Shown piece after piece: positions 1-64,000 of a stretch of 64,000 nt of DNA. The notes beneath the pieces were generated by a model. That model was not told the DNA's origin. It saw only the letters and a program-made list of their open reading frames with translations, and searched no databases. The DNA is from Arenibacter sp. 6A1. Its GTDB lineage: Bacteria; Bacteroidota; Bacteroidia; Flavobacteriales; Flavobacteriaceae. Positions within the stretch are counted from its first letter, which is position 1. Each line of letters opens with the position of its first letter. The translations under genes were made by a program, and so were the position numbers. The stretch is from NCBI RefSeq assembly GCF_012272855.1, contig NZ_JAAXCQ010000007.1, positions 124,001 through 188,000 of the forward strand. The letters run 5' to 3'.

Positions 1-80
1 TAAGGGCTGGTACCCAAATAGTACCGGAATTAACTTCTTTCGACGAAATCATCAATTCATTCAACACGGTTTTTAAATAA
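1..80 (+). CDS. RND efflux periplasmic adaptor, C-terminal end only
   Basis: An open frame enters from the left edge (codons from base 3) and stops with TAA at 78-80, ten bases before the RND permease start. Its last residues read PELTSFDEIINSFNTVFK. Position directly before an RND permease and a TolC-type channel is what is expected for the membrane-fusion (HlyD/AcrA-type) adaptor of a tripartite pump. The identity rests on context, because only about 25 residues are visible. Confidence 0.55.
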   Translation, partial: RAGTQIVPELTSFDEIINSFNTVFK

Positions 81-90
81 TCTAGCTAGC

Positions 91-3000
91 ATGTTAAAAA
101 CATTCATAGAAAGGCCGGTATTATCTACCGTCATATCCATTATTATCCTATTATTGGGGGGTTTAGGTCTCTCTGAACTACCCGTAACCCAATACCCGGA
201 TATAGCCCCTCCTACGGTTTCTATTAGTGCCAGTTATCCTGGTGCCAACGCCGAGACCATATTAGAAAGTGTGATAGTCCCCATAGAGGAACAAATTAAT
301 GGTGTAGAAGGCATGACCTATATGACCTCTACGGCCAGTAACTCGGGAAGTGCCAATATAACAGTCTTTTTTGAACAAGGGGTAGATCCCGATATTGCCG
401 CGGTAAACGTTCAAAACAGGGTATCTAGGGCTAATGCCTTGTTGCCCGCAGAAGTGATTAGGGCCGGGATTACGACCCAAAAACAACAAAGTTCCGCCCT
501 AATGTACGTGGCCTTGTTTTCTTCTAATCCCGACTATGACGATACCTTTGTTCAAAATTACTTGAACATCAATATCAAACCGGAGTTACAGCGTGTAAAG
601 GGTGTTGGTGCCGTCAATGTTTTTGGCAGCAAGGATTATTCTATGCGCGTTTGGTTAGACCCTTCAAAATTGGCTGCCTATAAGCTGACTACTACAGAGG
701 TGGTGAGTGCTATTGGCGAACAAAGTTTGGAAGCCGCAGCAGGTTCCTTAGGTCAAAATTCAGGGGAATCCTTTGAATACGTAATCAAATATAAGGGGCG
801 TTATAAAACGGCCGAAGAATATGGCGATATCATCATTAAATCTTTGGGCAATGGAGAAATCCTAAGGCTAAAAGATGTGGCCAAAGTAGAACTTGGTGCT
901 TTTTCGTATACCTCTCTCTCTAGATCTAAGGGAAACCCCGGTGTTAACTTTGGCGTTTTTCAGACCCCAGGCTCTAACGCCCAGGAAATTATAGAAAACC
1001 TGTATGTAAAATTAGAGGATCTAAAAGAGCAATTTCCAGAAGGCGTGGAATACCTAATTAATTACGACACCAATAAGTTTTTAACGGCCTCCATGAATAA
1101 GGTAAAAAACACGCTTATAGAAGCCTTCTTATTGGTTTTTTTAGTGGTTTTTATTTTTCTTCAAGATTTCAAATCGACCTTAATTCCGGCTATAGCCGTT
1201 CCGGTATCTATTATCGGTACTTTCTTTTTCCTTAATTTATTTGGCTATTCCCTGAATTTACTAACCCTATTTGCTCTTCTTTTGGCGATTGGGATCGTGG
1301 TAGATGATGCTATTGTAGTGGTAGAAGCCGTACATGCCAAATTAGAAGAAGGGTATGATTCTGCCAAAGAAGCTACCGTGAGTGCCATGAGCGAAATTAG
1401 CGGCGCCATTGTTTCTATAACCTTGGTGATGGCAGCGGTATTTATTCCTATTACTTTTATAAAGGGACCTTCTGGCGTTTTCTATGAGCAATTTGGGGTA
1501 ACCTTGCTTATCGCTATATTAATTTCTGCCGTTAACGCTTTAACCTTAAGTCCGGCTCTTTGTGCTATTTTCCTTAAACCGCACCATGGAAAAGACCAGA
1601 AAAAGGGACTTTTGCAACGTTTTTATATGGCTTTTAACGCCGCTTTTGAGGCCAGCACCAAAAAATACGTCAAGTCATTGTACTTTTTAGTGAAGCACAA
1701 ATGGGTAACGGCAGCCATATTGCTACTTGCTGCTGGCTCTATTTGGTGGGCGAACAGCACTACTCCTAGTGGTTTTGTACCTGCAGAAGACAGAGGGGTA
1801 ATATTTATGAACATTGAACTTCCCCAAGGTGCTTCCTTGGACAGGACGTACAGCATTACCCAAGAGCTCTATCAAACCATCAACACCATTGAAGGTATAA
1901 AAACCGCTTCTATTATTAATGGGAACAACTTTTTCTCTGGCGCAGGAAGTTCCTATGGAATGGGCTTTATCATTTTAGAGAGCTGGGAAGACAGAGATAC
2001 GGATGCTACGGAAATAGGCGCCATCATAGGTGCGTTGAATAAAAAAGCAGCCACTATTTCCGATGCTAAAATTATTTTCTTTACTCCTCCGAGTATTCCT
2101 GGTTTTGGTTCTTCGGACGGATTTGAATTGCAATTACAAGATCGTAGTTCGGGCGAATTAAAGGCGTTGGACAATACGGCCAATGATTTTGTTTCTGCCC
2201 TTATTCAGCGCCCAGAAGTTGCTTATGCCTCCAACTCCTTTAGCACCAATTTCCCGCAGTTGCAAATGGACATCAATATTCCCAAAGCCAAGGAAGCGGG
2301 CGTAAACATTAAAGATATCCTAGCTACTTTACAAGGCTATATTGGGGGCTATTACGCGGCAGATTTCAGTAGGTTTGGAAAACAGTTCAGGGTTTTTGTA
2401 CAAGCAGAGCCCGAAGACCGAAAGGATGTGGAAAGCCTTAATAGCATGTTCGTAAAGAACAGTAATGGCGATATGGCACCGGTATCACAATTTGTGACCC
2501 TAAGCCGTGTTTACGGCCCTCAGACCATCAACAGGTTCAATCTTTTCAATTCGGTGACCATCAATGGCTCGGCAGCCCCAGGCTTTAGTTCTGGAGATGC
2601 TATTAAAGCCGTCAACGAAGTCGCCAAAGAAAAACTGCCTAAAAATTATGAAGTGGCGTTTTCCGGAATTACCCGTGAAGAAATTGCCTCTGCCGGCCAA
2701 TCTGGAATCATATTTTTATTGAGTATTGTTTTTGTTTACTTTTTCCTTGCCGCTCAATACGAAAGTTATTTGCTTCCTTTTGCGGTATTGCTCTCTTTAC
2801 CCGTTGGGGTTTCTGGCGCCTATTTATCTACTAAATTCTTAGGGTTGGAAAACAACATTTATTTCCAGATCGCCCTTATAATGCTGATAGGTCTTTTGGC
2901 CAAGAACGCTATTCTAATCGTAGAGTTTGCGATACAACGAAGAAGACAGGGGCTATCCATACCTGAAGCCGCCATACAGGCTGCAAGAGCAAGGTTACGT

Positions 3001-3231
3001 CCTATCTTAATGACCTCCTTTGCATTTATCTTAGGGCTTATGCCTTTGGTACTTGCCAAGGGTGTGGGTGCCGCCGGAAACAATGCCATTGGAACCGGTG
3101 CCGCTGGAGGTATGTTGATAGGAACTATACTAGGAGTTTTTATTATCCCGGTCCTCTTCATTGTTTTTCAATGGTTACAGGAAAAAGTTTCTGAGACCCC
3201 ACAACCTACTACGAACACGGAAAAAGCATAA
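91..3231 (+). CDS. RND family multidrug efflux permease (HAE1/AcrB-like)
   Basis: Inner-membrane proton-driven pump of an RND tripartite efflux system exporting hydrophobic or amphiphilic compounds. At 1046 aa it has normal AcrB length. It opens with the family N-terminus (FIERPVLSTVISI) and has two sets of hydrophobic helices (about residues 10-30 and 340-540; 545-565 and 870-1030) separated by two large periplasmic loops. The TM4 proton-relay segment GIVVDDAIVVVEAV with paired Asp is present near residue 405. The C-terminal half shows the repeated GLLAKNAILIVEFA motif. The adaptor lies 10 bp upstream and the outer-membrane channel 8 bp downstream, so the three genes form one operon. The substrate cannot be read from sequence. 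Confidence 0.95.
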   Translation: MLKTFIERPVLSTVISIIILLLGGLGLSELPVTQYPDIAPPTVSISASYPGANAETILESVIVPIEEQINGVEGMTYMTSTASNSGSANITVFFEQGVDPDIAAVNVQNRVSRANALLPAEVIRAGITTQKQQSSALMYVALFSSNPDYDDTFVQNYLNINIKPELQRVKGVGAVNVFGSKDYSMRVWLDPSKLAAYKLTTTEVVSAIGEQSLEAAAGSLGQNSGESFEYVIKYKGRYKTAEEYGDIIIKSLGNGEILRLKDVAKVELGAFSYTSLSRSKGNPGVNFGVFQTPGSNAQEIIENLYVKLEDLKEQFPEGVEYLINYDTNKFLTASMNKVKNTLIEAFLLVFLVVFIFLQDFKSTLIPAIAVPVSIIGTFFFLNLFGYSLNLLTLFALLLAIGIVVDDAIVVVEAVHAKLEEGYDSAKEATVSAMSEISGAIVSITLVMAAVFIPITFIKGPSGVFYEQFGVTLLIAILISAVNALTLSPALCAIFLKPHHGKDQKKGLLQRFYMAFNAAFEASTKKYVKSLYFLVKHKWVTAAILLLAAGSIWWANSTTPSGFVPAEDRGVIFMNIELPQGASLDRTYSITQELYQTINTIEGIKTASIINGNNFFSGAGSSYGMGFIILESWEDRDTDATEIGAIIGALNKKAATISDAKIIFFTPPSIPGFGSSDGFELQLQDRSSGELKALDNTANDFVSALIQRPEVAYASNSFSTNFPQLQMDINIPKAKEAGVNIKDILATLQGYIGGYYAADFSRFGKQFRVFVQAEPEDRKDVESLNSMFVKNSNGDMAPVSQFVTLSRVYGPQTINRFNLFNSVTINGSAAPGFSSGDAIKAVNEVAKEKLPKNYEVAFSGITREEIASAGQSGIIFLLSIVFVYFFLAAQYESYLLPFAVLLSLPVGVSGAYLSTKFLGLENNIYFQIALIMLIGLLAKNAILIVEFAIQRRRQGLSIPEAAIQAARARLRPILMTSFAFILGLMPLVLAKGVGAAGNNAIGTGAAGGMLIGTILGVFIIPVLFIVFQWLQEKVSETPQPTTNTEKA

Positions 3232-3239
3232 CCCATATT

Positions 3240-4640
3240 ATGAAAAAAACGCTATTGTATAAAACATTCCTTTTTGCCTTTATGGCCCTTGGCCTACAAT
3301 CTTGTTTTGTGGCAAAAAATTATGATCGTCCCGATTTTGAAACGGACTCCTTATACAGAACCTCCCAAGTACCAACCGACAGTAGTTCTATGGCTACTAT
3401 CTCTTGGCGAGATATGTTTACGGACCCCTTCTTGTCTTCTTATATCGAGGAAGGCCTACAAAAGAACTTGGACATCAGGATTGCCCTGCAAAAGATAAAT
3501 GCAGCAGAGGCCTATTTAAAACAAGGCAGGGCCGGGTATTTGCCCTCTTTGTCCGCCAAGGGTTCCGTACTACACCAAAACGCTTCGGAAAATAGACAGT
3601 TCTCCGGTATATCTCAAGGAAGCACCAACCTTTATGAGTTTTCTACCGCACTGAGTTGGGAGGCCGATATTTGGGGTAAAATTAGAAGCAACAAAAGGGC
3701 CACGGAAGCAGGTTATTTACAGACCATGGCCGCCCATAAGGCCGTAAAAAGTCAGCTTGTAGCCCAAATAGCCAGCACCTATTACCAGTTATTGGCCTTG
3801 GACCGACAAAAGGAGATTACGGAAAAAACCATCACGAACCGGGAAAACAGTCTAGAAACCATAAAAGCCCTAAAGGAAGCGGGGAACGTAACCCAGGTGG
3901 CGGTCGACCAAACCTCGGCGCAGTTATATAATGCCCAGGCGCTATTGATCGATATTGAAAAAAGTATCTTTAGAACCGAAAACACCTTGAGTCTTCTTCT
4001 GGCCAGGCCCTCGCAAAACATAGAAAGAAGCGATTTAACGGCACAAAGCCTAGGAGAGGACATACAGATAGGTATCCCTTCCCTGCTACTTAGAAACCGG
4101 CCAGATGTGATTGCCGCAGAATACCAGTTTGTGAACACCTTTGAATTGACCAATGTTGCCAAAAGCAATTTTTACCCCACCCTTACCTTAACCGGTACAG
4201 CTGGTTTTCAAAGTTTGGACTTTAAAAACTGGTTCGATTCCAGTTCTTTATTTTCATCTTTGTTAGGCGGACTTACCCAGCCTATATTTAATAATAGAAA
4301 AATAAGAACACAATACGAGGTAGCTTTGGCACAGAAAGAACAGGCCTTGGCGAATTTTGAAAAGACGGTGTTGATCGCGGGTCAGGAAGTTTCCAATGCG
4401 CTGTTTGAATATACCTCAGAAGTAAAGAAGTACGCATATAGAAATAACGAAGTTCAGGCACTTCGCACGGCAGAATCTAATTCTGAAGTCTTATTAAACA
4501 ATGGTTTTGGAACTTATTTAGATCTGCTAACAGCTAGGCAAAATGCCCTGAATGCAGAAATTAACTTAATTGAAAACCAATTGCAACAGTTGCAATCCAA
4601 GGTTGCCCTTTACAAGGCTCTCGGTGGGGGCTGGCAATAA
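3240..4640 (+). CDS. TolC-family outer-membrane efflux lipoprotein (NodT type)
   Basis: Outer-membrane channel of the tripartite efflux pump encoded just upstream. The protein (466 aa) starts with a lipoprotein signal peptide ending in a lipobox (LQSC, Cys about residue 22), as in NodT/CusC-type channels. The body has the two duplicated coiled-coil halves of the family: long heptad-like stretches around residues 75-115, 155-235, 375-405 and 430-460, and the conserved LLLRNRPDVIAAEYQ segment between them. It starts 8 bp after the permease stop and is followed by an intrinsic terminator, so it closes the operon. Confidence 0.95.
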   Translation: MKKTLLYKTFLFAFMALGLQSCFVAKNYDRPDFETDSLYRTSQVPTDSSSMATISWRDMFTDPFLSSYIEEGLQKNLDIRIALQKINAAEAYLKQGRAGYLPSLSAKGSVLHQNASENRQFSGISQGSTNLYEFSTALSWEADIWGKIRSNKRATEAGYLQTMAAHKAVKSQLVAQIASTYYQLLALDRQKEITEKTITNRENSLETIKALKEAGNVTQVAVDQTSAQLYNAQALLIDIEKSIFRTENTLSLLLARPSQNIERSDLTAQSLGEDIQIGIPSLLLRNRPDVIAAEYQFVNTFELTNVAKSNFYPTLTLTGTAGFQSLDFKNWFDSSSLFSSLLGGLTQPIFNNRKIRTQYEVALAQKEQALANFEKTVLIAGQEVSNALFEYTSEVKKYAYRNNEVQALRTAESNSEVLLNNGFGTYLDLLTARQNALNAEINLIENQLQQLQSKVALYKALGGGWQ

Positions 4641-4644
4641 TACC

Positions 4645-4673
4645 AAAAACGCCTCCTTTTCGGGAGGCGTTTT
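4645..4673. terminator. Bidirectional intrinsic terminator
   Basis: An 11-bp perfect stem AAAACGCCTCC / GGAGGCGTTTT closes a short TTTTC loop, with T-rich sequence on both sides. It lies between the convergent efflux operon and the CYTH gene and can serve both. Confidence 0.85.
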
Positions 4674-4676
4674 AAT

Positions 4677-5144
4677 TTACCATTCTTTAAAAGGGTGTTT
4701 GCTCAATTGGGAGTTGTAATATTTGATATCTCCCGTCACCTCTTGCCCTAGCCAATCGGGCCTTATAAATTTTTCCTCCTCGGACTTCAATTCTATCTCG
4801 GCCACTACCAGGCCTTGGTTTTCTCCTAAAAATTCATCTACTTCAATAATATGCTCCCCAGAGGGAATACAATAGCGATACTTTTGTAAGATGCCCTTTT
4901 CACAGATTTTGAGCAAGGAAGATGCCTCTAGCACCGGTATTTCCTTTTCCCATTCGAAGCGGGAAGTACCCGAGGCATTAGAGATGCCCTTGACCGTAAT
5001 AAAGCCTTTATCGCCCATAATCCTGACCCGGACGGTACGCTCCTTATGCGTATTTAAAAACCCCTGCTCTATACGTGTTTTACTGCTTGCCTGCTCCTTA
5101 TAGGCTATGGAATTCACTAAAAATTTACGTTCTATTTCAATCAT
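4677..5144 (-). CDS. CYTH domain protein (class IV adenylate cyclase/triphosphatase fold)
   Basis: A 155-aa protein of the CYTH superfamily, which binds triphosphates in a metal-dependent beta tunnel. The signature ExExK appears at the N-terminus (IEIERKF, residues 2-8). Further family landmarks are RVRIMGDKGFITVKG (about 40-54), FEWEKEIP and VDEFLGENQGLVVAEIEL (about 101-118). Bacterial members of this size are usually inorganic triphosphatases; adenylate cyclase activity is not implied. It shares a terminator with the convergent efflux operon. The next gene, read on the same strand, ends 47 bp upstream and may be cotranscribed. Confidence 0.85.
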   Translation of the reverse strand: MIEIERKFLVNSIAYKEQASSKTRIEQGFLNTHKERTVRVRIMGDKGFITVKGISNASGTSRFEWEKEIPVLEASSLLKICEKGILQKYRYCIPSGEHIIEVDEFLGENQGLVVAEIELKSEEEKFIRPDWLGQEVTGDIKYYNSQLSKHPFKEW

Positions 5145-5191
5145 CGATACTTCTTTCTTTACTGGAAACTACAGAGGGGTTTTAGAGTTCC

Positions 5192-5869
5192 TTATCCTTT
5201 ACAATCCTTGTCAATAGCCTTAATTTCGTCAGATTCAATATATATCTTATGATATTTATTGTTGGCCAGCCAAGCCATGGTTGTTGCAATGGCCTCCGGA
5301 CGGATGGTTTTATACTTTTGCCAAGGCCCTATCAAGGCAAAATTAAAGATTTTCAACAATTGCTTGGCAAACCATTCCCCGAATCTTTTTTCGTCTCTTT
5401 TTCCTCCTATTAAGGAGGGCTGCAAGATATGGGTTTTTTTAATTTTGCACTTCATCACCTCCTCTTCCATAACGCCTTTGGTCTTATTATAAAATACCTT
5501 GCTTGTAGGGTTGGCACCCAAGGCAGAAATTACGATAAAGGTGGTAATCCCATTTTCCATACAGAGTTGAGCAGCCTTGACAGGAATTCCATAATCTATT
5601 TGATGGTACAAATCTTTATCTGGGGTTTTGGCCTTGGTAGTCCCTATGCAACAGAATACTTCATCGGCCAAAAAGTAAGTTTTAAAACTTTTCAGATCCA
5701 GCACATCGCCCAAATGCTCTTCTAATTTGGGGTGTAAAAAACCAATTTTGGACCGCGAAAAAAGCTTCACTTTGGCATAGCGCGGATCGTCCAATAGTTC
5801 CTTTACCAAGAAAGACCCCGTTAAACCTGTCGCTCCTAAAACAATGGCTGTTTTATCGTGTATTTTCAT
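5192..5869 (-). CDS. NAD(P)-binding Rossmann-fold protein (TIP30/atypical SDR-like)
   Basis: A 225-aa atypical short-chain dehydrogenase/NAD(P)H-binding protein. The dinucleotide-binding loop is VLGATGLTGSFL (about residues 10-21). The central VISALGAN and YNKTKGVMEEEV segments (about 112-135) resemble the TIP30/NmrA-like group, where the SDR catalytic Tyr-Lys pair is modified. Substrate unknown; such proteins are often annotated as oxidoreductases or redox sensors. It is divergent from dinB, with 77 bp between the starts. Confidence 0.8.
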   Translation of the reverse strand: MKIHDKTAIVLGATGLTGSFLVKELLDDPRYAKVKLFSRSKIGFLHPKLEEHLGDVLDLKSFKTYFLADEVFCCIGTTKAKTPDKDLYHQIDYGIPVKAAQLCMENGITTFIVISALGANPTSKVFYNKTKGVMEEEVMKCKIKKTHILQPSLIGGKRDEKRFGEWFAKQLLKIFNFALIGPWQKYKTIRPEAIATTMAWLANNKYHKIYIESDEIKAIDKDCKG

Positions 5870-5946
5870 CCTTTTCTATTCTATCAATATATGTTTTGCA
5901 CCTCGCTATTGGCTGCGGTACAAATTAGTTGTTATAAATTTACGGC

Positions 5947-7044
5947 ATGAAATTGGATTTTCCTTTACGAAAAATTATCCACGTCGATATGGACGCCTTT
6001 TACGCTTCCGTAGAGCAAATGGACAATCCAGACCTAAGAGAAAAGGCAGTGGCCGTGGGAGGCTCCGAAAAACGCGGTGTGGTTGCTGCCGCCAGTTATC
6101 AGGCCCGTAAATATGGTGTCCGAAGTGCTATCAGTGGTGCTTTGGCCAAAAAACTATGCCCCGACCTTATTTTTGTGAAGCCCCGCTTTGACCGCTACAA
6201 GGAAATCTCCCTTAAAATAAGGGCTATTTTTTACGAATATACCGACCTGGTAGAGCCACTGTCCTTGGATGAAGCCTATTTAGATGTCACCACGAACAAA
6301 AAAGGCAACCCATCGGCCTCCCAAATCGCTGAAGAAATAAGGGATCGTATTTTTAAGGAAGTAGGCTTAACGGCATCGGCAGGGATATCCATCAACAAAT
6401 TTATCGCCAAGGTTGCCAGTGATTACAACAAGCCCAACGGCCAAAAAACGGTAAATCCGGAAGAAGTACCGTTGTTTTTAGAGCATTTGGACATTCGAAA
6501 ATTCTATGGGGTAGGAAAAGTGACGGCCGAAAAAATGTACCAATTGGGCATTTTTACGGGAAAGGATCTCAAGGGAAAATCTACCGAATTTTTAACCGAG
6601 CACTTCGGAAAAAGTGGCGCCTATTATTATCAAGTGGTTCGGGGCATCCATACCAGTGAAGTAAAACCCAATAGGATTCCCAAATCGGTCGGTGCCGAAC
6701 GTACTTTTGACGAAAATTTAAGCAGTGAAATTTTTATGTTGAAAAAGCTAGAAAACATAGCCTTTGAACTAGAGAAACGCCTTAAAAAATCGTCCATAGC
6801 CGGAAAAACTGTGACTTTAAAAATTAAGTACAGTGATTTCTCCCAGCAGACCCGAAGCAAGACCCTGCCCTATTTCATAGCCGAAAAAAGCCTTATCCTA
6901 GAAACGGCCAAAGAACTCCTTTACCAAGAAAAAATGGACAATTCCGTGCGATTGCTAGGGATATCCCTCTCCAATTTAAATACCGACAAGAAAGCTGCTT
7001 CCGACAAAAAAACCATCAGTATTCAGTTAAAACTCGATTTTTAG
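5947..7044 (+). CDS. dinB: DNA polymerase IV (Y-family)
   Basis: Error-prone translesion DNA polymerase. At 365 aa it has family length. The first catalytic carboxylate motif is HVDMDAFYASVEQ (about residues 13-25) and the second is SLDEAYLDVT (about 103-112), with the Asp-Glu pair required for metal binding. The thumb carries helix-hairpin-helix segments (about 180-215), followed by the little-finger domain. The C-terminus ends in KTISIQLKLDF, whose terminal QLKLDF is the form of a beta-clamp-binding peptide. No LexA-like operator was recognised upstream. Confidence 0.96.
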   Translation: MKLDFPLRKIIHVDMDAFYASVEQMDNPDLREKAVAVGGSEKRGVVAAASYQARKYGVRSAISGALAKKLCPDLIFVKPRFDRYKEISLKIRAIFYEYTDLVEPLSLDEAYLDVTTNKKGNPSASQIAEEIRDRIFKEVGLTASAGISINKFIAKVASDYNKPNGQKTVNPEEVPLFLEHLDIRKFYGVGKVTAEKMYQLGIFTGKDLKGKSTEFLTEHFGKSGAYYYQVVRGIHTSEVKPNRIPKSVGAERTFDENLSSEIFMLKKLENIAFELEKRLKKSSIAGKTVTLKIKYSDFSQQTRSKTLPYFIAEKSLILETAKELLYQEKMDNSVRLLGISLSNLNTDKKAASDKKTISIQLKLDF

Positions 7045-7145
7045 GATCACAGGTCTATACTTCCGTATCAACCTCAAGTAGAGAACCTAGCGGGGAGGTC
7101 ATTACTACTGCAAGCGTTTTCGTTTCCTTGTTTAAGGAAATAAAA

Positions 7146-7179
7146 AAAGCCTTGCAAGGAGTTTTCCCTACAAGGCTTT
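7146..7179 (-). terminator. Intrinsic terminator of pyk
   Basis: A 9-bp stem AAAGCCTTG / CAAGGCTTT around a 16-nt loop, followed on the minus strand by a T run. It lies 20 bp after the pyruvate kinase stop. Confidence 0.8.
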
Positions 7180-7199
7180 ATTAGATATTATAAGATCGC

Positions 7200-8642
7200 T
7201 TAAAAGTCAGTAGCTCCTATTTCAGAAACTCTTAGGGTATTTACCATCCCCTTTTCTTTTATAGGCATTGCGGCCAAACTAATTAGCATATCGCCAACTT
7301 CTAGGAAGCCTTTTTCACATGCCATTCTGTTTACGTCTTCTATAGTTTCGTCTGTAGATACAAACTTGTCGTAATAAAATGCTTTAACACCCCAAAGAAG
7401 GTTTAACTGCGTTAAAATTCTTCTGTTAGAGGTAAATACCAAAATATGTGCCTTTGGTCTCCAAGCCGAAATTTGGAAGGCTGTGTACCCACTATTGGTA
7501 AGTGTAGAAATACCTTTTGCCTTAATTTCATTGGCCATGATAGCAGCGTGATAACATACCGATTTGGTAATATATCTGTTGGTTCTAATTTGTGGTGGCG
7601 CTAATGGTACTTTAATAAGTTCAGAATTTTCTACGCTCTTTAAAATGCTGCTCATTTTCTCGATTACTTGTACTGGGTAGTTCCCAACAGAAGTTTCACC
7701 AGAAAGCATCACTGCATCGGCACCGTCCATCACCGAATTGGCAACATCGTTTACCTCGGCACGAGTTGGAGTAAGGCTCGTTATCATCGTTTCCATCATT
7801 TGGGTAGCGATGATCACTGGGATCCTAGCTTTTTTAGCTCTTAATACTAATTGTTTCTGAATTAAAGGTACTTCATGCGCAGGAACTTCCACTCCTAAAT
7901 CGCCCCTAGCTACCATTAAACCATCGCAGAAAGCTACAATCTTATCGATGTTTTCTACAGCTTCCGGTTTTTCTATTTTAGCAATGATCGGAATCTTGTA
8001 ATCTGAATGTTCTTTGATAATATTCTGAAGATCTATCAGATCCTGACTGAATCTTACGAAAGAAAGTGCTATCCAATCTACATTTTGGGAAATCGCAAAA
8101 ATAGCATCCTCAACATCCTTTTTAGTCAATGCTGGCAAGGATATATTCGTATTAGGAAGGTTAACCCCTTTTTTAGACTTTAAAGGTCCTCCTTGGATTA
8201 CCTTAGCCTTTACCTGATCTTTTTTATTGGTGGAAATCACCTCGAACATCAATTTTCCGTCATCCAAAAGAATACGTTCTCCTGCCTGAACATCCTGTGG
8301 AAAATTGGTATAGTTCATATATACCCTTTCGGCAGTACCTTCAAAAGGCTTACCGGTTACAAAAGTTATTTCATCACCAGGGGCTACGACCACTTCCCCA
8401 GCCATGACACCGACTCTAAGTTTTGGACCTTGTAAATCTGCAAGAATAGAAGTGTTAATCCCTAATTCCTCATTTAGTTCACGTATCATTTGTATACGTT
8501 CGGCCACGTCCTTATAATCGGCATGGGAAAAGTTTATCCTAAAGACATCTACTCCAGCCTGCATCATCTCCTTAAGAACACTTTTCTTACTAGTAGCTGG
8601 CCCTAGAGTAGCTACTATTTTTGTCTTTTTTGTCGTTGGCAT
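7200..8642 (-). CDS. pyk: Pyruvate kinase
   Basis: Last enzyme of glycolysis: phosphoenolpyruvate + ADP to pyruvate + ATP. The 480-aa length is normal for a bacterial type. Visible landmarks are KIVATLGPAT (residues 7-16), FRINFSH (34-40), the active-site block IPIIAKIEKPEAVENID (about 219-235, with the catalytic Lys in AKIEKPE) and MVARGDLGVEVP (about 243-254). The C-terminal regulatory domain follows (about 350-480). It starts 4 bp after the stop of the upstream IPExxxVDY gene, so the two are cotranscribed. Confidence 0.97.
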   Translation of the reverse strand: MPTTKKTKIVATLGPATSKKSVLKEMMQAGVDVFRINFSHADYKDVAERIQMIRELNEELGINTSILADLQGPKLRVGVMAGEVVVAPGDEITFVTGKPFEGTAERVYMNYTNFPQDVQAGERILLDDGKLMFEVISTNKKDQVKAKVIQGGPLKSKKGVNLPNTNISLPALTKKDVEDAIFAISQNVDWIALSFVRFSQDLIDLQNIIKEHSDYKIPIIAKIEKPEAVENIDKIVAFCDGLMVARGDLGVEVPAHEVPLIQKQLVLRAKKARIPVIIATQMMETMITSLTPTRAEVNDVANSVMDGADAVMLSGETSVGNYPVQVIEKMSSILKSVENSELIKVPLAPPQIRTNRYITKSVCYHAAIMANEIKAKGISTLTNSGYTAFQISAWRPKAHILVFTSNRRILTQLNLLWGVKAFYYDKFVSTDETIEDVNRMACEKGFLEVGDMLISLAAMPIKEKGMVNTLRVSEIGATDF

Positions 8643-8646
8643 TTTA

Positions 8647-9111
8647 TTAAAAAATTAAATTGTTTTTAGATTTTAGTTTGTTCGCGTCCAAGCTATAGGC
8701 GGTAATAACCCTTGGAATGGACAACACGGATTTGAAGATTACTTCTTCTGCATCCGGCTCGTCGTGTTCTACCTTAAAAAAATAGTCCACTTCTCTATAT
8801 TCGGGTATCAATACAGGTGTTGAATAGGAAGGTTGACTCTGAAATAGGTCGCCCATCACCAATTCTTGTTCCTTGATACCTATGTTGCTAATAAGTGTAT
8901 AATATCGGTCGTTTACTTGATCTCGCCATTCAAAAATAGGAAAATAACCGCTCTTGGCTATCTCTAGATCGAATTTAGTTCTTTTTAAATTTGATTTCAA
9001 ACAACGGTTTAAGGCATAGACCAATGCATAGTCTTCTAAACTACTGTGCAAGGCGATTAAAGTAAAAGTATCCTCATAAAAGTCTTCCGAAATTTTGTAT
9101 ATCGCTGCCAT
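8647..9111 (-). CDS. IPExxxVDY family protein
   Basis: A 154-aa soluble protein of a small Bacteroidota family named for the motif seen here as IPEYREVDYF (about residues 102-111). No catalytic motif is apparent and the function is unknown. The gene lies between rnc and pyk on the same strand with a 4-bp gap to pyk. This conserved neighbourhood is typical of Flavobacteriia and suggests coupling to glycolysis or its regulation, but that is inference. Confidence 0.85.
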   Translation of the reverse strand: MAAIYKISEDFYEDTFTLIALHSSLEDYALVYALNRCLKSNLKRTKFDLEIAKSGYFPIFEWRDQVNDRYYTLISNIGIKEQELVMGDLFQSQPSYSTPVLIPEYREVDYFFKVEHDEPDAEEVIFKSVLSIPRVITAYSLDANKLKSKNNLIF

Positions 9112-9224
9112 ACCTTCCGTGAAAGGGGTAAATATAAGGTTAATAACGAAATTAGCCTACTTCCTGCCAGCGCAAAAATTTAGATTATATTACGAAAACG
9201 TTAGAGTTTCATTACTTTTAACAA

Positions 9225-9962
9225 TTAAGTCTTGTTAATTTTATCTTGTAGCGCATAATACGCTCTTTTAGACGCAATTTCTTCGGCCTTCTTCTTCGAG
9301 GTTGCCCTTGCTTTTGCCACAATATTGTTCCCTATGGATAATTTTACCGCGAAATGCTTTACGGCATCGTTTCCAGTATCATCATACACGTCGTACTGAA
9401 AAGTTTTCTTCTTCTTCTGGCACCATTCTATCACCAGGCTTTTATAGCTGATGACCCTGCCTTCCAATTGTTCTATATCCACATAGGGGCCAATGACCTT
9501 TTTGTTGATGAATTTTTCGCAATACGCATAGCCTCTATCCAAATATATGGCTCCCACCAATGCTTCAAAAACATTCCCATGAATATTTTCACCGAAGCGT
9601 TCTTTAGGAATTCTGCTTTCTACGTAATGAATCAGATTCAGGTCTTTTCCCAGTTCGTTCAAATGCTCTCTACTGACGATTTTCGAACGCATTTTGGTCA
9701 AATACCCTTCATCGCCTTCGGGAACCTTCCCATAAAGGTATTTAGAAATAATAGTCCCCAACATAGAATCGCCCAGGAACTCCAATCGTTCGTAATTCAT
9801 CGGATTGCCCAATTTATCTTTTCTATTGACCGACCTGTGTACGAATGCCCTTTTATAAATATCCAGGTTTTTGGGCTTAAACCCTAGGATTGATTTCATA
9901 CCTAAAAAAAAATCCCCATCCTTATTAGAATGGGAATTAAATAAATTGGCAGGAAACTTCAT
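9225..9962 (-). CDS. rnc: Ribonuclease III
   Basis: Double-strand-specific endoribonuclease acting in rRNA and mRNA processing. The RNase III signature NYERLEFLGDSMLGTIISK is present (about residues 52-70 from the chosen start), with the second acidic cluster at NVFEALVGAIYLDRGY. A double-stranded-RNA-binding domain forms the C-terminus (about 170-240, ending KKKAEEIASKRAYYAL). I chose the ATG at 9962, nine bases after the fabF stop, giving 245 aa. An in-frame start at 9998 would overlap fabF by 28 bp and adds 12 residues unlike the family. It is the third gene of acpP-fabF-rnc. Confidence 0.94.
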   Translation of the reverse strand: MKFPANLFNSHSNKDGDFFLGMKSILGFKPKNLDIYKRAFVHRSVNRKDKLGNPMNYERLEFLGDSMLGTIISKYLYGKVPEGDEGYLTKMRSKIVSREHLNELGKDLNLIHYVESRIPKERFGENIHGNVFEALVGAIYLDRGYAYCEKFINKKVIGPYVDIEQLEGRVISYKSLVIEWCQKKKKTFQYDVYDDTGNDAVKHFAVKLSIGNNIVAKARATSKKKAEEIASKRAYYALQDKINKT

Positions 9963-9970
9963 CTTATGAA

Positions 9971-11221
9971 TTAGCTTAATTTTTTGAAAATCACACATGC
10001 ATTATGTCCTCCGAAACCAAAAGTATTGCTCAAGGCAACGTTTACTTCTCTTTTTTGGGCTTTATTAAGGGTAAGATTTAAAGATGGATCAATTTTATCA
10101 TCAACCGTAGCATGGTTAATCGTCGGTGGTACCAAACTGTGTTCCATAGCCAAGATAGAAGCAATTGCTTCTATAGCTCCTGCAGCCCCTAACAAGTGCC
10201 CTGTCATGGACTTGGTAGAGTTGATGTTGATATTGGGTGCATGGTCTCCAAAAACTTTAGAAATAGCAATCAACTCGGCAACATCGCCCAAAGGCGTAGA
10301 GGTTCCGTGTGTATTGATAGCATCTACATCTTCTGGTTTTAGTCCAGCATCCCTTAAACAGTTTTCCATTACGCGAACCACCCCAATTCCTTCCGGATGT
10401 GGTGCTGTCATATGGTAGGCATCACTCGATAGACCACCACCGACAATTTCGGCATAAATCTTAGCGCCTCTTGCTTTGGCGTGCTCGTATTCTTCTAGGA
10501 TCAAGGCTCCAGCACCTTCCCCTAGTACAAATCCATCACGGGTAGCATCAAAAGGTCTCGATGCTGATTCCGGACTGTCATTTCGTGTAGAAAGGGCATG
10601 CATGGCTCCAAAACCACCCATACCTGCTATGGTAACGGCTGCTTCACTACCTCCAGTAACGACCACATCACAAGTCCCCAAACGAATTGTATTTAAGGCA
10701 TCGATCATGGCATTGGCCGAAGAAGCACAGGCAGAAACCGTTGTATAATTTGGTCCCATAAAACCATATTTTATAGAAATGTTCCCAGGGGCAATATCTG
10801 CGATCATTTTAGGTATAAAGAAAGGATTGAACCTTGGCGTTCCATCTCCAGCAGCGAAATTTAATACTTCGTTTTGGAAAGTTTCTAAACCACCAATTCC
10901 AGCTCCCCAAATCACACCGGTTCTGAATTTGTCTATTTTATCTAAATCTAATCCTGAATCCTTTATGGCCTCATCCGAAGAAATTAGGGCATATTGTGCA
11001 AACCTATCAAGTTTACGCGCCTCTTTTCTATCAAAATAATCTTCCGGATTATAGTTCTTTAATTCACAGGCAAACTTTACTTTGAACTTCTCAGCATCGT
11101 AATAAGTGATAGGAGCAGCACCACTTTTTCCGTTCTTTAAGCCTTCCCAATATTCCGATATATTATTGCCAATGGGCGTTAACGCCCCAAGACCAGTAAC
11201 TACAACTCGCTTTAACTGCAT
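9971..11221 (-). CDS. fabF: 3-oxoacyl-[acyl-carrier-protein] synthase II
   Basis: Condensing enzyme of type II fatty-acid synthesis that elongates acyl-ACP with malonyl-ACP. The protein has 416 aa with the Cys-His-His triad: C165 in TVSACASS, His in INTHGTSTPLGD (about 308) and His in KSMTGHLLGAAGAIEA (about 345). The glycine-rich C-terminus SNTFGFGGHNACV is typical. It follows acpP, separated by a hairpin that looks like an attenuator, and precedes rnc. Confidence 0.97.
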   Translation of the reverse strand: MQLKRVVVTGLGALTPIGNNISEYWEGLKNGKSGAAPITYYDAEKFKVKFACELKNYNPEDYFDRKEARKLDRFAQYALISSDEAIKDSGLDLDKIDKFRTGVIWGAGIGGLETFQNEVLNFAAGDGTPRFNPFFIPKMIADIAPGNISIKYGFMGPNYTTVSACASSANAMIDALNTIRLGTCDVVVTGGSEAAVTIAGMGGFGAMHALSTRNDSPESASRPFDATRDGFVLGEGAGALILEEYEHAKARGAKIYAEIVGGGLSSDAYHMTAPHPEGIGVVRVMENCLRDAGLKPEDVDAINTHGTSTPLGDVAELIAISKVFGDHAPNININSTKSMTGHLLGAAGAIEAIASILAMEHSLVPPTINHATVDDKIDPSLNLTLNKAQKREVNVALSNTFGFGGHNACVIFKKLS

Positions 11222-11267
11222 TGAACTGAAATTTTTGTTTACTTATTAAGTTAAGTGTAAATTAAAA

Positions 11268-11307
11268 AAAATTATCCATGTGGCACTGTTACCGCATGGA
11301 TAATTTT
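11268..11307 (-). terminator. Terminator/attenuator between acpP and fabF
   Basis: A 13-bp perfect stem (AAAATTATCCATG / CATGGATAATTTT) with a 14-nt loop, followed on the minus strand by a T run (11261-11267). It sits inside the acpP-fabF intergenic gap. It would let most transcripts end after acpP and a fraction read into fabF-rnc. Confidence 0.75.
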
Positions 11308-11332
11308 GAAACTTGTACAAGAAATCATAAAA

Positions 11333-11566
11333 TTACTTGGCTTCTTCGATATAGCTTATAGCTTGACCAACTGTTGCAATGTTCTCTGCTTGATCGTCTG
11401 GAATCTGAATGTCGAATTCTTTTTCGAACTCCATTATCAACTCAACAGTATCCAATGAATCCGCTCCTAGGTCGTTAGTAAAGCTAGCTTCAGTAACAAC
11501 TTCGTTCTCATCAACACCCAATTTATCTACGATGATAGCTTTTACTCTTGATGCAATGTCTGACAT
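11333..11566 (-). CDS. acpP: Acyl carrier protein
   Basis: A 77-aa acidic carrier protein holding growing acyl chains on phosphopantetheine. The attachment serine is S37 in [15 protein letters not shown], with the usual DSL motif. Length and charge fit the family exactly. It is the first gene of the acpP-fabF-rnc set and divergent from purN. A TATTTTTG box on the minus strand about 30-45 bases upstream of the start is a candidate -7 element. The strong hairpin just downstream probably keeps acpP expression above that of fabF. Confidence 0.97.
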
Positions 11567-11725
11567 AATAATTTCTGTTTTAAAAATTTAAATTGATGGC
11601 AAAAATAAAAAACTTTAGTATAATAACACCATTTGTCTGCGAAATGTGTCCTAAATTAATAAAATTAAACACAAGAGTGTTAATTTTGCCCAAAATAATT
11701 TTCATTTTTAAGCCCTACACCCCTC

Positions 11726-12295
11726 ATGAAACGTATTGTTCTATTCGCATCTGGCTCTGGTTCTAATGTTGAAAACATAATTCATCATTTTAAAGACAAT
11801 TCTCAGGTTCATATCGCCTGTGTATTATCAAATAAGAAAGATGCCAAGGTTTTTGACCGCTGTAGCCGTCTCAATGTAAGCGCTTTTTACTTTAATAGGC
11901 ATTCGTTCTATGAATCTGAAGCTGTTTTGGATATTTTAAAAGCAATGAAGCCAGACCTTATAGTATTGGCTGGTTTTTTATGGAAGGTGCCCGAAAACCT
12001 AATCAAGACTTTCCCGGACCAAATTGTCAATATTCATCCGGCATTACTGCCAAAATACGGCGGTAAAGGGATGTACGGCATGCATATTCACAAGGCAGTA
12101 AAGGAAAATGCAGAAACAGAAACCGGTATCACTATACATTATGTAAACGAACATTACGATGAGGGCACTATTATTAAACAAGCTTCAGTAGCCTTAGCCC
12201 CTGAGGACACCCCCGATACTATTGCCGAAAAAATACACGCATTGGAATACGAACATTTCCCTAAGGTCATCGAAAAACTATTATTTGAACATTAA
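11726..12295 (+). CDS. purN: Phosphoribosylglycinamide formyltransferase
   Basis: Third step of purine synthesis: formyl transfer from 10-formyltetrahydrofolate to GAR. The 189-aa protein has the N-terminal GSGSNVENII phosphate-binding loop, the catalytic region VNIHPALLPKYGGKGMYG (about residues 98-115; Asn and His of the active site) and the EHYDEGTII segment with the catalytic Asp. A TAATTTTG box at 11681-11688 is a candidate -7 element. Its stop overlaps the start of the RNase H gene by one base (TAATG), so the two are translationally coupled. Confidence 0.95.
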   Translation: MKRIVLFASGSGSNVENIIHHFKDNSQVHIACVLSNKKDAKVFDRCSRLNVSAFYFNRHSFYESEAVLDILKAMKPDLIVLAGFLWKVPENLIKTFPDQIVNIHPALLPKYGGKGMYGMHIHKAVKENAETETGITIHYVNEHYDEGTIIKQASVALAPEDTPDTIAEKIHALEYEHFPKVIEKLLFEH

Positions 12296-12930
12296 TGTCC
12301 AAAAAATCAAAATTCTATACGGTTTGGAAAGGCAAGGCTCCCGGTATTTATCGCAGTTGGAAGGAGTGTAAAGCCGCTATTTCAGAATATAAGGGGGCCC
12401 AATACAAATCTTTTCTTACTCTAGAAGAGGCAAAAAAGGCCTTTGATGGCAATTATGACGATTTTAAAGGTAAAAAATCGACTGGGTCCAGTCTGTCCAA
12501 GGAGCAACTTTTAAAAATTGGGGCTCCCAATTACAATTCTATTGCCGTAGATGCCGCTTCTAGCGGCAATCCGGGGATCATGGAATATAGAGGCGTAGAT
12601 ACCAAAACAAAAAAAGAACTCTTTAGACAAGGACCTTTTAAACAGGGTACCAATAATATAGGAGAGTTTTTAGCCCTGGTTCACGGATTGGCCTTTTTAA
12701 AAAAACATCAAAGCAATCGTATTCTATATACCGATTCTAGAACTGCCATGAGTTGGGTGCGCAAAAAGAAATGCAATTCCCTACTACAAGAAACCGAGCA
12801 AAACAAGGATGTTTTTGAATTGGTACGGCGGGCAACAGCATGGCTTAACGCCAATACATACACCACTACCATCGTAAAATGGGAAACAAAAGCTTGGGGA
12901 GAAATTCCGGCCGATTTTGGACGAAAATAA
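12295..12930 (+). CDS. Ribonuclease HI with N-terminal viroplasmin domain
   Basis: Cleaves RNA in RNA:DNA hybrids. The first 45 residues form a caulimovirus viroplasmin/RNase HI N-terminal domain (FYTVWKGKAPGIYRSW), a hybrid-binding module. Residues about 75-211 form the RNase H fold: IAVDAASSGNPG with the first Asp, NNIGEFLALVHGL with the Glu, and YTDSRTAMSW with the second Asp. At 211 aa it is a complete two-domain enzyme of the kind frequent in Bacteroidota. It starts on the overlapping ATG of the purN stop. Confidence 0.92.
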   Translation: MSKKSKFYTVWKGKAPGIYRSWKECKAAISEYKGAQYKSFLTLEEAKKAFDGNYDDFKGKKSTGSSLSKEQLLKIGAPNYNSIAVDAASSGNPGIMEYRGVDTKTKKELFRQGPFKQGTNNIGEFLALVHGLAFLKKHQSNRILYTDSRTAMSWVRKKKCNSLLQETEQNKDVFELVRRATAWLNANTYTTTIVKWETKAWGEIPADFGRK

Positions 12931-13020
12931 CTATTAATATTTTTTTATGAATTTTGAACTTCTTATTCTCATGGAATTAGTAGTTCAAAATCGTATATTT
13001 GCAGCAAATTTTTAAACTTA

Positions 13021-13947
13021 ATGGGTAAACTATTAATTGTAGGTACCGTTGCCTTTGATGCTATCGAAACTCCTTTTGGAAAAACGGATAAAATTCTAGG
13101 GGGCGCAGCGACCTATATTAGCCTAGCCGCTTCACAATTCAATATCAAATCTGCCATTGTTTCAGTGGTTGGAGATGATTTTCCGAAAAAACATATGGAC
13201 TTATTCACCAACAAAAACATTGACGTTTCGTCCTTGGAGGTGGTGAAAGGAGGTAAAAGTTTTTATTGGAAAGGCAAATATCACAACGATTTAAATTCTA
13301 GGGACACCCTAGTGACGGAATTGAATGTATTGGCCGATTTTTCACCGGTAGTTCCAGAAAATTTTAAGGACGCAGACGTAGTGATGTTGGGAAATTTACA
13401 CCCAAGTACACAAATGAGTGTAATTAATCAGATGGCGATACGACCAAAACTAATAGTACTGGATACTATGAACTTTTGGATGGACAATGCTTTAACTGAA
13501 CTTATGGCGGTCATAGCGCATATAGACGTAATTACCATTAACGATGAGGAGGCAAGACAGCTGACCAACGAATATTCTTTGGTAAAAGCTGCAGAAAAAA
13601 TTCAGCAAATGGGCCCTAAATATGTGGTGATCAAAAAAGGCGAACACGGTGCACTTTTGTTTCATAAAACGGAAGTATTCTTTGCTCCTGCCCTACCTTT
13701 AGAAGAAGTCTTTGATCCTACCGGAGCAGGCGATTCTTTTGCTGGTGGCTTTGCTGGCTATTTGACGGAAACGGAAAACATCAGTTTTAACAATTTAAAG
13801 CGGGCCGTCATCCACGGATCTAACCTTGCTTCATTTTGTGTAGAACGTTTTGGAACCGAACGTATGGAAGATTTACAAAAGAAAGAAGCAAACGAAAGAT
13901 TACTCCAATTTAAGGAGTTAACTCAATTTGACATAGAACTACAATAA
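13021..13947 (+). CDS. PfkB-family carbohydrate/nucleoside kinase
   Basis: ATP-dependent sugar or nucleoside kinase of the ribokinase/PfkB family, 308 aa. The N-terminal GTVAFDAIETPFG and glycine-rich GGAATYISLAAS segments form the substrate site. The catalytic signature DPTGAGDSFAGGFAGY (about residues 232-247) contains the Asp base and the anion hole. A TATATTTG box at 12994-13001 is a candidate -7 element about 20 bp before the start. It is followed by its own terminator and then purF, so it may act in nucleoside or ribose metabolism; the substrate cannot be fixed from sequence. Confidence 0.9.
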   Translation: MGKLLIVGTVAFDAIETPFGKTDKILGGAATYISLAASQFNIKSAIVSVVGDDFPKKHMDLFTNKNIDVSSLEVVKGGKSFYWKGKYHNDLNSRDTLVTELNVLADFSPVVPENFKDADVVMLGNLHPSTQMSVINQMAIRPKLIVLDTMNFWMDNALTELMAVIAHIDVITINDEEARQLTNEYSLVKAAEKIQQMGPKYVVIKKGEHGALLFHKTEVFFAPALPLEEVFDPTGAGDSFAGGFAGYLTETENISFNNLKRAVIHGSNLASFCVERFGTERMEDLQKKEANERLLQFKELTQFDIELQ

Positions 13948-13951
13948 AAAC

Positions 13952-13979
13952 ATGCCCTGTAATCACGGGGCATTTTAAT
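13952..13979 (+). terminator. Intrinsic terminator after PfkB gene
   Basis: Stem ATGCCC / GGGCAT with a 10-nt loop followed by a T-rich tract, located between the kinase stop and the purF start. Confidence 0.65.
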
Positions 13980-13992
13980 TTTAAAGCAGACA

Positions 13993-15891
13993 ATGAGCGA
14001 CGCCATTAAGCACGAATGTGGGATTTCTTTAATACGGTTATTAAAACCGTTGGAATATTATAAAGAAAAGTACGGTACAGCCTTTTACGGGGTAAATAAG
14101 ATGTACCTAATGATGGAAAAACAGCACAACCGTGGTCAGGATGGTGCTGGTTTTGCAAGTATTAAACTAGATATGGATCCTGGGGAACGCTATATGAGCC
14201 GGGTCCGATCTATAGATCAGCAACCGATACAGGACATTTTTGCCCAAATCAACGATCGGATCAATTCTTCCATGAAAGAGAATCCGGAATATGCCGATGA
14301 TGTTGCCAAACAGAAAAAGCACATTCCATACATTGGAGAAGTTCTTTTAGGACATGTTAGATACGGGACATTTGGAAAAAACAGCATCGAAAGCGTTCAC
14401 CCTTTCCTAAGACAGAACAACTGGATGCACAGAAACCTTATCGTTGCGGGTAACTTTAACATGACCAATGTTAACGAACTTTTTGACAACCTTATTCAAT
14501 TAGGACAACACCCCAAGGAAAAGGCAGATACGGTTACCGTAATGGAGAAAATAGGTCATTTTTTAGATGACGCCGTAGCCAAACTTTACAAAGACATTAA
14601 AAAGGAAGGATTTAACAAGAGAGAAGCCTCTCCGCTTATTGCCGACCGATTAAATGTGGGTAAAATTCTAAAAAGAGCAGGAAAGAACTTCGATGGTGGT
14701 TATGCCATGGCCGGACTTCTAGGACATGGAGATGCTTTTGTATTGAGAGATCCAGCCGGAATAAGACCTGCCTACTACTACCAAGATGATGAAATTGCAG
14801 TAGTAGCGTCTGAAAGACCTGCTATACAGACCGTATTTAACGTTCCCTTTGAAGAGGTGAAGGAATTAGATCCGGGACACGCCATTATCATTAAAAAGAA
14901 CGGTACCGTTAAGTTTAAGAAAATAATAGAGCCGACCGAAAGAAAGGCTTGTTCTTTTGAACGTATTTATTTTTCTAGAGGTAGTGACAAAGAAATATAC
15001 CAAGAGCGTAAGCAATTGGGGAAATTACTTTTTCCACAAATTCTAGACTCTATAGACGAGGATATTAAAAACACTGTTTTTTCTTATATCCCAAATACCG
15101 CGGAGACTTCCTTTTACGGGATGGTGATTGCTGCACAGAACTATATGAACAAAAAGAAAGAAGAACAAATTCTTTCTATTGGTCGCGAAATCACTGCAGC
15201 AGAACTACACGAAATACTAGAGGTACGCCCACGTATAGAAAAGGTAGCTATTAAGGATGCAAAGCTTAGAACCTTCATTACCCAAGATAGCAGCAGGGAC
15301 GATTTAGTGGCCCACGTATACGATGTTTCTTATGGTTCTGTAAAAAAGGACGATAATTTAGTTATCATAGATGACAGTATTGTGAGAGGTACCACTCTTA
15401 AAAAGAGTATCCTAAAAATATTAGATCGTTTATTACCTAAGAAAATTATCGTTGTTTCTTCGGCTCCACAAATACGCTATCCCGATTGTTACGGTATAGA
15501 TATGGCTAAATTGGAAGACTTTGTTGCCTTTAAGGCAGCATTGGCCTTACACCAAGATAAAAATACCATGCATCTTGTTGAGGAGATTTATCAGAAATGT
15601 TTAACTCAGGTGAACATGCCAGATTCAGAAATCGTAAACTATGTAAAAGAATTTTACGCGCCCTTTACCCCTGAAGAAGTTTCGGAAAAAATCGGTGAAT
15701 TGTTAAGTCCACCAGACCTTAAGGCCGAAGTTCAGATTATTTACCAAACGGTAGAGAATTTACATGAAGCCTGTCCTAAGAATTTAGGAGATTGGTATTT
15801 TACCGGAGATTACCCAACAGCAGGTGGTAACCGAGTGGTTAACAGAGCCTTTATCAATTTTTATGAAGGCAAAAACGAACGTGCTTACTAA
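13993..15891 (+). CDS. purF: Amidophosphoribosyltransferase (long Bacteroidota form)
   Basis: First committed step of purine synthesis: PRPP + glutamine to 5-phosphoribosylamine. The Ntn-hydrolase nucleophile is Cys9 after an eight-residue propeptide (MSDAIKHE then CGISLIR). The glutaminase domain runs to about residue 300 (HNRGQDGAG, GHVRYGTFG). The PRPP-binding loop is VIIDDSIVRGTT (about 456-467). At 632 aa it is over 100 residues longer than the E. coli enzyme; the extra length includes a linker and the C-terminal tail. It is the last gene before the 1.5-kb small-RNA region. Confidence 0.93.
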   Translation: MSDAIKHECGISLIRLLKPLEYYKEKYGTAFYGVNKMYLMMEKQHNRGQDGAGFASIKLDMDPGERYMSRVRSIDQQPIQDIFAQINDRINSSMKENPEYADDVAKQKKHIPYIGEVLLGHVRYGTFGKNSIESVHPFLRQNNWMHRNLIVAGNFNMTNVNELFDNLIQLGQHPKEKADTVTVMEKIGHFLDDAVAKLYKDIKKEGFNKREASPLIADRLNVGKILKRAGKNFDGGYAMAGLLGHGDAFVLRDPAGIRPAYYYQDDEIAVVASERPAIQTVFNVPFEEVKELDPGHAIIIKKNGTVKFKKIIEPTERKACSFERIYFSRGSDKEIYQERKQLGKLLFPQILDSIDEDIKNTVFSYIPNTAETSFYGMVIAAQNYMNKKKEEQILSIGREITAAELHEILEVRPRIEKVAIKDAKLRTFITQDSSRDDLVAHVYDVSYGSVKKDDNLVIIDDSIVRGTTLKKSILKILDRLLPKKIIVVSSAPQIRYPDCYGIDMAKLEDFVAFKAALALHQDKNTMHLVEEIYQKCLTQVNMPDSEIVNYVKEFYAPFTPEEVSEKIGELLSPPDLKAEVQIIYQTVENLHEACPKNLGDWYFTGDYPTAGGNRVVNRAFINFYEGKNERAY

Positions 15892-15998
15892 AATATTTTA
15901 TCGATGAACTACACAATTACGTGGCAATTTATCGTTGATATATACATATTATCGTCTTTATAAACATAAACTTATTCATTGCCACTACTTTAGTGTCA

Positions 15999-16071
15999 CC
16001 ATAGAATAAGTAGATTAAGTTTATGGTAAGATTTGGGGCAAAAAAGGCAGCGCACAGCGCTGCCTTTTTTA
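15999..16071 (+). ncRNA. Predicted small RNA, copy 1
   Basis: The conserved 5' block CCATAGAATAAGTAG continues to TATGGTAAGATTTGGGG, in which CCATA pairs with TATGG around an 18-nt conserved loop. It is followed by the terminator stem GGCAGCGC / GCGCTGCC (16046-16064) and a T run. A TACTTTAG -7-like box (15986-15993) ends five bases before the RNA start, exactly as in copies 2 and 3. The stem sequence differs from the other copies while pairing is kept. No matching -33 TTG was seen for this copy. Confidence 0.65.
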
Positions 16072-16113
16072 TTTTCCGATTATTATAATCGATCCTTAAA
16101 ACATTCATAGTAC

Positions 16114-16208
16114 CTGGGCGTTCCCCTATCGGGTCGCTCTTTTCGCTGTATCTTTTTTAAAGGCCCCATGGCCCTCTAAAAAAGGATGCCGCTGCACTAG
16201 CTAACGCG
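16114..16208 (+). repeat. REP-like element, copy 1 (diverged)
   Basis: An element beginning GGGCGTTCCC and ending GCTAACGCGG, with an internal segment that can fold on itself. It is the inverted partner of 16642-16734, and inward similarity continues for about 15 bp beyond the element (GGAATGCAGTGTACAATT). The interior is degenerate compared with the other copies. Confidence 0.6.
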
Positions 16209-16239
16209 GAATGCAGTGTACAATTTCAATTGGATAAAA

Positions 16240-16330
16240 GAAAAGAGAGGCCGAGATGGAAATGCAACGATTTACATTTATCTCGAGGAGCCAGCTGGTG
16301 TGTTGGCGTTGGTTGCAGTCATTTTCAATA
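16240..16330 (+). repeat. Internal direct repeat R1
   Basis: About 90 bp sharing the core AATGCAACGAT and GAGCCAGCTGGTG (containing the palindrome CCAGCTGG) with 16350-16444. No coding potential is evident. It lies between two inverted REP-like elements. Confidence 0.55.
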
Positions 16331-16349
16331 AGAAATAAGAAAATAGAGT

Positions 16350-16444
16350 AAAGAAAAAAGAGGAGCGCACTGCGAATGCAACGATCTGCAATTACAGGGA
16401 GGGGCCAGCTGGTGCATTGACCTTGGCTATAGCCGATTTACAAT
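16350..16444 (+). repeat. Internal direct repeat R2
   Basis: Second copy of the unit at 16240-16330. Common blocks are AATGCAACGAT, GGCCAGCTGGTG and the downstream TTGG; the flanking A/G-rich lead (AAGAAAAAAGAGGAG) is also shared. Confidence 0.55.
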
Positions 16445-16641
16445 GAATATTAAGTAGTTAGCAATAAACAATGAAAAAAAATTAGCAATAAAGGGTGAAG
16501 CGTACATAATAATCATCTCCTCAAAGTCTTCCAACTTCAAAAGTGTTTATACATATGTATAAAGGCATTGCCCATATTCATGGTTCTTATGCCTTTTCTC
16601 AAATAGGTACATTAAACACATTGCTAATTGTACATTGTATT

Positions 16642-16734
16642 CCGCGTTAGGGACCGCGGCGGCATCCCCGCAGCAACGCAAGGGATACAGCCAAGGGCCC
16701 GCCCGCCGTAGGAGGGAACGCCCAAATACCTTAA
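16642..16734 (-). repeat. REP-like element, copy 2 (inverted)
   Basis: Runs CCGCGTTAGGGACC to GGGAACGCCC on the plus strand, the inverse orientation of 16114-16208 and 27757-27840. The centre GGCATCCCCGCAGC... GGGAT has hairpin potential. The ends GCGTT/AACGC are mutually inverted. Confidence 0.7.
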
Positions 16735-16897
16735 AAGTGTATAGATCTGATTAATTTTAACCAAAAATACCTTCCAAATGCTATCCTAATCCTATAATGC
16801 CTTACATAATATTCCTAAAAAAGCATTTCAACCAATTATCAACGACGTTCAACTAAAAGTATTCCCCACCAAGACCCTTTGCGTTATTTTTGGAGGA

Positions 16898-16967
16898 CCA
16901 TAGCATAAGTAGGTTAAGTTAATGGTAAGATTTGGGGAAAAAGGCAGAGCACAGCTCTGCCTTTTTA
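16898..16967 (+). ncRNA. Predicted small RNA, copy 2
   Basis: Conserved block CCATAGCATAAGTAGG through AATGGTAAGATTTGGGG, then terminator stem GGCAGAGC / GCTCTGCC (16943-16961) and TTTTT. The fourth and fifth stem base pairs changed together with their partners relative to copy 1. A TATTTTTG box (16885-16892) ends five bases upstream. Confidence 0.68.
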
Positions 16968-17306
16968 ATTTTATCACCCCCTAGATTCCCCCTAAATAAG
17001 TAGTCTACCGCCCAATCTAAATCTTAGCAAACCAAGATATTTCACCTGCCAACACAATGGCCACCATCACCATTTTAGCGATGACGAAAGCCTAAACAGT
17101 CGGAATTTCGCTACAAAAAAGAACTATTTTTTATAATCACAAAAAACCTAAACCCCTTTAAAACAACATATAAGCACCTATATACCAGTAATTTATAATT
17201 ACTTTTTTTGCCCACCTTAAAATAATCTTCTCCTTAAATATTTATTTAAACATAATTTTCCTGATTTTCTTTTGATTATTCTCACATTCAAAGTATTTTA
17301 GTCATG

Positions 17307-17378
17307 CCATAGCATAAGTAGGTTAAGTTTATGGTAAGATTTGGGATGAAAAAGGTGGAGATTTCTCCACCTTTTTCT
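17307..17378 (+). ncRNA. Predicted small RNA, copy 3
   Basis: Conserved block CCATAGCATAAGTAGG through TATGGTAAGATTTGGG, then terminator stem GGTGGAGA / TCTCCACC (17354-17371) and TTTTT. This copy has the best promoter: TTG (17272-17274), 19 bp, TATTTTAG (17294-17301), again ending five bases before the CCATAG start. Confidence 0.72.
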
Positions 17379-17396
17379 ATTTACAGCAAACAAAAA

Positions 17397-17422
17397 AACC
17401 TCCCGAAAAGATCGAGAGGTTT
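17397..17422. terminator. Intrinsic terminator of sod
   Basis: Stem AACCTC(CCGA)/(TCGA)GAGGTT with a short loop and flanking A and T runs, located between sRNA copy 3 and the convergent superoxide dismutase gene. Confidence 0.8.
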
Positions 17423-17479
17423 GTTTTTATGACCATTACCAGAACTAAAGGTAATGTTATGCTTTAAAATAAAGACTTC

Positions 17480-18088
17480 TTATTTGTTTGCTTCGTACAA
17501 GGCCGAAACTTTTTCCCAGTTAACAACATTAAAAAATGCGTTGATATAATCTGGTCTTCTGTTTTGGTAATGCAAGTAGTAAGCGTGCTCCCAAACATCC
17601 AATCCTAAGATAGGGAATCCACCACAACCTATTTCTGGCATCAATGGGTTATCTTGGTTCGCCGTAGAACAAACTTCTACTTTCCCACCTTTTTGAACAC
17701 ACAACCAAGCCCAACCAGATCCAAATCTTGTTGCAGCAGCTTTAGAAAAGGCGTCTTTAAAAGCCTCAAAAGAACCAAAAGCGGCATCAATAGCCGTAGC
17801 CAAGGCTCCTGTTGGAGTTCCTCCTCCGTTTGGAGACATTACTTCCCAAAACAAGCAATGGTTGTAAAAACCACCACCATTGTTTCTTACAGCGGCATTA
17901 GACATGTCTAGGTTCGTTAAAATATCTTCAATAGACTTATTTGCCAAATCGCTACCTTGAATTGCGTTGTTTAAGTTGGTAGTATAGCCATTGTGATGTT
18001 TCGTATGGTGAATTTCCATAGTTCTAGCATCAACATGTGGTTCTAGCGCATCGTAAGCATATGGTAAATTAGGTAAATCAAAAGCCAT
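17480..18088 (-). CDS. Superoxide dismutase, Fe/Mn family
   Basis: Converts superoxide to oxygen and hydrogen peroxide in the cytoplasm. The 202-aa length fits the family. The four metal ligands are visible as H27 (EIHHTKHH), H77 (FYNHCLFW), D164 and H168 ([12 protein letters not shown]). Sequence alone does not settle iron versus manganese; [11 protein letters not shown] with LDVWEHAYY is common in Bacteroidota enzymes that use either. A TAGCTTTG box (plus-strand bases 18125-18132) lies about 37 bases upstream of the start as a candidate -7 element. Confidence 0.96.
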
Positions 18089-18207
18089 AATTTTATCTTT
18101 TTAAGGTTAAATATTGTTGTAGTCCAAAGCTACAATTTTAAACAACAATTTCCACTAATAATATGTTAAGAACTGTTGAATAATGCTTATTTTGCAGCCA
18201 AAACATC

Positions 18208-21200
18208 GTGCAGGACGCTCCATATAAAATTTACAACGCCTCTGCTGGGTCAGGAAAGACATATACCCTTGCCAAAGAGTATTTAAAAATTATTCTTTCC
18301 CCTAATTTCAATCAAAATTACCGCAACATTTTGGCCATTACTTTTACCAATAAGGCGGTAAATGAAATGAAGCAACGTATTTTGGGAAGTCTATTTACTT
18401 TTAGCCAAGTAAAACAAAACCAAGAAGTTCCGCCAATGCTGGCCGATATTTCCAAGGAATTGGACACCGATGCCATTACCATTGGCCTAAGGGCCAAAAA
18501 GGCCTTAAAGGAAATTTTACACAATTACGCCTTTTTCGATGTTTCTACGATCGATAAATTTACCCACCGTCTCATCCGCACCTTTGCAAAAGATCTAAAA
18601 TTGCCACAAAATTTTGAGGTAGTATTAGACACCGACCTTTTATTGGACGAGGCCATTGCCAAACTCCTTAACAAGGCCGGCTCCAATAAACAATTGACCA
18701 AGGTATTGGTCGATTTTGCCCTGGAAAAAATTGACGATGACAAAAGCTGGGATGTCTCCTTGGACCTGCACAAAATAGGGCGACTTCTTTTTAACGAGAA
18801 TCAGGCCGATCACCTAAAAAAACTGGAAGGCAAAAGCATAGACGATTTTTTAGGGCTTAAAAAAATCCTGGTATCCCAAATTAAGATGCTTCATGAAAAA
18901 ATCCTGGAAGATGCCAATGCCATCCTAGGCATCATTAATGACAACGGACTAGATACCAAAAATTTTAAAGGGGGCTATTTCCCTAAATTCATCATCAAAA
19001 TTGCCGAAGGGACGATTGTCAACAAATTTGATGCGCAGTGGCAGCAAAATTTTGCCACCGATCCATTATATGCCAAGACCTGTAAACAACCTATAAAGGA
19101 TATTCTCGATGGCCTTCACCCCACTTTCGTGGAGATGTTCGAGGAAATCAAGGAAAATATCGTTATTCTTTTCTTGGTAAAGAACAGCTACAGCAATATT
19201 GTTCCCTTGACGGTATTGAATGCCATACAGCAAGAAATTAAAGCCCTGGAAAAGGAGCGCGATATTTTACCTATTTCCTCTTTTAACCGTATTATTTCCA
19301 ATGAGATTAAGGATCAGCCAGCGCCGTTTATCTACGAACGTATTGGTGAAAAATACCGCCACTATTTTATAGATGAGTTCCAGGACACCTCAGAAATGCA
19401 ATGGAACAACCTAATTCCATTGGTAGCCAATGCCCTTGAAGGTTTTGAAGACCAAGACAACAAAGGGTCTCTATTATTGGTGGGCGATGCCAAACAGGCC
19501 ATTTACAGATGGCGGGGCGGAAAAGCAGAACAATTCCTAAACCTAATCAGTGAAACCGAAAATCCGTTTGTTTTTCTACCTTCAACGGCCAACCTTCCTG
19601 CCAATTACAGAAGTCATGAAGAAGTTATTAAATTCAACAATGATTTCTTTACAACCACCAGTCAGTTTTTAGAAAACGAGGTATACCAACACTTGTTTCT
19701 AGAAGGAAACCAGCAAGAATACAACCGCAGAAAGGGTGGTCTGGTACAAGTAGACTTCATTGAGGACAACGATGAACAGCACGAAAACGAGGTGTATTGC
19801 GAAGCCGTTTTAAAATCCATTGAAGAAGTCCGAGAAAAAAAATACCCATTAAAAGATATTTGCATCCTGACCAGGAAACGCAAGCACGGGGTGCTTTTGG
19901 CCGACTTTTTAACCCAAAAGAACATCCCCATAATTTCTTCCGAAACCTTACTGCTCAACAGCAGCCCTAAGGTTCGGTTTTTGGTCAATTTATTACAGTA
20001 TAGCCTACATCCGGAGGACCTAGAGGTTTGTTTTTCCCTTCTTAGTTTTCTTTCGGAAGGAAAAGAAGATCAGCACCGCTTTATACACGGCCACCTTCAG
20101 GATTTAGGGGCGTTGTTCCTAGAAGAGTACAGTTTTAATATAGAAATCATCAAGCATTCTTCTGTTTATGATGGTTTGGAATACGCGATTAAGAAATTTC
20201 AATTGGCGAACACCTCCGATGCCTATCTGACCTATTTGATGGATGTAGTGCTCGAAATTGAACAAAAGGAAGGAACCCATAGTCAGGCATTTTTAGCCCA
20301 TTGGGAAAAGAAAAAGGGAGGCTTAAGTATTACCGCTCCGGAAAATTTAGATGCGGTACAAATAATGACCGTCCATAAATCTAAGGGACTAGAGTTCCCT
20401 ATTGTTATATTTCCCTTTGCCAATACTAATATATACGAGGAAATTGATGCTAAATTATGGCTTCAGGTAGACCCCGATACTTTTGGGGGATTTGAAGAAA
20501 TATTGATCAACAAAAAACAAGAAGTACTCCAATACGGCGAACAGGCCGGAACCATCTACAACGAAGAACAGCATAAATTAGAATTAGATGCCTTTAATAT
20601 TTTGTACGTTGCCCTTACCAGAGCAGAAAAGGCACTGTATGTAATTACCAAGAAAGATGTTGACGCTAAAGGAAACCATAAAACCAACCTATATTCCGGA
20701 CTTTTTATCCATTATTTAAAGGAAAAAAACCTTTGGGAAGACAGCCAATACTCCTACGTTTTTGGAGCCCTTGAAACCAACGAGGACGCTGATCACCAAC
20801 AAGACACACAGGCGACGGTCCCTTATCTGTACACCCATAAGGATAGGGAAAGCTTTAATATCCTCACCAATGCCGGTGCGCTTTGGGATACTACCCGCGA
20901 AGACGCCCTAAGCAAAGGAAATCTTTTGCACCATATCTTAGGGGAAATAGAAACCGAAAAAGATATAGATAATGCTATTGCCATTGCAGTAAACAAAGGC
21001 GATTTGCCCAAGGCAGAGGTCGATATCATAAAAAACAAGTTGCACGCTATTGTACAGCACCCTAAACTAAAGGCCTTTTACAAGGAAGGGAATACCATTA
21101 AGAACGAACAGGATATCATAACCAAAGAAGGTGCCATATTACGTCCAGACCGTTTGGTGATCCAAGGAAACAAGGCCACGATTATAGATTACAAAACCGG

Positions 21201-21327
21201 AAAAAGAAATCCAAATTACTACCAACAATTATACGCTTATGCCGATGTTTTAGTGGAGATGGATTATAAAATTGAACACAAAATCATTGTTTATATCAAC
21301 GAAGATATTACCTTAGAATTTATTTAA
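18208..21327 (+). CDS. UvrD-type helicase-nuclease, AddA/RecB-like
   Basis: Superfamily 1 helicase fused to a RecB-type nuclease, expected to process double-strand breaks for recombination. The Walker A motif is [10 protein letters not shown] (residues 11-20). Motif II is [13 protein letters not shown] (about 390-402), followed by [18 protein letters not shown] (about 425-442). Helicase motif V/VI regions are [13 protein letters not shown] and [14 protein letters not shown]. The C-terminal nuclease motif is RPDRLV ... IIDYKTGK (about 975-1000). The start is GTG at 18208, which places the usual N-terminus just before the Walker A motif. The likely AddB partner is encoded at 24053. Confidence 0.92.
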
Positions 21328-21338
21328 AATTATATCAC

Positions 21339-22532
21339 ATGTACGGAAAAATTAAAGAACACTTACAAAACGAACTGGCCCAGATAAAAGAGGCCGGACT
21401 TTATAAGGAGGAGCGGATTATTACCACTCCCCAAGATGCGGTTATTAAGATATCTACGGGCCAAGAAGTGATTAATTTTTGTGCCAACAACTATTTAGGG
21501 TTGTCATCCCACCCAGAAGTAATACAAGCTGCCAAGGACACCATGGACACTCATGGTTTTGGAATGTCGTCTGTGCGCTTTATCTGCGGTACTCAGGACA
21601 TCCACAAAAAATTAGAACAGAAAATAGCCGATTTTTACGGCACCGAGGACACCATTCTTTACGCAGCTGCCTTTGACGCCAACGGTGGCGTATTTGAGCC
21701 GTTATTAGGGCCCGAGGATGCCATTATTTCTGACTCCTTAAACCATGCCTCTATTATAGACGGGGTTCGTTTGTGCAAAGCGAAAAGATACCGTTATGCC
21801 AATAATGATATGGCCGATTTAGAAAAGCAGCTTCAACAAGCCAATGAAGACAATGCCCGTTTTAAAATAATCGTTACCGATGGGGTATTTTCAATGGACG
21901 GCTTAGTAGCTCCATTGGACGAAATCTCTGCATTGGCCGACAAATACGACGCCATGGTGATGATAGATGAGTGCCATGCGACCGGATTTATAGGACCTAC
22001 AGGAAGAGGGACTTTGGAAGAGAAAGGGGTTATGGGAAAAATAGACATTATTACCGGAACCTTAGGAAAGGCCATGGGAGGTGCCATGGGAGGATATACC
22101 ACTGGTAAGAAGGAAATTATTGAAGTGTTAAGACAGCGATCTAGACCTTATTTATTCTCCAATTCCTTGGCTCCCGCCATTGTTGGCGCCTCTATTAAGG
22201 TGTTCGAAATGTTGGAAAACGATACTACCCTACGCGATAAATTAGAGGAAAATACCAAATATTTCAAAGAGGGAATGAAAAAGGCCGGTTTTGATATTAT
22301 TGACGGAGATTCGGCTATTGTACCTGTTATGCTTTACGATGCCAAGCTTTCCCAGACCATGGCCAATATGCTATTGGAAAAGGGAATTTATGTGATCGGC
22401 TTCTTCTTTCCGGTAGTTCCTAAGGACAAAGCAAGGATTAGGGTACAACTTTCGGCTGCTCACGAAAAGGAGCATTTGGACAGAGCCATTAAGGCATTTA
22501 CTGAAGTAGGAAAGGAACTTAACATCGTCTAA
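21339..22532 (+). CDS. kbl: Glycine C-acetyltransferase (2-amino-3-ketobutyrate CoA ligase)
   Basis: PLP enzyme of threonine breakdown: 2-amino-3-oxobutyrate + CoA to glycine + acetyl-CoA. The 397-aa protein belongs to the alpha-oxoamine synthase group. The PLP lysine is K244 in [13 protein letters not shown]; the cofactor-stacking and binding motifs [10 protein letters not shown] (about 133-142) and [17 protein letters not shown] (about 208-224) are intact. It starts 11 bp after the helicase stop, so cotranscription is likely although the functions differ. Confidence 0.93.
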
Positions 22533-22580
22533 ATGTAGGTTTTAACCTCCTTAAAGTGTTAAAATAATAGGAATATCATT

Positions 22581-22610
22581 TTGTTAATAAATTTTAACAA
22601 CTTACATTTG
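22581..22610 (+). promoter_or_regulatory. Consensus Bacteroidota promoter of the OmpA gene
   Basis: TTG (22581-22583), exactly 19 bp, then TACATTTG (22603-22610). This matches the -33/-7 consensus of Bacteroidota sigma-A. A start near 22617 would give a 5' leader of about 30 nt, consistent with a highly expressed porin. Confidence 0.75.
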
Positions 22611-22645
22611 TTAGAAATAAACACTTATAACTTAAATAATTGAAC

Positions 22646-23986
22646 ATGAAACATCTTAGCAAATTATTAGTTGTTGCTCTACTTTTTGTGGGATATAACA
22701 ATGTACAAGCGCAGGACGAGAACAACCCTTGGCAGGTTAGTTTTGGTGTTAACGCTATAGACGTGTTTCCTACCGAAGATGTTAGCAGCTTTGGAAATGA
22801 GTTCTTCAATGCAACCGACCACTGGAATATTCTGCCATCAATCTCTTACGTAGGTATCTCTAAAAACGTAGGCGACGGATTTTCTATAGGTGCCAGAGGT
22901 TCTTTAAACCGCATTGACAAGTTCGGTGATACTAGTGTTGACGATTTGTCGCACTACGCTGTCGATGGAACTATTAAATACGGATTCTTAAAAAATACAG
23001 TCATTGATCCTTTCGTTGAAATCGGTGGTGGATACACTTGGGTCGATGAAATCGGTGCCGGTACTGTAAACGGTGGTGTTGGTGTTAACCTTTGGTTTAC
23101 AGAAAACATTGGCCTTACCTTACAGTCTAATTACAAGCACGCTTTTGAAGATTACGGTGTAAAACATTTTCAGCACTTAGCTGGTCTTGCCATTAAATTT
23201 GGTGGTACAGATACAGACGGTGACGGCGTATACGACAAAGACGATGCTTGTCCTGAAATTGCCGGTTTGGAAGCTTTCAACGGTTGTCCAGATGCCGATG
23301 GCGATGGTATAGAAGACAGCAAAGATGCTTGTCCTAACGAAGCTGGTTCTAAAGAAATGAACGGATGTCCTGATACTGATGGTGATGGAATTGCCGATAA
23401 AGATGATGCTTGTCCTAACGTAGCTGGTCTTGCTTCTTTAAACGGTTGTCCAGATGCTGATGGTGACGGTGTTGCCGATAAAGACGATGCATGTCCTAAA
23501 CAAGCTGGTCCTGCCGCTAACAAAGGATGCCCATGGCCTGATACTGACGGAGACGGAGTATTGGACAAGGATGATAAATGTCCAGATGTTGCCGGTACGG
23601 TAGCCAACCAAGGATGTCCTGAAGTGACTCCAGAAGTTCAGAAACAATTGAACGAGTATGCTAGAACTATCTTATTCGATACTGGTAAATCTTCTATCAA
23701 AGCAGAATCTACTTCTGTAATGGTTGATATTATCACAATCTTGAATGAGTATCCTAATGCTAAATTCTCTGTAGAAGGTCATACAGACAGCGTAGGTAGC
23801 GCTTCTTTAAACCAAAGATTATCTGAGTCTAGAGCTTTATCCGTAAAACAATTCTTAGTTGACAAGGGTGTTGAAGAGTTTAGATTATCAGCTGTTGGTT
23901 ATGGAGAAAACAAGCCAATCGCTTCTAACAACACTTCTAAAGGAAGAGCTCAAAACAGAAGGGTAGAAATCAACTTAGTGAAGTAA
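22646..23986 (+). CDS. OmpA-family outer-membrane protein with thrombospondin type-3 repeats
   Basis: Major outer-membrane/peptidoglycan-anchoring protein. From the ATG at 22646 (a TTG at 22640 is less likely) it has 446 aa. A signal peptide (about residues 1-23, ending VQAQ) precedes an eight-strand beta-barrel domain (about 28-190). Five calcium-binding type-3 repeats follow, each of form DxDGDGxxDxxDxCP (about 193-325). The C-terminal OmpA domain (about 335-446) carries [20 protein letters not shown] and the NRRVEI end, which bind diaminopimelate. A strong promoter lies upstream and an intrinsic terminator downstream, so it is monocistronic. Confidence 0.95.
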
Positions 23987-24013
23987 TATAGGTCACACCT
24001 AAAACTATACTTA

Positions 24014-24041
24014 AAAAGCTCCGCAATTGCGGAGCTTTTTC
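24014..24041 (+). terminator. Intrinsic terminator of the OmpA gene
   Basis: Perfect stem AAAAGCTCCGCAATTGCGGAGCTTTT followed by T-rich sequence, placed between the OmpA stop and the AddB-like start only 12 bp further on. Confidence 0.85.
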
Positions 24042-24052
24042 TATTTTTGGGT

Positions 24053-26803
24053 ATGAAAAGTTTTCTCCAAGAGGTAGTTGATGACCTGTTAGCATCCCAC
24101 CATAATATTGACGATTTAATCCTAGTACTCCCTAGTAAAAGAGCCGGTACCTTTTTGCGTACGGCAATTGCTAAGACTGCGAACAAAAATTTTTTCGCGC
24201 CCAAAATATTCAGCATAGAAAGCTTTGTGGAACAAATTTCACATTTAAATGCTGCTACAAATACCGAGCAGTTGTTTTACCTCTATGAAACCTACCTACA
24301 GACGGGAAGCGGAGAAAAAGACAATTTTTCTACTTTTGCCAAATGGGGACAGACCCTATTACAGGATTTTAATGAAATTGATCGCTACCTGATCGATCCC
24401 AAGGATATTTTTTCCTATCTCACCGATATACAAGAAATTACCCATTGGTCCTTGGCCGAAGAGAAGTCCGACATGGTCCAGAATTATATGAAGTTCTGGA
24501 ATAACCTAGGCACCCTTTATCATTCTTTCAACGAACTGCTGTTGGCAAAAGACCTAGGTCATCAAGGCCTCATTTACCGAAACGCTTGCAAACATCTGGA
24601 CGATTATATTTCAGAAACGGCAGACAAGACCCATGTTTTCATTGGCTTTAACGCCTTAAACTCGGCCGAATCCTTTATTATCCAACAAATCCTGAGCAAA
24701 ACCCAGGCCGATATCTATTGGGACAGCGACCCCTATTTTTTAGATGACCCTATCCATGATGCCGGCTACTTTATACGACAGCATCTAAATACCTGGCCAG
24801 CCCTAAAGGGACAACCCTTAAAAGGTGTAAAAGCCAATTATTTATCCAAAAAGAAAATCAATATCATCGGGGTACCAAAAAATGTATCCCAAACAAAATA
24901 CGTAGGCCACCTCATCTCGGAAATCCATGAGAAGGACCCAAAGGCCATTAAAAACACCGCCCTGGTATTAGGAGACGAGACCCTGTTAAACCCCATGTTA
25001 AACGCCATCCCTGCAGAAATAGATAGCGTCAACATCACCATGGGATACCCCTTAAAGAATACCCCTTTAGCGAGTTTGTTTTCGCAATACCTGAACCTTC
25101 ATTTAAAAAAAGAAAGCCAAGGGTGGTACTATCAACAAGTATCCGATTTTTTGTCCCATCCCTTTATACAACTGTTTTTAACCGAAAACGAAGAGGACAC
25201 CGCCCTTGTTATCAGCACGGCCATAAAACAAAACAACTGGGCCTTTGTAAGTCCACAGAAATTAGCGACCCTATCCAAGGTCAATCCTTCCCTTGTAGAG
25301 CTATTGTTTTTTAAGGAAGATGCCAATGCAACCGCCTTTCTGGACAGGTGTTTGCTCCTTATCCAAAACCTCAAAGGAAAGCTCCAAGACACCAACGATG
25401 CCCTGGGATTAGAATATTTATATAAATTTTTCACCATTTTCAATCAACTTCAGGAAATGGTAGAAAAGCATTCCTACATCAACGATTTAAAGTCCTTAGA
25501 ATGTCTTTATTTGGATCTTCTGAGAAGCGAAACCTTGGATTTTCAGGGAGAACCGTTACAGGGACTGCAAATAATGGGGATGTTAGAGAGTAGAACCTTA
25601 GATTTTGAAACCGTTATTTTAACCTCGGTAAACGAAGGCATACTCCCTTCGGGAAAATCGAATAACTCCTTTATTCCCTTCGACTTAAAGAAGTTATACC
25701 GCCTACCTACCTATAAGGAAAAGGACGCCGTATACACCTATCACTTTTACCGTTTATTACAGCGAGCCAAGAACATCTATTTAGTGTACAATACCGAGCC
25801 CGATGTATTGGAGGGCGGGGAAAAAAGCCGACTCCTCACCCAATTGCAGACCGATGAAAATATCATGGCGGACATCACCGAAAAAATTGCGGCCCCGGCG
25901 ATTTCCACGGCCACCAAAACCCTACAGACCATAGAAAAAGACCTAGGGCTAATGGATCTGATCAAGGCCCATGCGGCAAAGGGCTTTTCTCCCACTTCCT
26001 TGAGCAACTACATTAGGAATCCCTTAGATTTTTACAAGAGAAACCTTTTAGGTATAGAAAATGTTGTGGAAGTAGAAGAAACCGTTGCGGCCAATACCTT
26101 TGGAACCATTGTACACGATACCCTAGAAGACTTGTACAAGCCATATGTCAATGGCTTTTTAAGCGAGGAGATCCTTAAAAACATGCAGGCCAAAATAAAG
26201 CCAACGGTCTTGAAGCATTTTGCAAAAAGCTATGCCGATGGCGATATTTCACGAGGAAAAAATTTATTGGCCTTCAATGTCGTATTGCGGTACGTAGAAA
26301 ATTTTATTAGGATAGAACTAAAAGAAGTCAAGAACCATAAGATTAAGATTTTGGGCATTGAAGAAAATCTTAAGATCAGCCTAAGCATTCCGGGAATAGC
26401 CTTCCCGGTGACTTTAAAGGGGAAACTAGACCGGATAGATGAAAAGGACGGCGTAGTCCGTATTATAGATTATAAGACTGGAAAGGTACAAAGCAACCAA
26501 GTAGAAATCATTGACTGGGAAGACATCGTTCAGGATTATACCTATAGCAAGGCCTTTCAATTGCTTTGTTATGCCATCATGTATAATACTACTAGGCCTA
26601 TAGACACTATAGAAGCCGGTATATTTTCGTTTAAAAATTTAAATGCGGGACTCTTGAGTTTTGCTACCAAAGAAAAAAAGGGCTACGGTCCCAAGGATGT
26701 ATCCATCACCCAAGAAACCGTGGCCCTTTTTATGAATGCCTTACAGGAACTGATTACGGAGATCTGTAATAGCAATATCCCATTGACCGAAAAAGAGGTA
26801 TAA
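24053..26803 (+). CDS. PD-(D/E)XK nuclease, AddB-like
   Basis: Large (916 aa) protein that resembles the AddB subunit of helicase-nuclease complexes. The N-terminus has a helicase-like P-loop relic LPSKRAGTFLRTAIA. The body contains inactive helicase features (LQIMGMLESRTLDFETVIL, about residues 500-520). A C-terminal RecB-family nuclease domain has GTIVHDTLEDLY (about 685), LKGKLDRIDEKDG and [10 protein letters not shown] (about 790-805). I take the ATG at 24053, because the in-frame TTG at 24047 lies in the terminator tail of the preceding gene. It pairs with the AddA-like protein at 18208, though kbl and an OmpA gene lie between. Confidence 0.88.
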   Translation: MKSFLQEVVDDLLASHHNIDDLILVLPSKRAGTFLRTAIAKTANKNFFAPKIFSIESFVEQISHLNAATNTEQLFYLYETYLQTGSGEKDNFSTFAKWGQTLLQDFNEIDRYLIDPKDIFSYLTDIQEITHWSLAEEKSDMVQNYMKFWNNLGTLYHSFNELLLAKDLGHQGLIYRNACKHLDDYISETADKTHVFIGFNALNSAESFIIQQILSKTQADIYWDSDPYFLDDPIHDAGYFIRQHLNTWPALKGQPLKGVKANYLSKKKINIIGVPKNVSQTKYVGHLISEIHEKDPKAIKNTALVLGDETLLNPMLNAIPAEIDSVNITMGYPLKNTPLASLFSQYLNLHLKKESQGWYYQQVSDFLSHPFIQLFLTENEEDTALVISTAIKQNNWAFVSPQKLATLSKVNPSLVELLFFKEDANATAFLDRCLLLIQNLKGKLQDTNDALGLEYLYKFFTIFNQLQEMVEKHSYINDLKSLECLYLDLLRSETLDFQGEPLQGLQIMGMLESRTLDFETVILTSVNEGILPSGKSNNSFIPFDLKKLYRLPTYKEKDAVYTYHFYRLLQRAKNIYLVYNTEPDVLEGGEKSRLLTQLQTDENIMADITEKIAAPAISTATKTLQTIEKDLGLMDLIKAHAAKGFSPTSLSNYIRNPLDFYKRNLLGIENVVEVEETVAANTFGTIVHDTLEDLYKPYVNGFLSEEILKNMQAKIKPTVLKHFAKSYADGDISRGKNLLAFNVVLRYVENFIRIELKEVKNHKIKILGIEENLKISLSIPGIAFPVTLKGKLDRIDEKDGVVRIIDYKTGKVQSNQVEIIDWEDIVQDYTYSKAFQLLCYAIMYNTTRPIDTIEAGIFSFKNLNAGLLSFATKEKKGYGPKDVSITQETVALFMNALQELITEICNSNIPLTEKEV

Positions 26804-26805
26804 GC

Positions 26806-27516
26806 CTATTTTTTATCGGGACGAGTTGGCCTTACCTCTATTTTACTCGGTAAGGTCCTTGGATTCATATGCAGAAGGTTAAGCACCAAATCGCCAATAT
26901 CTTCTGGTTGAATTTTCCAAGCATCTTCTGCCGAAGGTTCGTGGTCATTAAAATGGGTAGCTACCGAGCCTGGCATAATGGTAGATACTTTTATATCGTA
27001 CTGCCTCAGGTCTAACATGGCCGCTTGGGTAAACCCAACAACGCCAAATTTGGTCGCGTTATATCCGGCACCATTGGCAAAAAAGTTAGTCCCGGCAAGG
27101 CTAGCCAAGCTAATATAGTACCCTTTAGATTTCTTCAAGGCCTCTACAGAAGCTTTTAAGGTGTGAAACACTCCATTAAGGTTGGTATCGATCATGGCAT
27201 GCCATTGCGCATCTGACATTTCATCTATAGGAGCAAAATGTCCCACCCCGGCATTGGCCAAGACCACGTCCAAGGATCCCCATTTTTCCAAAATTTGAGC
27301 GACAGCTTTCTTCTCGTCTCCATGTTTGCTTACATCAGAAGCAATTGCCAACACATTATCTGCATTTCCCAATTTTTCCGCTGCCTGTTGTACCGTTTCC
27401 AAAGTCCGCCCACTGATGGCGACTTTCATCCCTGCGTGTAACAATTTTTTGGCCACACCGTAGCCAATTCCCTTAGATCCGCCCGTTATATAGGCTACTT
27501 TTCCTACTAAATCCAT
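26806..27516 (-). CDS. SDR-family oxidoreductase
   Basis: Classical short-chain dehydrogenase, 236 aa. The cofactor loop is TGGSKGIGYG (residues 10-19), the NAG motif is LANAGVGH (about 87-94), and the catalytic Ser ... Tyr-Lys is SLASL ... YNATKFG (about 139-157). Arg in SGRT after the second strand suggests NADP preference. Substrate unknown. It converges on the AddB-like gene with 2 bp between stops and has no terminator of its own there. Confidence 0.92.
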   Translation of the reverse strand: MDLVGKVAYITGGSKGIGYGVAKKLLHAGMKVAISGRTLETVQQAAEKLGNADNVLAIASDVSKHGDEKKAVAQILEKWGSLDVVLANAGVGHFAPIDEMSDAQWHAMIDTNLNGVFHTLKASVEALKKSKGYYISLASLAGTNFFANGAGYNATKFGVVGFTQAAMLDLRQYDIKVSTIMPGSVATHFNDHEPSAEDAWKIQPEDIGDLVLNLLHMNPRTLPSKIEVRPTRPDKK

Positions 27517-27756
27517 TGCTTTATGTTTTAGGTGAAGTTAAAATTATATGCGCTGAGGCCGAAAGAAAAGGCGTTATTTTTTTCTTAAATCATAGGACGC
27601 CAAAAAGGAACTCTATAGGAGAATCGCTCCTAAAACTGTTTATCCAGCGAACTGTTTTATCGCGCCCCATGGCTATTTCGGTCCTAGTTACAATACTGTG
27701 GGATTTCGTCCTAAAAACGATGCCCTTTCAAGTACCAATACCCCTTGTTATTGTTA

Positions 27757-27840
27757 TATGGGCGTTCCCTCCTTCGTCGGGCGGGGCCTTGGCTATATCC
27801 CTTGCGCTGCTGCGGGGATGCCGCCGCGGTCCCTAACGCG
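27757..27840 (+). repeat. REP-like element, copy 3
   Basis: GGGCGTTCCCTCCTTCGTCGG to GGTCCCTAACGCG, the least degenerate copy relative to 16642-16734. The centre ATCCC...GGGGAT can form a hairpin. It lies in a 457-bp gap between the SDR start and the acyl-CoA-dehydrogenase-like stop, where I see no other feature. Confidence 0.7.
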
Positions 27841-27973
27841 ATGATCATTAAACCCTGATCAATGTGAGATTTGGAAATGTAGCAATCGGAAAAAAATCAG
27901 TTGCAAAGCAGGGAAATTGTAAATACACCGATATCACATGCTACCGGTTAAACATTTGCAAGCACAGTCCTTA

Positions 27974-28999
27974 CTAACTTCTTCTTTTAGTAAATATATG
28001 GTGTTGGGTAGCCGTAAAATAATCGCGAAAAACCTGATTCAGCTGATGATCTTCACGACATGCCGAAACCCCAAGCCAAGGATAAGGCTCCATTATCGCC
28101 TTGGAAATGTTCTGGACAGATTCAACAGCCTCTGAATGTATTCGTTCAATGGTGTCTTCACTACAGACCTCTTCCTCGCCAAGCCTTTTTTCAATTTCCA
28201 AAGCATAGCCCTTCACCTTCTCATTGGCACTGTCCAATACGGTTTCTAACCCTATCAGCCGTTCTTTAGCGATAAGCTTAGCGGCTTCTTCCAAAAAGTG
28301 TTCGGCCATCCCAATATAATTCACCCATAAGGTGAGGTCTGCAAAAACCGAAAAGGGAATGTTAAAAATGGGGCTGTCTAAATAGACCTGATTGTAAAGA
28401 AAACTGTACTTCTTATCTATAACCACCTCCTTTACGTCAAAGGAATGGGTAACGGAAGCTTTTAAACCCATCGTATTCCAATTCTCAACGATCTCCACCT
28501 TATCCTTAGGAAGTACAAACGAGCGCACCACGGGCGAACCATCCTTATTTTGCAATTCTTCGCCATTTTCAATGATCTTGGCATTCAGGGTAAAATGCGT
28601 CAGGTAAGAAGCTCCCGTTGCATAGTGCCACTGTCCAGAAATTTTATAGGTATTGCCCAGTTTTTCTGCGATGCCAAACACCCCGCCACTACCCCCAAAA
28701 CAAACAGGCGCTACTGGCGCTCCAAAAATTTCAGTGGCCGCTTCGGGTTGCAGGTTGCCTATAAAAAAATTGGCCCCACTGCACAAGGTTATTGTCCAGC
28801 CCAGACTCCCGTCTATCTTGGCCAATGATTTTAGCTCTCTCAGTCCCGCTGTAAAAGACAACTCCAATCCCCCATGGCTTTTTGGCACCCATAAACTCCA
28901 AAGATTTTTTTCGGCGATCCATTCCAAAACTTCGGTAGGAAACTGCATTGCATTTAAACAAAGATTTCTAAGTTGTTCTATATGATTGTTTTCTTTCAT
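27974..28999 (-). CDS. Acyl-CoA dehydrogenase-fold flavoprotein
   Basis: A 341-aa protein with the acyl-CoA dehydrogenase architecture: an N-terminal helical domain (WVPKSHGGLELS, about residues 36-47), a middle beta domain (SGQWHYATGASYLTHFTLNA and WNTMGLKASVTHSFDV, about 118-200) and a C-terminal helical bundle. The pattern G-x-W-x-x-A-S/T-G is that of flavin monooxygenases of this fold (DszC/HpaH group) as well as dehydrogenases, so I do not choose between them. Its start overlaps the end of the pnuT-like gene by 32 bp, placing it under the same TPP riboswitch. That context suggests a role in using or salvaging thiamine-related compounds (inference). Confidence 0.75.
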   Translation of the reverse strand: MKENNHIEQLRNLCLNAMQFPTEVLEWIAEKNLWSLWVPKSHGGLELSFTAGLRELKSLAKIDGSLGWTITLCSGANFFIGNLQPEAATEIFGAPVAPVCFGGSGGVFGIAEKLGNTYKISGQWHYATGASYLTHFTLNAKIIENGEELQNKDGSPVVRSFVLPKDKVEIVENWNTMGLKASVTHSFDVKEVVIDKKYSFLYNQVYLDSPIFNIPFSVFADLTLWVNYIGMAEHFLEEAAKLIAKERLIGLETVLDSANEKVKGYALEIEKRLGEEEVCSEDTIERIHSEAVESVQNISKAIMEPYPWLGVSACREDHQLNQVFRDYFTATQHHIFTKRRS

Positions 29000-29573
29000 C
29001 TTCTATGATTGACAGCCATTTTAAATACCCGGATGTTGCTACTATAAATAGAAAAACCGTCAAGCCCGCATATATATACAACCCTTTATAAAACAGTAAT
29101 GGAATAGCTATGATATTGCTAATATTGAGATAGATCCAGTTTTCGAGCTTTCTTTTGGCCATTAGCCACATACCCGCCCAGCCAAATGCCACTACAATGG
29201 CGTCCCAAATGGGAACATCGGAATTGGTATGGTACCTCAACCAATAGGCCATTAAAAGAAAACAGCCCAATACAATTCCCATAGCTTTTAAATGCTCCGT
29301 GGTATCGGATACCGAAATGGCCGCTTCTTTTTTCTGACGTCCAAATTTCCAATATACCCAACCGTAGATACTCATTATAAAGTAATACATGTTCAATAAG
29401 ATATCGGCATAAAGCTGCGAATGATAAAGCACATATATTCCCACTAAAATGGAAACTATCCCAAATAAATAATTATGAACATTGTTATTCCTTGCCAGCA
29501 GTACCTGTGCAATTCCGAAGGCAGTCCCCAAGGCTTCTAACCAAGTAAGGTGTGTGAAAAAATCCTCTATCAT
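28968..29573 (-). CDS. pnuT: PnuC-family transporter, probably thiamine-specific (PnuT)
   Basis: Inner-membrane vitamin transporter, 201 aa, with about seven hydrophobic segments. Family motifs are LEALGTAFGIAQVLLARNNNVHNYLFGI (only partly quoted: WLEALGTAFGIAQVL), YYFIMSIYGWVYW (about residues 61-73) and NWIYLNISNIIAIPLLFYKGLY (NISNIIAIPLL). PnuC relatives transport nicotinamide riboside, riboflavin or thiamine. Here a TPP riboswitch lies 70 bp upstream on the same strand, which assigns it to the thiamine group by regulation. It overlaps the downstream flavoprotein gene. Confidence 0.85.
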   Translation of the reverse strand: MIEDFFTHLTWLEALGTAFGIAQVLLARNNNVHNYLFGIVSILVGIYVLYHSQLYADILLNMYYFIMSIYGWVYWKFGRQKKEAAISVSDTTEHLKAMGIVLGCFLLMAYWLRYHTNSDVPIWDAIVVAFGWAGMWLMAKRKLENWIYLNISNIIAIPLLFYKGLYIYAGLTVFLFIVATSGYLKWLSIIEDERKQSYRTT

Positions 29574-29642
29574 TGTTATTTTTTTAACGAATGGGAGGAT
29601 GAACTAAGAGAGGTATTACGGAAGTCTAACTCCATACATAAA

Positions 29643-29732
29643 ATCCCTACGCCGGCATTATCCGGATCAGGTACAGCATAAAAGCGCTCTTGGGTATCAT
29701 CTCAGCCTGCTTATTTTAGCAAGCACCCCATT
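29643..29732 (-). promoter_or_regulatory. TPP riboswitch (THI element), copy A
   Basis: On the minus strand it reads GGGGTGC, a variable hairpin, GGCTGAGATGATACCC, a variable arm, and ACCTGATCCGGATAATGCC followed by GGCGTAGGGA. These are all the conserved parts of the thiamine pyrophosphate aptamer in order. It precedes the pnuT-like gene by 70 bp and should repress it when TPP is abundant. Confidence 0.93.
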
Positions 29733-29744
29733 TCAGTGGCAAAG

Positions 29745-30263
29745 CTATGACTATTATGGCGATTAATGAAGAAGGAAATGGTGAAAATAGCGATAAATTT
29801 CCAGTCTTAAAAAAATTAGGTTTCTTTAGTCAAAGAACGCTACCCCTACCCTTTTTAATGGCCTCCTTCCTATAATTAATTGCTTTCATGATTAAATTTT
29901 TAAACTCATTACATCAAATAAAGGATTTTTTAGTTGGCAAAACATCTATATAAAAGACACTTCTAAATTTCACCTTCCACTAGTTAAAATCTTAATCAAA
30001 ATACAGAAAGGATAAAATAAAGGTATTTTTTGCAACTATAATGAAAGTACCAAGTTCTTCCTTTTCTTATTTTTAGATACCTGATATACAACCTAATCCA
30101 TATGGCTCAGCGAAAAACTGAAAATTGTTCCTTGGAGGCTTTGGGGCATTAGTATAATCAGAGGAAAAACCCGATTTCTCCGTTGATGGATTAAGAGGTG
30201 AGATAGTGCTCCTTTTTTTGGGAAGATAGCTATCCTTTAACGTTACATCGCTAAATAGGTCTA
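29745..30263. other. Intergenic region before the cytochrome cluster
   Basis: About 520 bp without a supported gene. A minus-strand open frame at 30073-30267 (ending CISGI) lacks a recognisable family and may be only the tail of a lost gene. No clear plus-strand promoter consensus was found before 30264. Confidence 0.4.
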
Positions 30264-32606
30264 ATGAAGCAAAAAACATTTCTTATAGCAATCCTTACCG
30301 TACTCATAGGAGTACTATATGCCTTTAAAAAAGGAGTGTTTTTTGTTCCTAAGGATGAATATGCGGTCTTGAAATTACCCGAAATAGTTGATTACAACTT
30401 TCACATCAAGCCCATACTCTCCGATAATTGTTATACCTGCCATGGTCCCGATGCCAACAAACGCAAGGCGGGATTTCGCTTGGACATAGAAGAGACGGCA
30501 TTTTCTGAACTTCCCGAAAGTCCAGGTGAATTTCCTATAGTATCCAAAAACCCGCACAGCAGCAAGGCCTACCTGGCAATCGTTTCAGACGATCCAGATG
30601 TACTGATGCCTCCACCAAATTCAAATTTAGCACTAAATACCTTCGAAAAACGGCTAATCAAGAAATGGATAGAACAAGGGGCTAAATTTGAGAAACATTG
30701 GGCATATATTCCGCCTAAAAAAAATGAACCTCCTAGGACAGAAAAGACCGATTGGGCGCAAAATGAAATAGATGCCTTTGTATTAAAAGTACTAGAGGAA
30801 AATAACCTACTACCCTCAGCAAGGGCTTCAAAGGAAACTCTCATCCGTAGAATCAGTCTAGATTTAACAGGGCTTCCCCCTTCCCCCGGGCAAGTACAAC
30901 AACTTCTTGATGATGACACCGAAGCGAACATCTCACAAATAATCGACGCGTTTTTGGCCTCCTCGGCCTATGGGGAGCGCATGACTCAATCTTGGCTCGA
31001 TGTGGCCCGATATGCCGATTCCCACGGATATCAAGACGATAGTTATCGTACAATGTGGCCTTGGCGAGATTGGGTGATCCATGCCTTCAACAGCAACCTT
31101 CCCTACGACCAGTTTCTAACTTGGCAATTAGCTGGTGACCTGCTGCCCAACGCCACAAAGGAGCAGGTACTGGCAACCGGCTTTAACCGAAACCACCCCA
31201 TCACCCAAGAAGGCGGTGTGATCCAGGAAGAATACCGTACTAATTACGTGTTGGACAGAACCAATACCCTTGGAAAGGGGATTTTAGGGATTACCCTAGA
31301 ATGTGCCCAGTGCCACGATCATAAGTATGACGCCATATCACAAAGAAATTATTTTGAAATTTTTGCTTTTTTTAATCAAGTAAACGAAAAAGGGCTACAA
31401 TTGGATGCCGTCCAGGCAAAAAACCAAAAATTCTTCGCCGATCCTCCCTATATCGAAATTTCCAAGGAAGAGAGTGACGATGTCCTTTCATTTATCAACA
31501 TGAAAAAAACGCCAGAAATAAAGGTAATGGTCATGAACGACTCAGCACCCAAAACAACGTTTATACTTAATCGTGGGGAATATGACCAGCCTACCGACTC
31601 GGTGCAGCCTGCTACACCGGAAGCCATTTTTCCATTTTCAAAAGAACTTCCAAAAAATCGTTTGGGGCTTGCGCAATGGTTGACTGACACTAAAAACCCC
31701 TTGACGGCACGAGTCCACGTTAATCGCATTTGGGCCATGTTATTCGGAAAGGGCCTTGTAGAAACTTCCGAGGATTTCGGGGTACAGGGAAGCCTACCGA
31801 CCCACCCAAAGTTACTCGATTGGTTGGCTGTTGATTTTATGGAGCACGGTTGGGATACCAAGTACCTGCTCAAAAAGATAATGCTCTCCGCAACCTATCA
31901 GCAGAAGTCCGAATTGAGAACAGACCTGAAAAAGGTCGACCCCGAAAATAAACTATTGGCCCGAGCCGAGCGGTTCCGCATGAGCGGTGAAATGATTCGA
32001 GATTATATTCTGGCTACAAGCGGATTGCTCAACCCTGAAATCGGTGGGCCAAGTGTAAAGCCCTACCAGCCGGCAGGGCTTTGGGAAGAAACCAATGCGG
32101 GCGGTAATCGAGGAGTTTTGACAAAGTATATCCCCGATGAGGGCCCCGACCTTTATCGACGCTCCTTATATACCCTTTGGAAAAGAACCCTGCCACCGCC
32201 CAACATGACCATATTTGATGCCCCTACCAGAGACTTTTCAGAGGTGCGCCGCCAAAAGACAAATACTCCCTTACAAGCCCTAGTGCTTCAAAACGATGTG
32301 CAAATATTGGAGGCGGCACGTGTAATGGCACAACGGATGATCATGGACAAACCAAATAAGACCGATTATGTGACGGATGTCTTTAAACGCATTTTGATAC
32401 GCGCTCCTAAAAAGGAGGAGCTATTGATCCTTGACAATTATTATCAAGATGCGCTAAAACTTTATCAAAACAATACCGAAGATGCCCAAAAATTAATCGC
32501 AGTAGGAGATTATAAACAATTAGGAACGGATGCTGCGAAAACGGCTGCCCTCATGCTTACTGCACAGGCTATTTTCAATTTAGATGAAACGATCACCAAA
32601 GAATAA
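30264..32606 (+). CDS. PSD1 and planctomycete cytochrome C domain protein (DUF1549/DUF1553)
   Basis: A 780-aa exported protein of the family that is abundant in Planctomycetes and found in some Bacteroidota. A signal anchor (about residues 5-22) precedes a planctomycete-type cytochrome c domain with one heme site, C56YTCH60, and the MPPP segment near 115 that supplies the distal region. Then come the DUF1549 domain (SLDLTGLPPSP, about 193-203; WLDVARYADSHGYQDD, about 247-262) and DUF1553 (WLTDTKNPLTARVHVNRIW, about 470-488). Biochemical role unknown. It is the first gene of a three-gene cluster; the next starts 4 bp after its stop. Confidence 0.9.
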   Translation: MKQKTFLIAILTVLIGVLYAFKKGVFFVPKDEYAVLKLPEIVDYNFHIKPILSDNCYTCHGPDANKRKAGFRLDIEETAFSELPESPGEFPIVSKNPHSSKAYLAIVSDDPDVLMPPPNSNLALNTFEKRLIKKWIEQGAKFEKHWAYIPPKKNEPPRTEKTDWAQNEIDAFVLKVLEENNLLPSARASKETLIRRISLDLTGLPPSPGQVQQLLDDDTEANISQIIDAFLASSAYGERMTQSWLDVARYADSHGYQDDSYRTMWPWRDWVIHAFNSNLPYDQFLTWQLAGDLLPNATKEQVLATGFNRNHPITQEGGVIQEEYRTNYVLDRTNTLGKGILGITLECAQCHDHKYDAISQRNYFEIFAFFNQVNEKGLQLDAVQAKNQKFFADPPYIEISKEESDDVLSFINMKKTPEIKVMVMNDSAPKTTFILNRGEYDQPTDSVQPATPEAIFPFSKELPKNRLGLAQWLTDTKNPLTARVHVNRIWAMLFGKGLVETSEDFGVQGSLPTHPKLLDWLAVDFMEHGWDTKYLLKKIMLSATYQQKSELRTDLKKVDPENKLLARAERFRMSGEMIRDYILATSGLLNPEIGGPSVKPYQPAGLWEETNAGGNRGVLTKYIPDEGPDLYRRSLYTLWKRTLPPPNMTIFDAPTRDFSEVRRQKTNTPLQALVLQNDVQILEAARVMAQRMIMDKPNKTDYVTDVFKRILIRAPKKEELLILDNYYQDALKLYQNNTEDAQKLIAVGDYKQLGTDAAKTAALMLTAQAIFNLDETITKE

Positions 32607-32610
32607 GATT

Positions 32611-34071
32611 ATGGAAGAAGATAAAAACAACCATGAAAACCCATTAAAAGCCAACAGACGACATTTCTTTTCACAGCTTAGCGTTGGTATAGGATCATTG
32701 GCATTGGGATCATTATTGATTCCTGATCTTTTTAAGGGAAGCGCCAAAGAATTAGTGAACCACCCCTTGGGTATCGCCCATTTTGCTCCGAAAGCCAAAC
32801 GCATTATCTATCTCTTTCAGGCCGGAGGCCCTTCCCAGCTAGAATCTTTTGATTACAAACCAACCCTACAAAAGCGGATGGGTGAAGACTTACCTGAATC
32901 GATAAGAGCTGGGCAACGACTAACGGGAATGACCGCAGGACAGGATAGTTTTCCCTTGATGCCCTCCGCTGTAAAATTCCGCCAACATGGAGAAAGCCAA
33001 ACCTGGATCAGTGATTATTTTCCACATATCGCCAAAATAGCAGATGAGATTACCGTAGTTAGAAGTATGCAGACCGAGGCAATCAACCACGACCCGGCCA
33101 TTACATTCTTTCAAACAGGCAGTCAAATTTCTGGCCGCCCTAGTATGGGTTCTTGGTTGAGCTATGGTCTTGGTAGTGAGAACAAAAACCTACCTTCTTT
33201 TGTGGTCTTGACCTCTAGAGGTAAAGGAAATAGCCAAGGCCTGTACTCAAAACTGTGGTCTAGTGGATTTTTAGACTCCAAACACCAAGGAGTGTTATTG
33301 CGATCTGGTAAAGACCCCGTGTTGTATCTGAACGATCCCGACGGAATATCACGTTCGGACAAAAGGCATTTATTGGACCATGTATCATCCTTGAACAAAC
33401 TACATCACGTCGAAACGGGCGATGACGAGATAGAATCGCGCATTGCTCAATATGAAATGGCATATCGAATGCAGATGTCGGTCCCTGATGTGATGGATAT
33501 TTCCAAGGAACCAGAATCTATCATCAAATTATACGGTGAGGATTGTCAGGTTCCTGGCACGTATGCCGCCAATGCGCTGCAAGCCCGACGGTTGGCCGAG
33601 AATGGTGTTCGCTTTATACAATTGTACCATCAGGGATGGGATCAACATGGAAATTTACCCAACGAAATGGCCGGGCAAGCCAAGGATGTCGATAAAGCAT
33701 CCGCGGCTTTGGTCATGGACCTAAAACAAAGGGGCATGTTAGAAGACACCTTGGTAGTTTGGGGAGGTGAATTTGGCCGTACCAATTACTGTCAAGGAAA
33801 GTTTGATCCGACAAACTACGGACGTGACCATCACCCCCGAGCCTTTAGTGTGTGGATGGCTGGTGGAGGGGTCAAACCCGGACTCAGTTATGGGAAGACA
33901 GATGAATTCGGATACAACGTGATTGAAAACCCTGTGCATATCAATGATTTCCACGCTACTTTGATGCATGCCATGGGTCTTGACCATGAACAATTGACCT
34001 ATAAACATCAAGGTCGTCGTTTTCGTTTAACTGATGTTGCTGGTAAGGTAGTAAAGGACCTTTTAATTTAA
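32611..34071 (+). CDS. DUF1501 domain protein (sulfatase-like fold, Tat-exported)
   Basis: A 486-aa protein from the ATG at 32611, which sits 4 bp after the previous stop; an in-frame ATG at 32584 would overlap it. The N-terminus has a twin-arginine-type export signal, R16R17HFF followed by a hydrophobic stretch. The domain resembles alkaline-phosphatase/sulfatase relatives: YLFQAGGPSQLESFD (about 65-80), QLYHQGWDQHGN and VWGGEFGRTNY ... GRDHHPRAFS (about 375-410). DUF1501 genes regularly accompany DUF1553 genes, as here. Substrate unknown. Confidence 0.9.
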   Translation: MEEDKNNHENPLKANRRHFFSQLSVGIGSLALGSLLIPDLFKGSAKELVNHPLGIAHFAPKAKRIIYLFQAGGPSQLESFDYKPTLQKRMGEDLPESIRAGQRLTGMTAGQDSFPLMPSAVKFRQHGESQTWISDYFPHIAKIADEITVVRSMQTEAINHDPAITFFQTGSQISGRPSMGSWLSYGLGSENKNLPSFVVLTSRGKGNSQGLYSKLWSSGFLDSKHQGVLLRSGKDPVLYLNDPDGISRSDKRHLLDHVSSLNKLHHVETGDDEIESRIAQYEMAYRMQMSVPDVMDISKEPESIIKLYGEDCQVPGTYAANALQARRLAENGVRFIQLYHQGWDQHGNLPNEMAGQAKDVDKASAALVMDLKQRGMLEDTLVVWGGEFGRTNYCQGKFDPTNYGRDHHPRAFSVWMAGGGVKPGLSYGKTDEFGYNVIENPVHINDFHATLMHAMGLDHEQLTYKHQGRRFRLTDVAGKVVKDLLI

Positions 34072-34075
34072 TGAA

Positions 34076-35518
34076 ATGACATATAATTCAAAAAGTAGAT
34101 GGGTTGATTATTGTGTTTTGGCCCTTTCCGTATTCCTTGTATTTTGCCTGTTTTTTGAATCCTATATCGAACTTCCGAGCTTGGTTTCTTGGATCGGAAG
34201 ATGGCATCCCTTGGTGCTCCATTTTCCGATCGTACTTTTGTTAATGGCTATATTTTTGGGACTAACAGGAAAGAAAGTGCCAAATTTACTTTTGACCATT
34301 GGGGTTCTCTCTGCCTTGGTAACGGCCATTTCCGGTTTTTTTTTGGGGAAAGAAACTCCGGTCAAAGGCGAGCTGTTGTTCTGGCACCAATGGTTGGGCG
34401 CAGGTGTTGCCTTGTTCGCAGCCCTTTGGTATGCTTTGTCACAGATGCAGCTCGACCGAAAAATATATACCAAAGGGATTCAAGTGACCTTGATCGGGCT
34501 TGTTGGTGTTGCAGGCCACTTTGGGGGTATGGTGACCCATGGAGAAGATTTTTTGGCGCTTCCCATCGAAAAACGACAAGAGAAGATTCCTGAAAATCCG
34601 GTTATCTATACGGATATCGTGACACGAATTTTAGACGACAAATGCGTTTCCTGCCATAACCCTAACAAACAAAAAGGGGAATTATTGATGACTAATTTAG
34701 TCGAACTGTTTAAGGGAGGTAAAAATGGGAACACCTTGATTCCCGGAGCACCTGAAAAAAGTGAACTTATTAAACGTCTTCATTTGCCTATGGAAGACGA
34801 ACAGCACATGCCTCCAGACGGAAAACCCCCTTTGACCGATAACGAAATTGCCATATTGGAACGCTGGATAGCCATAGGAGCCTCGGGCACCCTACACTTG
34901 AACGAACTCGAAACGACCGAACCTCTAGTGCGCTTAATAGAAAATATGATGGAAGTGGATCCCCCAGATAAATGGTCTAAATTGCCTAAGGTGGCGGACA
35001 GTACCCTTCAAAATCTATCTTCCGATTATTTGACAATAGAACGATTGACCAGTAACTCAGATGCCTTGAGTGTAGATATCTATCTTCCGCCCGAATACGA
35101 TCCAAAACCACTTATGAACTTAATGCGCGTTGCCAAAAACATTGTAGAATTAGATCTAAGCGGGTTGCCCATAGGCCAAGAAGAAATGACCCTTGTTTCC
35201 GCTTGCAAAAATTTGGAGTGGCTTGAACTAGACAGAACCCCAGTTACCGATAGGGAAATCGAGAACCTCATCAACCTTAGAAAGTTGTCATTTTTGAAGA
35301 TCTATGAGACCCCTATTACATATCGCAGTGTTCCGGTATTTCAAGACCTGCCTCAGCTGAAAAGCCTTTACCTATGGGGGACGGATATTTCTGACAAAGC
35401 ATTGGACGGATTACGGAAAATAAAACCCGGTTTATTGGTCAATAACGGCATCAATGAAGAGGCCAAGGCCTTTTTTACGGCAACTGATTCAATAAAAGAA
35501 AAGATAAACGATCGATGA
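34076..35518 (+). CDS. Membrane cytochrome c protein with leucine-rich tail (DUF2231-like)
   Basis: Third gene of the planctomycete-type cluster, 480 aa. Residues 12-150 form a DUF2231-like membrane module with about four helices (GRWHPLVLHFPIVLLLMAIF; HQWLGAGVALFAALW). A planctomycete-type cytochrome c domain follows with C190VSCH194 and MPPDGKPPLTDNEI near 244. The C-terminal 150 residues are leucine-rich-repeat-like (LVELDLSGLP, LEWLELDRTPVTD, LKSLYLWGTDISD). It could pass electrons between the membrane and the exported DUF1553/DUF1501 proteins (inference). It ends 10 bp before the damaged TPP riboswitch. Confidence 0.85.
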   Translation: MTYNSKSRWVDYCVLALSVFLVFCLFFESYIELPSLVSWIGRWHPLVLHFPIVLLLMAIFLGLTGKKVPNLLLTIGVLSALVTAISGFFLGKETPVKGELLFWHQWLGAGVALFAALWYALSQMQLDRKIYTKGIQVTLIGLVGVAGHFGGMVTHGEDFLALPIEKRQEKIPENPVIYTDIVTRILDDKCVSCHNPNKQKGELLMTNLVELFKGGKNGNTLIPGAPEKSELIKRLHLPMEDEQHMPPDGKPPLTDNEIAILERWIAIGASGTLHLNELETTEPLVRLIENMMEVDPPDKWSKLPKVADSTLQNLSSDYLTIERLTSNSDALSVDIYLPPEYDPKPLMNLMRVAKNIVELDLSGLPIGQEEMTLVSACKNLEWLELDRTPVTDREIENLINLRKLSFLKIYETPITYRSVPVFQDLPQLKSLYLWGTDISDKALDGLRKIKPGLLVNNGINEEAKAFFTATDSIKEKINDR

Positions 35519-35528
35519 AACAACTTAA

Positions 35529-35605
35529 AATCCTTACGCCGGCATTATCCGGATCAGATTCTGCATAAGAGCGCTCTTTGGTATCATCTCCGATAACCAA
35601 AGAAG
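35529..35605 (-). promoter_or_regulatory. Degenerate, orphan TPP riboswitch, copy B
   Basis: On the minus strand it contains GGAGATGATACC, the arm AGAGCGCTCTTATGC and CTGATCCGGATAATGCC with GGCGTAAGGA, closely matching copy A over about 70 bp. The 5' strand of the closing helix (GGGGTG) and the CTGAGA form are missing. The next minus-strand base beyond it belongs to a gene on the opposite strand, so it controls nothing visible. Confidence 0.8.
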
Positions 35606-35633
35606 GGAGCTACGAAAAGCCTTAAAACAAAAA

Positions 35634-35657
35634 AACCATCACTTTCGTGATGGTTTT
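35634..35657 (-). terminator. Original terminator of tRNA-Ala, now stranded at the left end
   Basis: Perfect stem AACCATCAC / GTGATGGTT with a short loop and T run on the minus strand. It starts directly next to the CCA end of the tRNA fragment at 35658. Confidence 0.8.
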
Positions 35658-35702
<45 letters not shown>

Positions 35703-35807
35703 AAACAGTATTATTGGTTTAATATAGACTCAAATCCCCCATATATCGCTGTTTTCCAGCTATTTAATATTTTTTAAAATTCAAAAAAGACCACATTAAA
35801 CCATATT

Positions 35808-35840
35808 TTGAGTGCAAATTGAGTGCAAATTGAGTGCAAA
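35808..35840 (+). repeat. Three tandem 11-bp repeats near attL
   Basis: TTGAGTGCAAA occurs three times head to tail (35808, 35819, 35830), directly before the integrase start. Two matching copies lie at the other end (47475-47496). This is the arrangement of arm-type integrase binding sites. Confidence 0.75.
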
Positions 35841-35857
35841 TTTTTGTATCTTTAATT

Positions 35858-37072
35858 ATGAAGACAAATATTACGCTCTCAATGGACACAAGACGCAAAC
35901 GCAAAAATGGCATGTGTCCTATTATTCTTAGATTAAGCCATCATCGCAAAACAATAGCTATTTCTACTGGTATTGCTGCCCCTCCTGAGTTTTGGAATGA
36001 AAAGAGTCGCGAAATAAAGAAAACTTACAAAGGTGTTTCGTCCGTTGCCCGTTTAAACAACCTTCTCACAAAAAAGAAGACAAAGATAAGGGATGGCATT
36101 AATGATTTGGAGGAAAATGGTCGATTAGAAGGGTTAAGTATAAATGACCTCAAACAGACCTTGATGAAACCAACAATTTCGATTTCTTTTTTTGAATATG
36201 GCCAGAGGTTAATTGAGGAAATGAAAGAAGCCAATCGCTTTGGTAATGCTGAAACTTATAAAGGCGCTTTAGGTGCGTTGAAAAATTTCCATAAAAAAGA
36301 AACTCTCCGTTTTGAAGAGATGACCTATGCCTATCTCAAAAGATTTGAAACTGCTCATTTAAAAAAAGGAAACAGCTTAAATGGACTATCAGCATATATG
36401 AGAACTTTCCGTGCCATTTACAACAGAGCTATTCATCAGGAATTGGTAACAGCAGATCATTATCCCTTTAGAAAATATAAGATAAAAAATGAACCAACCG
36501 CAAAACGAGCAATTAGTAAGGATAAAATCAAGCGTATATTGGATTTAACTTTAGTACCCGATTCTCCTTTATTTCATTCACGCAATTATTTTCTCTCCTC
36601 CTACTTCATGAACGGTATTTCTTTTATTGATATGGCATTTTTAAAAATCGGCAACATAGTAGATGGGCGGATTAAATACCGCAGACAAAAAACTGCAAGA
36701 CCTTATAATATAAAGGTAACGCGACAATTGTCATCTATCTTGGACTATTATTTGAAAGACAAAAGTAAAATGGATTATATATTCCCGATTATAAAACGTG
36801 TTGAAACCCAAGACCAGTATAAAGATGTAAAGTGGGGAAGAAAGCGGTACAACAAACGCCTAAAAGAGATTGCCGAACTTTGTGGAATTGAAGAGCATTT
36901 AACCAGCTATGTAAGCCGACATTCTATGGCCACCAACCTTATCCTCAATGATGTTCCCATTAATGCGATTAGCAAAATGCTAGGGCATAGTGATATTAGC
37001 ACCACAGAAGTATATATCAAAAACCTCCCTACTCAAATAATGGATGAATATCAGGAAAGATTAGAAATCTAA
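35858..37072 (+). CDS. Tyrosine-type site-specific integrase
   Basis: Catalyses integration and excision of the surrounding element. From the ATG at 35858 it has 404 aa (an in-frame GTG at 35834 lies inside the 11-bp repeats). The N-terminal arm-binding domain (about residues 1-95), core-binding domain (about 100-200) and catalytic domain (about 210-390) are in order. Catalytic residues visible are Arg in YVSRHSMAT, His in MLGHSDISTT and the nucleophile Tyr in TEVYIKNL. The first catalytic Arg seems to be replaced: the equivalent segment reads YFMNGISFIDMA. The substitution is known from IntDOT-type enzymes. Confidence 0.92.
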   Translation: MKTNITLSMDTRRKRKNGMCPIILRLSHHRKTIAISTGIAAPPEFWNEKSREIKKTYKGVSSVARLNNLLTKKKTKIRDGINDLEENGRLEGLSINDLKQTLMKPTISISFFEYGQRLIEEMKEANRFGNAETYKGALGALKNFHKKETLRFEEMTYAYLKRFETAHLKKGNSLNGLSAYMRTFRAIYNRAIHQELVTADHYPFRKYKIKNEPTAKRAISKDKIKRILDLTLVPDSPLFHSRNYFLSSYFMNGISFIDMAFLKIGNIVDGRIKYRRQKTARPYNIKVTRQLSSILDYYLKDKSKMDYIFPIIKRVETQDQYKDVKWGRKRYNKRLKEIAELCGIEEHLTSYVSRHSMATNLILNDVPINAISKMLGHSDISTTEVYIKNLPTQIMDEYQERLEI

Positions 37073-37233
37073 TGAAGGTTATGTCCTTATTTGAGTTAAT
37101 ACTTTCAAAGTAATAACCAAGGTTTACTAAGTTTATCCAATATAATAAGAACAAACCATCATTTTTCTATTTTCTCCCGATCCACAACAAAAACATCCAT
37201 TATGTGCGAATTCCAAGACTAAATAAGCAATAA

Positions 37234-39525
37234 TCAAGACCACATCGAAAGCCCCCTGTCCTTGTATTTCGAATAATCCGTAAACTCATCCTTAAACCCA
37301 TTATAGGATTCCTCTTCTTTGTAAGTGGTAGGACCTAAGAGCGTATCTAAGGCGTTATAATCTGCCTGGAGTGTGTTGGCCTGCGCTCTACGGTCCCGCC
37401 CCGTGGCAACGGCCACCAAGGCCTCCTTGAATCCGTTTGCCATATGGTGCTCCACTAGTTCGAGCGGCAAATTGGGTGTTATTCTGTCCAACACGTAACT
37501 ATACGCCACCTGTTTATAATACCCACTTTCCATCAGATGGCCCATCCAGAGGCTTTTTAAATTGTCCCGTCCTTGGGCTATCATATGATTGAGGATGAGC
37601 GGCTGTGTGGCCATAGCGTTGGGAAGCTCAGGGGACGATTGCAAATAGTCCTGCATTTTAATTGACAGTACGACCGTTACTTTATACTTGGAATACAGCG
37701 AGCCCACCCTTAGCTTTCCTTCCTGCTCTTCAAAATAAAAGCCCCTGGCATTAAAAAATGCGATGTAGTCCCTAGGGGATTTTTCGAAAGGTGCCTGCAT
37801 CCGTTCGGCATACCAATGGTAGGCCTGTAGGGCCAAGGTATCGAATCGCTCCCTAAAGGTTGGGGCCATAGCATTATAAAGCTTCGGAAATACCATAGGT
37901 AGAAATAGAGCGGTGGTACTTGGTTTTATTTCTTTGGCGGATTTGTCATGCAGCAGTCCTTCAAGCAACTTTTCATTCTCACGTGCAAAATCAGGAGGAG
38001 TATACGGGTTTACACTCGTCTGCAGTAGGTTGCTGCCTAGATCCACTGGCCCTTGGTGGAGCTTGGAATTCGCATAAGTCAGCATCCCTTTATCGTACCG
38101 TACGCCCAAACTTTTGACAAGCGCACCGAGGACCTCCCTTTGGCCCTGGGTACTGGTGAACAGCACGTCCCTGGCCTGTTGGATAAGGTCAGCTTTCTTT
38201 TGCAACTCCTGTTTCTCCTTGTTATAGGCGGAGGTACATAGCTTATCACTGAAGGGATGGTAGTAGGAGTCGATCACTTTCCACAAGGTTTGATTATCGG
38301 TATGCAGGTATTTCGCAAGGAAGAGAAAGCGCTCCGATTTCATCATTTCCCTAACCAAGACATCTAGGGGCGTACTTAGGATATGCTCCGAAAATAGGGG
38401 TCTGTATCTCAAATCTCTATAGGTCTTTTGATAAGCTTCCCTCAAGCAACGTTGGAATTCCAATTCCAATTGCCTGCTATCCATGTACATCTGGGTGTGT
38501 TCGGCTTGGAACAACTCGGGGTTCTCATGGATACCTAGATCACTGGCAATCTCGTCGCTGCGCAGGACATAGCCCGATTTATCATAGATGGTGAAATCAA
38601 CCACCTGTCCCTGGTCGTTGTAGCTTAGTCTACAATCGAGCTTTTGATGCGAGCCTAGGATGTCAGGAAGGTGCTCGGGGCGAAGTGTCCGAAATAGTTT
38701 ATAGGTAGTTTGTATTTGTTTTTTCAAACGCTTTCTTACCATGGGCAATAGGGCCGATTGTTGATTACGCTCGAAGACTTGTTGGAGTTTGGGACCGGAG
38801 AATTGGGGGTGTACGGTATAGCCGCCAATAAAACGGGACCGGTACCCTTCCTTGGTAGCAATGCCATAAGCTACCCCTACCCTACTAGAACGCTCCACCA
38901 CCTTCAGCTGAATATGGTACTTTTCAAGTAGTTTGGCAAGTTCGTCAAAACTCCGCACCTTATGTTTTTGCAGCGTGTTGTTCAGGATGTCCTGCATATA
39001 GAATCGGACCCCATTACCATCCTGGGGATTAAACTGGGAAGTTTCCAATATAGGAAGCTCTCGGACCGTCCTTTTTTCCGGGGACGGGGAAAGTCCAAAT
39101 TGTTTCTCCAGGTGTTTCTGGGCGGCCATGCTCCTTCTATAGTCAAACGATAGATTAATCTGGCTACAATCCTCCCTAATAGTACTGGAGACGATGTGTA
39201 CGTGCTCGTGTTCCGTATCGTGATGCCGTACCACGATATAGGGCTGTTCCCCATAGCCCATGTATTCCATATAGGCTTTGGACAGGGCCAAGAATTTAGT
39301 ATCGTCCAGGTGTTCGCCACGGGGGAGGTTCAGGGTGGCATGTATATAGCGTTTTTCGGAGGCATGCCGGAAGCCCAAAAAGACAAGCACCTGTTCGAAG
39401 ACCTTAAGGTTGGTTTCCGTATCGGAATAGGTGTTGTGGAAGCCGAGGATGTTAGAATCCGGTTTCCCCAGGACGTATTTCAGTACGCCTTGTACTTTGT
39501 TCCGATAAAGGAGTCGCGCGATCAT
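37234..39525 (-). CDS. Relaxase/mobilization nuclease (MobA/VirD2-like)
   Basis: Nicks oriT and pilots the strand during conjugal mobilization. The 763-aa protein has the relaxase domain at its N-terminus: the three-histidine metal motif is HHDTEHEHVHIVSS (residues 101-114, HEHVH at 106-110), and tyrosines such as Y7, Y17 or Y33 are candidates for the nucleophile. The long C-terminal part (about 200-763) has no motif I recognise. Its start overlaps the mobC stop by four bases (ATGA), so the genes are translationally coupled. Confidence 0.88.
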   Translation of the reverse strand: MIARLLYRNKVQGVLKYVLGKPDSNILGFHNTYSDTETNLKVFEQVLVFLGFRHASEKRYIHATLNLPRGEHLDDTKFLALSKAYMEYMGYGEQPYIVVRHHDTEHEHVHIVSSTIREDCSQINLSFDYRRSMAAQKHLEKQFGLSPSPEKRTVRELPILETSQFNPQDGNGVRFYMQDILNNTLQKHKVRSFDELAKLLEKYHIQLKVVERSSRVGVAYGIATKEGYRSRFIGGYTVHPQFSGPKLQQVFERNQQSALLPMVRKRLKKQIQTTYKLFRTLRPEHLPDILGSHQKLDCRLSYNDQGQVVDFTIYDKSGYVLRSDEIASDLGIHENPELFQAEHTQMYMDSRQLELEFQRCLREAYQKTYRDLRYRPLFSEHILSTPLDVLVREMMKSERFLFLAKYLHTDNQTLWKVIDSYYHPFSDKLCTSAYNKEKQELQKKADLIQQARDVLFTSTQGQREVLGALVKSLGVRYDKGMLTYANSKLHQGPVDLGSNLLQTSVNPYTPPDFARENEKLLEGLLHDKSAKEIKPSTTALFLPMVFPKLYNAMAPTFRERFDTLALQAYHWYAERMQAPFEKSPRDYIAFFNARGFYFEEQEGKLRVGSLYSKYKVTVVLSIKMQDYLQSSPELPNAMATQPLILNHMIAQGRDNLKSLWMGHLMESGYYKQVAYSYVLDRITPNLPLELVEHHMANGFKEALVAVATGRDRRAQANTLQADYNALDTLLGPTTYKEEESYNGFKDEFTDYSKYKDRGLSMWS

Positions 39526-39911
39526 TCCAGGTTCGTTTTGTTAATAATTGTATTCAATGTAGCGACCAATTCATTGGCCCTTTTCATCTCGGCTACAAGG
39601 CTTGCATTGGGGCTCCGCCTGTTCTTGTAATGGGCCACTTTTACCAATTGATTGAGGTTGGTCCCTATCTTGTTCAGTTGATAATTAACTTTAGGCATAC
39701 TAACCGGTAGTCCTTCCGTTTTTTCTACCTCCTTGTTCAGAATGAGGGTTCTTAAAAAAGGGCCCACCGTACCTCTTTTATGAAAATCGACCTGATAGGA
39801 CTTTAAAAGCGCCTTCACATTTTCCAGTTCTTCGGTATTGAACCGGAGCGTGATGGCATGCTTTCGCTTTCTGTCCCCTAACCGTTTCCTGCCGATGTTA
39901 CTAATGGCCAT
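39522..39911 (-). CDS. MobC-like relaxosome accessory protein
   Basis: A 129-aa basic DNA-binding protein. The N-terminal part (KHAITLRFNTEELENVKALL, residues 17-36) has the form of a ribbon-helix-helix domain. The C-terminal NKIGTNLNQLVKVAH and NELVATLNTIINKT segments are the classic MobC/MbeC pattern. Such proteins bind oriT and assist strand opening for the relaxase encoded next to it. The upstream region carries several inverted repeats. Confidence 0.85.
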   Translation of the reverse strand: MAISNIGRKRLGDRKRKHAITLRFNTEELENVKALLKSYQVDFHKRGTVGPFLRTLILNKEVEKTEGLPVSMPKVNYQLNKIGTNLNQLVKVAHYKNRRSPNASLVAEMKRANELVATLNTIINKTNLE

Positions 39912-39929
39912 TGTGCTGCTTGTTTTTTA

Positions 39930-40013
39930 CTGCCGAAGGCAGCTTTTCACTTCGTTAGAAGTAGGAGTTTTGCGTTGCGCAAAACATAACTTGCTATCCG
40001 TTAAAAACGGATA
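39930..40013. repeat. Four consecutive inverted repeats upstream of mobC (candidate oriT region)
   Basis: CTGCC-GAA-GGCAG (39930-39942), ACTTC-GTTA-GAAGT (39949-39962), GTTTTGCG-TTG-CGCAAAAC (39967-39985) and TATCCGTT-AAA-AACGGATA (39995-40013). All are perfect and differ from one another. Their position just upstream of the mob operon fits a transfer origin or relaxosome binding region. Confidence 0.55.
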
Positions 40014-40568
40014 TTCTTATATAAATATAAAGAACTAAAACACATCATAAAAGACTTATTTACAGTATTTTAAGACTCTTAGCCACATCAAACCATATAA
40101 AACCATTTAAGTACAGTCTATCAGTTTATGTGGTCTTTCTATTTGTTTGAAATAGTGGAAAAAGCGGTACAGTGAACCCGTTTTCATAGCTAGGGAGAAA
40201 AAGGGCAAGGGGTTTTTCTCCCCTTGTGCTTTGGTGCGGCTCCGAGGGTGTCGGGAACATCCGCCGCCAAAAACCTTACTAGTCGGATCGATGTAAAGTG
40301 TGGGAAGGGGAAAAATTATATCCGAAAGATGGCCCGACTTCCGCCTTGGAATAATTTCTATTGAAAGTCTAATTAGTCGACCCTTAAAAAAGGGTTTAAA
40401 TATATGATAAACATTTATTTAAATCATTGTATATCATTGCAAGTTTTTTAAGAAACCTAAACAAAAAATCACCAACCAAAACAGTCTGTTTTTTAATTTT
40501 TTGAAGATACATTAAACCAAAGCCACCCTCTTTTTATTCTTAAAAATAAGATCTACCAATATTTTTGT
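40014..40568. other. Non-coding mobilization-region spacer
   Basis: No supported gene. It contains a conspicuous GC-richer block (40190-40330) with a hairpin CAAGGGG / CCCCTTG and a CGG/CCG-rich stretch, inside otherwise AT-rich DNA. CCACATCAAACCATAT at 40083-40098 resembles CCACATTAAACCATAT at 35791-35806 beside the integrase. Confidence 0.5.
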
Positions 40569-41074
40569 GGAGAACAGTCTTTTATAACGACCCCACCCTG
40601 TGAAGCTAGCGATCTAGTCCATTTCAGGAGCAGGATTGGAGACCGGTGTATAGAACTTATCCTAAAGCAAAGCATCCGTGTCAATGGAGACGATGCCAAT
40701 GACGGTAACCTCAATTTGGATACAACTGTACAAAAGAAAAATATTACATTTCCAACAGATGCAAGCTACGCAAAAAAATCATCAGAGAATGTAAAAGAAT
40801 AGCCGACAAAGAAGAATTGCACGTAAGGCAGACCTACACGAGGACACTGAAGGTACTGGCTAGAGCCGGGCGCTTTAGGAGCCATCCTAAGAAAAGGGCC
40901 AGGACAGTGAAAGCAGATAAAAAGGTGAAAACCATAGCAGGCAGACTGGTAAGGGAACTGAAAAGGAACCTTCAGTCCAATTCAAAACATCAGGCCCGAT
41001 TAGATCTTTTTGATACTATTTTCATATGTGTTTTGTTTGATTTTTCAATAATTAAGGGGAAAGCAATATCTTAG
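40569..41074 (+). pseudogene. IS5/IS1182-like transposase remnant
   Basis: A coherent transposase frame runs from 40569 (PPCEASDLVHFRSRIGDRC, then LDTTVQKKNITFPTDA) and continues in another frame as LRKKIIRECKRIADKEELHV and RQTYTRTLKVLARAGRF. The switch is explained by one missing A near 40762 (GATGCAAGC for GATGCAAAGC). Both ends are missing and the tail after QARLDLF diverges into unrelated sequence. The DTTVQ...FPTDA stretch is the first catalytic-Asp region of this DDE group. Non-functional. Confidence 0.75.
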
Positions 41075-41322
41075 ATCTTAGTGCCCTATTATAGAATTTT
41101 TCTATTTAAGTTGTGCTTTAGGCTGGTATTTTAAAGGTTATATTTAAACTTTAAGAGATAAGTTGATATAAAAGGATTAGAAAAATGTAAATTTTCATAT
41201 TCGTGCTTCCAAAGGATATCACTACCCTTTTTAGCGACAAGTGTTTGTGCTTATCCAGTTATCGACTCAATTTCAAACACAGGTTTAATATCCTAGTAAA
41301 TGGAACGAGCACTATGCTATCG

Positions 41323-42559
41323 TTAAGCTACTGGAGTCAATCGTACCGAGAACCCCAGTTTTCTTAATTGGCCTACTGTTTTCTGAACTTCTTTTTGTTT
41401 GCGCTTTCGTTCTGCCTTCTCGATCTGCAACAATGGCTCTTTATAGGCCTCTTTATTTTTTAGGATAAAATACGTTGCTATAATGATCTTATGGCTGACC
41501 GCCACTAAAGCTTTTTTACTGCCTTTTCGAACCAAAAGCTTTTGGTAGAATCTCTTCAAGTATCCGTCTTTGCGCCGGGTTGCTCCCCAAGCTGCTTCAA
41601 CTAATGCGGACTGGATGTGCTTGTTCCCGTGGATGACTCGGGTGTTTTTTTTTTACCCGCACTCTCATTGCTTCCCGGGCTTACTCCGGACCAACTTGCC
41701 AAATGGTGCTGGTTGGGAAAACGTTCCATGTCCACACCGATCTCACTTACTATGGCCAAGGCCGTGTCCTTTCCCACGCCATCAATGGTCTGTAATAAAT
41801 CCAGCTCTACCTGATACTGGGCCGCGGTAAAATCTATTTGGCTGTCCAGTTTAGCGATAAGCTTCTCATTTTCTACAATGGACTCGCGGATCATCTTTAG
41901 CATAAACCGGTGATGGGGCGTGATACGTCCGGTCAGGGCCTTGGCCATTTCTTCCCGCGGGGCTTGTACACGGCCGTGGACGTGGGTCAACAAGTGAGCA
42001 ACGTTATCCTTTCCATCGATGATATCATTGATAATCTTGGAGGCACTTCCTCCCTTTACATCACTTATCACGCTGCTCAGTTTGATATTGCAATCCTCCA
42101 AGACTTTTATAATGCGATTGGTCTCTGAAGATACGAACTGGATTTTTTTCTTTTTGTAGCACATCAAATCCCGTGAATCTCGGATCTCTATGGGAGGTAT
42201 GAAGCTACCTTTCAATAATCCGCTTAACAAGAGTTTGCTCAGCCAGGCACTATCTTTTTTGTCCGACTTGTGCCTGGGACGTTTTTAACGTGCCGGGCAT
42301 TTACCAGAATAATTTCAAAATCTTCCTCTAGGATATTGAAAACCGGTTTCCAATAAATCCCGGTACTTTCCATGGCAACATGGGACACCCCTTCCTCGTT
42401 GCACCAATCACGTAACTCAATCAAAGAGCTTGTATAGGCGCTAAACTCCCTGGTTTCATAATCTTTGTTGCTCCTTCTAACGGTGGCAACAATAACATCT
42501 TTGTGAACATCTATTCCACATCCCACAGAAAAAAGTTGCTCGAAATCAACTACTTTCAT
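41323..42559 (-). pseudogene. IS110-family transposase, broken by frameshifts
   Basis: Three adjoining minus-strand frames make one DEDD recombinase of about 410 aa. The N-terminus has GCGIDVHKD (first Asp) and AMESTGIYWKP (Glu). KSDKKDSAWLSKLLLSG supplies the remaining acids after a one-base deletion near 42264. The C-terminal transposase_20 part has LLQTIDGVGKDTALAIVSEIG and LASWSGVSPGSNESAG. A second shift lies in a run of ten A (plus-strand T at 41645-41654), after which NKHIQSALVEAAWGATRR and the Ser-nucleophile region continue. Homopolymer error in the assembly cannot be excluded for that shift. Confidence 0.85.
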
Positions 42560-42907
42560 GTCAGATGAATTTTATATCTAATTTAAGCAAAAAACTCATC
42601 GGTGTTGGCGTTTGCTAAATCATGGGTATTTCAAAGCATTCAAAACTGTATAAAAAACTCATGCTACCCTCGGATTGAATAAAAAACTTTTTTAAAGGTC
42701 AACTAATTAAACCTGTGATTTAGTAAACTTTTAGAGATTGGTAGCTTGTTCCAAGTAAAGTTCATTTGATGGAACTCATTCAAAATTGACATTTTAAAGA
42801 TTTTGATTAGAAAACCAGAAATAAGGATAGTGCCTTTATTCTAAAAAACAACTTAATATTTTATACGAAAATGAATTAGAGTCAATTAGCAATAGTTAGA
42901 ATAAAGA
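42560..42907. other. 5' flank of the IS110 remnant, possible bridge-RNA region
   Basis: No gene. IS110-family elements carry a guide (bridge/seek) RNA in the untranslated end before the transposase, which is here. A direct repeat AAAAAACTCAT occurs at 42589-42599 and 42652-42662. I could not identify the element's outer end. Confidence 0.35.
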
Positions 42908-43052
42908 AATACTGCCTACAGTGCCGGTAAAACCGAAAGAAGAGAAGTTCCCATAAGCCAAAAGGACATTGATCACCGTTATGACCTTCGACGGGCGTGG
43001 CCCTCCCCTATACTGGAAGGAAATACTGACGTTTACGGATCAACCATAAAAA
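42908..43052 (+). pseudogene. IS91-family transposase C-terminal remnant 1
   Basis: Contains the frame LITVMTFDGRGPPLYWKEIL ending in a stop after TFTDQP. The preceding part aligns with remnant 2 (shared CAGT.CCGGTAAAA.CC.AAGA.GAGAAGT) but lacks about 28 bp. Only the C-terminal end of the rolling-circle transposase is left. Confidence 0.65.
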
Positions 43053-43328
43053 CCACTTGCAAACGGCTAGGCGGGAGCGCTATGTGTCCTAAGGTAATGT
43101 TAAACCAAAAAGAGACAGGACGGTTCACCAAACTGGCGCAAAAGTCGGATTTAGGTCAATAGAAAAATTCTAAAGTTCAAAGGCCAACACAAAACCACGG
43201 CAATTCTGCCAAAATACGGGGACTTAAACAACGCTAAAAAGAAAGCTTTCCCAATCGAAGGAGAACGGATCCGACAACAATATATACAGCCCTAGCCTAA
43301 CGGCGCGCGGAATACTTCTTTGTTATTG
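43053..43328. other. Spacer after IS91 remnant 1
   Basis: No coding frame or recognised repeat seen; presumably the outer part of an old IS91-type element. Confidence 0.3.
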
Positions 43329-43649
43329 TCAACTGGTTTTTAATTCAGTTAATTCTTTAAGTTTCTTTTTTAATTCTGCAATTTCAATTTGTTCCTTTAA
43401 TTTTTTCTTTTCATAGATATTTTTTTGTAACTCACTTTCATTAAGTATACCAAAGTTTGTTAATTTTACATAAAGTCCTACTATAATTGACAAAAGAATT
43501 GAACCAAAACTAATTAATAACACTTCATTATTTCTATAATTATTAAATTCGTCTATAAAGATATAAATCATAATTATTCCTCCAATAATTGAAGCAATAA
43601 AAGTTATGATTCCTAAAGTTATAATTCCAATTCTTTTTTTTGATTCCAT
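43329..43649 (-). CDS. Small membrane protein with coiled-coil tail
   Basis: A 106-aa AT-rich gene of unknown function. Two hydrophobic segments (about residues 9-31 and 42-62) are followed by a charged heptad-like tail (NIYEKKKLKEQIEIAELKKK, about 77-96) that could form a coiled coil in the cytoplasm. It lies downstream of the broken YHYH gene on the same strand, and both lie between two IS91 remnants, so it is probably cargo moved with them. No family is recognised. Confidence 0.6.
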   Translation of the reverse strand: MESKKRIGIITLGIITFIASIIGGIIMIYIFIDEFNNYRNNEVLLISFGSILLSIIVGLYVKLTNFGILNESELQKNIYEKKKLKEQIEIAELKKKLKELTELKTS

Positions 43650-43729
43650 TATTTATTAATTTTTAATTTTCGATGAGTAATTAATTCCTAAAACTCAAAA
43701 AATTAGTTTGAATTTCAGATCTGATATAT

Positions 43730-44018
43730 TATTGGTTTTGCAAAGGTATAAAATCTTTTAATTAACCTTTTTCCATAAATATTGTATCCATTTACGCCTT
43801 TAATAAAAATTAGAATATACCATTTAGCATCTGTATTAGAATCTTTTTCATATGGACAATTTCAATTTTCGTGCTGGTGAGGTCTTCTTATGTGATGATA
43901 ATGATTTCCTCAATTTTTTCTATCATAATGTCCACCACGACTATCAGTTCCTACACTATAAGCTGTCAATTGAAGAGATAAAAAAGATATTGTAAAAATT
44001 GAAAATTTCTTTTTTCAT
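43730..44018 (-). pseudogene. Broken YHYH-domain small secreted protein
   Basis: From an ATG at 44018 a one-base shift leads into KKFSIFTISFLSLQLTAYS (signal-peptide-like), then GTDSRGGHYDRKN, a TGA, GNHYHHIRRPHQHEN, a second TGA, and NCPYEKDSNTDAKW. The His-rich pattern GGHYDxK...YHYHHxxxxHxH is that of YHYH-domain exported proteins. At least one frameshift and two stops make it non-functional as read. Identification is by motif only. Confidence 0.45.
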
Positions 44019-44095
44019 TTCCTATTTTCATAATCTTGTTTTTCGATAATTGCTGGTTGCTGGTTGCTGGAAAAAAGAAAAGCTGCCCCCCTTCA

Positions 44096-44320
44096 AGATA
44101 TGTTGGCCACAGTACCGGTAAAATCCAAAGAGGAGAAGTACACCATTGCTCAAAGGGAAGTGTCCCATCTGCAAAAAGGGAAAATTGGTCACAGTTATGA
44201 CCTTCGACGGGCGTGGACCTCCCCAATACTGGAAGGAATTGCTGACGTTTACGAATCAACGTATGCAACCCAAAAGTTTAGGGTCCTACCTAACAAATCT
44301 TATCTTTTTAAAATCAAACT
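44096..44320 (+). pseudogene. IS91-family transposase C-terminal remnant 2
   Basis: The frame GKCPICKKGKLVTVMTFDGR followed by GPPQYWKELLTFTNQRMQP is the zinc-binding C-terminus typical of IS91-type rolling-circle transposases. The upstream piece (LATVPVKSKEEKYTIAQRE) is in another frame, implying a one-base shift near 44157. It is in the same orientation as remnant 1, with the membrane-protein/YHYH pair between them. Confidence 0.7.
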
Positions 44321-44418
44321 AATCCCAATATATGGTTTACCAGCAAAGAATCGGTTTAGTCAACACTGCGTTGCTATTGGGCCGTACCGGCCACACGAAC
44401 TCTTATTTGCAGTTATTT

Positions 44419-45225
44419 TTACTTAAAATTCTTTTCAGGATTTATGATTTCATTTATTGAAAATAACCTAAAAAATGTATCTTGAATATTTCCAAAAATT
44501 CTCGGTGAAAAACTTTGGAATTTGTCTATTTCAAGAGTTGATGATTCATAAATAGTATTTAAATACTCTTGGTTTTCTTTTATAATCTCAAGGTTTAAAC
44601 CAGAAATAATCGGAAATATGAAAATCTTTTTCTTTGTTTCAAAGTCTAATTTTTCAGTTTTATCTTCATAATATTGTTTTAAACGGCTATTTAAAAAATC
44701 CGAAAATTTTTCTTTCTCATATTTACTTATATTATAATCAATTGTTTTAACGTCAATATAAATAGTTTCGTTTTGTCGGTTTAAAAATTCAAAGTCAATA
44801 CTTCTTTTATTAACTAATTCCTTTTCGTATTTTTTGAAAGCATATTTTTCAGATAAGATTAAACAAGTTGCGATTTCGCCCAAAACATGATGAAAACTAT
44901 GTTTCTCAAAGTTAAATAACGATGCTTTAATCAGATCTTTAAAATCCTTAAATTCTCCGTAACTTTTGAATTCTCCTAATAGATAATTAAAATAACTAAA
45001 TTCATTTCGGATTATATTTGAATTATTAAATTGATGTTCTAAAAGCAGATTATTAAAGGAAGTAATAAAATTTGTCTTAGTATTTAAACCATTATTTTTA
45101 TCCATAAATTCGAACCCTTTTTCGATAAATGTCAAAAACTCTTTTTCAGATAAATACTCGAATAAATTCTTAAAATACAGATTTACAATTCCTAAACTAT
45201 TTTTAATTCTTATTTCAGATAGCAT
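44419..45225 (-). CDS. Uncharacterised protein with PD-(D/E)XK-like motif
   Basis: An intact, strongly AT-rich gene; from the ATG at 45225 it has 268 aa (a TTG at 45252 would add nine). I do not recognise a family. A central block has the spacing of a PD-(D/E)XK nuclease core: Glu117 in LGEIATCLIL, Asp144 in RSIDFEFLN and Asp158-x-Lys160 in IYIDVKTID. The N-terminal 110 residues are helical and charged. It is the only intact gene in the right half of the element, consistent with a cargo (for instance defence) function, but activity is inference from three motifs. Confidence 0.6.
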   Translation of the reverse strand: MLSEIRIKNSLGIVNLYFKNLFEYLSEKEFLTFIEKGFEFMDKNNGLNTKTNFITSFNNLLLEHQFNNSNIIRNEFSYFNYLLGEFKSYGEFKDFKDLIKASLFNFEKHSFHHVLGEIATCLILSEKYAFKKYEKELVNKRSIDFEFLNRQNETIYIDVKTIDYNISKYEKEKFSDFLNSRLKQYYEDKTEKLDFETKKKIFIFPIISGLNLEIIKENQEYLNTIYESSTLEIDKFQSFSPRIFGNIQDTFFRLFSINEIINPEKNFK

Positions 45226-45639
45226 TTTGAGAGTGAGTTTGTTTAATTGCAAGTAAACTAGTTGATATGATCAATTTAACAAAAAACGACAGATAAACGT
45301 TAAATAAGGGATGTATATTAACATAAAAGCACTAAATTACGTTTATATAATCCCTTAGCTATATTTGATTAATTTACAATTCTTTAAAACCTTAATTCAA
45401 ATTAAAAGGCACGGCGAAAATACCATTATCAGTTATTTGGGCTTACTTACTTCTTTTGACATTTTTATAGGTGTTGAACATCTAATACACAGATTGGAAT
45501 CCCCATTTTTATTGCAAAAAATTAAGGGAAGTGGTGATTAAAAAAAAGTATGCAAATACAAATCAGAAATAATTATTGACTGCTATTGTACTTTATATAA
45601 AAGAAACGTACAATACCCTTATAGATTTAGACACGGTAA
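45226..45639. other. Spacer with a long inverted repeat
   Basis: No gene seen. An interrupted inverted repeat runs from TAAGGGAT (45306) to ATCCCTTA (45358), with TATA-containing arms inside. It lies 290 bp before the integrase pseudogene. Confidence 0.4.
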
Positions 45640-46145
45640 AACCGTAGCTGGTACTGACGGATATTCTTTCACAGAAAGAAATAAAAAACTTATTTCGGAA
45701 AACAACCAACTTAAAGCATCAAGCACTCTTAATTACAGTTTATACCTTAGGCTTACGAAGTGGTGAGCTCTTAAATCTTAAGATTGCACATTTAGATGAC
45801 GAACATAAAACTATTATAATAAAGGCAGCCAAAGGGAAAAGAGATCGGAAATTGCCTTTCCCAGAATCCCTAAAAGGGTTCCTTAGGCAATATTTTAAGG
45901 AGTCCAGGTCCAAAACCTACTTGTTTAAAGGCAAGAAGGGCCTCTCCACAGCCACTAGCTAAGCGCTGTTTTTAAAAAGGCTGTTAAAAACCGGGAATTA
46001 AGAAGTCGGTAACCATACATAGCCTACGACATGCCTACGCAACGCATCTTATCGGAGGCAGGAACAGATTTGTGTCTAACTCAAGAACTTTTAAGACACA
46101 ATACCATAAAAACTACCATACTTCATACAAATGTGTCAAATAGAA
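45640..46145 (+). pseudogene. Second tyrosine recombinase, decayed
   Basis: Readable parts are TDILSQKEIKNLFRKTTN, TVYTLGLRSGELLNLKIAHL (with the first catalytic Arg), KAAKGKRDRKLPFPESLKG, then a stop in SLSTATS, then TIHSLRHAYATHL (His-x-x-Arg box) and, after another shift, AGTDLCLTQELLRHNTIKTT. The Tyr region is altered to LHTNVS. At least two frameshifts and one stop are present. It belongs to the XerD/integron-integrase-like group and is unrelated in detail to the active integrase at 35858. Confidence 0.75.
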
Positions 46146-46313
46146 GCCTATTTTCAGTAAAAAACCACTGGATTTTTTCACTGAACAACCCTCCCTGTCC
46201 AAGACCAATTTTATAAATGAGTAACCCCCAAGGATAGGAAGCCAAAACCACAGTTTTATAATACTCCCCATTTTTAAGACAGCAAGTTAAGTTGTAATTT
46301 AACCCTGTCAAAT

Positions 46314-46592
46314 ATGAAGAAATCAAGAAGAAAATTCAGTGCGTCGTTCAAGGCCAAAGTGGCCATTGAAGCGATAAAGGAACACAGTAGCCTGCAAGAG
46401 CTTGCGGCCAAATTTGAACTGCACCCCAACCAGATATCAAACTGGAAACGTGAGTTTTTGGAAAATGCCGATCTGGCCTTTGGAGAGAAAGCAGAAAAAG
46501 AAAACCCGGAATCAGAGACCGGTCCTCTCTACAGTAAGATCGGTCAATTGCAAGTGGAGAATGATTTTTTAAAGAAAGCCTTGGGCAAATGA
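46314..46592 (+). CDS. IS3-family transposase OrfA
   Basis: A 92-aa helix-turn-helix protein: RRKFSASFKAKVAIEAIKEH and LQELAAKFELHPNQISNWKR (about residues 4-47) followed by a leucine-zipper-like tail. It is intact, but its partner OrfB is broken, so the element should not transpose by itself. Confidence 0.88.
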   Translation: MKKSRRKFSASFKAKVAIEAIKEHSSLQELAAKFELHPNQISNWKREFLENADLAFGEKAEKENPESETGPLYSKIGQLQVENDFLKKALGK

Positions 46593-47375
46593 GCACTACC
46601 GAGAGAAGACAAAAGGTAGTGAGATCTCATCCAGGGCTAAGTCTTGTTGAGCAGTGCGACCTCCTAGGGATCCATCGTTCCGGGCTGTACTACAAGCCCA
46701 AGAACGAGAGTCCGTTGAACCTTACGCTCATGAGGAAAATAGATGCATGCTTTTTGGAGCATCCCTATTATGGAGTGGAACGTATGACCGATTACCTGAA
46801 CCTTGACCTTGGGTATTGCATTAATGTAAAAAGGATAAGACGGCTGTATAGGCTCATGGGCCTTCAGACAATTTATAAAAAACCCAGGACTACTGTCAGG
46901 GACCTTCAAAGCTATAAATATCCTTACCTATTAAAGGGTCTGAAAATAGAGCGTCCCAACCAAGTCTGGCAGACCGATATCACCTATATACCTATGTCGA
47001 GAGGCTTTATGTACATGAATGCAATAATCGATGTCCACAGCAGAAAGATACCATTGTTAAATACGGGGCACCAGAGATTCATAATTCCGATCAAGGGGCT
47101 CAGTATACCAGTAACCAATACATCGACGTTCTCAAAGAACATAACATCCAGATTTCTATGGATGGCAAGGGAAGGGCCCTGGACAATATTTACATCGAAC
47201 GTTTTTGGAAGTCCCTAAAATATGAAAAGATATACCTTAACCCTCCAAACGGGGATTGGACTTGTATCAAACGGTAAGGGAGTATATCGAATTTTACAAT
47301 ACCAAAAGAAGGCATACGGAAATAGGAAAAGTGCCACCAGATCAAATATATAACTCTAAAAAAATAGCATCATAA
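46589..47375 (+). pseudogene. IS3-family transposase OrfB, deleted and frameshifted
   Basis: The N-terminal HTH_21 region and the first catalytic Asp are intact (VWQTDITYIPMSRGFMYMNA). After IDVHSRKI about 80-90 bp are missing and the frame changes; KYGAPEIHNSDQGAQYTSNQ with the second Asp, and DNIYIERFWKSLKYEKIYLN with the Glu follow. Another base is lost in the run of G near 47261, after which VREYIEFYNTKRRHTEIGKV is read. Non-functional. Confidence 0.85.
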
Positions 47376-47474
47376 ATAACTAAGAAATATATTTACCCTG
47401 TCTTACGAATGGGGAGTAGTTTATTGCCCCCAAATCAGCTCTAGATGGCCTAGAGTCATAAATAAAGCCAATTT

Positions 47475-47496
47475 TTGAGTGCAAATAGAGTGCAAA
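47475..47496 (+). repeat. Two 11-bp repeats near attR
   Basis: TTGAGTGCAAA (47475-47485) and TAGAGTGCAAA (47486-47496), same orientation and spacing as the three copies next to the integrase at 35808-35840. Confidence 0.7.
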
Positions 47497-47497
47497 T

Positions 47498-47529
47498 AAA
47501 AAAGACTTCAAAAGTTAAAACTCTTGAAG
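47498..47529 (-). terminator. Element-supplied terminator of tRNA-Ala
   Basis: Stem CTTCAA-A-AGTT / AACT-C-TTGAAG with a T run on the minus strand (A run at 47497-47503). It replaces the host terminator that was moved to 35634-35657. Confidence 0.55.
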
Positions 47530-47541
47530 CCCCGTGTTTAC

Positions 47542-47618
<77 letters not shown>

Positions 47619-47691
47619 TTTTATTTCAAGATGCAAATAAACTACTTTTTATTTGACTATCAAAATACTTGTGCTAATTATTTTAAAAAAA

Positions 47692-48489
47692 TCAATCTTT
47701 TTTTACACTGAGTACCAAAACTGGTACCGGAGCAAAGAATTCCGATTTAGGAATGGTGTTTCTCTCCCATAATTTTTTAAAAAAGCCCCTTTTTCTTCTA
47801 AAGACACAAAGCAGATCGGGATGTTGTGTCTCAAAATATTGTAATACTCCCAAATAAGTAGTGGTGTTTTCAGCTAAAGTAAGGTTGTCACTTAAATTCA
47901 TTAAGGCCATATTAATTTTAAGGTCTTCCTTGGTATAGCCAGGGGTTTTTACAAACAACAAGCTAATATTCGAATTAAATTTCTCTTTGATAAGTAATAA
48001 GGGATTTAATATTCTTTTGTCTTTTAACACGCCAGATTTAAAGGCTGTCAAAATATCAGTGAAAGGTTTAAAAACCGTCCCTTTAGGTACAATTAAGGTG
48101 GGGATATTGGTGCGTTTCACAATTTTTCCTGAAACATTGCCCAAATAGAGTTCTTCCCTACTATCATTGCTCCTTGGCGCCAAAATAATGAGGTCCAGGC
48201 CCAATTCCTTATCAATACTCTTTAACCCTTCTATGATTCCGCCATTGTAGGTAGCAATTGTTATATCTACTCCCTTAGCGGCCACCTTCTCAATAACCCG
48301 CTTTAGATGTTCCCTGCTTCTTTCAGCAACTATTTCATCAATATTTGCCAAATCGCCGGCAACGGCCCTAATATTGTAAACTTCCATGACATACACCTTA
48401 TCACCGAATTCAGCGGCAAAGTCCACCGCGTATTGCAATGTTTCATGCGCATCTTCCGAAGCGCCAATAGGAACGAGGATATTTTTCAT
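47692..48489 (-). CDS. Universal stress protein, two Usp domains
   Basis: A 265-aa cytoplasmic stress protein. The first UspA domain spans about residues 1-140 (MKNILVPIGASEDAHETLQYAVDF N-terminus, quoted only to IGASEDAHETLQ; LDLIILAPRSND; VPTLIVPKG-type end as IPTLIVPKG). The nucleotide loop G-x2-G-x9-G(S/T) is incomplete (GNVSGKIVKRTN), so ATP binding is doubtful. The second half (about 150-265) is a diverged Usp domain ending APVPVLVLSV. It lies just outside the mobile element. Confidence 0.88.
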   Translation of the reverse strand: MKNILVPIGASEDAHETLQYAVDFAAEFGDKVYVMEVYNIRAVAGDLANIDEIVAERSREHLKRVIEKVAAKGVDITIATYNGGIIEGLKSIDKELGLDLIILAPRSNDSREELYLGNVSGKIVKRTNIPTLIVPKGTVFKPFTDILTAFKSGVLKDKRILNPLLLIKEKFNSNISLLFVKTPGYTKEDLKINMALMNLSDNLTLAENTTTYLGVLQYFETQHPDLLCVFRRKRGFFKKLWERNTIPKSEFFAPVPVLVLSVKKD

Positions 48490-48652
48490 AAGAGTGGTTT
48501 ATTGGTTTTTAGTTTTTTTCAATAACGGTCCTTTGGTGATTTCAGCATTTCCCTAAAGCAATCCTCGATCTTTGGACGGCGGTTTTAATGGGTCGGTTAC
48601 AAGTCTATTCTTGATTATTGGCTTAAATTTACCATTTTAAAAAAAACGATAG

Positions 48653-49153
48653 ATGATTAGGCGGGCAAAAAAACATGAAATTACCGACATCCTCGGCATC
48701 ACCAATTCCTGTGCAGAAGATATGATAAAAAAGGGTATTTTCCAATGGAACAAAAACTACCCCTCTAGGGAAGCCTTTGAAAAAGACCTAGATAGAAATG
48801 AACTTTATGTTCTGGAGAAAAATGACATCATAATAGGATGCATTGTTATTTCGGACTTTATGGACAAGGAATATATTCCAATACACTGGGACACCCCAAA
48901 TACCAAGAACATGTATATTCATCGATTGGCGGTTCATCCCAATTACCAGGGAAAGGGGTATGCAAGTTTACTTATGGATTTTGCCGAAGATGTGGCCAAA
49001 ACCCAAAATTTTCTTTCTGTACGTCTTGATACTTTTAGTAAAAACAAACGCAATATTTCTTTTTATACGGCCAGGGGATACCAGCAAAAAGAGGATATCT
49101 ATTTCCCACATAAAAGCGAATTTCCCTTTCATTGTTACGAACTTGTACTATAA
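48653..49153 (+). CDS. GNAT-family N-acetyltransferase
   Basis: A 166-aa acetyl-CoA-dependent transferase. The acetyl-CoA-binding motif A is IHRLAVHPNYQGKGYASLLMDFAED (key part HPNYQGKGYAS, about residues 91-112), preceded by the beta-strand DIIIGCIVISDF. The C-terminal NISFYTARGYQQ motif is conserved. The acceptor substrate is unknown. It ends 12 bp before the MATE gene and may be cotranscribed. Confidence 0.9.
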   Translation: MIRRAKKHEITDILGITNSCAEDMIKKGIFQWNKNYPSREAFEKDLDRNELYVLEKNDIIIGCIVISDFMDKEYIPIHWDTPNTKNMYIHRLAVHPNYQGKGYASLLMDFAEDVAKTQNFLSVRLDTFSKNKRNISFYTARGYQQKEDIYFPHKSEFPFHCYELVL

Positions 49154-49165
49154 TTTTTTTAGGCC

Positions 49166-50500
49166 TTGAAAACCATTATTAGTTTTAAAAGCATTAACAA
49201 ACTCGCCATTCCCGCTACCATTGCCGGAATAGCCGAACCTATTTTATCTATCACCGACACAGCCATTGTGGGCAATATTCCCGTTAATGGCGTGGAGTCC
49301 TTGGCCGCGGCCGGTATTGTAGGGGCATTTTTATCAATGATCATTTGGATCTTGGGGCAAACCAGAAGTGCTATTTCTGCCATTATCTCCCAATATTTGG
49401 GTGCCGGGAAATTATCGGAAGTAAAAACACTGCCGGCACAGGCCATTTATTTAAATATAGGACTAAGCGTGCTGGTACTTTTTTCTACGATCTTTATTAT
49501 CGAGGATATTTTTATGCTTTTAAATGCCTCGGGAAAAATATTGGAACTCTGTGTCTCTTATTATTCTATTCGTGTTTGGGGCTTTCCTTTAACCCTTTTC
49601 GTATTTGCCGTAATGGGCATTTTCCGTGGGCTACAAAACACCTACTACCCTATGTTAATTGCGATAACCGGGGCAGTATTGAATATTGTGCTCGATTTTA
49701 TATTCGTGTATGGTATAGAAGGCCTGCTCAGCCCTATGTATTTGGAAGGCGCCGCTTATGCCAGTTTAATTGCCCAAGGGGTCATGGCTATTATGGCCTT
49801 TGTCCTTTTGGTTACCAAGACCGATATTAGCCTATCCTTAAAATTCCCCTTACATCCAGAATTGGGCAGATTAATTGGGATGAGCCTAAATTTATTTGTG
49901 CGTGCCTTGGCTTTAAACACTGCCCTTATCCTAGCCGTTAGGGAAGCCACCGCTTTGGGAGACCAATATATAGGAGCCCATACCATCGCTATCAACATTT
50001 GGCTTTTTACTTCCTTTTTTATTGACGGATACGGGGCCGCCGGAAATATTATGGGAGGAAAACTTTTAGGGGCCAAAAACTACGATGGCCTTTGGCTACT
50101 GGCAAAAAATATTATAAAATATGGCCTTGTAATCAGCCTGTTTTTAATGGGATTAGGCGTCTTGTTTTACCAACCTATAGGGCTACTATTTTCTAAGGAA
50201 CCCGATATATTAAACGCTTTTTACGCCATATTCTTTATCATTATTATTGGGCTTCCCATAAATATGGTGGCCTTTGTATTAGATGGACTTTTTAAAGGAT
50301 TAGGAGAGATGAAATATTTGAGGAATGTTTTGCTCTTGGCTACTTTTCTCGGCTTTGTTCCTTTGTTGTTCCTTGGTAAATATTTACAATGGGACCTCTA
50401 CGGCATTTGGGCAGCTTTTACCCTATGGATGTTTATTAGGGGAGCAGCCCTAGTTTGGAAATTTAGACGAAAATTTCGTCCGCTCTTACAAAACACCTAA
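49166..50500 (+). CDS. MATE-family multidrug efflux transporter
   Basis: Twelve-helix inner-membrane cation antiporter, 444 aa. It has the family N-lobe opening LAIPATIAGIAEPILSITDTAIVG (core PILSITDTAIVG, about residues 22-33) and an internal repeat in the second half (about 225-430). The start is TTG at 49166; no in-frame ATG lies before the conserved N-terminus, so the TTG is probably real. Exported compounds cannot be inferred. Confidence 0.9.
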   Translation: MKTIISFKSINKLAIPATIAGIAEPILSITDTAIVGNIPVNGVESLAAAGIVGAFLSMIIWILGQTRSAISAIISQYLGAGKLSEVKTLPAQAIYLNIGLSVLVLFSTIFIIEDIFMLLNASGKILELCVSYYSIRVWGFPLTLFVFAVMGIFRGLQNTYYPMLIAITGAVLNIVLDFIFVYGIEGLLSPMYLEGAAYASLIAQGVMAIMAFVLLVTKTDISLSLKFPLHPELGRLIGMSLNLFVRALALNTALILAVREATALGDQYIGAHTIAINIWLFTSFFIDGYGAAGNIMGGKLLGAKNYDGLWLLAKNIIKYGLVISLFLMGLGVLFYQPIGLLFSKEPDILNAFYAIFFIIIIGLPINMVAFVLDGLFKGLGEMKYLRNVLLLATFLGFVPLLFLGKYLQWDLYGIWAAFTLWMFIRGAALVWKFRRKFRPLLQNT

Positions 50501-50584
50501 TTTTGAGATTACCTAAGCCCTTTTAAAGGCAGAAAAGGCCGAATGAAAATCTAAATCTATCTATTAACTATTGCTCTGATTATT

Positions 50585-51352
50585 ATGGAAACTACAAGAC
50601 CTAATGGAAGTTTATACACCAAAATTGTCGATAAGGTGGCAACGGTAGAATTTGGACATCCGGCCAGCAACTCCTTTGTTTTAGAACTATTAGAGCGCCT
50701 CACCGCTACCCTTAACCAACTTTCGGAAAACCCAGAGGTTTCCGTTATTGTTTTAAAATCTGAAGGGGAAGGTACCTTTTGTGCCGGGGCTTCCTTTGAT
50801 GAGCTAGTGGCGATAGAAAATTTAGCCGAAGGCAAAATATTTTTCAGTGGCTTTGCCAACGTTATCAACGCTATGAGAAGCTGTACAAAAGTTATTATAG
50901 GACGTGTTCAAGGGAAGGCTGTAGGCGGAGGCATTGGACTGATCGCGGCTTGTGATTATGTCTTTGCCGCAGAAGCTGCCGCCATCAGGTTATCCGAACT
51001 CTCTATAGGGGTTGCCCCATTGGTAATTGCTCCTGCTGTAAAACGAAAAATTGGCACCGCAGCCCTTTCTGATTTATCCCTAGCTCCAACAGAATGGAAA
51101 AATGCCTATTGGGCACAGGAAAAAGGATTGTTTTCCAAGGTGTTTACAAACCTTAAGGATATGGACAAGCAAGTATCTATTTTGAGTGAAACCTTGGCAA
51201 CCTATAATCCAGAAGCCTTATCGCAATGGAAAAAAGTACTGTGGGAAGACACCGATCACTGGGATACACTACTGATAAACAGAGCAGAAATTACGGGGAA
51301 ACTGGTACTTTCTGAAGAGACTAAAAAGGCCTTGAAAAAATTCAAAAAATAA
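50585..51352 (+). CDS. Enoyl-CoA hydratase/isomerase family protein
   Basis: Crotonase-fold enzyme, 255 aa. The first oxyanion-hole block is GTFCAGASFDELVAIE (about residues 60-76), the second is GRVQGKAVGGGIGLIAACDYV (about 100-120; core GKAVGGGIGLI), followed by RLSELSIGVAP. The position of the second catalytic Glu is at SELSIG. Such proteins act in fatty-acid or aromatic acyl-CoA breakdown. The next gene (DUF4199) starts 18 bp downstream. Confidence 0.9.
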   Translation: METTRPNGSLYTKIVDKVATVEFGHPASNSFVLELLERLTATLNQLSENPEVSVIVLKSEGEGTFCAGASFDELVAIENLAEGKIFFSGFANVINAMRSCTKVIIGRVQGKAVGGGIGLIAACDYVFAAEAAAIRLSELSIGVAPLVIAPAVKRKIGTAALSDLSLAPTEWKNAYWAQEKGLFSKVFTNLKDMDKQVSILSETLATYNPEALSQWKKVLWEDTDHWDTLLINRAEITGKLVLSEETKKALKKFKK

Positions 51353-51370
51353 TTCTATATACCTTCTTTT

Positions 51371-51859
51371 ATGAATAAATTTCGCCTCGAAATAAAATGG
51401 GCCATCATATTCTCCGCCACCGTATTGGTCTGGATGACTTTTGAAAAAGCAATGGGCTGGCACGATGTCCATATAGGAAAACACGCCCTATACACTAATT
51501 TTTTTGCCCTTGTAGCCATTGCCGTTTATGTTTTTGCCCTTCTCGATAAGCGGAAAACGGTCTTTAATGGTAAAATGACCTGGAAACAAGGCTTTATCAG
51601 TGGTATAGCACTCAGTGTTATTATTGCCGCATTAAGTCCGATTACCCAATTTATAACCAGCACCATCATAACACCCGATTATTTTACCAATATTATCAAT
51701 TTTGTGGTGAGTAATGGAAAAATGACACAGGAAGCAGCAGAAGCCTACTTTAACCTAAAGAGCTATATGCTACAAAGTGCCTTTGGCGCCCTTACCATGG
51801 GTATCGTAACGGCGGCCTTTGTTGCCTTTTTTGTTAAAAACACTACCAAAGAACTATAA
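51371..51859 (+). CDS. DUF4199 family membrane protein
   Basis: A 162-aa integral membrane protein with four hydrophobic segments (about residues 9-25, 38-58, 77-99 and 135-155). The layout, with WKQGFISGIALSVIIAAL in the middle and a long polar loop after ISAALSPI-type sequence, matches the DUF4199 family of Bacteroidota, whose function is unknown. It follows the enoyl-CoA hydratase gene closely. Confidence 0.8.
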   Translation: MNKFRLEIKWAIIFSATVLVWMTFEKAMGWHDVHIGKHALYTNFFALVAIAVYVFALLDKRKTVFNGKMTWKQGFISGIALSVIIAALSPITQFITSTIITPDYFTNIINFVVSNGKMTQEAAEAYFNLKSYMLQSAFGALTMGIVTAAFVAFFVKNTTKEL

Positions 51860-51902
51860 CCGTTTTCGGTGAATTTTAAATCCTAACCCTTAAAAAAAAG
51901 AT

Positions 51903-52010
51903 ATGTCATCAATCTTAAACGGAAACTTTGTTTTCCTATTATTAGCCGTAGTATTATTTGTTGTTTATTTTGTCAACAAACTTAGGAACAAGAAAAAATT
52001 TAAAAGGTAG
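51903..52010 (+). CDS. Small single-helix membrane protein (35 aa)
   Basis: An ATG-to-TAG frame encodes MSSILNGNFVFLLLAVVLFV followed by a basic tail (NKLRNKKKFKR): one transmembrane helix with a positively charged C-terminus. It lies 43 bp after the DUF4199 gene and 4 bp before the convergent oxygenase stop. The hydrophobic/basic layout supports a real microprotein, but no family is recognised. Confidence 0.5.
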   Translation: MSSILNGNFVFLLLAVVLFVVYFVNKLRNKKKFKR

Positions 52011-52014
52011 TTGC

Positions 52015-52659
52015 CTACCTTGTCTTTAACCAACCCGTAATGCTCAGTCTTTCGCGCTTTACGGGCTTTACCTCGTGTTCTAATTCCTGACTTTCAAATA
52101 TCACTACCCTGCCTGGAAATGGGGTTATGGTCTTGGTTTCATCTTTTCCGTTTTCAGAAAGGTACAATACCAATTCTCCACCATCGGTTTCTGGAACCCA
52201 ATCATTCTCATTCAGATAGCACACCATGGACAGTTTTCGCCTGTCATCGTTCTTAAAGGTGTCTAAATGTCTTTTATAAAAAGTACCCTCTGGGTAAATG
52301 GCATAATGGAACTCTTTATAGAGAATTCCCATAAAACAAGTTTTATTCAAATAATTAGCTAGGTCATTGATTTTATCAAAAAATCGCCGTTCCAGAACAT
52401 CATGGCTATCTTCATTTATCCACAAGATGAAATCGCCACGAATAGCTTTTTCTATCTGTTCGTTGACCCGATTGCCAATAGCTGCTTTTTTAAACTGCTC
52501 TTCCTCGTATTTTGTCAGAAGAGAATTTCGTAGGACCGCCACCTCTTCGTCTGTAAAGAAATCATCGATAATACTGTATTTCGTCTCTGAAATATCAGTT
52601 ATCACTTTTTCAAAAAGTAGATTTTCTTTAAAATCTAATTGCTCATAAAGTTCTATCAC
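52015..52659 (-). CDS. 2OG-Fe(II) oxygenase (prolyl-4-hydroxylase-like)
   Basis: A 214-aa oxygenase using 2-oxoglutarate and ferrous iron. The iron ligands and cosubstrate residue are visible as His-x-Asp in KRHLDTFKNDDR (about residue 138-140), the distal His in LEHEVKPV (about 199) and the Arg in KRERLSITGWL (about 205-207). The gene starts with GTG at 52659; no in-frame ATG lies before the conserved region. The substrate may be a protein side chain or a small molecule. Confidence 0.85.
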   Translation of the reverse strand: MIELYEQLDFKENLLFEKVITDISETKYSIIDDFFTDEEVAVLRNSLLTKYEEEQFKKAAIGNRVNEQIEKAIRGDFILWINEDSHDVLERRFFDKINDLANYLNKTCFMGILYKEFHYAIYPEGTFYKRHLDTFKNDDRRKLSMVCYLNENDWVPETDGGELVLYLSENGKDETKTITPFPGRVVIFESQELEHEVKPVKRERLSITGWLKTR

Positions 52660-52940
52660 TTATAACATTGCCATTTAGAAAGCCGGCAAATGTAGTTTAA
52701 AATCGGTTTTGTAAAACAAAGCCCATCATAAAAATGATATTTTTTTACTTCTAACCCTCTCCTATACATTGGCTTAGGGCCTCCACTTTTAGAAGAAAGA
52801 TAAAAACTTCCTTATTTTTAGACATTTAGAAAAACACCTCTACACAATCCCTTCGACCTATATTGAATTAAAAAATTAGCGGGAATCAATATATACATAG
52901 GTTTTACAAATTAACTACCTTTGCAGGGCAAACAAACATT

Positions 52941-53390
52941 ATGGGCAACATTCGTATTACCAAGCAGTTTAATTTTGAAACTGGACATGCATTATACGGC
53001 TACGACGGCAAATGCAGAAACGTACATGGGCATAGCTATAAACTTTCCGTGACGGTAATAGGCACTCCAATTACCGATACAAATCATGTAAAATTAGGAA
53101 TGGTTATAGATTTTGGCGACCTAAAAAAGATTGTCAAGGAAGAAATCGTTGATGTATTTGACCATGCTACTGTGTTTAACAAACACACCCCACATGTAGA
53201 GTTGGCAAAAGAGCTAACGGATAGAGGGCATAGCGTGATTTTAGCGGACTACCAGCCTACCAGTGAGAATATGGTGCTGAGTTTTGCCGATAAAATAAAG
53301 GCTAGACTTCCCGAAAACATCAAGTTACATTCCTTAAGACTACAAGAAACCGATACCTCGTTTGCAGAATGGTATGCTTCCGATAATTAA
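52941..53390 (+). CDS. queD: 6-carboxytetrahydropterin synthase / PTPS family
   Basis: Converts dihydroneopterin triphosphate to 6-carboxytetrahydropterin for queuosine synthesis. The zinc ligands H16 (FETGHALYG), H29 and H31 (NVHGHSYKL) and the catalytic C25 are in the Cys-x3-His-x-His arrangement of the QueD type. The C-terminal Glu of RLQETDTS and the FDHATVFN block are also present. At 149 aa it is of normal length. A TACCTTTG box (52916-52923) is a candidate -7 element. It precedes lpxH by 47 bp. Confidence 0.92.
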   Translation: MGNIRITKQFNFETGHALYGYDGKCRNVHGHSYKLSVTVIGTPITDTNHVKLGMVIDFGDLKKIVKEEIVDVFDHATVFNKHTPHVELAKELTDRGHSVILADYQPTSENMVLSFADKIKARLPENIKLHSLRLQETDTSFAEWYASDN

Positions 53391-53437
53391 TTCCCTATAC
53401 GGCTTCTTATAGGCTTTTGATCGTTTACAACCCACAC

Positions 53438-54205
53438 ATGATAGAAATTACCGTTCCAAAAGGAAAAAATATATACTTCGCCAGCGATCAGCACCTTGGG
53501 GCTCCGACCATGGAAGCGAGCATGGTCAGGGAAAAAAAGTTTGTCGCCTGGTTAGATGACGTAAAAAAAGACGCAGCGGCCATTTTTCTCTTAGGAGATT
53601 TGTTCGACTTTTGGTTCGAATACAAAACGGTAGTACCCCAAGGATTTACACGGACCTTGGGTAAGTTAGCCGAAATAACCGATTCGGGTATTCCTGTCTA
53701 TTTCTTTGTAGGGAATCACGATCTATGGATGAACGGATATTTAGAGAAGGAATTAAATATTACGGTCTTTCATAAACCCCAAGAATTTCGATTTAATAAC
53801 ACTTCTTTCTTTATCGGCCATGGTGATGGCCTAGGACCTCACGACATAGGCTACAAACGCATGAAGAAAGTGTTTACCAATCCTTTTTTTCAATGGCTAT
53901 TTCGATGGCTTCACCCAGATCTGGGCGTGAAATTGGGACAATACCTGTCCGTAAAAAACAAAATGATCTCCGGAGATGAGGATATAAAGTTTTTAGGCGA
54001 GGACAAAGAATGGTTGGTACAATATTGCAAGCGCAAACTAGAAAAACAGCACTACGACTATTTTGTTTTTGGACACCGCCACCTTCCTTTGGAAATTGAC
54101 CTCAATGGAAAATCGACCTACACAAACCTAGGCGATTGGATTTCTTATTATACGTATGGAGTGTTTGCAGAGGGACGTCTTTCGCTTAAAAAACAGGGCG
54201 AATAA
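53438..54205 (+). CDS. lpxH: UDP-2,3-diacylglucosamine diphosphatase
   Basis: Lipid A synthesis: cleaves UDP-2,3-diacylglucosamine to lipid X and UMP. From the ATG at 53438 (a TTG at 53417 is unlikely) it has 255 aa. The metallophosphatase metal motifs are ASDQHLGAP, LGDLFDFWFEY, VGNHDLWM, GHGDGLGPHD and GHRHLPLE, in order. Bacteroidota use this LpxH-type enzyme peripheral to the inner membrane. Confidence 0.9.
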   Translation: MIEITVPKGKNIYFASDQHLGAPTMEASMVREKKFVAWLDDVKKDAAAIFLLGDLFDFWFEYKTVVPQGFTRTLGKLAEITDSGIPVYFFVGNHDLWMNGYLEKELNITVFHKPQEFRFNNTSFFIGHGDGLGPHDIGYKRMKKVFTNPFFQWLFRWLHPDLGVKLGQYLSVKNKMISGDEDIKFLGEDKEWLVQYCKRKLEKQHYDYFVFGHRHLPLEIDLNGKSTYTNLGDWISYYTYGVFAEGRLSLKKQGE

Positions 54206-54337
54206 TCATGCTTCCGATTCTAGTTTAACTATGTTCACTTTTAGGGAATGAATGACGTTGCGTTCTCAAAAGGACTTCAGATGACGCCAAGTAAGCTACA
54301 TAAAAACCTACCTATAAAGGTCGCAATGGCATTAAAA

Positions 54338-54371
54338 ACAAACGCCCAAACAGTATTGTCCGGGCGTTTGT
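54338..54371. terminator. Bidirectional intrinsic terminator, lpxH/recJ
   Basis: Ten-base stem ACAAACGCCC / GGGCGTTTGT with a 14-nt loop between the convergent lpxH and recJ genes. Confidence 0.8.
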
Positions 54372-54404
54372 GAAAAGTTATAATAAAGGCTGCCTATAGG
54401 AAGG

Positions 54405-56096
54405 TTACTGCCTTATATCTTTAAGTTTCAATTGTAAAGAAACATTCCCCTGCCATTCATTTTCATCGAGGGCAAAAACAGCACTGAAGGGCTGTTCACC
54501 AGTCACTACCTCCAGTTTATTACCCAGGTTAAAACCGATACATCCTATTGGGGGAGTGCCATTTTGGGTAACGGCCATTTTCAGGTGGCTCTCATCTTGC
54601 CCTACCCCCTTGGCATACCCGTTATCTTTAAGGTTTTCTGCCATAAATACCGGAGACGGATTTCCCGGGCCAAAAGGTTCGAACTGTTTAATGATACGCA
54701 ATAATTTTGGAGTCACTTCCTCTAGGCTTATGTTCGCATCGATCACAATTTCTGGTGTCAATAGCTTTGGATCTATGCTTTGGGCAACCACTTCTTCGAA
54801 CTTGGCCTTAAAGGCCTCATAATTCTCCTCTAATAGGGTGAGTCCAGCTGCGTATTTATGTCCTCCAAATTGCTCAATAGTCTCGGCACAACCTTCCAAA
54901 GCTTGGTAAACATCGAAGCCTTTTACCGAACGTGCCGATGCGGCCAATTTCTCCCCGCTTTTAGTAAATACCAAGGTGGGCCTATAATAGGTTTCTATAA
55001 GTCGTGAAGCCACAATTCCGATAACCCCTTTGTGCCAAGTAGCTTTATAAACGACCGAGGTACATCCTTCTTGTTCTTCGTTTTCTTCGATTTGCAATAA
55101 GGCCTCTTGGGCAATTTCTTGGTCTAGGCTTCTTCTATCGGTATTATAATTTTCTATTTCAGCGGCAAATTTTTCGGCCTGTGCCAAATCCGTAACCTTC
55201 AATAAATTCACTGCGTGTTGCCCGTGTTCCATGCGTCCTGCGGCATTAATCCTAGGGGCAATTACAAAGACCACATCGGTGATCGTTAGGGTTTGCTTTT
55301 TTAATTGATTAATAATTGCCTGAAATCCAGTTCTAGGACGACTATTGATCACTTTTAACCCCCAGAAGGCCAACACTCTGTTCTCTCCGGTAATAGGAAC
55401 AATATCGGCACCAATGGCCGTAGCCACTAGATCTAGATATGGGATTAGGTCATCTATAGTTTCCCCATTTCGGCTGCCTAAGGCCTGAATCAGTTTAAAT
55501 CCGACCCCACATCCACAGAGTTCATCATAGGGATAGCTGCAATCTTCCCTTTTGGGGTCTAAGACTGCCACAGCATCTGGAATTTCCTTTCCTGGCCTGT
55601 GGTGATCACAAATAATAAAATCTATTCCTTTTTCCTTGGCATAAGCGACTTTATCAATGGCTTTTATTCCACAATCCAATGCGATGATCAATGAAAACTC
55701 ATTGTCTTCGGCAAAATCTATGCCCTGAAAAGAAACCCCATAGCCTTCCTTATAACGATCTGGAATATACGTAGCTACATTGGGGTAATAGCTTTCCAGA
55801 TACGACGACACTAAGGCTACTGCCGTAGTACCGTCGACATCATAATCTCCATAGACTAAAATATTTTCCCCGCAAGCCATGGCTTGCTCTATCCTAAGCA
55901 CCGCTGCATCCATATCCTTCATTAAAAAAGGATCGTGCAATTGGGACAACTGCGGTCTAAAAAATTGTTTGGCCTCCTCAAAGGTCGTTATTCCTCTTTG
56001 GAGCAACAATTCGGCTACTAAGTACTCTACATTAAGCGCTTTGGCCAATGCATCGACCTGAGCCTGCTCGGATTTTGGTTTTACAGTCCAACGCAT
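54405..56096 (-). CDS. recJ: Single-stranded-DNA-specific exonuclease RecJ
   Basis: 5'-3' exonuclease on single-stranded DNA, used in recombination and mismatch repair. The 563-aa protein has the DHH phosphoesterase motifs VYGDYDVDGTTAVAL (about residues 80-94), the DHH triad ICDHHRPGKEIPDAVAVLDP (core DHHRPGKEIPDAVA) and the DHHA1 segment with FGGHKYAAGL (about 410). The C-terminal OB-like domain is present. It begins 5 bp after the stop of the upstream PNGase F-like gene. Confidence 0.95.
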   Translation of the reverse strand: MRWTVKPKSEQAQVDALAKALNVEYLVAELLLQRGITTFEEAKQFFRPQLSQLHDPFLMKDMDAAVLRIEQAMACGENILVYGDYDVDGTTAVALVSSYLESYYPNVATYIPDRYKEGYGVSFQGIDFAEDNEFSLIIALDCGIKAIDKVAYAKEKGIDFIICDHHRPGKEIPDAVAVLDPKREDCSYPYDELCGCGVGFKLIQALGSRNGETIDDLIPYLDLVATAIGADIVPITGENRVLAFWGLKVINSRPRTGFQAIINQLKKQTLTITDVVFVIAPRINAAGRMEHGQHAVNLLKVTDLAQAEKFAAEIENYNTDRRSLDQEIAQEALLQIEENEEQEGCTSVVYKATWHKGVIGIVASRLIETYYRPTLVFTKSGEKLAASARSVKGFDVYQALEGCAETIEQFGGHKYAAGLTLLEENYEAFKAKFEEVVAQSIDPKLLTPEIVIDANISLEEVTPKLLRIIKQFEPFGPGNPSPVFMAENLKDNGYAKGVGQDESHLKMAVTQNGTPPIGCIGFNLGNKLEVVTGEQPFSAVFALDENEWQGNVSLQLKLKDIRQ

Positions 56097-56101
56097 TGCG
56101 T

Positions 56102-58012
56102 TTATTCTTTTAGCCTGATTCTATTTTTAAATATTTCTTCTCCTTCTACGATCACCTTTAAATAATAGCGCATTTTAGGCAAGTAAGACAGGTCGTAGGT
56201 AAGGATACCCTTCTGAAATCCTATATAAGAATGGGTTTCCACTATTTTAGATTCGTCTTCTTGTTGGGTTATAATCACCTGAACGTCCTTGGCATCGTTG
56301 GCAAAATAATCCAAGATGATAGGACCTTCTGTCCTCGATGGAAACATGGTAATAGAAGGGGTATTATCTAAATGATATTCTGCCGTTGGCTTTACCCTAA
56401 AATCGTATCTAATATGGCTTCCAAAATCAGCGTTAAAATGTTTTATAGCACGTCCTAAAGTGTCCAATATTTTTACATCGCCACGACCATCCTTAGCTTT
56501 GTACCAAAATTCTAGTCCATCGCCGCCCTTGTCCTCAACGGTAAAGGTATAACTCCCTTCTGGCAGTTGTAAGGTGTCCCTATAAACCGTATTTGGCTGT
56601 AGCTCCAAACTGTCCTTTTTAAAGACAATTTCACCTAAGCTATTGGTAACCTTGTACGAGTTCTGACCTGGTTTGTTGTTCGTTTTAAAGTAAATTATAC
56701 TATTTTCTGGTAAAATATTTGGGCGTGTATACTGCGAGCTCTTTTTATTGTCTGCCTTATACCCATCTTTTTTACCGTTTGGATTCTTTAATTCTACATG
56801 AAATGGTACTGTTTCCTTATCACTGTATATTTCTTTAGGCAAGGTTATTAAAGCCATTTCACCATAAGGAATATCTCCTTTCCACTTAAAGGTATTGGTT
56901 TTATCACCTTCTAGACCATACTTCACCACCAAAGATTTAAGGTTTTCACGGCCGTTGTTCTTGATCCTGATTACGGCTAGACTTCCCAAGGGATTTTTTC
57001 TACTAAAAATCTCCTCGGTCGATGGAGAAATAATATCCACTAAGGTAACATCATTGGCAGAATTTATCTTTCCGAATTCCATCACATAGGCCACCAACAA
57101 TTCTTTGGCACTAGGGTTTTCGGTTTCATAGGGCTCCATATCTACATTGACCGAATAGGCTGTTCCTGTTGTAATATCGAATAGTGCCTCATCTGGCTGT
57201 AGTAGGTAACCTGGGCACCAATTTGCCCTGTCGAATATCCAAGTACCCGCTTGCGGATATAAGGGGTTATCGCCACATTCCATCCACAGTTGCTTGGCAT
57301 CTATTACCTTTCCATTGACAAGAATTTCACGGTATTTATCACAAAATTCCCCACAACCATTGGCATCCATCCCATGTCCGGTTTGGAGAATTTTAATTTT
57401 CCCGAAGGTAGCAGCGGCATCTGGCTTTAAATTAACAGGAACCAAATGATTCTCTATCGGATCATTTTTGTCGCCATAATTATAATTCCCATCATATATT
57501 TTATGCACTGCCAAAGGCTCTACCACCGGTTTTCCGTAGGTGATTTCGAAATCTACCGTTACTTTCCACCCTCTGGTTTTATTGTCTTCATACCCTGTAT
57601 GAATATAATCGACTACCAAGCTATCTCTTAGGATAGGACTAAAATCGGTAATATCTACTTTCCAATCGAACCTCCAGTCTTCTTGGAACCTTCCTCCGTA
57701 GGGAGTCAACATTCTGGCTATCTCATAAGAGGTAGAATCGTTTTTGGGGCGTACTTTTATATGGTCTACATAATCCCAGTCTGCACAGCGCATATTGTCT
57801 GGGCATTCGAAAGTAAGGTTCAGTATTATTTCTCGTATTTCCTTGTCCTTCTTAGGAAAAACAGCCCATTCCTTATAACTGTTAGCCCCTAATGCCGGAT
57901 TTGTTACTATGGTTGCTTCTTTATGGGAAACAATATGTTCTTTTTGTTGTGCTTGTAGCTGTTGACCAATAAAAAGTAGGCTGCCAACCAAAAAAAGTGC
58001 TCTTTTAATCAT
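56102..58012 (-). CDS. Peptide-N-glycosidase F-related secreted protein
   Basis: A 636-aa exported protein from the ATG at 58012 (a TTG at 58027 is less likely). A signal peptide ends near residue 20 (LQAQ). The first 330 residues resemble the two-domain PNGase F family, which removes N-glycans from proteins: DNMRCADWDYVDHIKV (about 55-70), WRFDWKVDITDFSP and TGHGMDANGCGEFCDKYREI (core GHGMDANGCGEFCDKY, about 205-220). The rest (about 330-636) holds beta domains and a C-terminal segment like a type IX secretion signal. The enzymatic activity is not proven by these features. Confidence 0.75.
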   Translation of the reverse strand: MIKRALFLVGSLLFIGQQLQAQQKEHIVSHKEATIVTNPALGANSYKEWAVFPKKDKEIREIILNLTFECPDNMRCADWDYVDHIKVRPKNDSTSYEIARMLTPYGGRFQEDWRFDWKVDITDFSPILRDSLVVDYIHTGYEDNKTRGWKVTVDFEITYGKPVVEPLAVHKIYDGNYNYGDKNDPIENHLVPVNLKPDAAATFGKIKILQTGHGMDANGCGEFCDKYREILVNGKVIDAKQLWMECGDNPLYPQAGTWIFDRANWCPGYLLQPDEALFDITTGTAYSVNVDMEPYETENPSAKELLVAYVMEFGKINSANDVTLVDIISPSTEEIFSRKNPLGSLAVIRIKNNGRENLKSLVVKYGLEGDKTNTFKWKGDIPYGEMALITLPKEIYSDKETVPFHVELKNPNGKKDGYKADNKKSSQYTRPNILPENSIIYFKTNNKPGQNSYKVTNSLGEIVFKKDSLELQPNTVYRDTLQLPEGSYTFTVEDKGGDGLEFWYKAKDGRGDVKILDTLGRAIKHFNADFGSHIRYDFRVKPTAEYHLDNTPSITMFPSRTEGPIILDYFANDAKDVQVIITQQEDESKIVETHSYIGFQKGILTYDLSYLPKMRYYLKVIVEGEEIFKNRIRLKE

Positions 58013-58028
58013 TTGTAATTCTTGCAAT

Positions 58029-58448
58029 TTATTTATTAAAGTAAGTTTTGATATCTAAGGCAGCGAATTTCCTAAACATTTCCATCACACCACAGTATTT
58101 TTCAATGGATAGATCAACAGCGCGCTGCAATTTTTTTTCATCTAGGTTAGGCCCCGTAAAGTGGTACTCTATGGTTACCTGATCGTAATATTTAGGATGC
58201 TCGTCGGTAAGATTCGCAATGGTTTCTATTCGAAAATCGGCTACCTCTAGTTTCATTTTTTTGATCAATGATGCCACATCCAAACCGGAGCAGCCTGCCA
58301 AACTGGCCAACATCAGTGCCTTTGGGCGATACCCTTGCCCTTCGCCTCCATCCTCTGGTGCGATATCTATTATAAGGTTATTTCCTGAAGGATTGTTACT
58401 TTCAAAGGCCATGTTTCCCAGCCATTTCGTAGTGATGTGATTTGTCAT
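58029..58448 (-). CDS. OsmC-family protein
   Basis: A 139-aa member of the OsmC/Ohr thiol-peroxidase superfamily, from the ATG at 58448; an upstream in-frame start at 58499 would cover the divergent gene's leader. The peroxidatic Cys lies in LASLAGCSGLDVASL (about residue 50); the second Cys is in EKYCGVMEMF (about 120). Such proteins reduce organic hydroperoxides. It is divergent from an AhpD-like gene, 53 bp apart, and the two may share a promoter region. Confidence 0.88.
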   Translation of the reverse strand: MTNHITTKWLGNMAFESNNPSGNNLIIDIAPEDGGEGQGYRPKALMLASLAGCSGLDVASLIKKMKLEVADFRIETIANLTDEHPKYYDQVTIEYHFTGPNLDEKKLQRAVDLSIEKYCGVMEMFRKFAALDIKTYFNK

Positions 58449-58501
58449 GAGGTGAATTTTTAGTACTTTAATTGTCAAAAATACAATATAAATCTCCAAC
58501 T

Positions 58502-59092
58502 ATGCCCTTAGTAAAACCCTTAGATTCCCAACAGGACGCAGAGACTAAAGAACTGGCTGCATTTTTCAATGAAACATTAGGTTTTTGCCCCAATTCTGTA
58601 CTGACCATGCAGCATCGGCCAGCTATTTCCCAAGCCTTCATTCATTTAAACAAAGCCGTAATGGCCAATGAAGGCAGGGTCACTTCTGCCCTAAAAAGAC
58701 TAATGGCCTGGGTAAGTAGTAATGCTGCTGGTTGCCGTTATTGCCAAGCCCATGCCGTGAGGGCTGCAGCACGTTATGGTGCTTCCCAAGAACAATTAGA
58801 AAACCTATGGGATTACCGAACCCATCCTTCTTTTTCCGAAGCCGAGCGTGCCGCCTTGGATTTTTCATTATTGGCTTCGCAAGTCCCCAACGGAGTAGAT
58901 GACGAATTAAAAGAACGCTTGACCCGGTATTGGGACGAGGGTGAAATTGTGGAAATGTTAGGGGTTATATCGCTCTTTGGATATCTTAACCGATGGAACG
59001 ATTCTATGGGCACCTCCTTAGAAAAAGATGCCATTGAAAGCGGAGAGCAATATTTGGGAAAATACGGATGGGAGCAGGGGAAACACCGATAA
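58502..59092 (+). CDS. Carboxymuconolactone decarboxylase / AhpD-like protein
   Basis: A 196-aa helical protein from the ATG at 58502 (an in-frame TTG at 58472 precedes it). The AhpD-core redox motif is C-R-Y-C in AGCRYCQAHAVRAAARYG (about residues 75-90), with the conserved His two residues later. The family handles peroxides or acts as a decarboxylase; the CxxC-x-x-H arrangement favours the peroxidase-related group. It is divergent from the OsmC gene, which suggests joint oxidative-stress function (inference). Confidence 0.88.
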   Translation: MPLVKPLDSQQDAETKELAAFFNETLGFCPNSVLTMQHRPAISQAFIHLNKAVMANEGRVTSALKRLMAWVSSNAAGCRYCQAHAVRAAARYGASQEQLENLWDYRTHPSFSEAERAALDFSLLASQVPNGVDDELKERLTRYWDEGEIVEMLGVISLFGYLNRWNDSMGTSLEKDAIESGEQYLGKYGWEQGKHR

Positions 59093-59232
59093 TAACTCCG
59101 CTACTACCCTAAACGGCCCTCCTCCTAGTTACTGGGATATGTTAGCACTAAAGCCTTCGTTCCTACATACTTCACTAGCGCTTGGATAATACTTTATATA
59201 AGTAGGTGCAAATTAGCGTAGGGTAGCACACA

Positions 59233-59904
59233 CTATTTTTTACCGGCTACGACGATTACTATTTCTCCTTTTGGAGGTGTTTTGGTAAAATGCGCCAACA
59301 CCTCGGCTGCGGTACCTCTGATGGTTTCCTCGTACATTTTTGATATTTCCCTAGAGACCGATACTTGGCGATCGGCTCCAAAATAGGTGACAAAATGCGA
59401 CAAGGTCTTTACTAATTTATGGGGAGATTCATACAGAATAATTGACCTTGTTTCTTCGGCCAACAGTAAAAAACGGGTCTGTCTCCCTTTTTTTACGGGC
59501 AGAAACCCTTCGAAAACAAACTTATCGTTGGGCAGACCGCTATTGACCAAAGCAGGTACAAAAGCTGTGGCTCCTGGTAAACAATCGACCTCAATTCCGC
59601 TTTCTACACAGGCACGGGTCAATAAAAATCCGGGATCGGAAATGGCAGGAGTACCCGCATCGGAAATCAGGGCGATATTCTCACCGGCCTGAAGTTTCTT
59701 TACTATATTTTCAACGGTTCTGTGTTCGTTGTGCATATGGTGACTTTGCATGGGGGTCCCAATGCTATAATGATGCAACAACTTACCGCTGGTACGCGTA
59801 TCCTCGGCCAAAATAAGATCTACTTCTTTTAGTATTCTTAAAGCGCGCAATGTAATATCTTCTAAATTACCTATTGGTGTAGGCACAATGTAAAGTTTCC
59901 CCAT
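59233..59904 (-). CDS. rsmI: 16S rRNA (cytidine-1402-2'-O)-methyltransferase
   Basis: SAM-dependent ribosomal RNA methyltransferase of the tetrapyrrole-methylase fold. N-terminal MGKLYIVPTPIGNLEDITLR (core PTPIGNLEDIT), then AEDTRTSGKLLHH and IALISDAGTPAISDPG (about residues 78-93) are diagnostic. At 223 aa it is shorter than the 280-aa E. coli protein because the C-terminal extension is missing, which is usual in Flavobacteriia. Confidence 0.93.
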   Translation of the reverse strand: MGKLYIVPTPIGNLEDITLRALRILKEVDLILAEDTRTSGKLLHHYSIGTPMQSHHMHNEHRTVENIVKKLQAGENIALISDAGTPAISDPGFLLTRACVESGIEVDCLPGATAFVPALVNSGLPNDKFVFEGFLPVKKGRQTRFLLLAEETRSIILYESPHKLVKTLSHFVTYFGADRQVSVSREISKMYEETIRGTAAEVLAHFTKTPPKGEIVIVVAGKK

Positions 59905-60032
59905 CTGTTGTTATTAAGGCTGCCCTTATTAAAAAGCAACTTGTACGTAAACTTTTATAAAAAAAAGAGCGCTTTATAAGGTTATCAATAAAAACCTATA
60001 AAGCGCAAAATTACAACTTAGTCCTTACTTAG

Positions 60033-60719
60033 CTACGAAAATTTACGGGCAATAATCCCCATAAAGCGCAATTCGTAGTCTTCTTTGCCCTCCCAATGGT
60101 TATAATCTGGTTTTACCATATTTTCTATAAAAGAAATAGAACGTTCTTCGGTGTCTATTGTTCTTAATTGAGACAAAACCCTATTGTAGTCTTCCATACT
60201 ACCGTTAAAAAGATGTTTTACAAAAGCCAGCCGATCATTAAGGTCTACGGTAATGTCTCGTGGTTGGGATTCTTTAGCGGTCTGTCGAATTTCAGTAATT
60301 GGCGGGGTCGTTACTTCCTTGGGCATAAAGAGATCCTTATCATTTTTCATCAGTTCTGGTTTGGAGGTAAATTGAGAAAGCACCTCTTCTATCGTTGTTG
60401 CATTGGGCATCTCGGAAACCATATCTCGTATCGTATCAATTCCCGGGACAATGATATCTTCTTTATGAGGATTGCTCTCTGGCACAGAAGAATTAGCCTT
60501 TAACACGGAATTTGCCATGCTTTCAAATTTTGAGGCAATGACATTTTTAGGCTTTTTGGCCTCGGTTGTCTTTAAAGATTCTTCTATGTATTTTAACACT
60601 GCTAATTTTTCGTAAAGCTCTTTTGTCGCTTCATATAACGCAGAAATATCATTTAAATTCCTAGACGAAATAATCTCTGTCGATAATTTTCGCAACTCTT
60701 CTTTTAGTCTCTTTTTCAT
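60033..60719 (-). CDS. Conserved hypothetical protein, coiled-coil N-terminus
   Basis: A 228-aa soluble protein of unknown function. The N-terminal 50 residues are charged and helical; residues about 60-160 are low-complexity and likely disordered. The C-terminal 75 residues form a compact block, DLNDRLAFVKHLFNGSMEDY and MVKPDYNHWEGKEDYELRFM (parts quoted), of the type conserved among flavobacterial homologues near tdk and rsmI. Function not inferable. Confidence 0.75.
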   Translation of the reverse strand: MKKRLKEELRKLSTEIISSRNLNDISALYEATKELYEKLAVLKYIEESLKTTEAKKPKNVIASKFESMANSVLKANSSVPESNPHKEDIIVPGIDTIRDMVSEMPNATTIEEVLSQFTSKPELMKNDKDLFMPKEVTTPPITEIRQTAKESQPRDITVDLNDRLAFVKHLFNGSMEDYNRVLSQLRTIDTEERSISFIENMVKPDYNHWEGKEDYELRFMGIIARKFS

Positions 60720-60908
60720 CGGTACATATCTTTTAAAAAAAATGTTTTCAGCAATCCCTCAATCCATCAAATGGTACTTTAACAAATATTGGCATCCCTA
60801 ACCATTAACTTTTGTCTCCAATGATACCACAAGGATTATTTTTTTAATAATTTTATCCCACCTTATATAGAAAAAGGGGAGTAAATTACGTTCGTCTAAA
60901 AATACAAA

Positions 60909-61553
60909 ATGTTTCTCGAAAATACTGTTAACCCTAAAGAACAATTCGGCTGGATCGAAGTTATTTGTGGATCTATGTTCTCTGGTAAAACCGAGGAACT
61001 GATTCGCCGTTTAAAAAGAGCTCAGTTTGCCAAACAAAAAGTTGAGATTTTTAAGCCTATTGTAGACACCAGGTATCACGAATCCATGGTGGTGTCTCAT
61101 GATGCTAACGAAATTCGCTCTACTCCGGTCCCTGCAGCGGCCAATATTAGGCTTTTAGCCGATGGCTGTGATGTGGTCGGGATAGATGAAGCCCAGTTTT
61201 TTGATGACGAAATTGTATCGGTATGTAATGATTTGGCCAATAAAGGAATCCGTGTGGTAGTCGCCGGACTCGATATGGATTTTAAAGGAAACCCTTTTGG
61301 TCCTATGCCCGCCTTGTTGGCTACTGCAGAATATGTTACCAAGGTACATGCCGTTTGCACCCGTACCGGTAACCTTGCCAATTATAGTTTTAGAAAATCC
61401 AATAATGATAATTTGGTGCTTCTAGGAGAAACCGAAGAATACGAACCCCTTAGTCGCGCTGCCTATTACAAAGCCATGTTAAAAGAAAAAGTTAAAAATC
61501 TAGATGTGAAATCAGAAGAGATTATCCATCCTAAAAATGATAAGAATGTCTAA
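60909..61553 (+). CDS. tdk: Thymidine kinase (type II)
   Basis: Phosphorylates thymidine with ATP. The 214-aa protein has the Walker A motif [15 protein letters not shown] (residues 20-34), the Walker B-like DEAQFFDDE (about 93-102) and the lasso region near [20 protein letters not shown]. The four structural zinc Cys of many type II enzymes are absent: CxxC is CTRTG and the later one is EPLSRAAY. Its end overlaps the alanine racemase start by 17 bp, so they form an operon. Confidence 0.94.
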
Positions 61554-62652
61554 TGCCGGGGAAACCGTTCTGGAAATAGATTTAAAAGCCCTGGAACACA
61601 ATTATCAATATTTAAAGACAAAAATAAAATCGAATACCAAATTTCTAGGTGTTGTTAAAGCCTTTGCTTACGGTAGCGATTCCGTAGCCATTGCAAAGAA
61701 ACTAGAAGCCCTTGGAGCAGATTATTTGGCCGTAGCCTATACCTCGGAAGGGGTAACCCTCCGGAGTGCGGGAATTAAAATGCCTATTTTGGTATTACAC
61801 CCACAACAAGTGAGCTTTGCTACCATGATTGAAAATTCATTGGAACCAAGCTTATATTCCCTAGCTATTTTTACGGCCTTTATAGAAACTGCCAACAAGC
61901 TTGGAGCATCAAAGTATCCGATACATTTAAAATTCAATACAGGCCTCAATAGAATAGGGTTCGAAAAAAAAGACATCGACTTTATAGTTGACCATCTTAA
62001 AAAGAACAATGCCCTTGAGCTCAGGTCTATATTCTCGCATTTAGCCGCTTCCGAAGACCTAGAAGAAAAGGATTTTACCCTTCAACAAATTCATAAGTTT
62101 GAAGAAATATCCAAGGATTTAGAAACTAAATTAGGGAATATGCCCATGCGGCACTTGTTAAATACCTCCGGCATTATTAATTATGCCGATGCCCAATACG
62201 ATATGGTGAGAAGCGGTATTGGTATTTACGGGTTTGGCAATGAGGCTTCCGAAGATAAAAAATTACGACCGGTGGCTTCCTTAAAAACCATTATTTCCCA
62301 AATCCATACTATAAATGCCAAGGATACCGTAGGGTATAACAGGGCTTTTACAGCAGAAAAAACTACGGTTACCGCCACACTGCCTTTAGGCCATGCCGAC
62401 GGTCTTGGAAGACAATACGGCAACAAGGCAGGACAGGTATTGGTTCATGGAAAATTGGCCCCCATTATTGGCAATGTGTGTATGGACATGGTTATGATAG
62501 ATATCACAGATATTCCCTGCAAGGAAGGCGACGAGGTAATTGTTTTTGGCAAGGAATATACAGCGGATTGGTTGGCTACTTCTGCCAATACCATTTCCTA
62601 CGAATTGCTTACGGGGATTTCACAACGCGTAAAAAGAACTTATATCGATTAA
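61537..62652 (+). CDS. alr: Alanine racemase
   Basis: Makes D-alanine for peptidoglycan. The 371-aa protein is a fold-type III PLP enzyme; the PLP lysine is K41 in [11 protein letters not shown]. The second catalytic base is the Tyr in [11 protein letters not shown] (about residue 267), and [13 protein letters not shown] (about 310-322) is the conserved dimer-interface block. The start at 61537 overlaps tdk; an ATG at 61546 is also possible. Confidence 0.94.
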
Positions 62653-62739
62653 AAAATGTCTTGGTCTTGGAGTTTAGTGACGCATTGTTTTTTTTACTAA
62701 ATTGGAGAATACCTTAATAACCAATTAAATAAAAAACCT

Positions 62740-63141
62740 ATGTTTAAAGAATTCAAGAATTTTATTATGACCGGTAATGTCATTGATTTGGCAGTTGCGG
62801 TGTTATTGGCAAGTGCCATGGGCTTGGTCGTCAGTGGATTTGTGAATGACATTATGATGCCTATCGTTGGATATTTTACCGGAGGGGTCGATTTCGCGGA
62901 CATGCAATTTGTTCTTTCAGAGGCAGTCATGGCTGCCGATGGCACAGTAGAGAAACCAGAAAGCGCTATCCGATATGGAAAATGGATTAATTCCATTATC
63001 AACTTGGTCATCGTAGGAGCCGTTTTATTTGTCATTGTAAAAGCGTATAACAAAACCAAAAAACCGCCAGAACCAAAGGCTCCCAAAGGTCCAAGCCAAG
63101 AAGAACTATTGACGCAGATAAGGGATTTGTTAAAAAAATAA
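62740..63141 (+). CDS. mscL: Large-conductance mechanosensitive channel
   Basis: Pressure-relief channel protecting against osmotic downshock. The 133-aa protein has the MscL N-terminal helix FKEFKNFIMTGNVIDLAVAV (core MTGNVIDLAVAV), the first pore helix (about residues 16-45), the loop, the second helix (about 85-105) and the charged cytoplasmic helix (QEELLTQIRDLLKK). It is followed by a terminator. Confidence 0.95.
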   Translation: MFKEFKNFIMTGNVIDLAVAVLLASAMGLVVSGFVNDIMMPIVGYFTGGVDFADMQFVLSEAVMAADGTVEKPESAIRYGKWINSIINLVIVGAVLFVIVKAYNKTKKPPEPKAPKGPSQEELLTQIRDLLKK

Positions 63142-63190
63142 TAGCTGTTGCCCCTTATAACAAGATAAGACCAAAAAACGGCTAAACAAA

Positions 63191-63230
63191 AAACCGTCAA
63201 CCATGTTTCCATACAAAGTTGACGGTTTTC
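63191..63230 (+). terminator. Intrinsic terminator of mscL
   Basis: Stem AAAACCGTCAAC / GTTGACGGTTTT with a 15-nt loop followed by a T-rich tract. Confidence 0.75.
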
Positions 63231-63295
63231 TTATGTTTTCAATTGTTATAAAAATAACATTTTGTTATATTTTTATAAAACTATTGTTAATAATC

Positions 63296-63325
63296 TTGTA
63301 TAATGTCTTTTAATCAGTACTTTTG
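63296..63325 (+). promoter_or_regulatory. Consensus Bacteroidota promoter of asd
   Basis: TTG (63296-63298), exactly 19 bp, TACTTTTG (63318-63325). A start near 63332 gives a 20-nt leader before the asd ATG. Confidence 0.75.
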
Positions 63326-63351
63326 CAGCATGAATTTTTAATTTTATTCTA

Positions 63352-64000
63352 ATGAAAGTAGCAGTAGTCGGTGCAACAGGAATGGTTGGTGAAATAATGC
63401 TAAAAGTATTGGCAGAACGTAATTTCCCCATCACTGAATTATTATTAGTAGCCTCAGAACGCTCGGTAGGGAAAAAATTGACCTTCAAAGGAGAAGAGCA
63501 CACCTTAATAGGATTGGCAACGGCCGTAGCCGCCAAACCAGATTTGGCCATTTTTTCTGCCGGAGGAGATACTTCTTTAGAATGGGCTCCTAAATTTGCC
63601 GAAGTAGGGACTACCGTTGTAGATAATTCCTCGGCTTGGAGAATGGACCCCACCAAAAAGTTGATAGTTCCAGAAATCAATGCCCATGAACTTACCAAAG
63701 AAGATAAAATAATAGCAAACCCTAACTGCTCTACTGTACAATTAGTATTAGCGCTATCGCCTTTGCACAAGCAATACAAAATGAAAAGGGTGATTGTTTC
63801 TACTTACCAATCTGTATCGGGAACAGGTGTTAAAGCCGTTCAGCAATTAGAAAATGAAATTGCTGGCATACAGGGAGAAATGGCATATCCTTATCCAATT
63901 GGAAAAAATGCCCTTCCACATTGCGACATATTCCTAGAGAATGGGTACACCAAAGAAGAGATGAAATTGGCCCAAGAGCCCTTAAAGATATTTAACGACA
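63352..64000 (+). CDS. asd: Aspartate-semialdehyde dehydrogenase, N-terminal part
   Basis: Reduces aspartyl phosphate to aspartate semialdehyde for lysine, methionine and threonine synthesis. The visible 216 residues start with the NADP loop VVGATGMVGEIML (residues 5-17). The catalytic Cys is C126 in NPNCSTVQL, and SVSGTGVKAVQQLENE follows at about residue 153. The gene runs off the right edge of the window, so the C-terminal part is not seen. Confidence 0.95.
   Translation, partial: MKVAVVGATGMVGEIMLKVLAERNFPITELLLVASERSVGKKLTFKGEEHTLIGLATAVAAKPDLAIFSAGGDTSLEWAPKFAEVGTTVVDNSSAWRMDPTKKLIVPEINAHELTKEDKIIANPNCSTVQLVLALSPLHKQYKMKRVIVSTYQSVSGTGVKAVQQLENEIAGIQGEMAYPYPIGKNALPHCDIFLENGYTKEEMKLAQEPLKIFND

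Follow-up and report, generated by a model that had tools for sequence, protein, structure and literature searches.

The window analyzed here, a 64,000-nucleotide stretch of Arenibacter DNA, carries between a purF-type gene and sodA three copies of a putative small-RNA gene. The available comparisons support the view that these belong to a multicopy small-RNA gene family that is under selection and has no Rfam match at gathering score. Taken as a whole, the observations are probably best explained by an array of trans-acting sRNAs that operates together with a sponge RNA and with mRNAs targeted at their start codons. The genes, their synteny, the complementarity between the RNAs and the shared promoter motifs are read directly from sequence, and the array with its complementary RNA resembles an RNA-based switch controlling surface proteins. 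The analysis is computational throughout. The features of the locus are as follows, where boxes and promoter motifs are assigned by sequence.

13993..15891, + strand: purF-type amidophosphoribosyltransferase, upstream syntenic marker (ORF with Pfam glutamine amidotransferase domains), which we take to be purF, as the initial annotation did
15929..15954, + strand: tandem TTATCG repeats, 20 bp apart, the class A promoter motif of copy 1
15986..15993, + strand: -7-like box of copy 1, TACTTTAG, conserved in the class profiles
15999..16070, + strand: sRNA copy 1, class A, with 5' stem-loop, linker TAAGATTTGGG and intrinsic terminator (16040-16070)
16827..16853, + strand: tandem TTCAAC repeats, 21 bp apart, the class B promoter motif of copy 2
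16885..16892, + strand: -7-like box of copy 2, TATTTTTG
16898..16966, + strand: sRNA copy 2, class B, with terminator (16938-16966)
17271..17274, + strand: TTTG, -33-like element in the housekeeping-like (class C) promoter of copy 3
17294..17301, + strand: -7-like box of copy 3, TATTTTAG
17307..17377, + strand: sRNA copy 3, class C, with terminator (17348-17377)
17480..18088, - strand: Fe/Mn superoxide dismutase (sodA), convergent downstream syntenic marker (ORF; Pfam Sod_Fe_N, Sod_Fe_C)

The three units form a 71-nt repeat family with spacings of 899 and 409, and each presents the same layout of a -7-like box, a 39-nt core starting with CCATAG five bases on, and an intrinsic terminator. At up to three mismatches, the core pattern matches only these three sites in the 4.67-Mb genome (reversed control 0). 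The whole-genome search and the sequence thus confirm the units that the initial annotation had placed at 15999, 16898 and 17307, and the five-base distance that it gave between box and CCATAG is true for all three boxes. Its reading of CCATA...TATGG in every unit holds for copies 1 and 3 but not for copy 2, which has CCATA...AATGG and therefore only the outer stem CCAT/ATGG; the linker TAAGATTTGGG is unchanged in all three. The terminator stems differ among the copies as had been described, and each is fully complementary. These compensatory changes had been offered as the pattern expected for selected RNA genes; they are present, although they are expected of any terminator and carry little weight alone. 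The proposal that the units are selected RNA genes and not decaying repeats is instead supported by invariance of the core across genera, by conserved synteny and by a complementary partner RNA. Rfam searches with the window and the units returned no named family at gathering score for the units, in agreement with the initial annotation, and the transposon context that it had named as a counter-indication was not seen around the units.

Inspection of the predicted fold reveals a 5' stem-loop (CCAU/AUGG, AGC/GUU, UAA/UUA, loop GUAGG), an 11-nt linker that is single-stranded (UAAGAUUUGGG), and the terminator. The parts available for pairing are the loop CAUAAGUAGGUUAAGUU and the linker UAAGAUUUGGGG, the latter also given as GAUUUGGGG or GAUUUGGG. 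Across Flavobacteriaceae outside one genus, g40, the 5' helix is 97% paired with no two-sided changes, so that covariation there neither supports nor refutes the helix. In a g40-rich set, two-sided changes occur in five of seven outer pairs, where the alignment was fitted to the model and includes chance rows. The units have the attributes of a trans-acting sRNA in that each possesses its own promoter-like box and intrinsic terminator, lacks a conserved coding frame, and has complementarity that is conserved with the sponge and with targets in relatives, though absent from the target orthologue of the window's own genome.

The family is widespread among relatives. The core pattern, at up to three mismatches, is found in 22 of 60 genomes including the window's own (G000), against none for the reversed control. 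A scan of named genomes for GTTNATGGTAAGATTTGGG returned at least 119 stretches, so the constancy of this part of the core follows from the search itself. The 5' part, which was free in the scan, is equally stable, where one 39-mer accounts for 218 of 356 unit records and a one-base variant for 90 of 356 (records from the listed loci, duplicates included). A covariance model built from the units (R1), as had been proposed initially, recovers the array family in most Flavobacteriaceae searched. Its matches fall in 63 of 296 genomes of the order, among them at least 61 of 73 genomes of the family; outside the family, among the matches listed, it finds 2 of 223 genomes, each weakly (32.5 and 34.8 bits) and without synteny. 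R1 matches away from the purF locus (L194, L195, L196 and L201; 20-35 bits) are likewise non-syntenic and look like chance.

An 8-mismatch scan locates units in 116 of the 119 listed stretches, with none in L041, L082 and L140. Among the matches listed, 43 stretches hold one copy, 17 two, 31 three, 18 four, 6 five and 1 six, and within each of the 116 stretches all copies share one strand. Either purF or sodA lies within 2.5 kb in 112 of the 116 and both do in 75, many stretches being cut by ends. Several genus-mates of the window's organism have the array split between two places, one adjoining purF and the other adjoining sodA. In g40 the core has diverged to CCATAACATTAGTAGGTTAAGTTTATGGTAGATTTGGGG, and the purF-sodA location is kept in most stretches read. 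Our guess is that g40 is Flavobacterium, and we infer that genomes G018, G014 and G028 are Zobellia uliginosa, Arenibacter palladensis and Pseudozobellia thermophila, respectively. Units distant from both purF and sodA were observed in L115, L116 and L120, where that of L115 is without a clear terminator.

Regions upstream of the units fall into three classes, A, B and C, represented in the window by copies 1, 2 and 3, respectively. Tandem TTNRWC repeats 19-22 bp apart characterize class A (119 of 181; shuffled mean 4.1) and class B (99 of 134; shuffled mean 3.9) and occur in 0 of 82 class C regions. TTTG near -33 is found in 48 of 83 class C regions, compared with 31 of 182 in class A and 13 of 135 in class B. 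LytTR binding was considered for the tandem repeats and dropped, since neither motif fits the LytTR consensus well. Since the copies differ in promoter, two being activator-like and one housekeeping-like, the output of the array would sum several inputs, with putative activators acting on two of the classes, and the differing promoters would thereby set how much sRNA is made. Near-identical multicopy sRNAs with different promoters, whose inputs add up, are familiar from Qrr, LhrC and the csRNAs; the organisms are unrelated to these, and the likeness is that the copies carry different promoters.

A search for the linker complement, CCCCAAATC, in three genomes, with the surroundings read, led to a second RNA. 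Most CCCCAAATC sites lie within genes, antisense. Locus L290 of genome G121 contains tandem units, each ending in a terminator of its own, in which two long matches reach E -39.9 and -37.8; beside the two full units stands a third, shortened sponge-like unit (L290 1900-1975) with a CCTACTTAAC site and a terminator. BLAST with one unit against 149 family genomes gave matches at E < 1e-7 in 10 and at E <= 0.001 in 38, many of the latter being only terminator-like, and gave no match in the window's own genome. The resulting putative ncRNA is about 190 nt long, ends in a terminator, often lies downstream of hflX and starts, in the aligned RNA, with TTTACATTGTAATTAAGTGATAGTGTTGACCCCAAATC. It carries three sites, composed of CCCCAAATC and GAACTTAA (site 1), CCCCAAATC and CACTTGACCTA (site 2), and CCAAATTTTAC and ACCTACTTAA (site 3). 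In each, the linker complement (CCCCAAAUC) precedes a complement to the loop region, for which the three sites use three overlapping stretches.

Relative to dinucleotide shuffles, pairing in relatives reaches z <= -2.3 at site 1 in 13 of 13 sponge units, z <= -2.0 at site 2 in 11 of 13 and z <= -2.0 at site 3 in 7 of 13; site 1 of L290 served as the search bait, and sites 2 and 3 did not. Built from sponges alone and restricted to their first 75 nt, a sequence-only model (R2) gave matches that include the full start, at E < 1e-5, in 12 of 17 genus-mates as well as in G018 (4), G028 (3) and G035 (2); those in G001, G008 and the window's own genome are weak. Positions 26-58 of R2 also match the sRNA array in antisense, both in the window's own genome and in each of the 17 genus-mates (E 3e-4 to 0.08), an unplanned sign of complementarity between sponge and sRNA. 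Five sponge loci compared with Rfam returned no family at gathering score. As in an sRNA sponge, a separate RNA carries several sites complementary to the sRNA seed, and we read the hflX-downstream RNA as a dedicated sponge for the array sRNAs, one that would lower the level or activity of the sRNA. RNAs that neutralize an sRNA by base-pairing are known from enterobacteria, where SroC and RbsZ are examples. Compared with these, the putative sponge of the array is encoded separately, by a gene that has a promoter and terminator of its own, offers three pairing registers, is tandem in some genomes, and has a promoter motif in common with targets.

The sponge of the window's own genome lies outside the window (G000:C59:139750), where it is a weak R2 match (E 0.039). 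Like other hflX-linked loci it sits directly 3' of hflX, identified by the Pfam domains GTP-bdg_N, GTP-bdg_M and MMR_HSR1, and it carries the -7-like box TATCTTTAC, an ACMACA pair and a terminator. Against the three window copies, its pairing gives z of -3.0 to -4.0 at site 1, -2.2 to -2.9 at site 2 and -4.8 to -5.4 at site 3, with energies down to -32.6 kcal/mol. This predicted pairing is the sole supported partner interaction in the window's own genome. Another terminator-ended RNA, with a 5' end of CCCAAATC...CCTACTTATG and a class-A-like promoter, was observed at L436 1501-1760 (G029) and is perhaps an independently evolved sponge.

Candidate mRNA targets were found in relatives. In the Zobellia genome G018, eight non-sRNA CCTACTTATG sites could be read, and four of them form the start codon of a long, signal-peptide-like ORF; in G121 none of four sites does so, nor does any of five non-sRNA sites in the window's own genome. 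L360, among the four in G018, encodes an Ig-like protein of the CHU_C type IX-sorted kind. A protein-similarity search for its orthologues matched 71 of 119 genomes, and 30 of the loci were read. The start codon carries TACTTATG in 14 of the 22 closest orthologues and in 0 of 8 more distant relatives. Leaders with TACTTATG mostly place it behind a GUAGU-nn-CCCAAAA-ACUAC hairpin, often with one more CCCAAATC, and the predicted pairing site for the sRNA linker on the target side is CCCAAAUC. Predicted leader folds put both CCCAAA stretches in or beside loops and leave CUACUUAUG unpaired in four of five drawn. Predicted sRNA pairing attains z <= -2.4 in 12 of the 22 orthologous start regions, or in 10 of 20 without L370 and L388, which were found by site, and z is negative in 21 of 22. 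The sole positive value (+1.2) belongs to L387, the orthologue in the window's own genome, which has no site.

Further candidates comprise L351/L444 (a lipoprotein with a pectate-lyase-like part), L345, L357, L330, L304 and, in g40, L224 with three complement blocks at its start. All of these were found by site, a selection that biases the list, so the weight rests on the 22 orthologues; the background of 225 start regions includes the candidates themselves. In pattern searches of 60 genomes, CCCAAAN{2,17}CTACTTATG has 23 non-sRNA matches against 7 in the control, with only 3 of 16 readable non-sRNA sites opening a secreted protein of at least 500 codons, and CCAAATN{2,9}CCTACTTA shows no enrichment (23 matches against 27 in the reversed control). 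Outside the arrays, AACTTAACCTACT is rarer than control. When co-change was sought in g40, where a search with CCTACTWATG led to no target, 1 of 17 CCTACTAATG sites and 0 of 7 CCTACTTATG sites fell at a start. Within the window's genus, a small, conserved, membrane-like ORF at L321 (G008) and L322 (G001) has CCCAAATTACTATTAACCTACTTA just ahead of its start, which makes it a possible target there.

Sponges and targets have a promoter motif in common. Of 22 target orthologues, 21 have tandem ACMACA repeats 20-23 bp apart in the upstream region (shuffled mean 0.0), as have 27 of 28 sponge units (shuffled mean 0.04); sequences within a clade are not independent for either set. The exceptions are L387, the target orthologue of the window's own genome, with a broken pair only, and L469. 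The same pair is found in 0 of 397 sRNA units; conversely, the sRNA promoter motif occurs at 1 of 22 targets and 1 of 28 sponges, as expected by chance. That otherwise unrelated sequences have ACMACA in common points to one activator for both targets and sponges.

On the proposed mechanism, each unit would be transcribed as a trans-acting sRNA of about 70-75 nt, whose 5' stem-loop would present loop and single-stranded linker for pairing with other RNAs. Such pairing would account for the roughly 30 nt that stay nearly invariant while the terminators drift. One partner would be the sponge, which may sequester the sRNA through up to three sites. The other, in relatives, would be mRNA that carries the linker complement in its 5' leader and CUACUUAUG at its start codon; binding at both places should block initiation of secreted and surface proteins, and would thereby repress them. 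Because sponge and targets have ACMACA in common, a signal that induces the targets would induce the sponge as well, freeing the targets from the sRNA. We put at about even the broader proposal that this two-RNA switch is ancestral to much of Flavobacteriaceae, with the purF-sodA array repressing type IX-sorted and other secreted surface proteins and a co-activated, three-register sponge at the hflX locus releasing them.

Two other readings concern what the RNAs do. The sRNAs might titrate or guide an RNA-binding protein, perhaps one of the RRM type akin to RbpB, such that core invariance reflects protein binding and mRNA pairing is minor. About 30 invariant nucleotides are long for a seed, and Bacteroides FopS sRNAs bind RbpB in the part of PMC11697453 consulted; even so, protein binding leaves unexplained why complements to three registers of this stretch persist in a second RNA family, and we regard this reading as decidedly unlikely, compatible as it is with pairing. 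Rather unlikely, in our estimate, is a primary role for the hflX-downstream RNA, as effector or as target, with the sRNAs serving chiefly to control it and the matches at mRNA starts secondary. No other partner is well supported in the window's own genome, where the complementarity of this RNA exceeds that of the target orthologue, but in other genera both complement blocks occur in target start regions, together with the sponge's own promoter motif.

Two readings without an sRNA were considered and rejected. That each unit encodes a mini-protein from the invariant ATG (ATGGTAAGATTTGGG) agrees with retention of this ATG in all core variants listed; yet the linker of g40 is one A shorter (TAGATTTGGGG), so that the frame shifts there, the reading frame continues into the terminator, and third codon positions vary no more than the others, making a peptide very improbable. 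A repeat or mobile-element family lacking RNA function, to which tandem copies and one recombination-like split of the array in genus-mates might point, is hardly credible given that the order of promoter, core and terminator is constant in every class, that synteny is conserved and that copies in the window's own genome are restricted to the purF-sodA locus. An array of trans-acting sRNAs with its sponge and start-codon targets is the reading that we prefer. Little is known of post-transcriptional control in Bacteroidota, and Flavobacteriaceae, which carry type IX-secreted proteins at their surface, play a major part in degrading marine polysaccharides. With a conserved sRNA, a conserved partner RNA and start-codon targets that are predicted, control of surface proteins after transcription becomes directly testable at named sites, and Rfam gains two candidate families.

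A literature search covering the main texts of openly accessible papers found none on the array RNA or its sponge. The closest comparison is FopS (RF04319), a group of paralogous, multicopy, terminator-ended Bacteroides sRNAs of about 65-70 nt that, in the part of PMC11697453 consulted, act at start regions of outer-membrane protein mRNAs. The array RNAs are also multicopy, terminator-ended Bacteroidota sRNAs of similar length. By the same partial account, FopS combines a single-stranded 5' stretch with a terminator in scattered copies, in contrast to the 5' stem-loop and tandem arrangement of the array, and is described there with no sponge RNA, whereas the array RNAs are matched by a putative one. 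Copy 1, the one copy compared, scores 20.3 bits against RF04319 (gathering 56, E 3.3) and so falls outside that family. Rfp18 of Flavobacterium psychrophilum comes from the same bacterial family and, in the portion of PMC9723704 consulted, has predicted pairing with secreted-protein mRNAs; it differs in having a third stem-loop there, where array units have two predicted, and was not assigned to the array family. This comparison covers Rfp18 by its description in that portion, and the 85 other new Rfp RNAs may include the array RNA; purF and sod are absent from the main text of PMC9723704.

Weak Rfam matches of the units to STnc40, Thr_leader and other families track the terminators and were discounted, and Flavo-1 (RF01705) has no match to the units. 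A 600-nt insert between copies 1 and 2 contains, on the opposite strand, a sub-gathering Flavo-1-like RNA at 16128-16206 (- strand; 37.5 bits, gathering 42, E 2e-6), together with a 42-nt inverted repeat of 83% (16184-16225 and 16626-16667). The sole Rfam match at gathering score within the window is a tRNA gene at 47545-47618 on the - strand.
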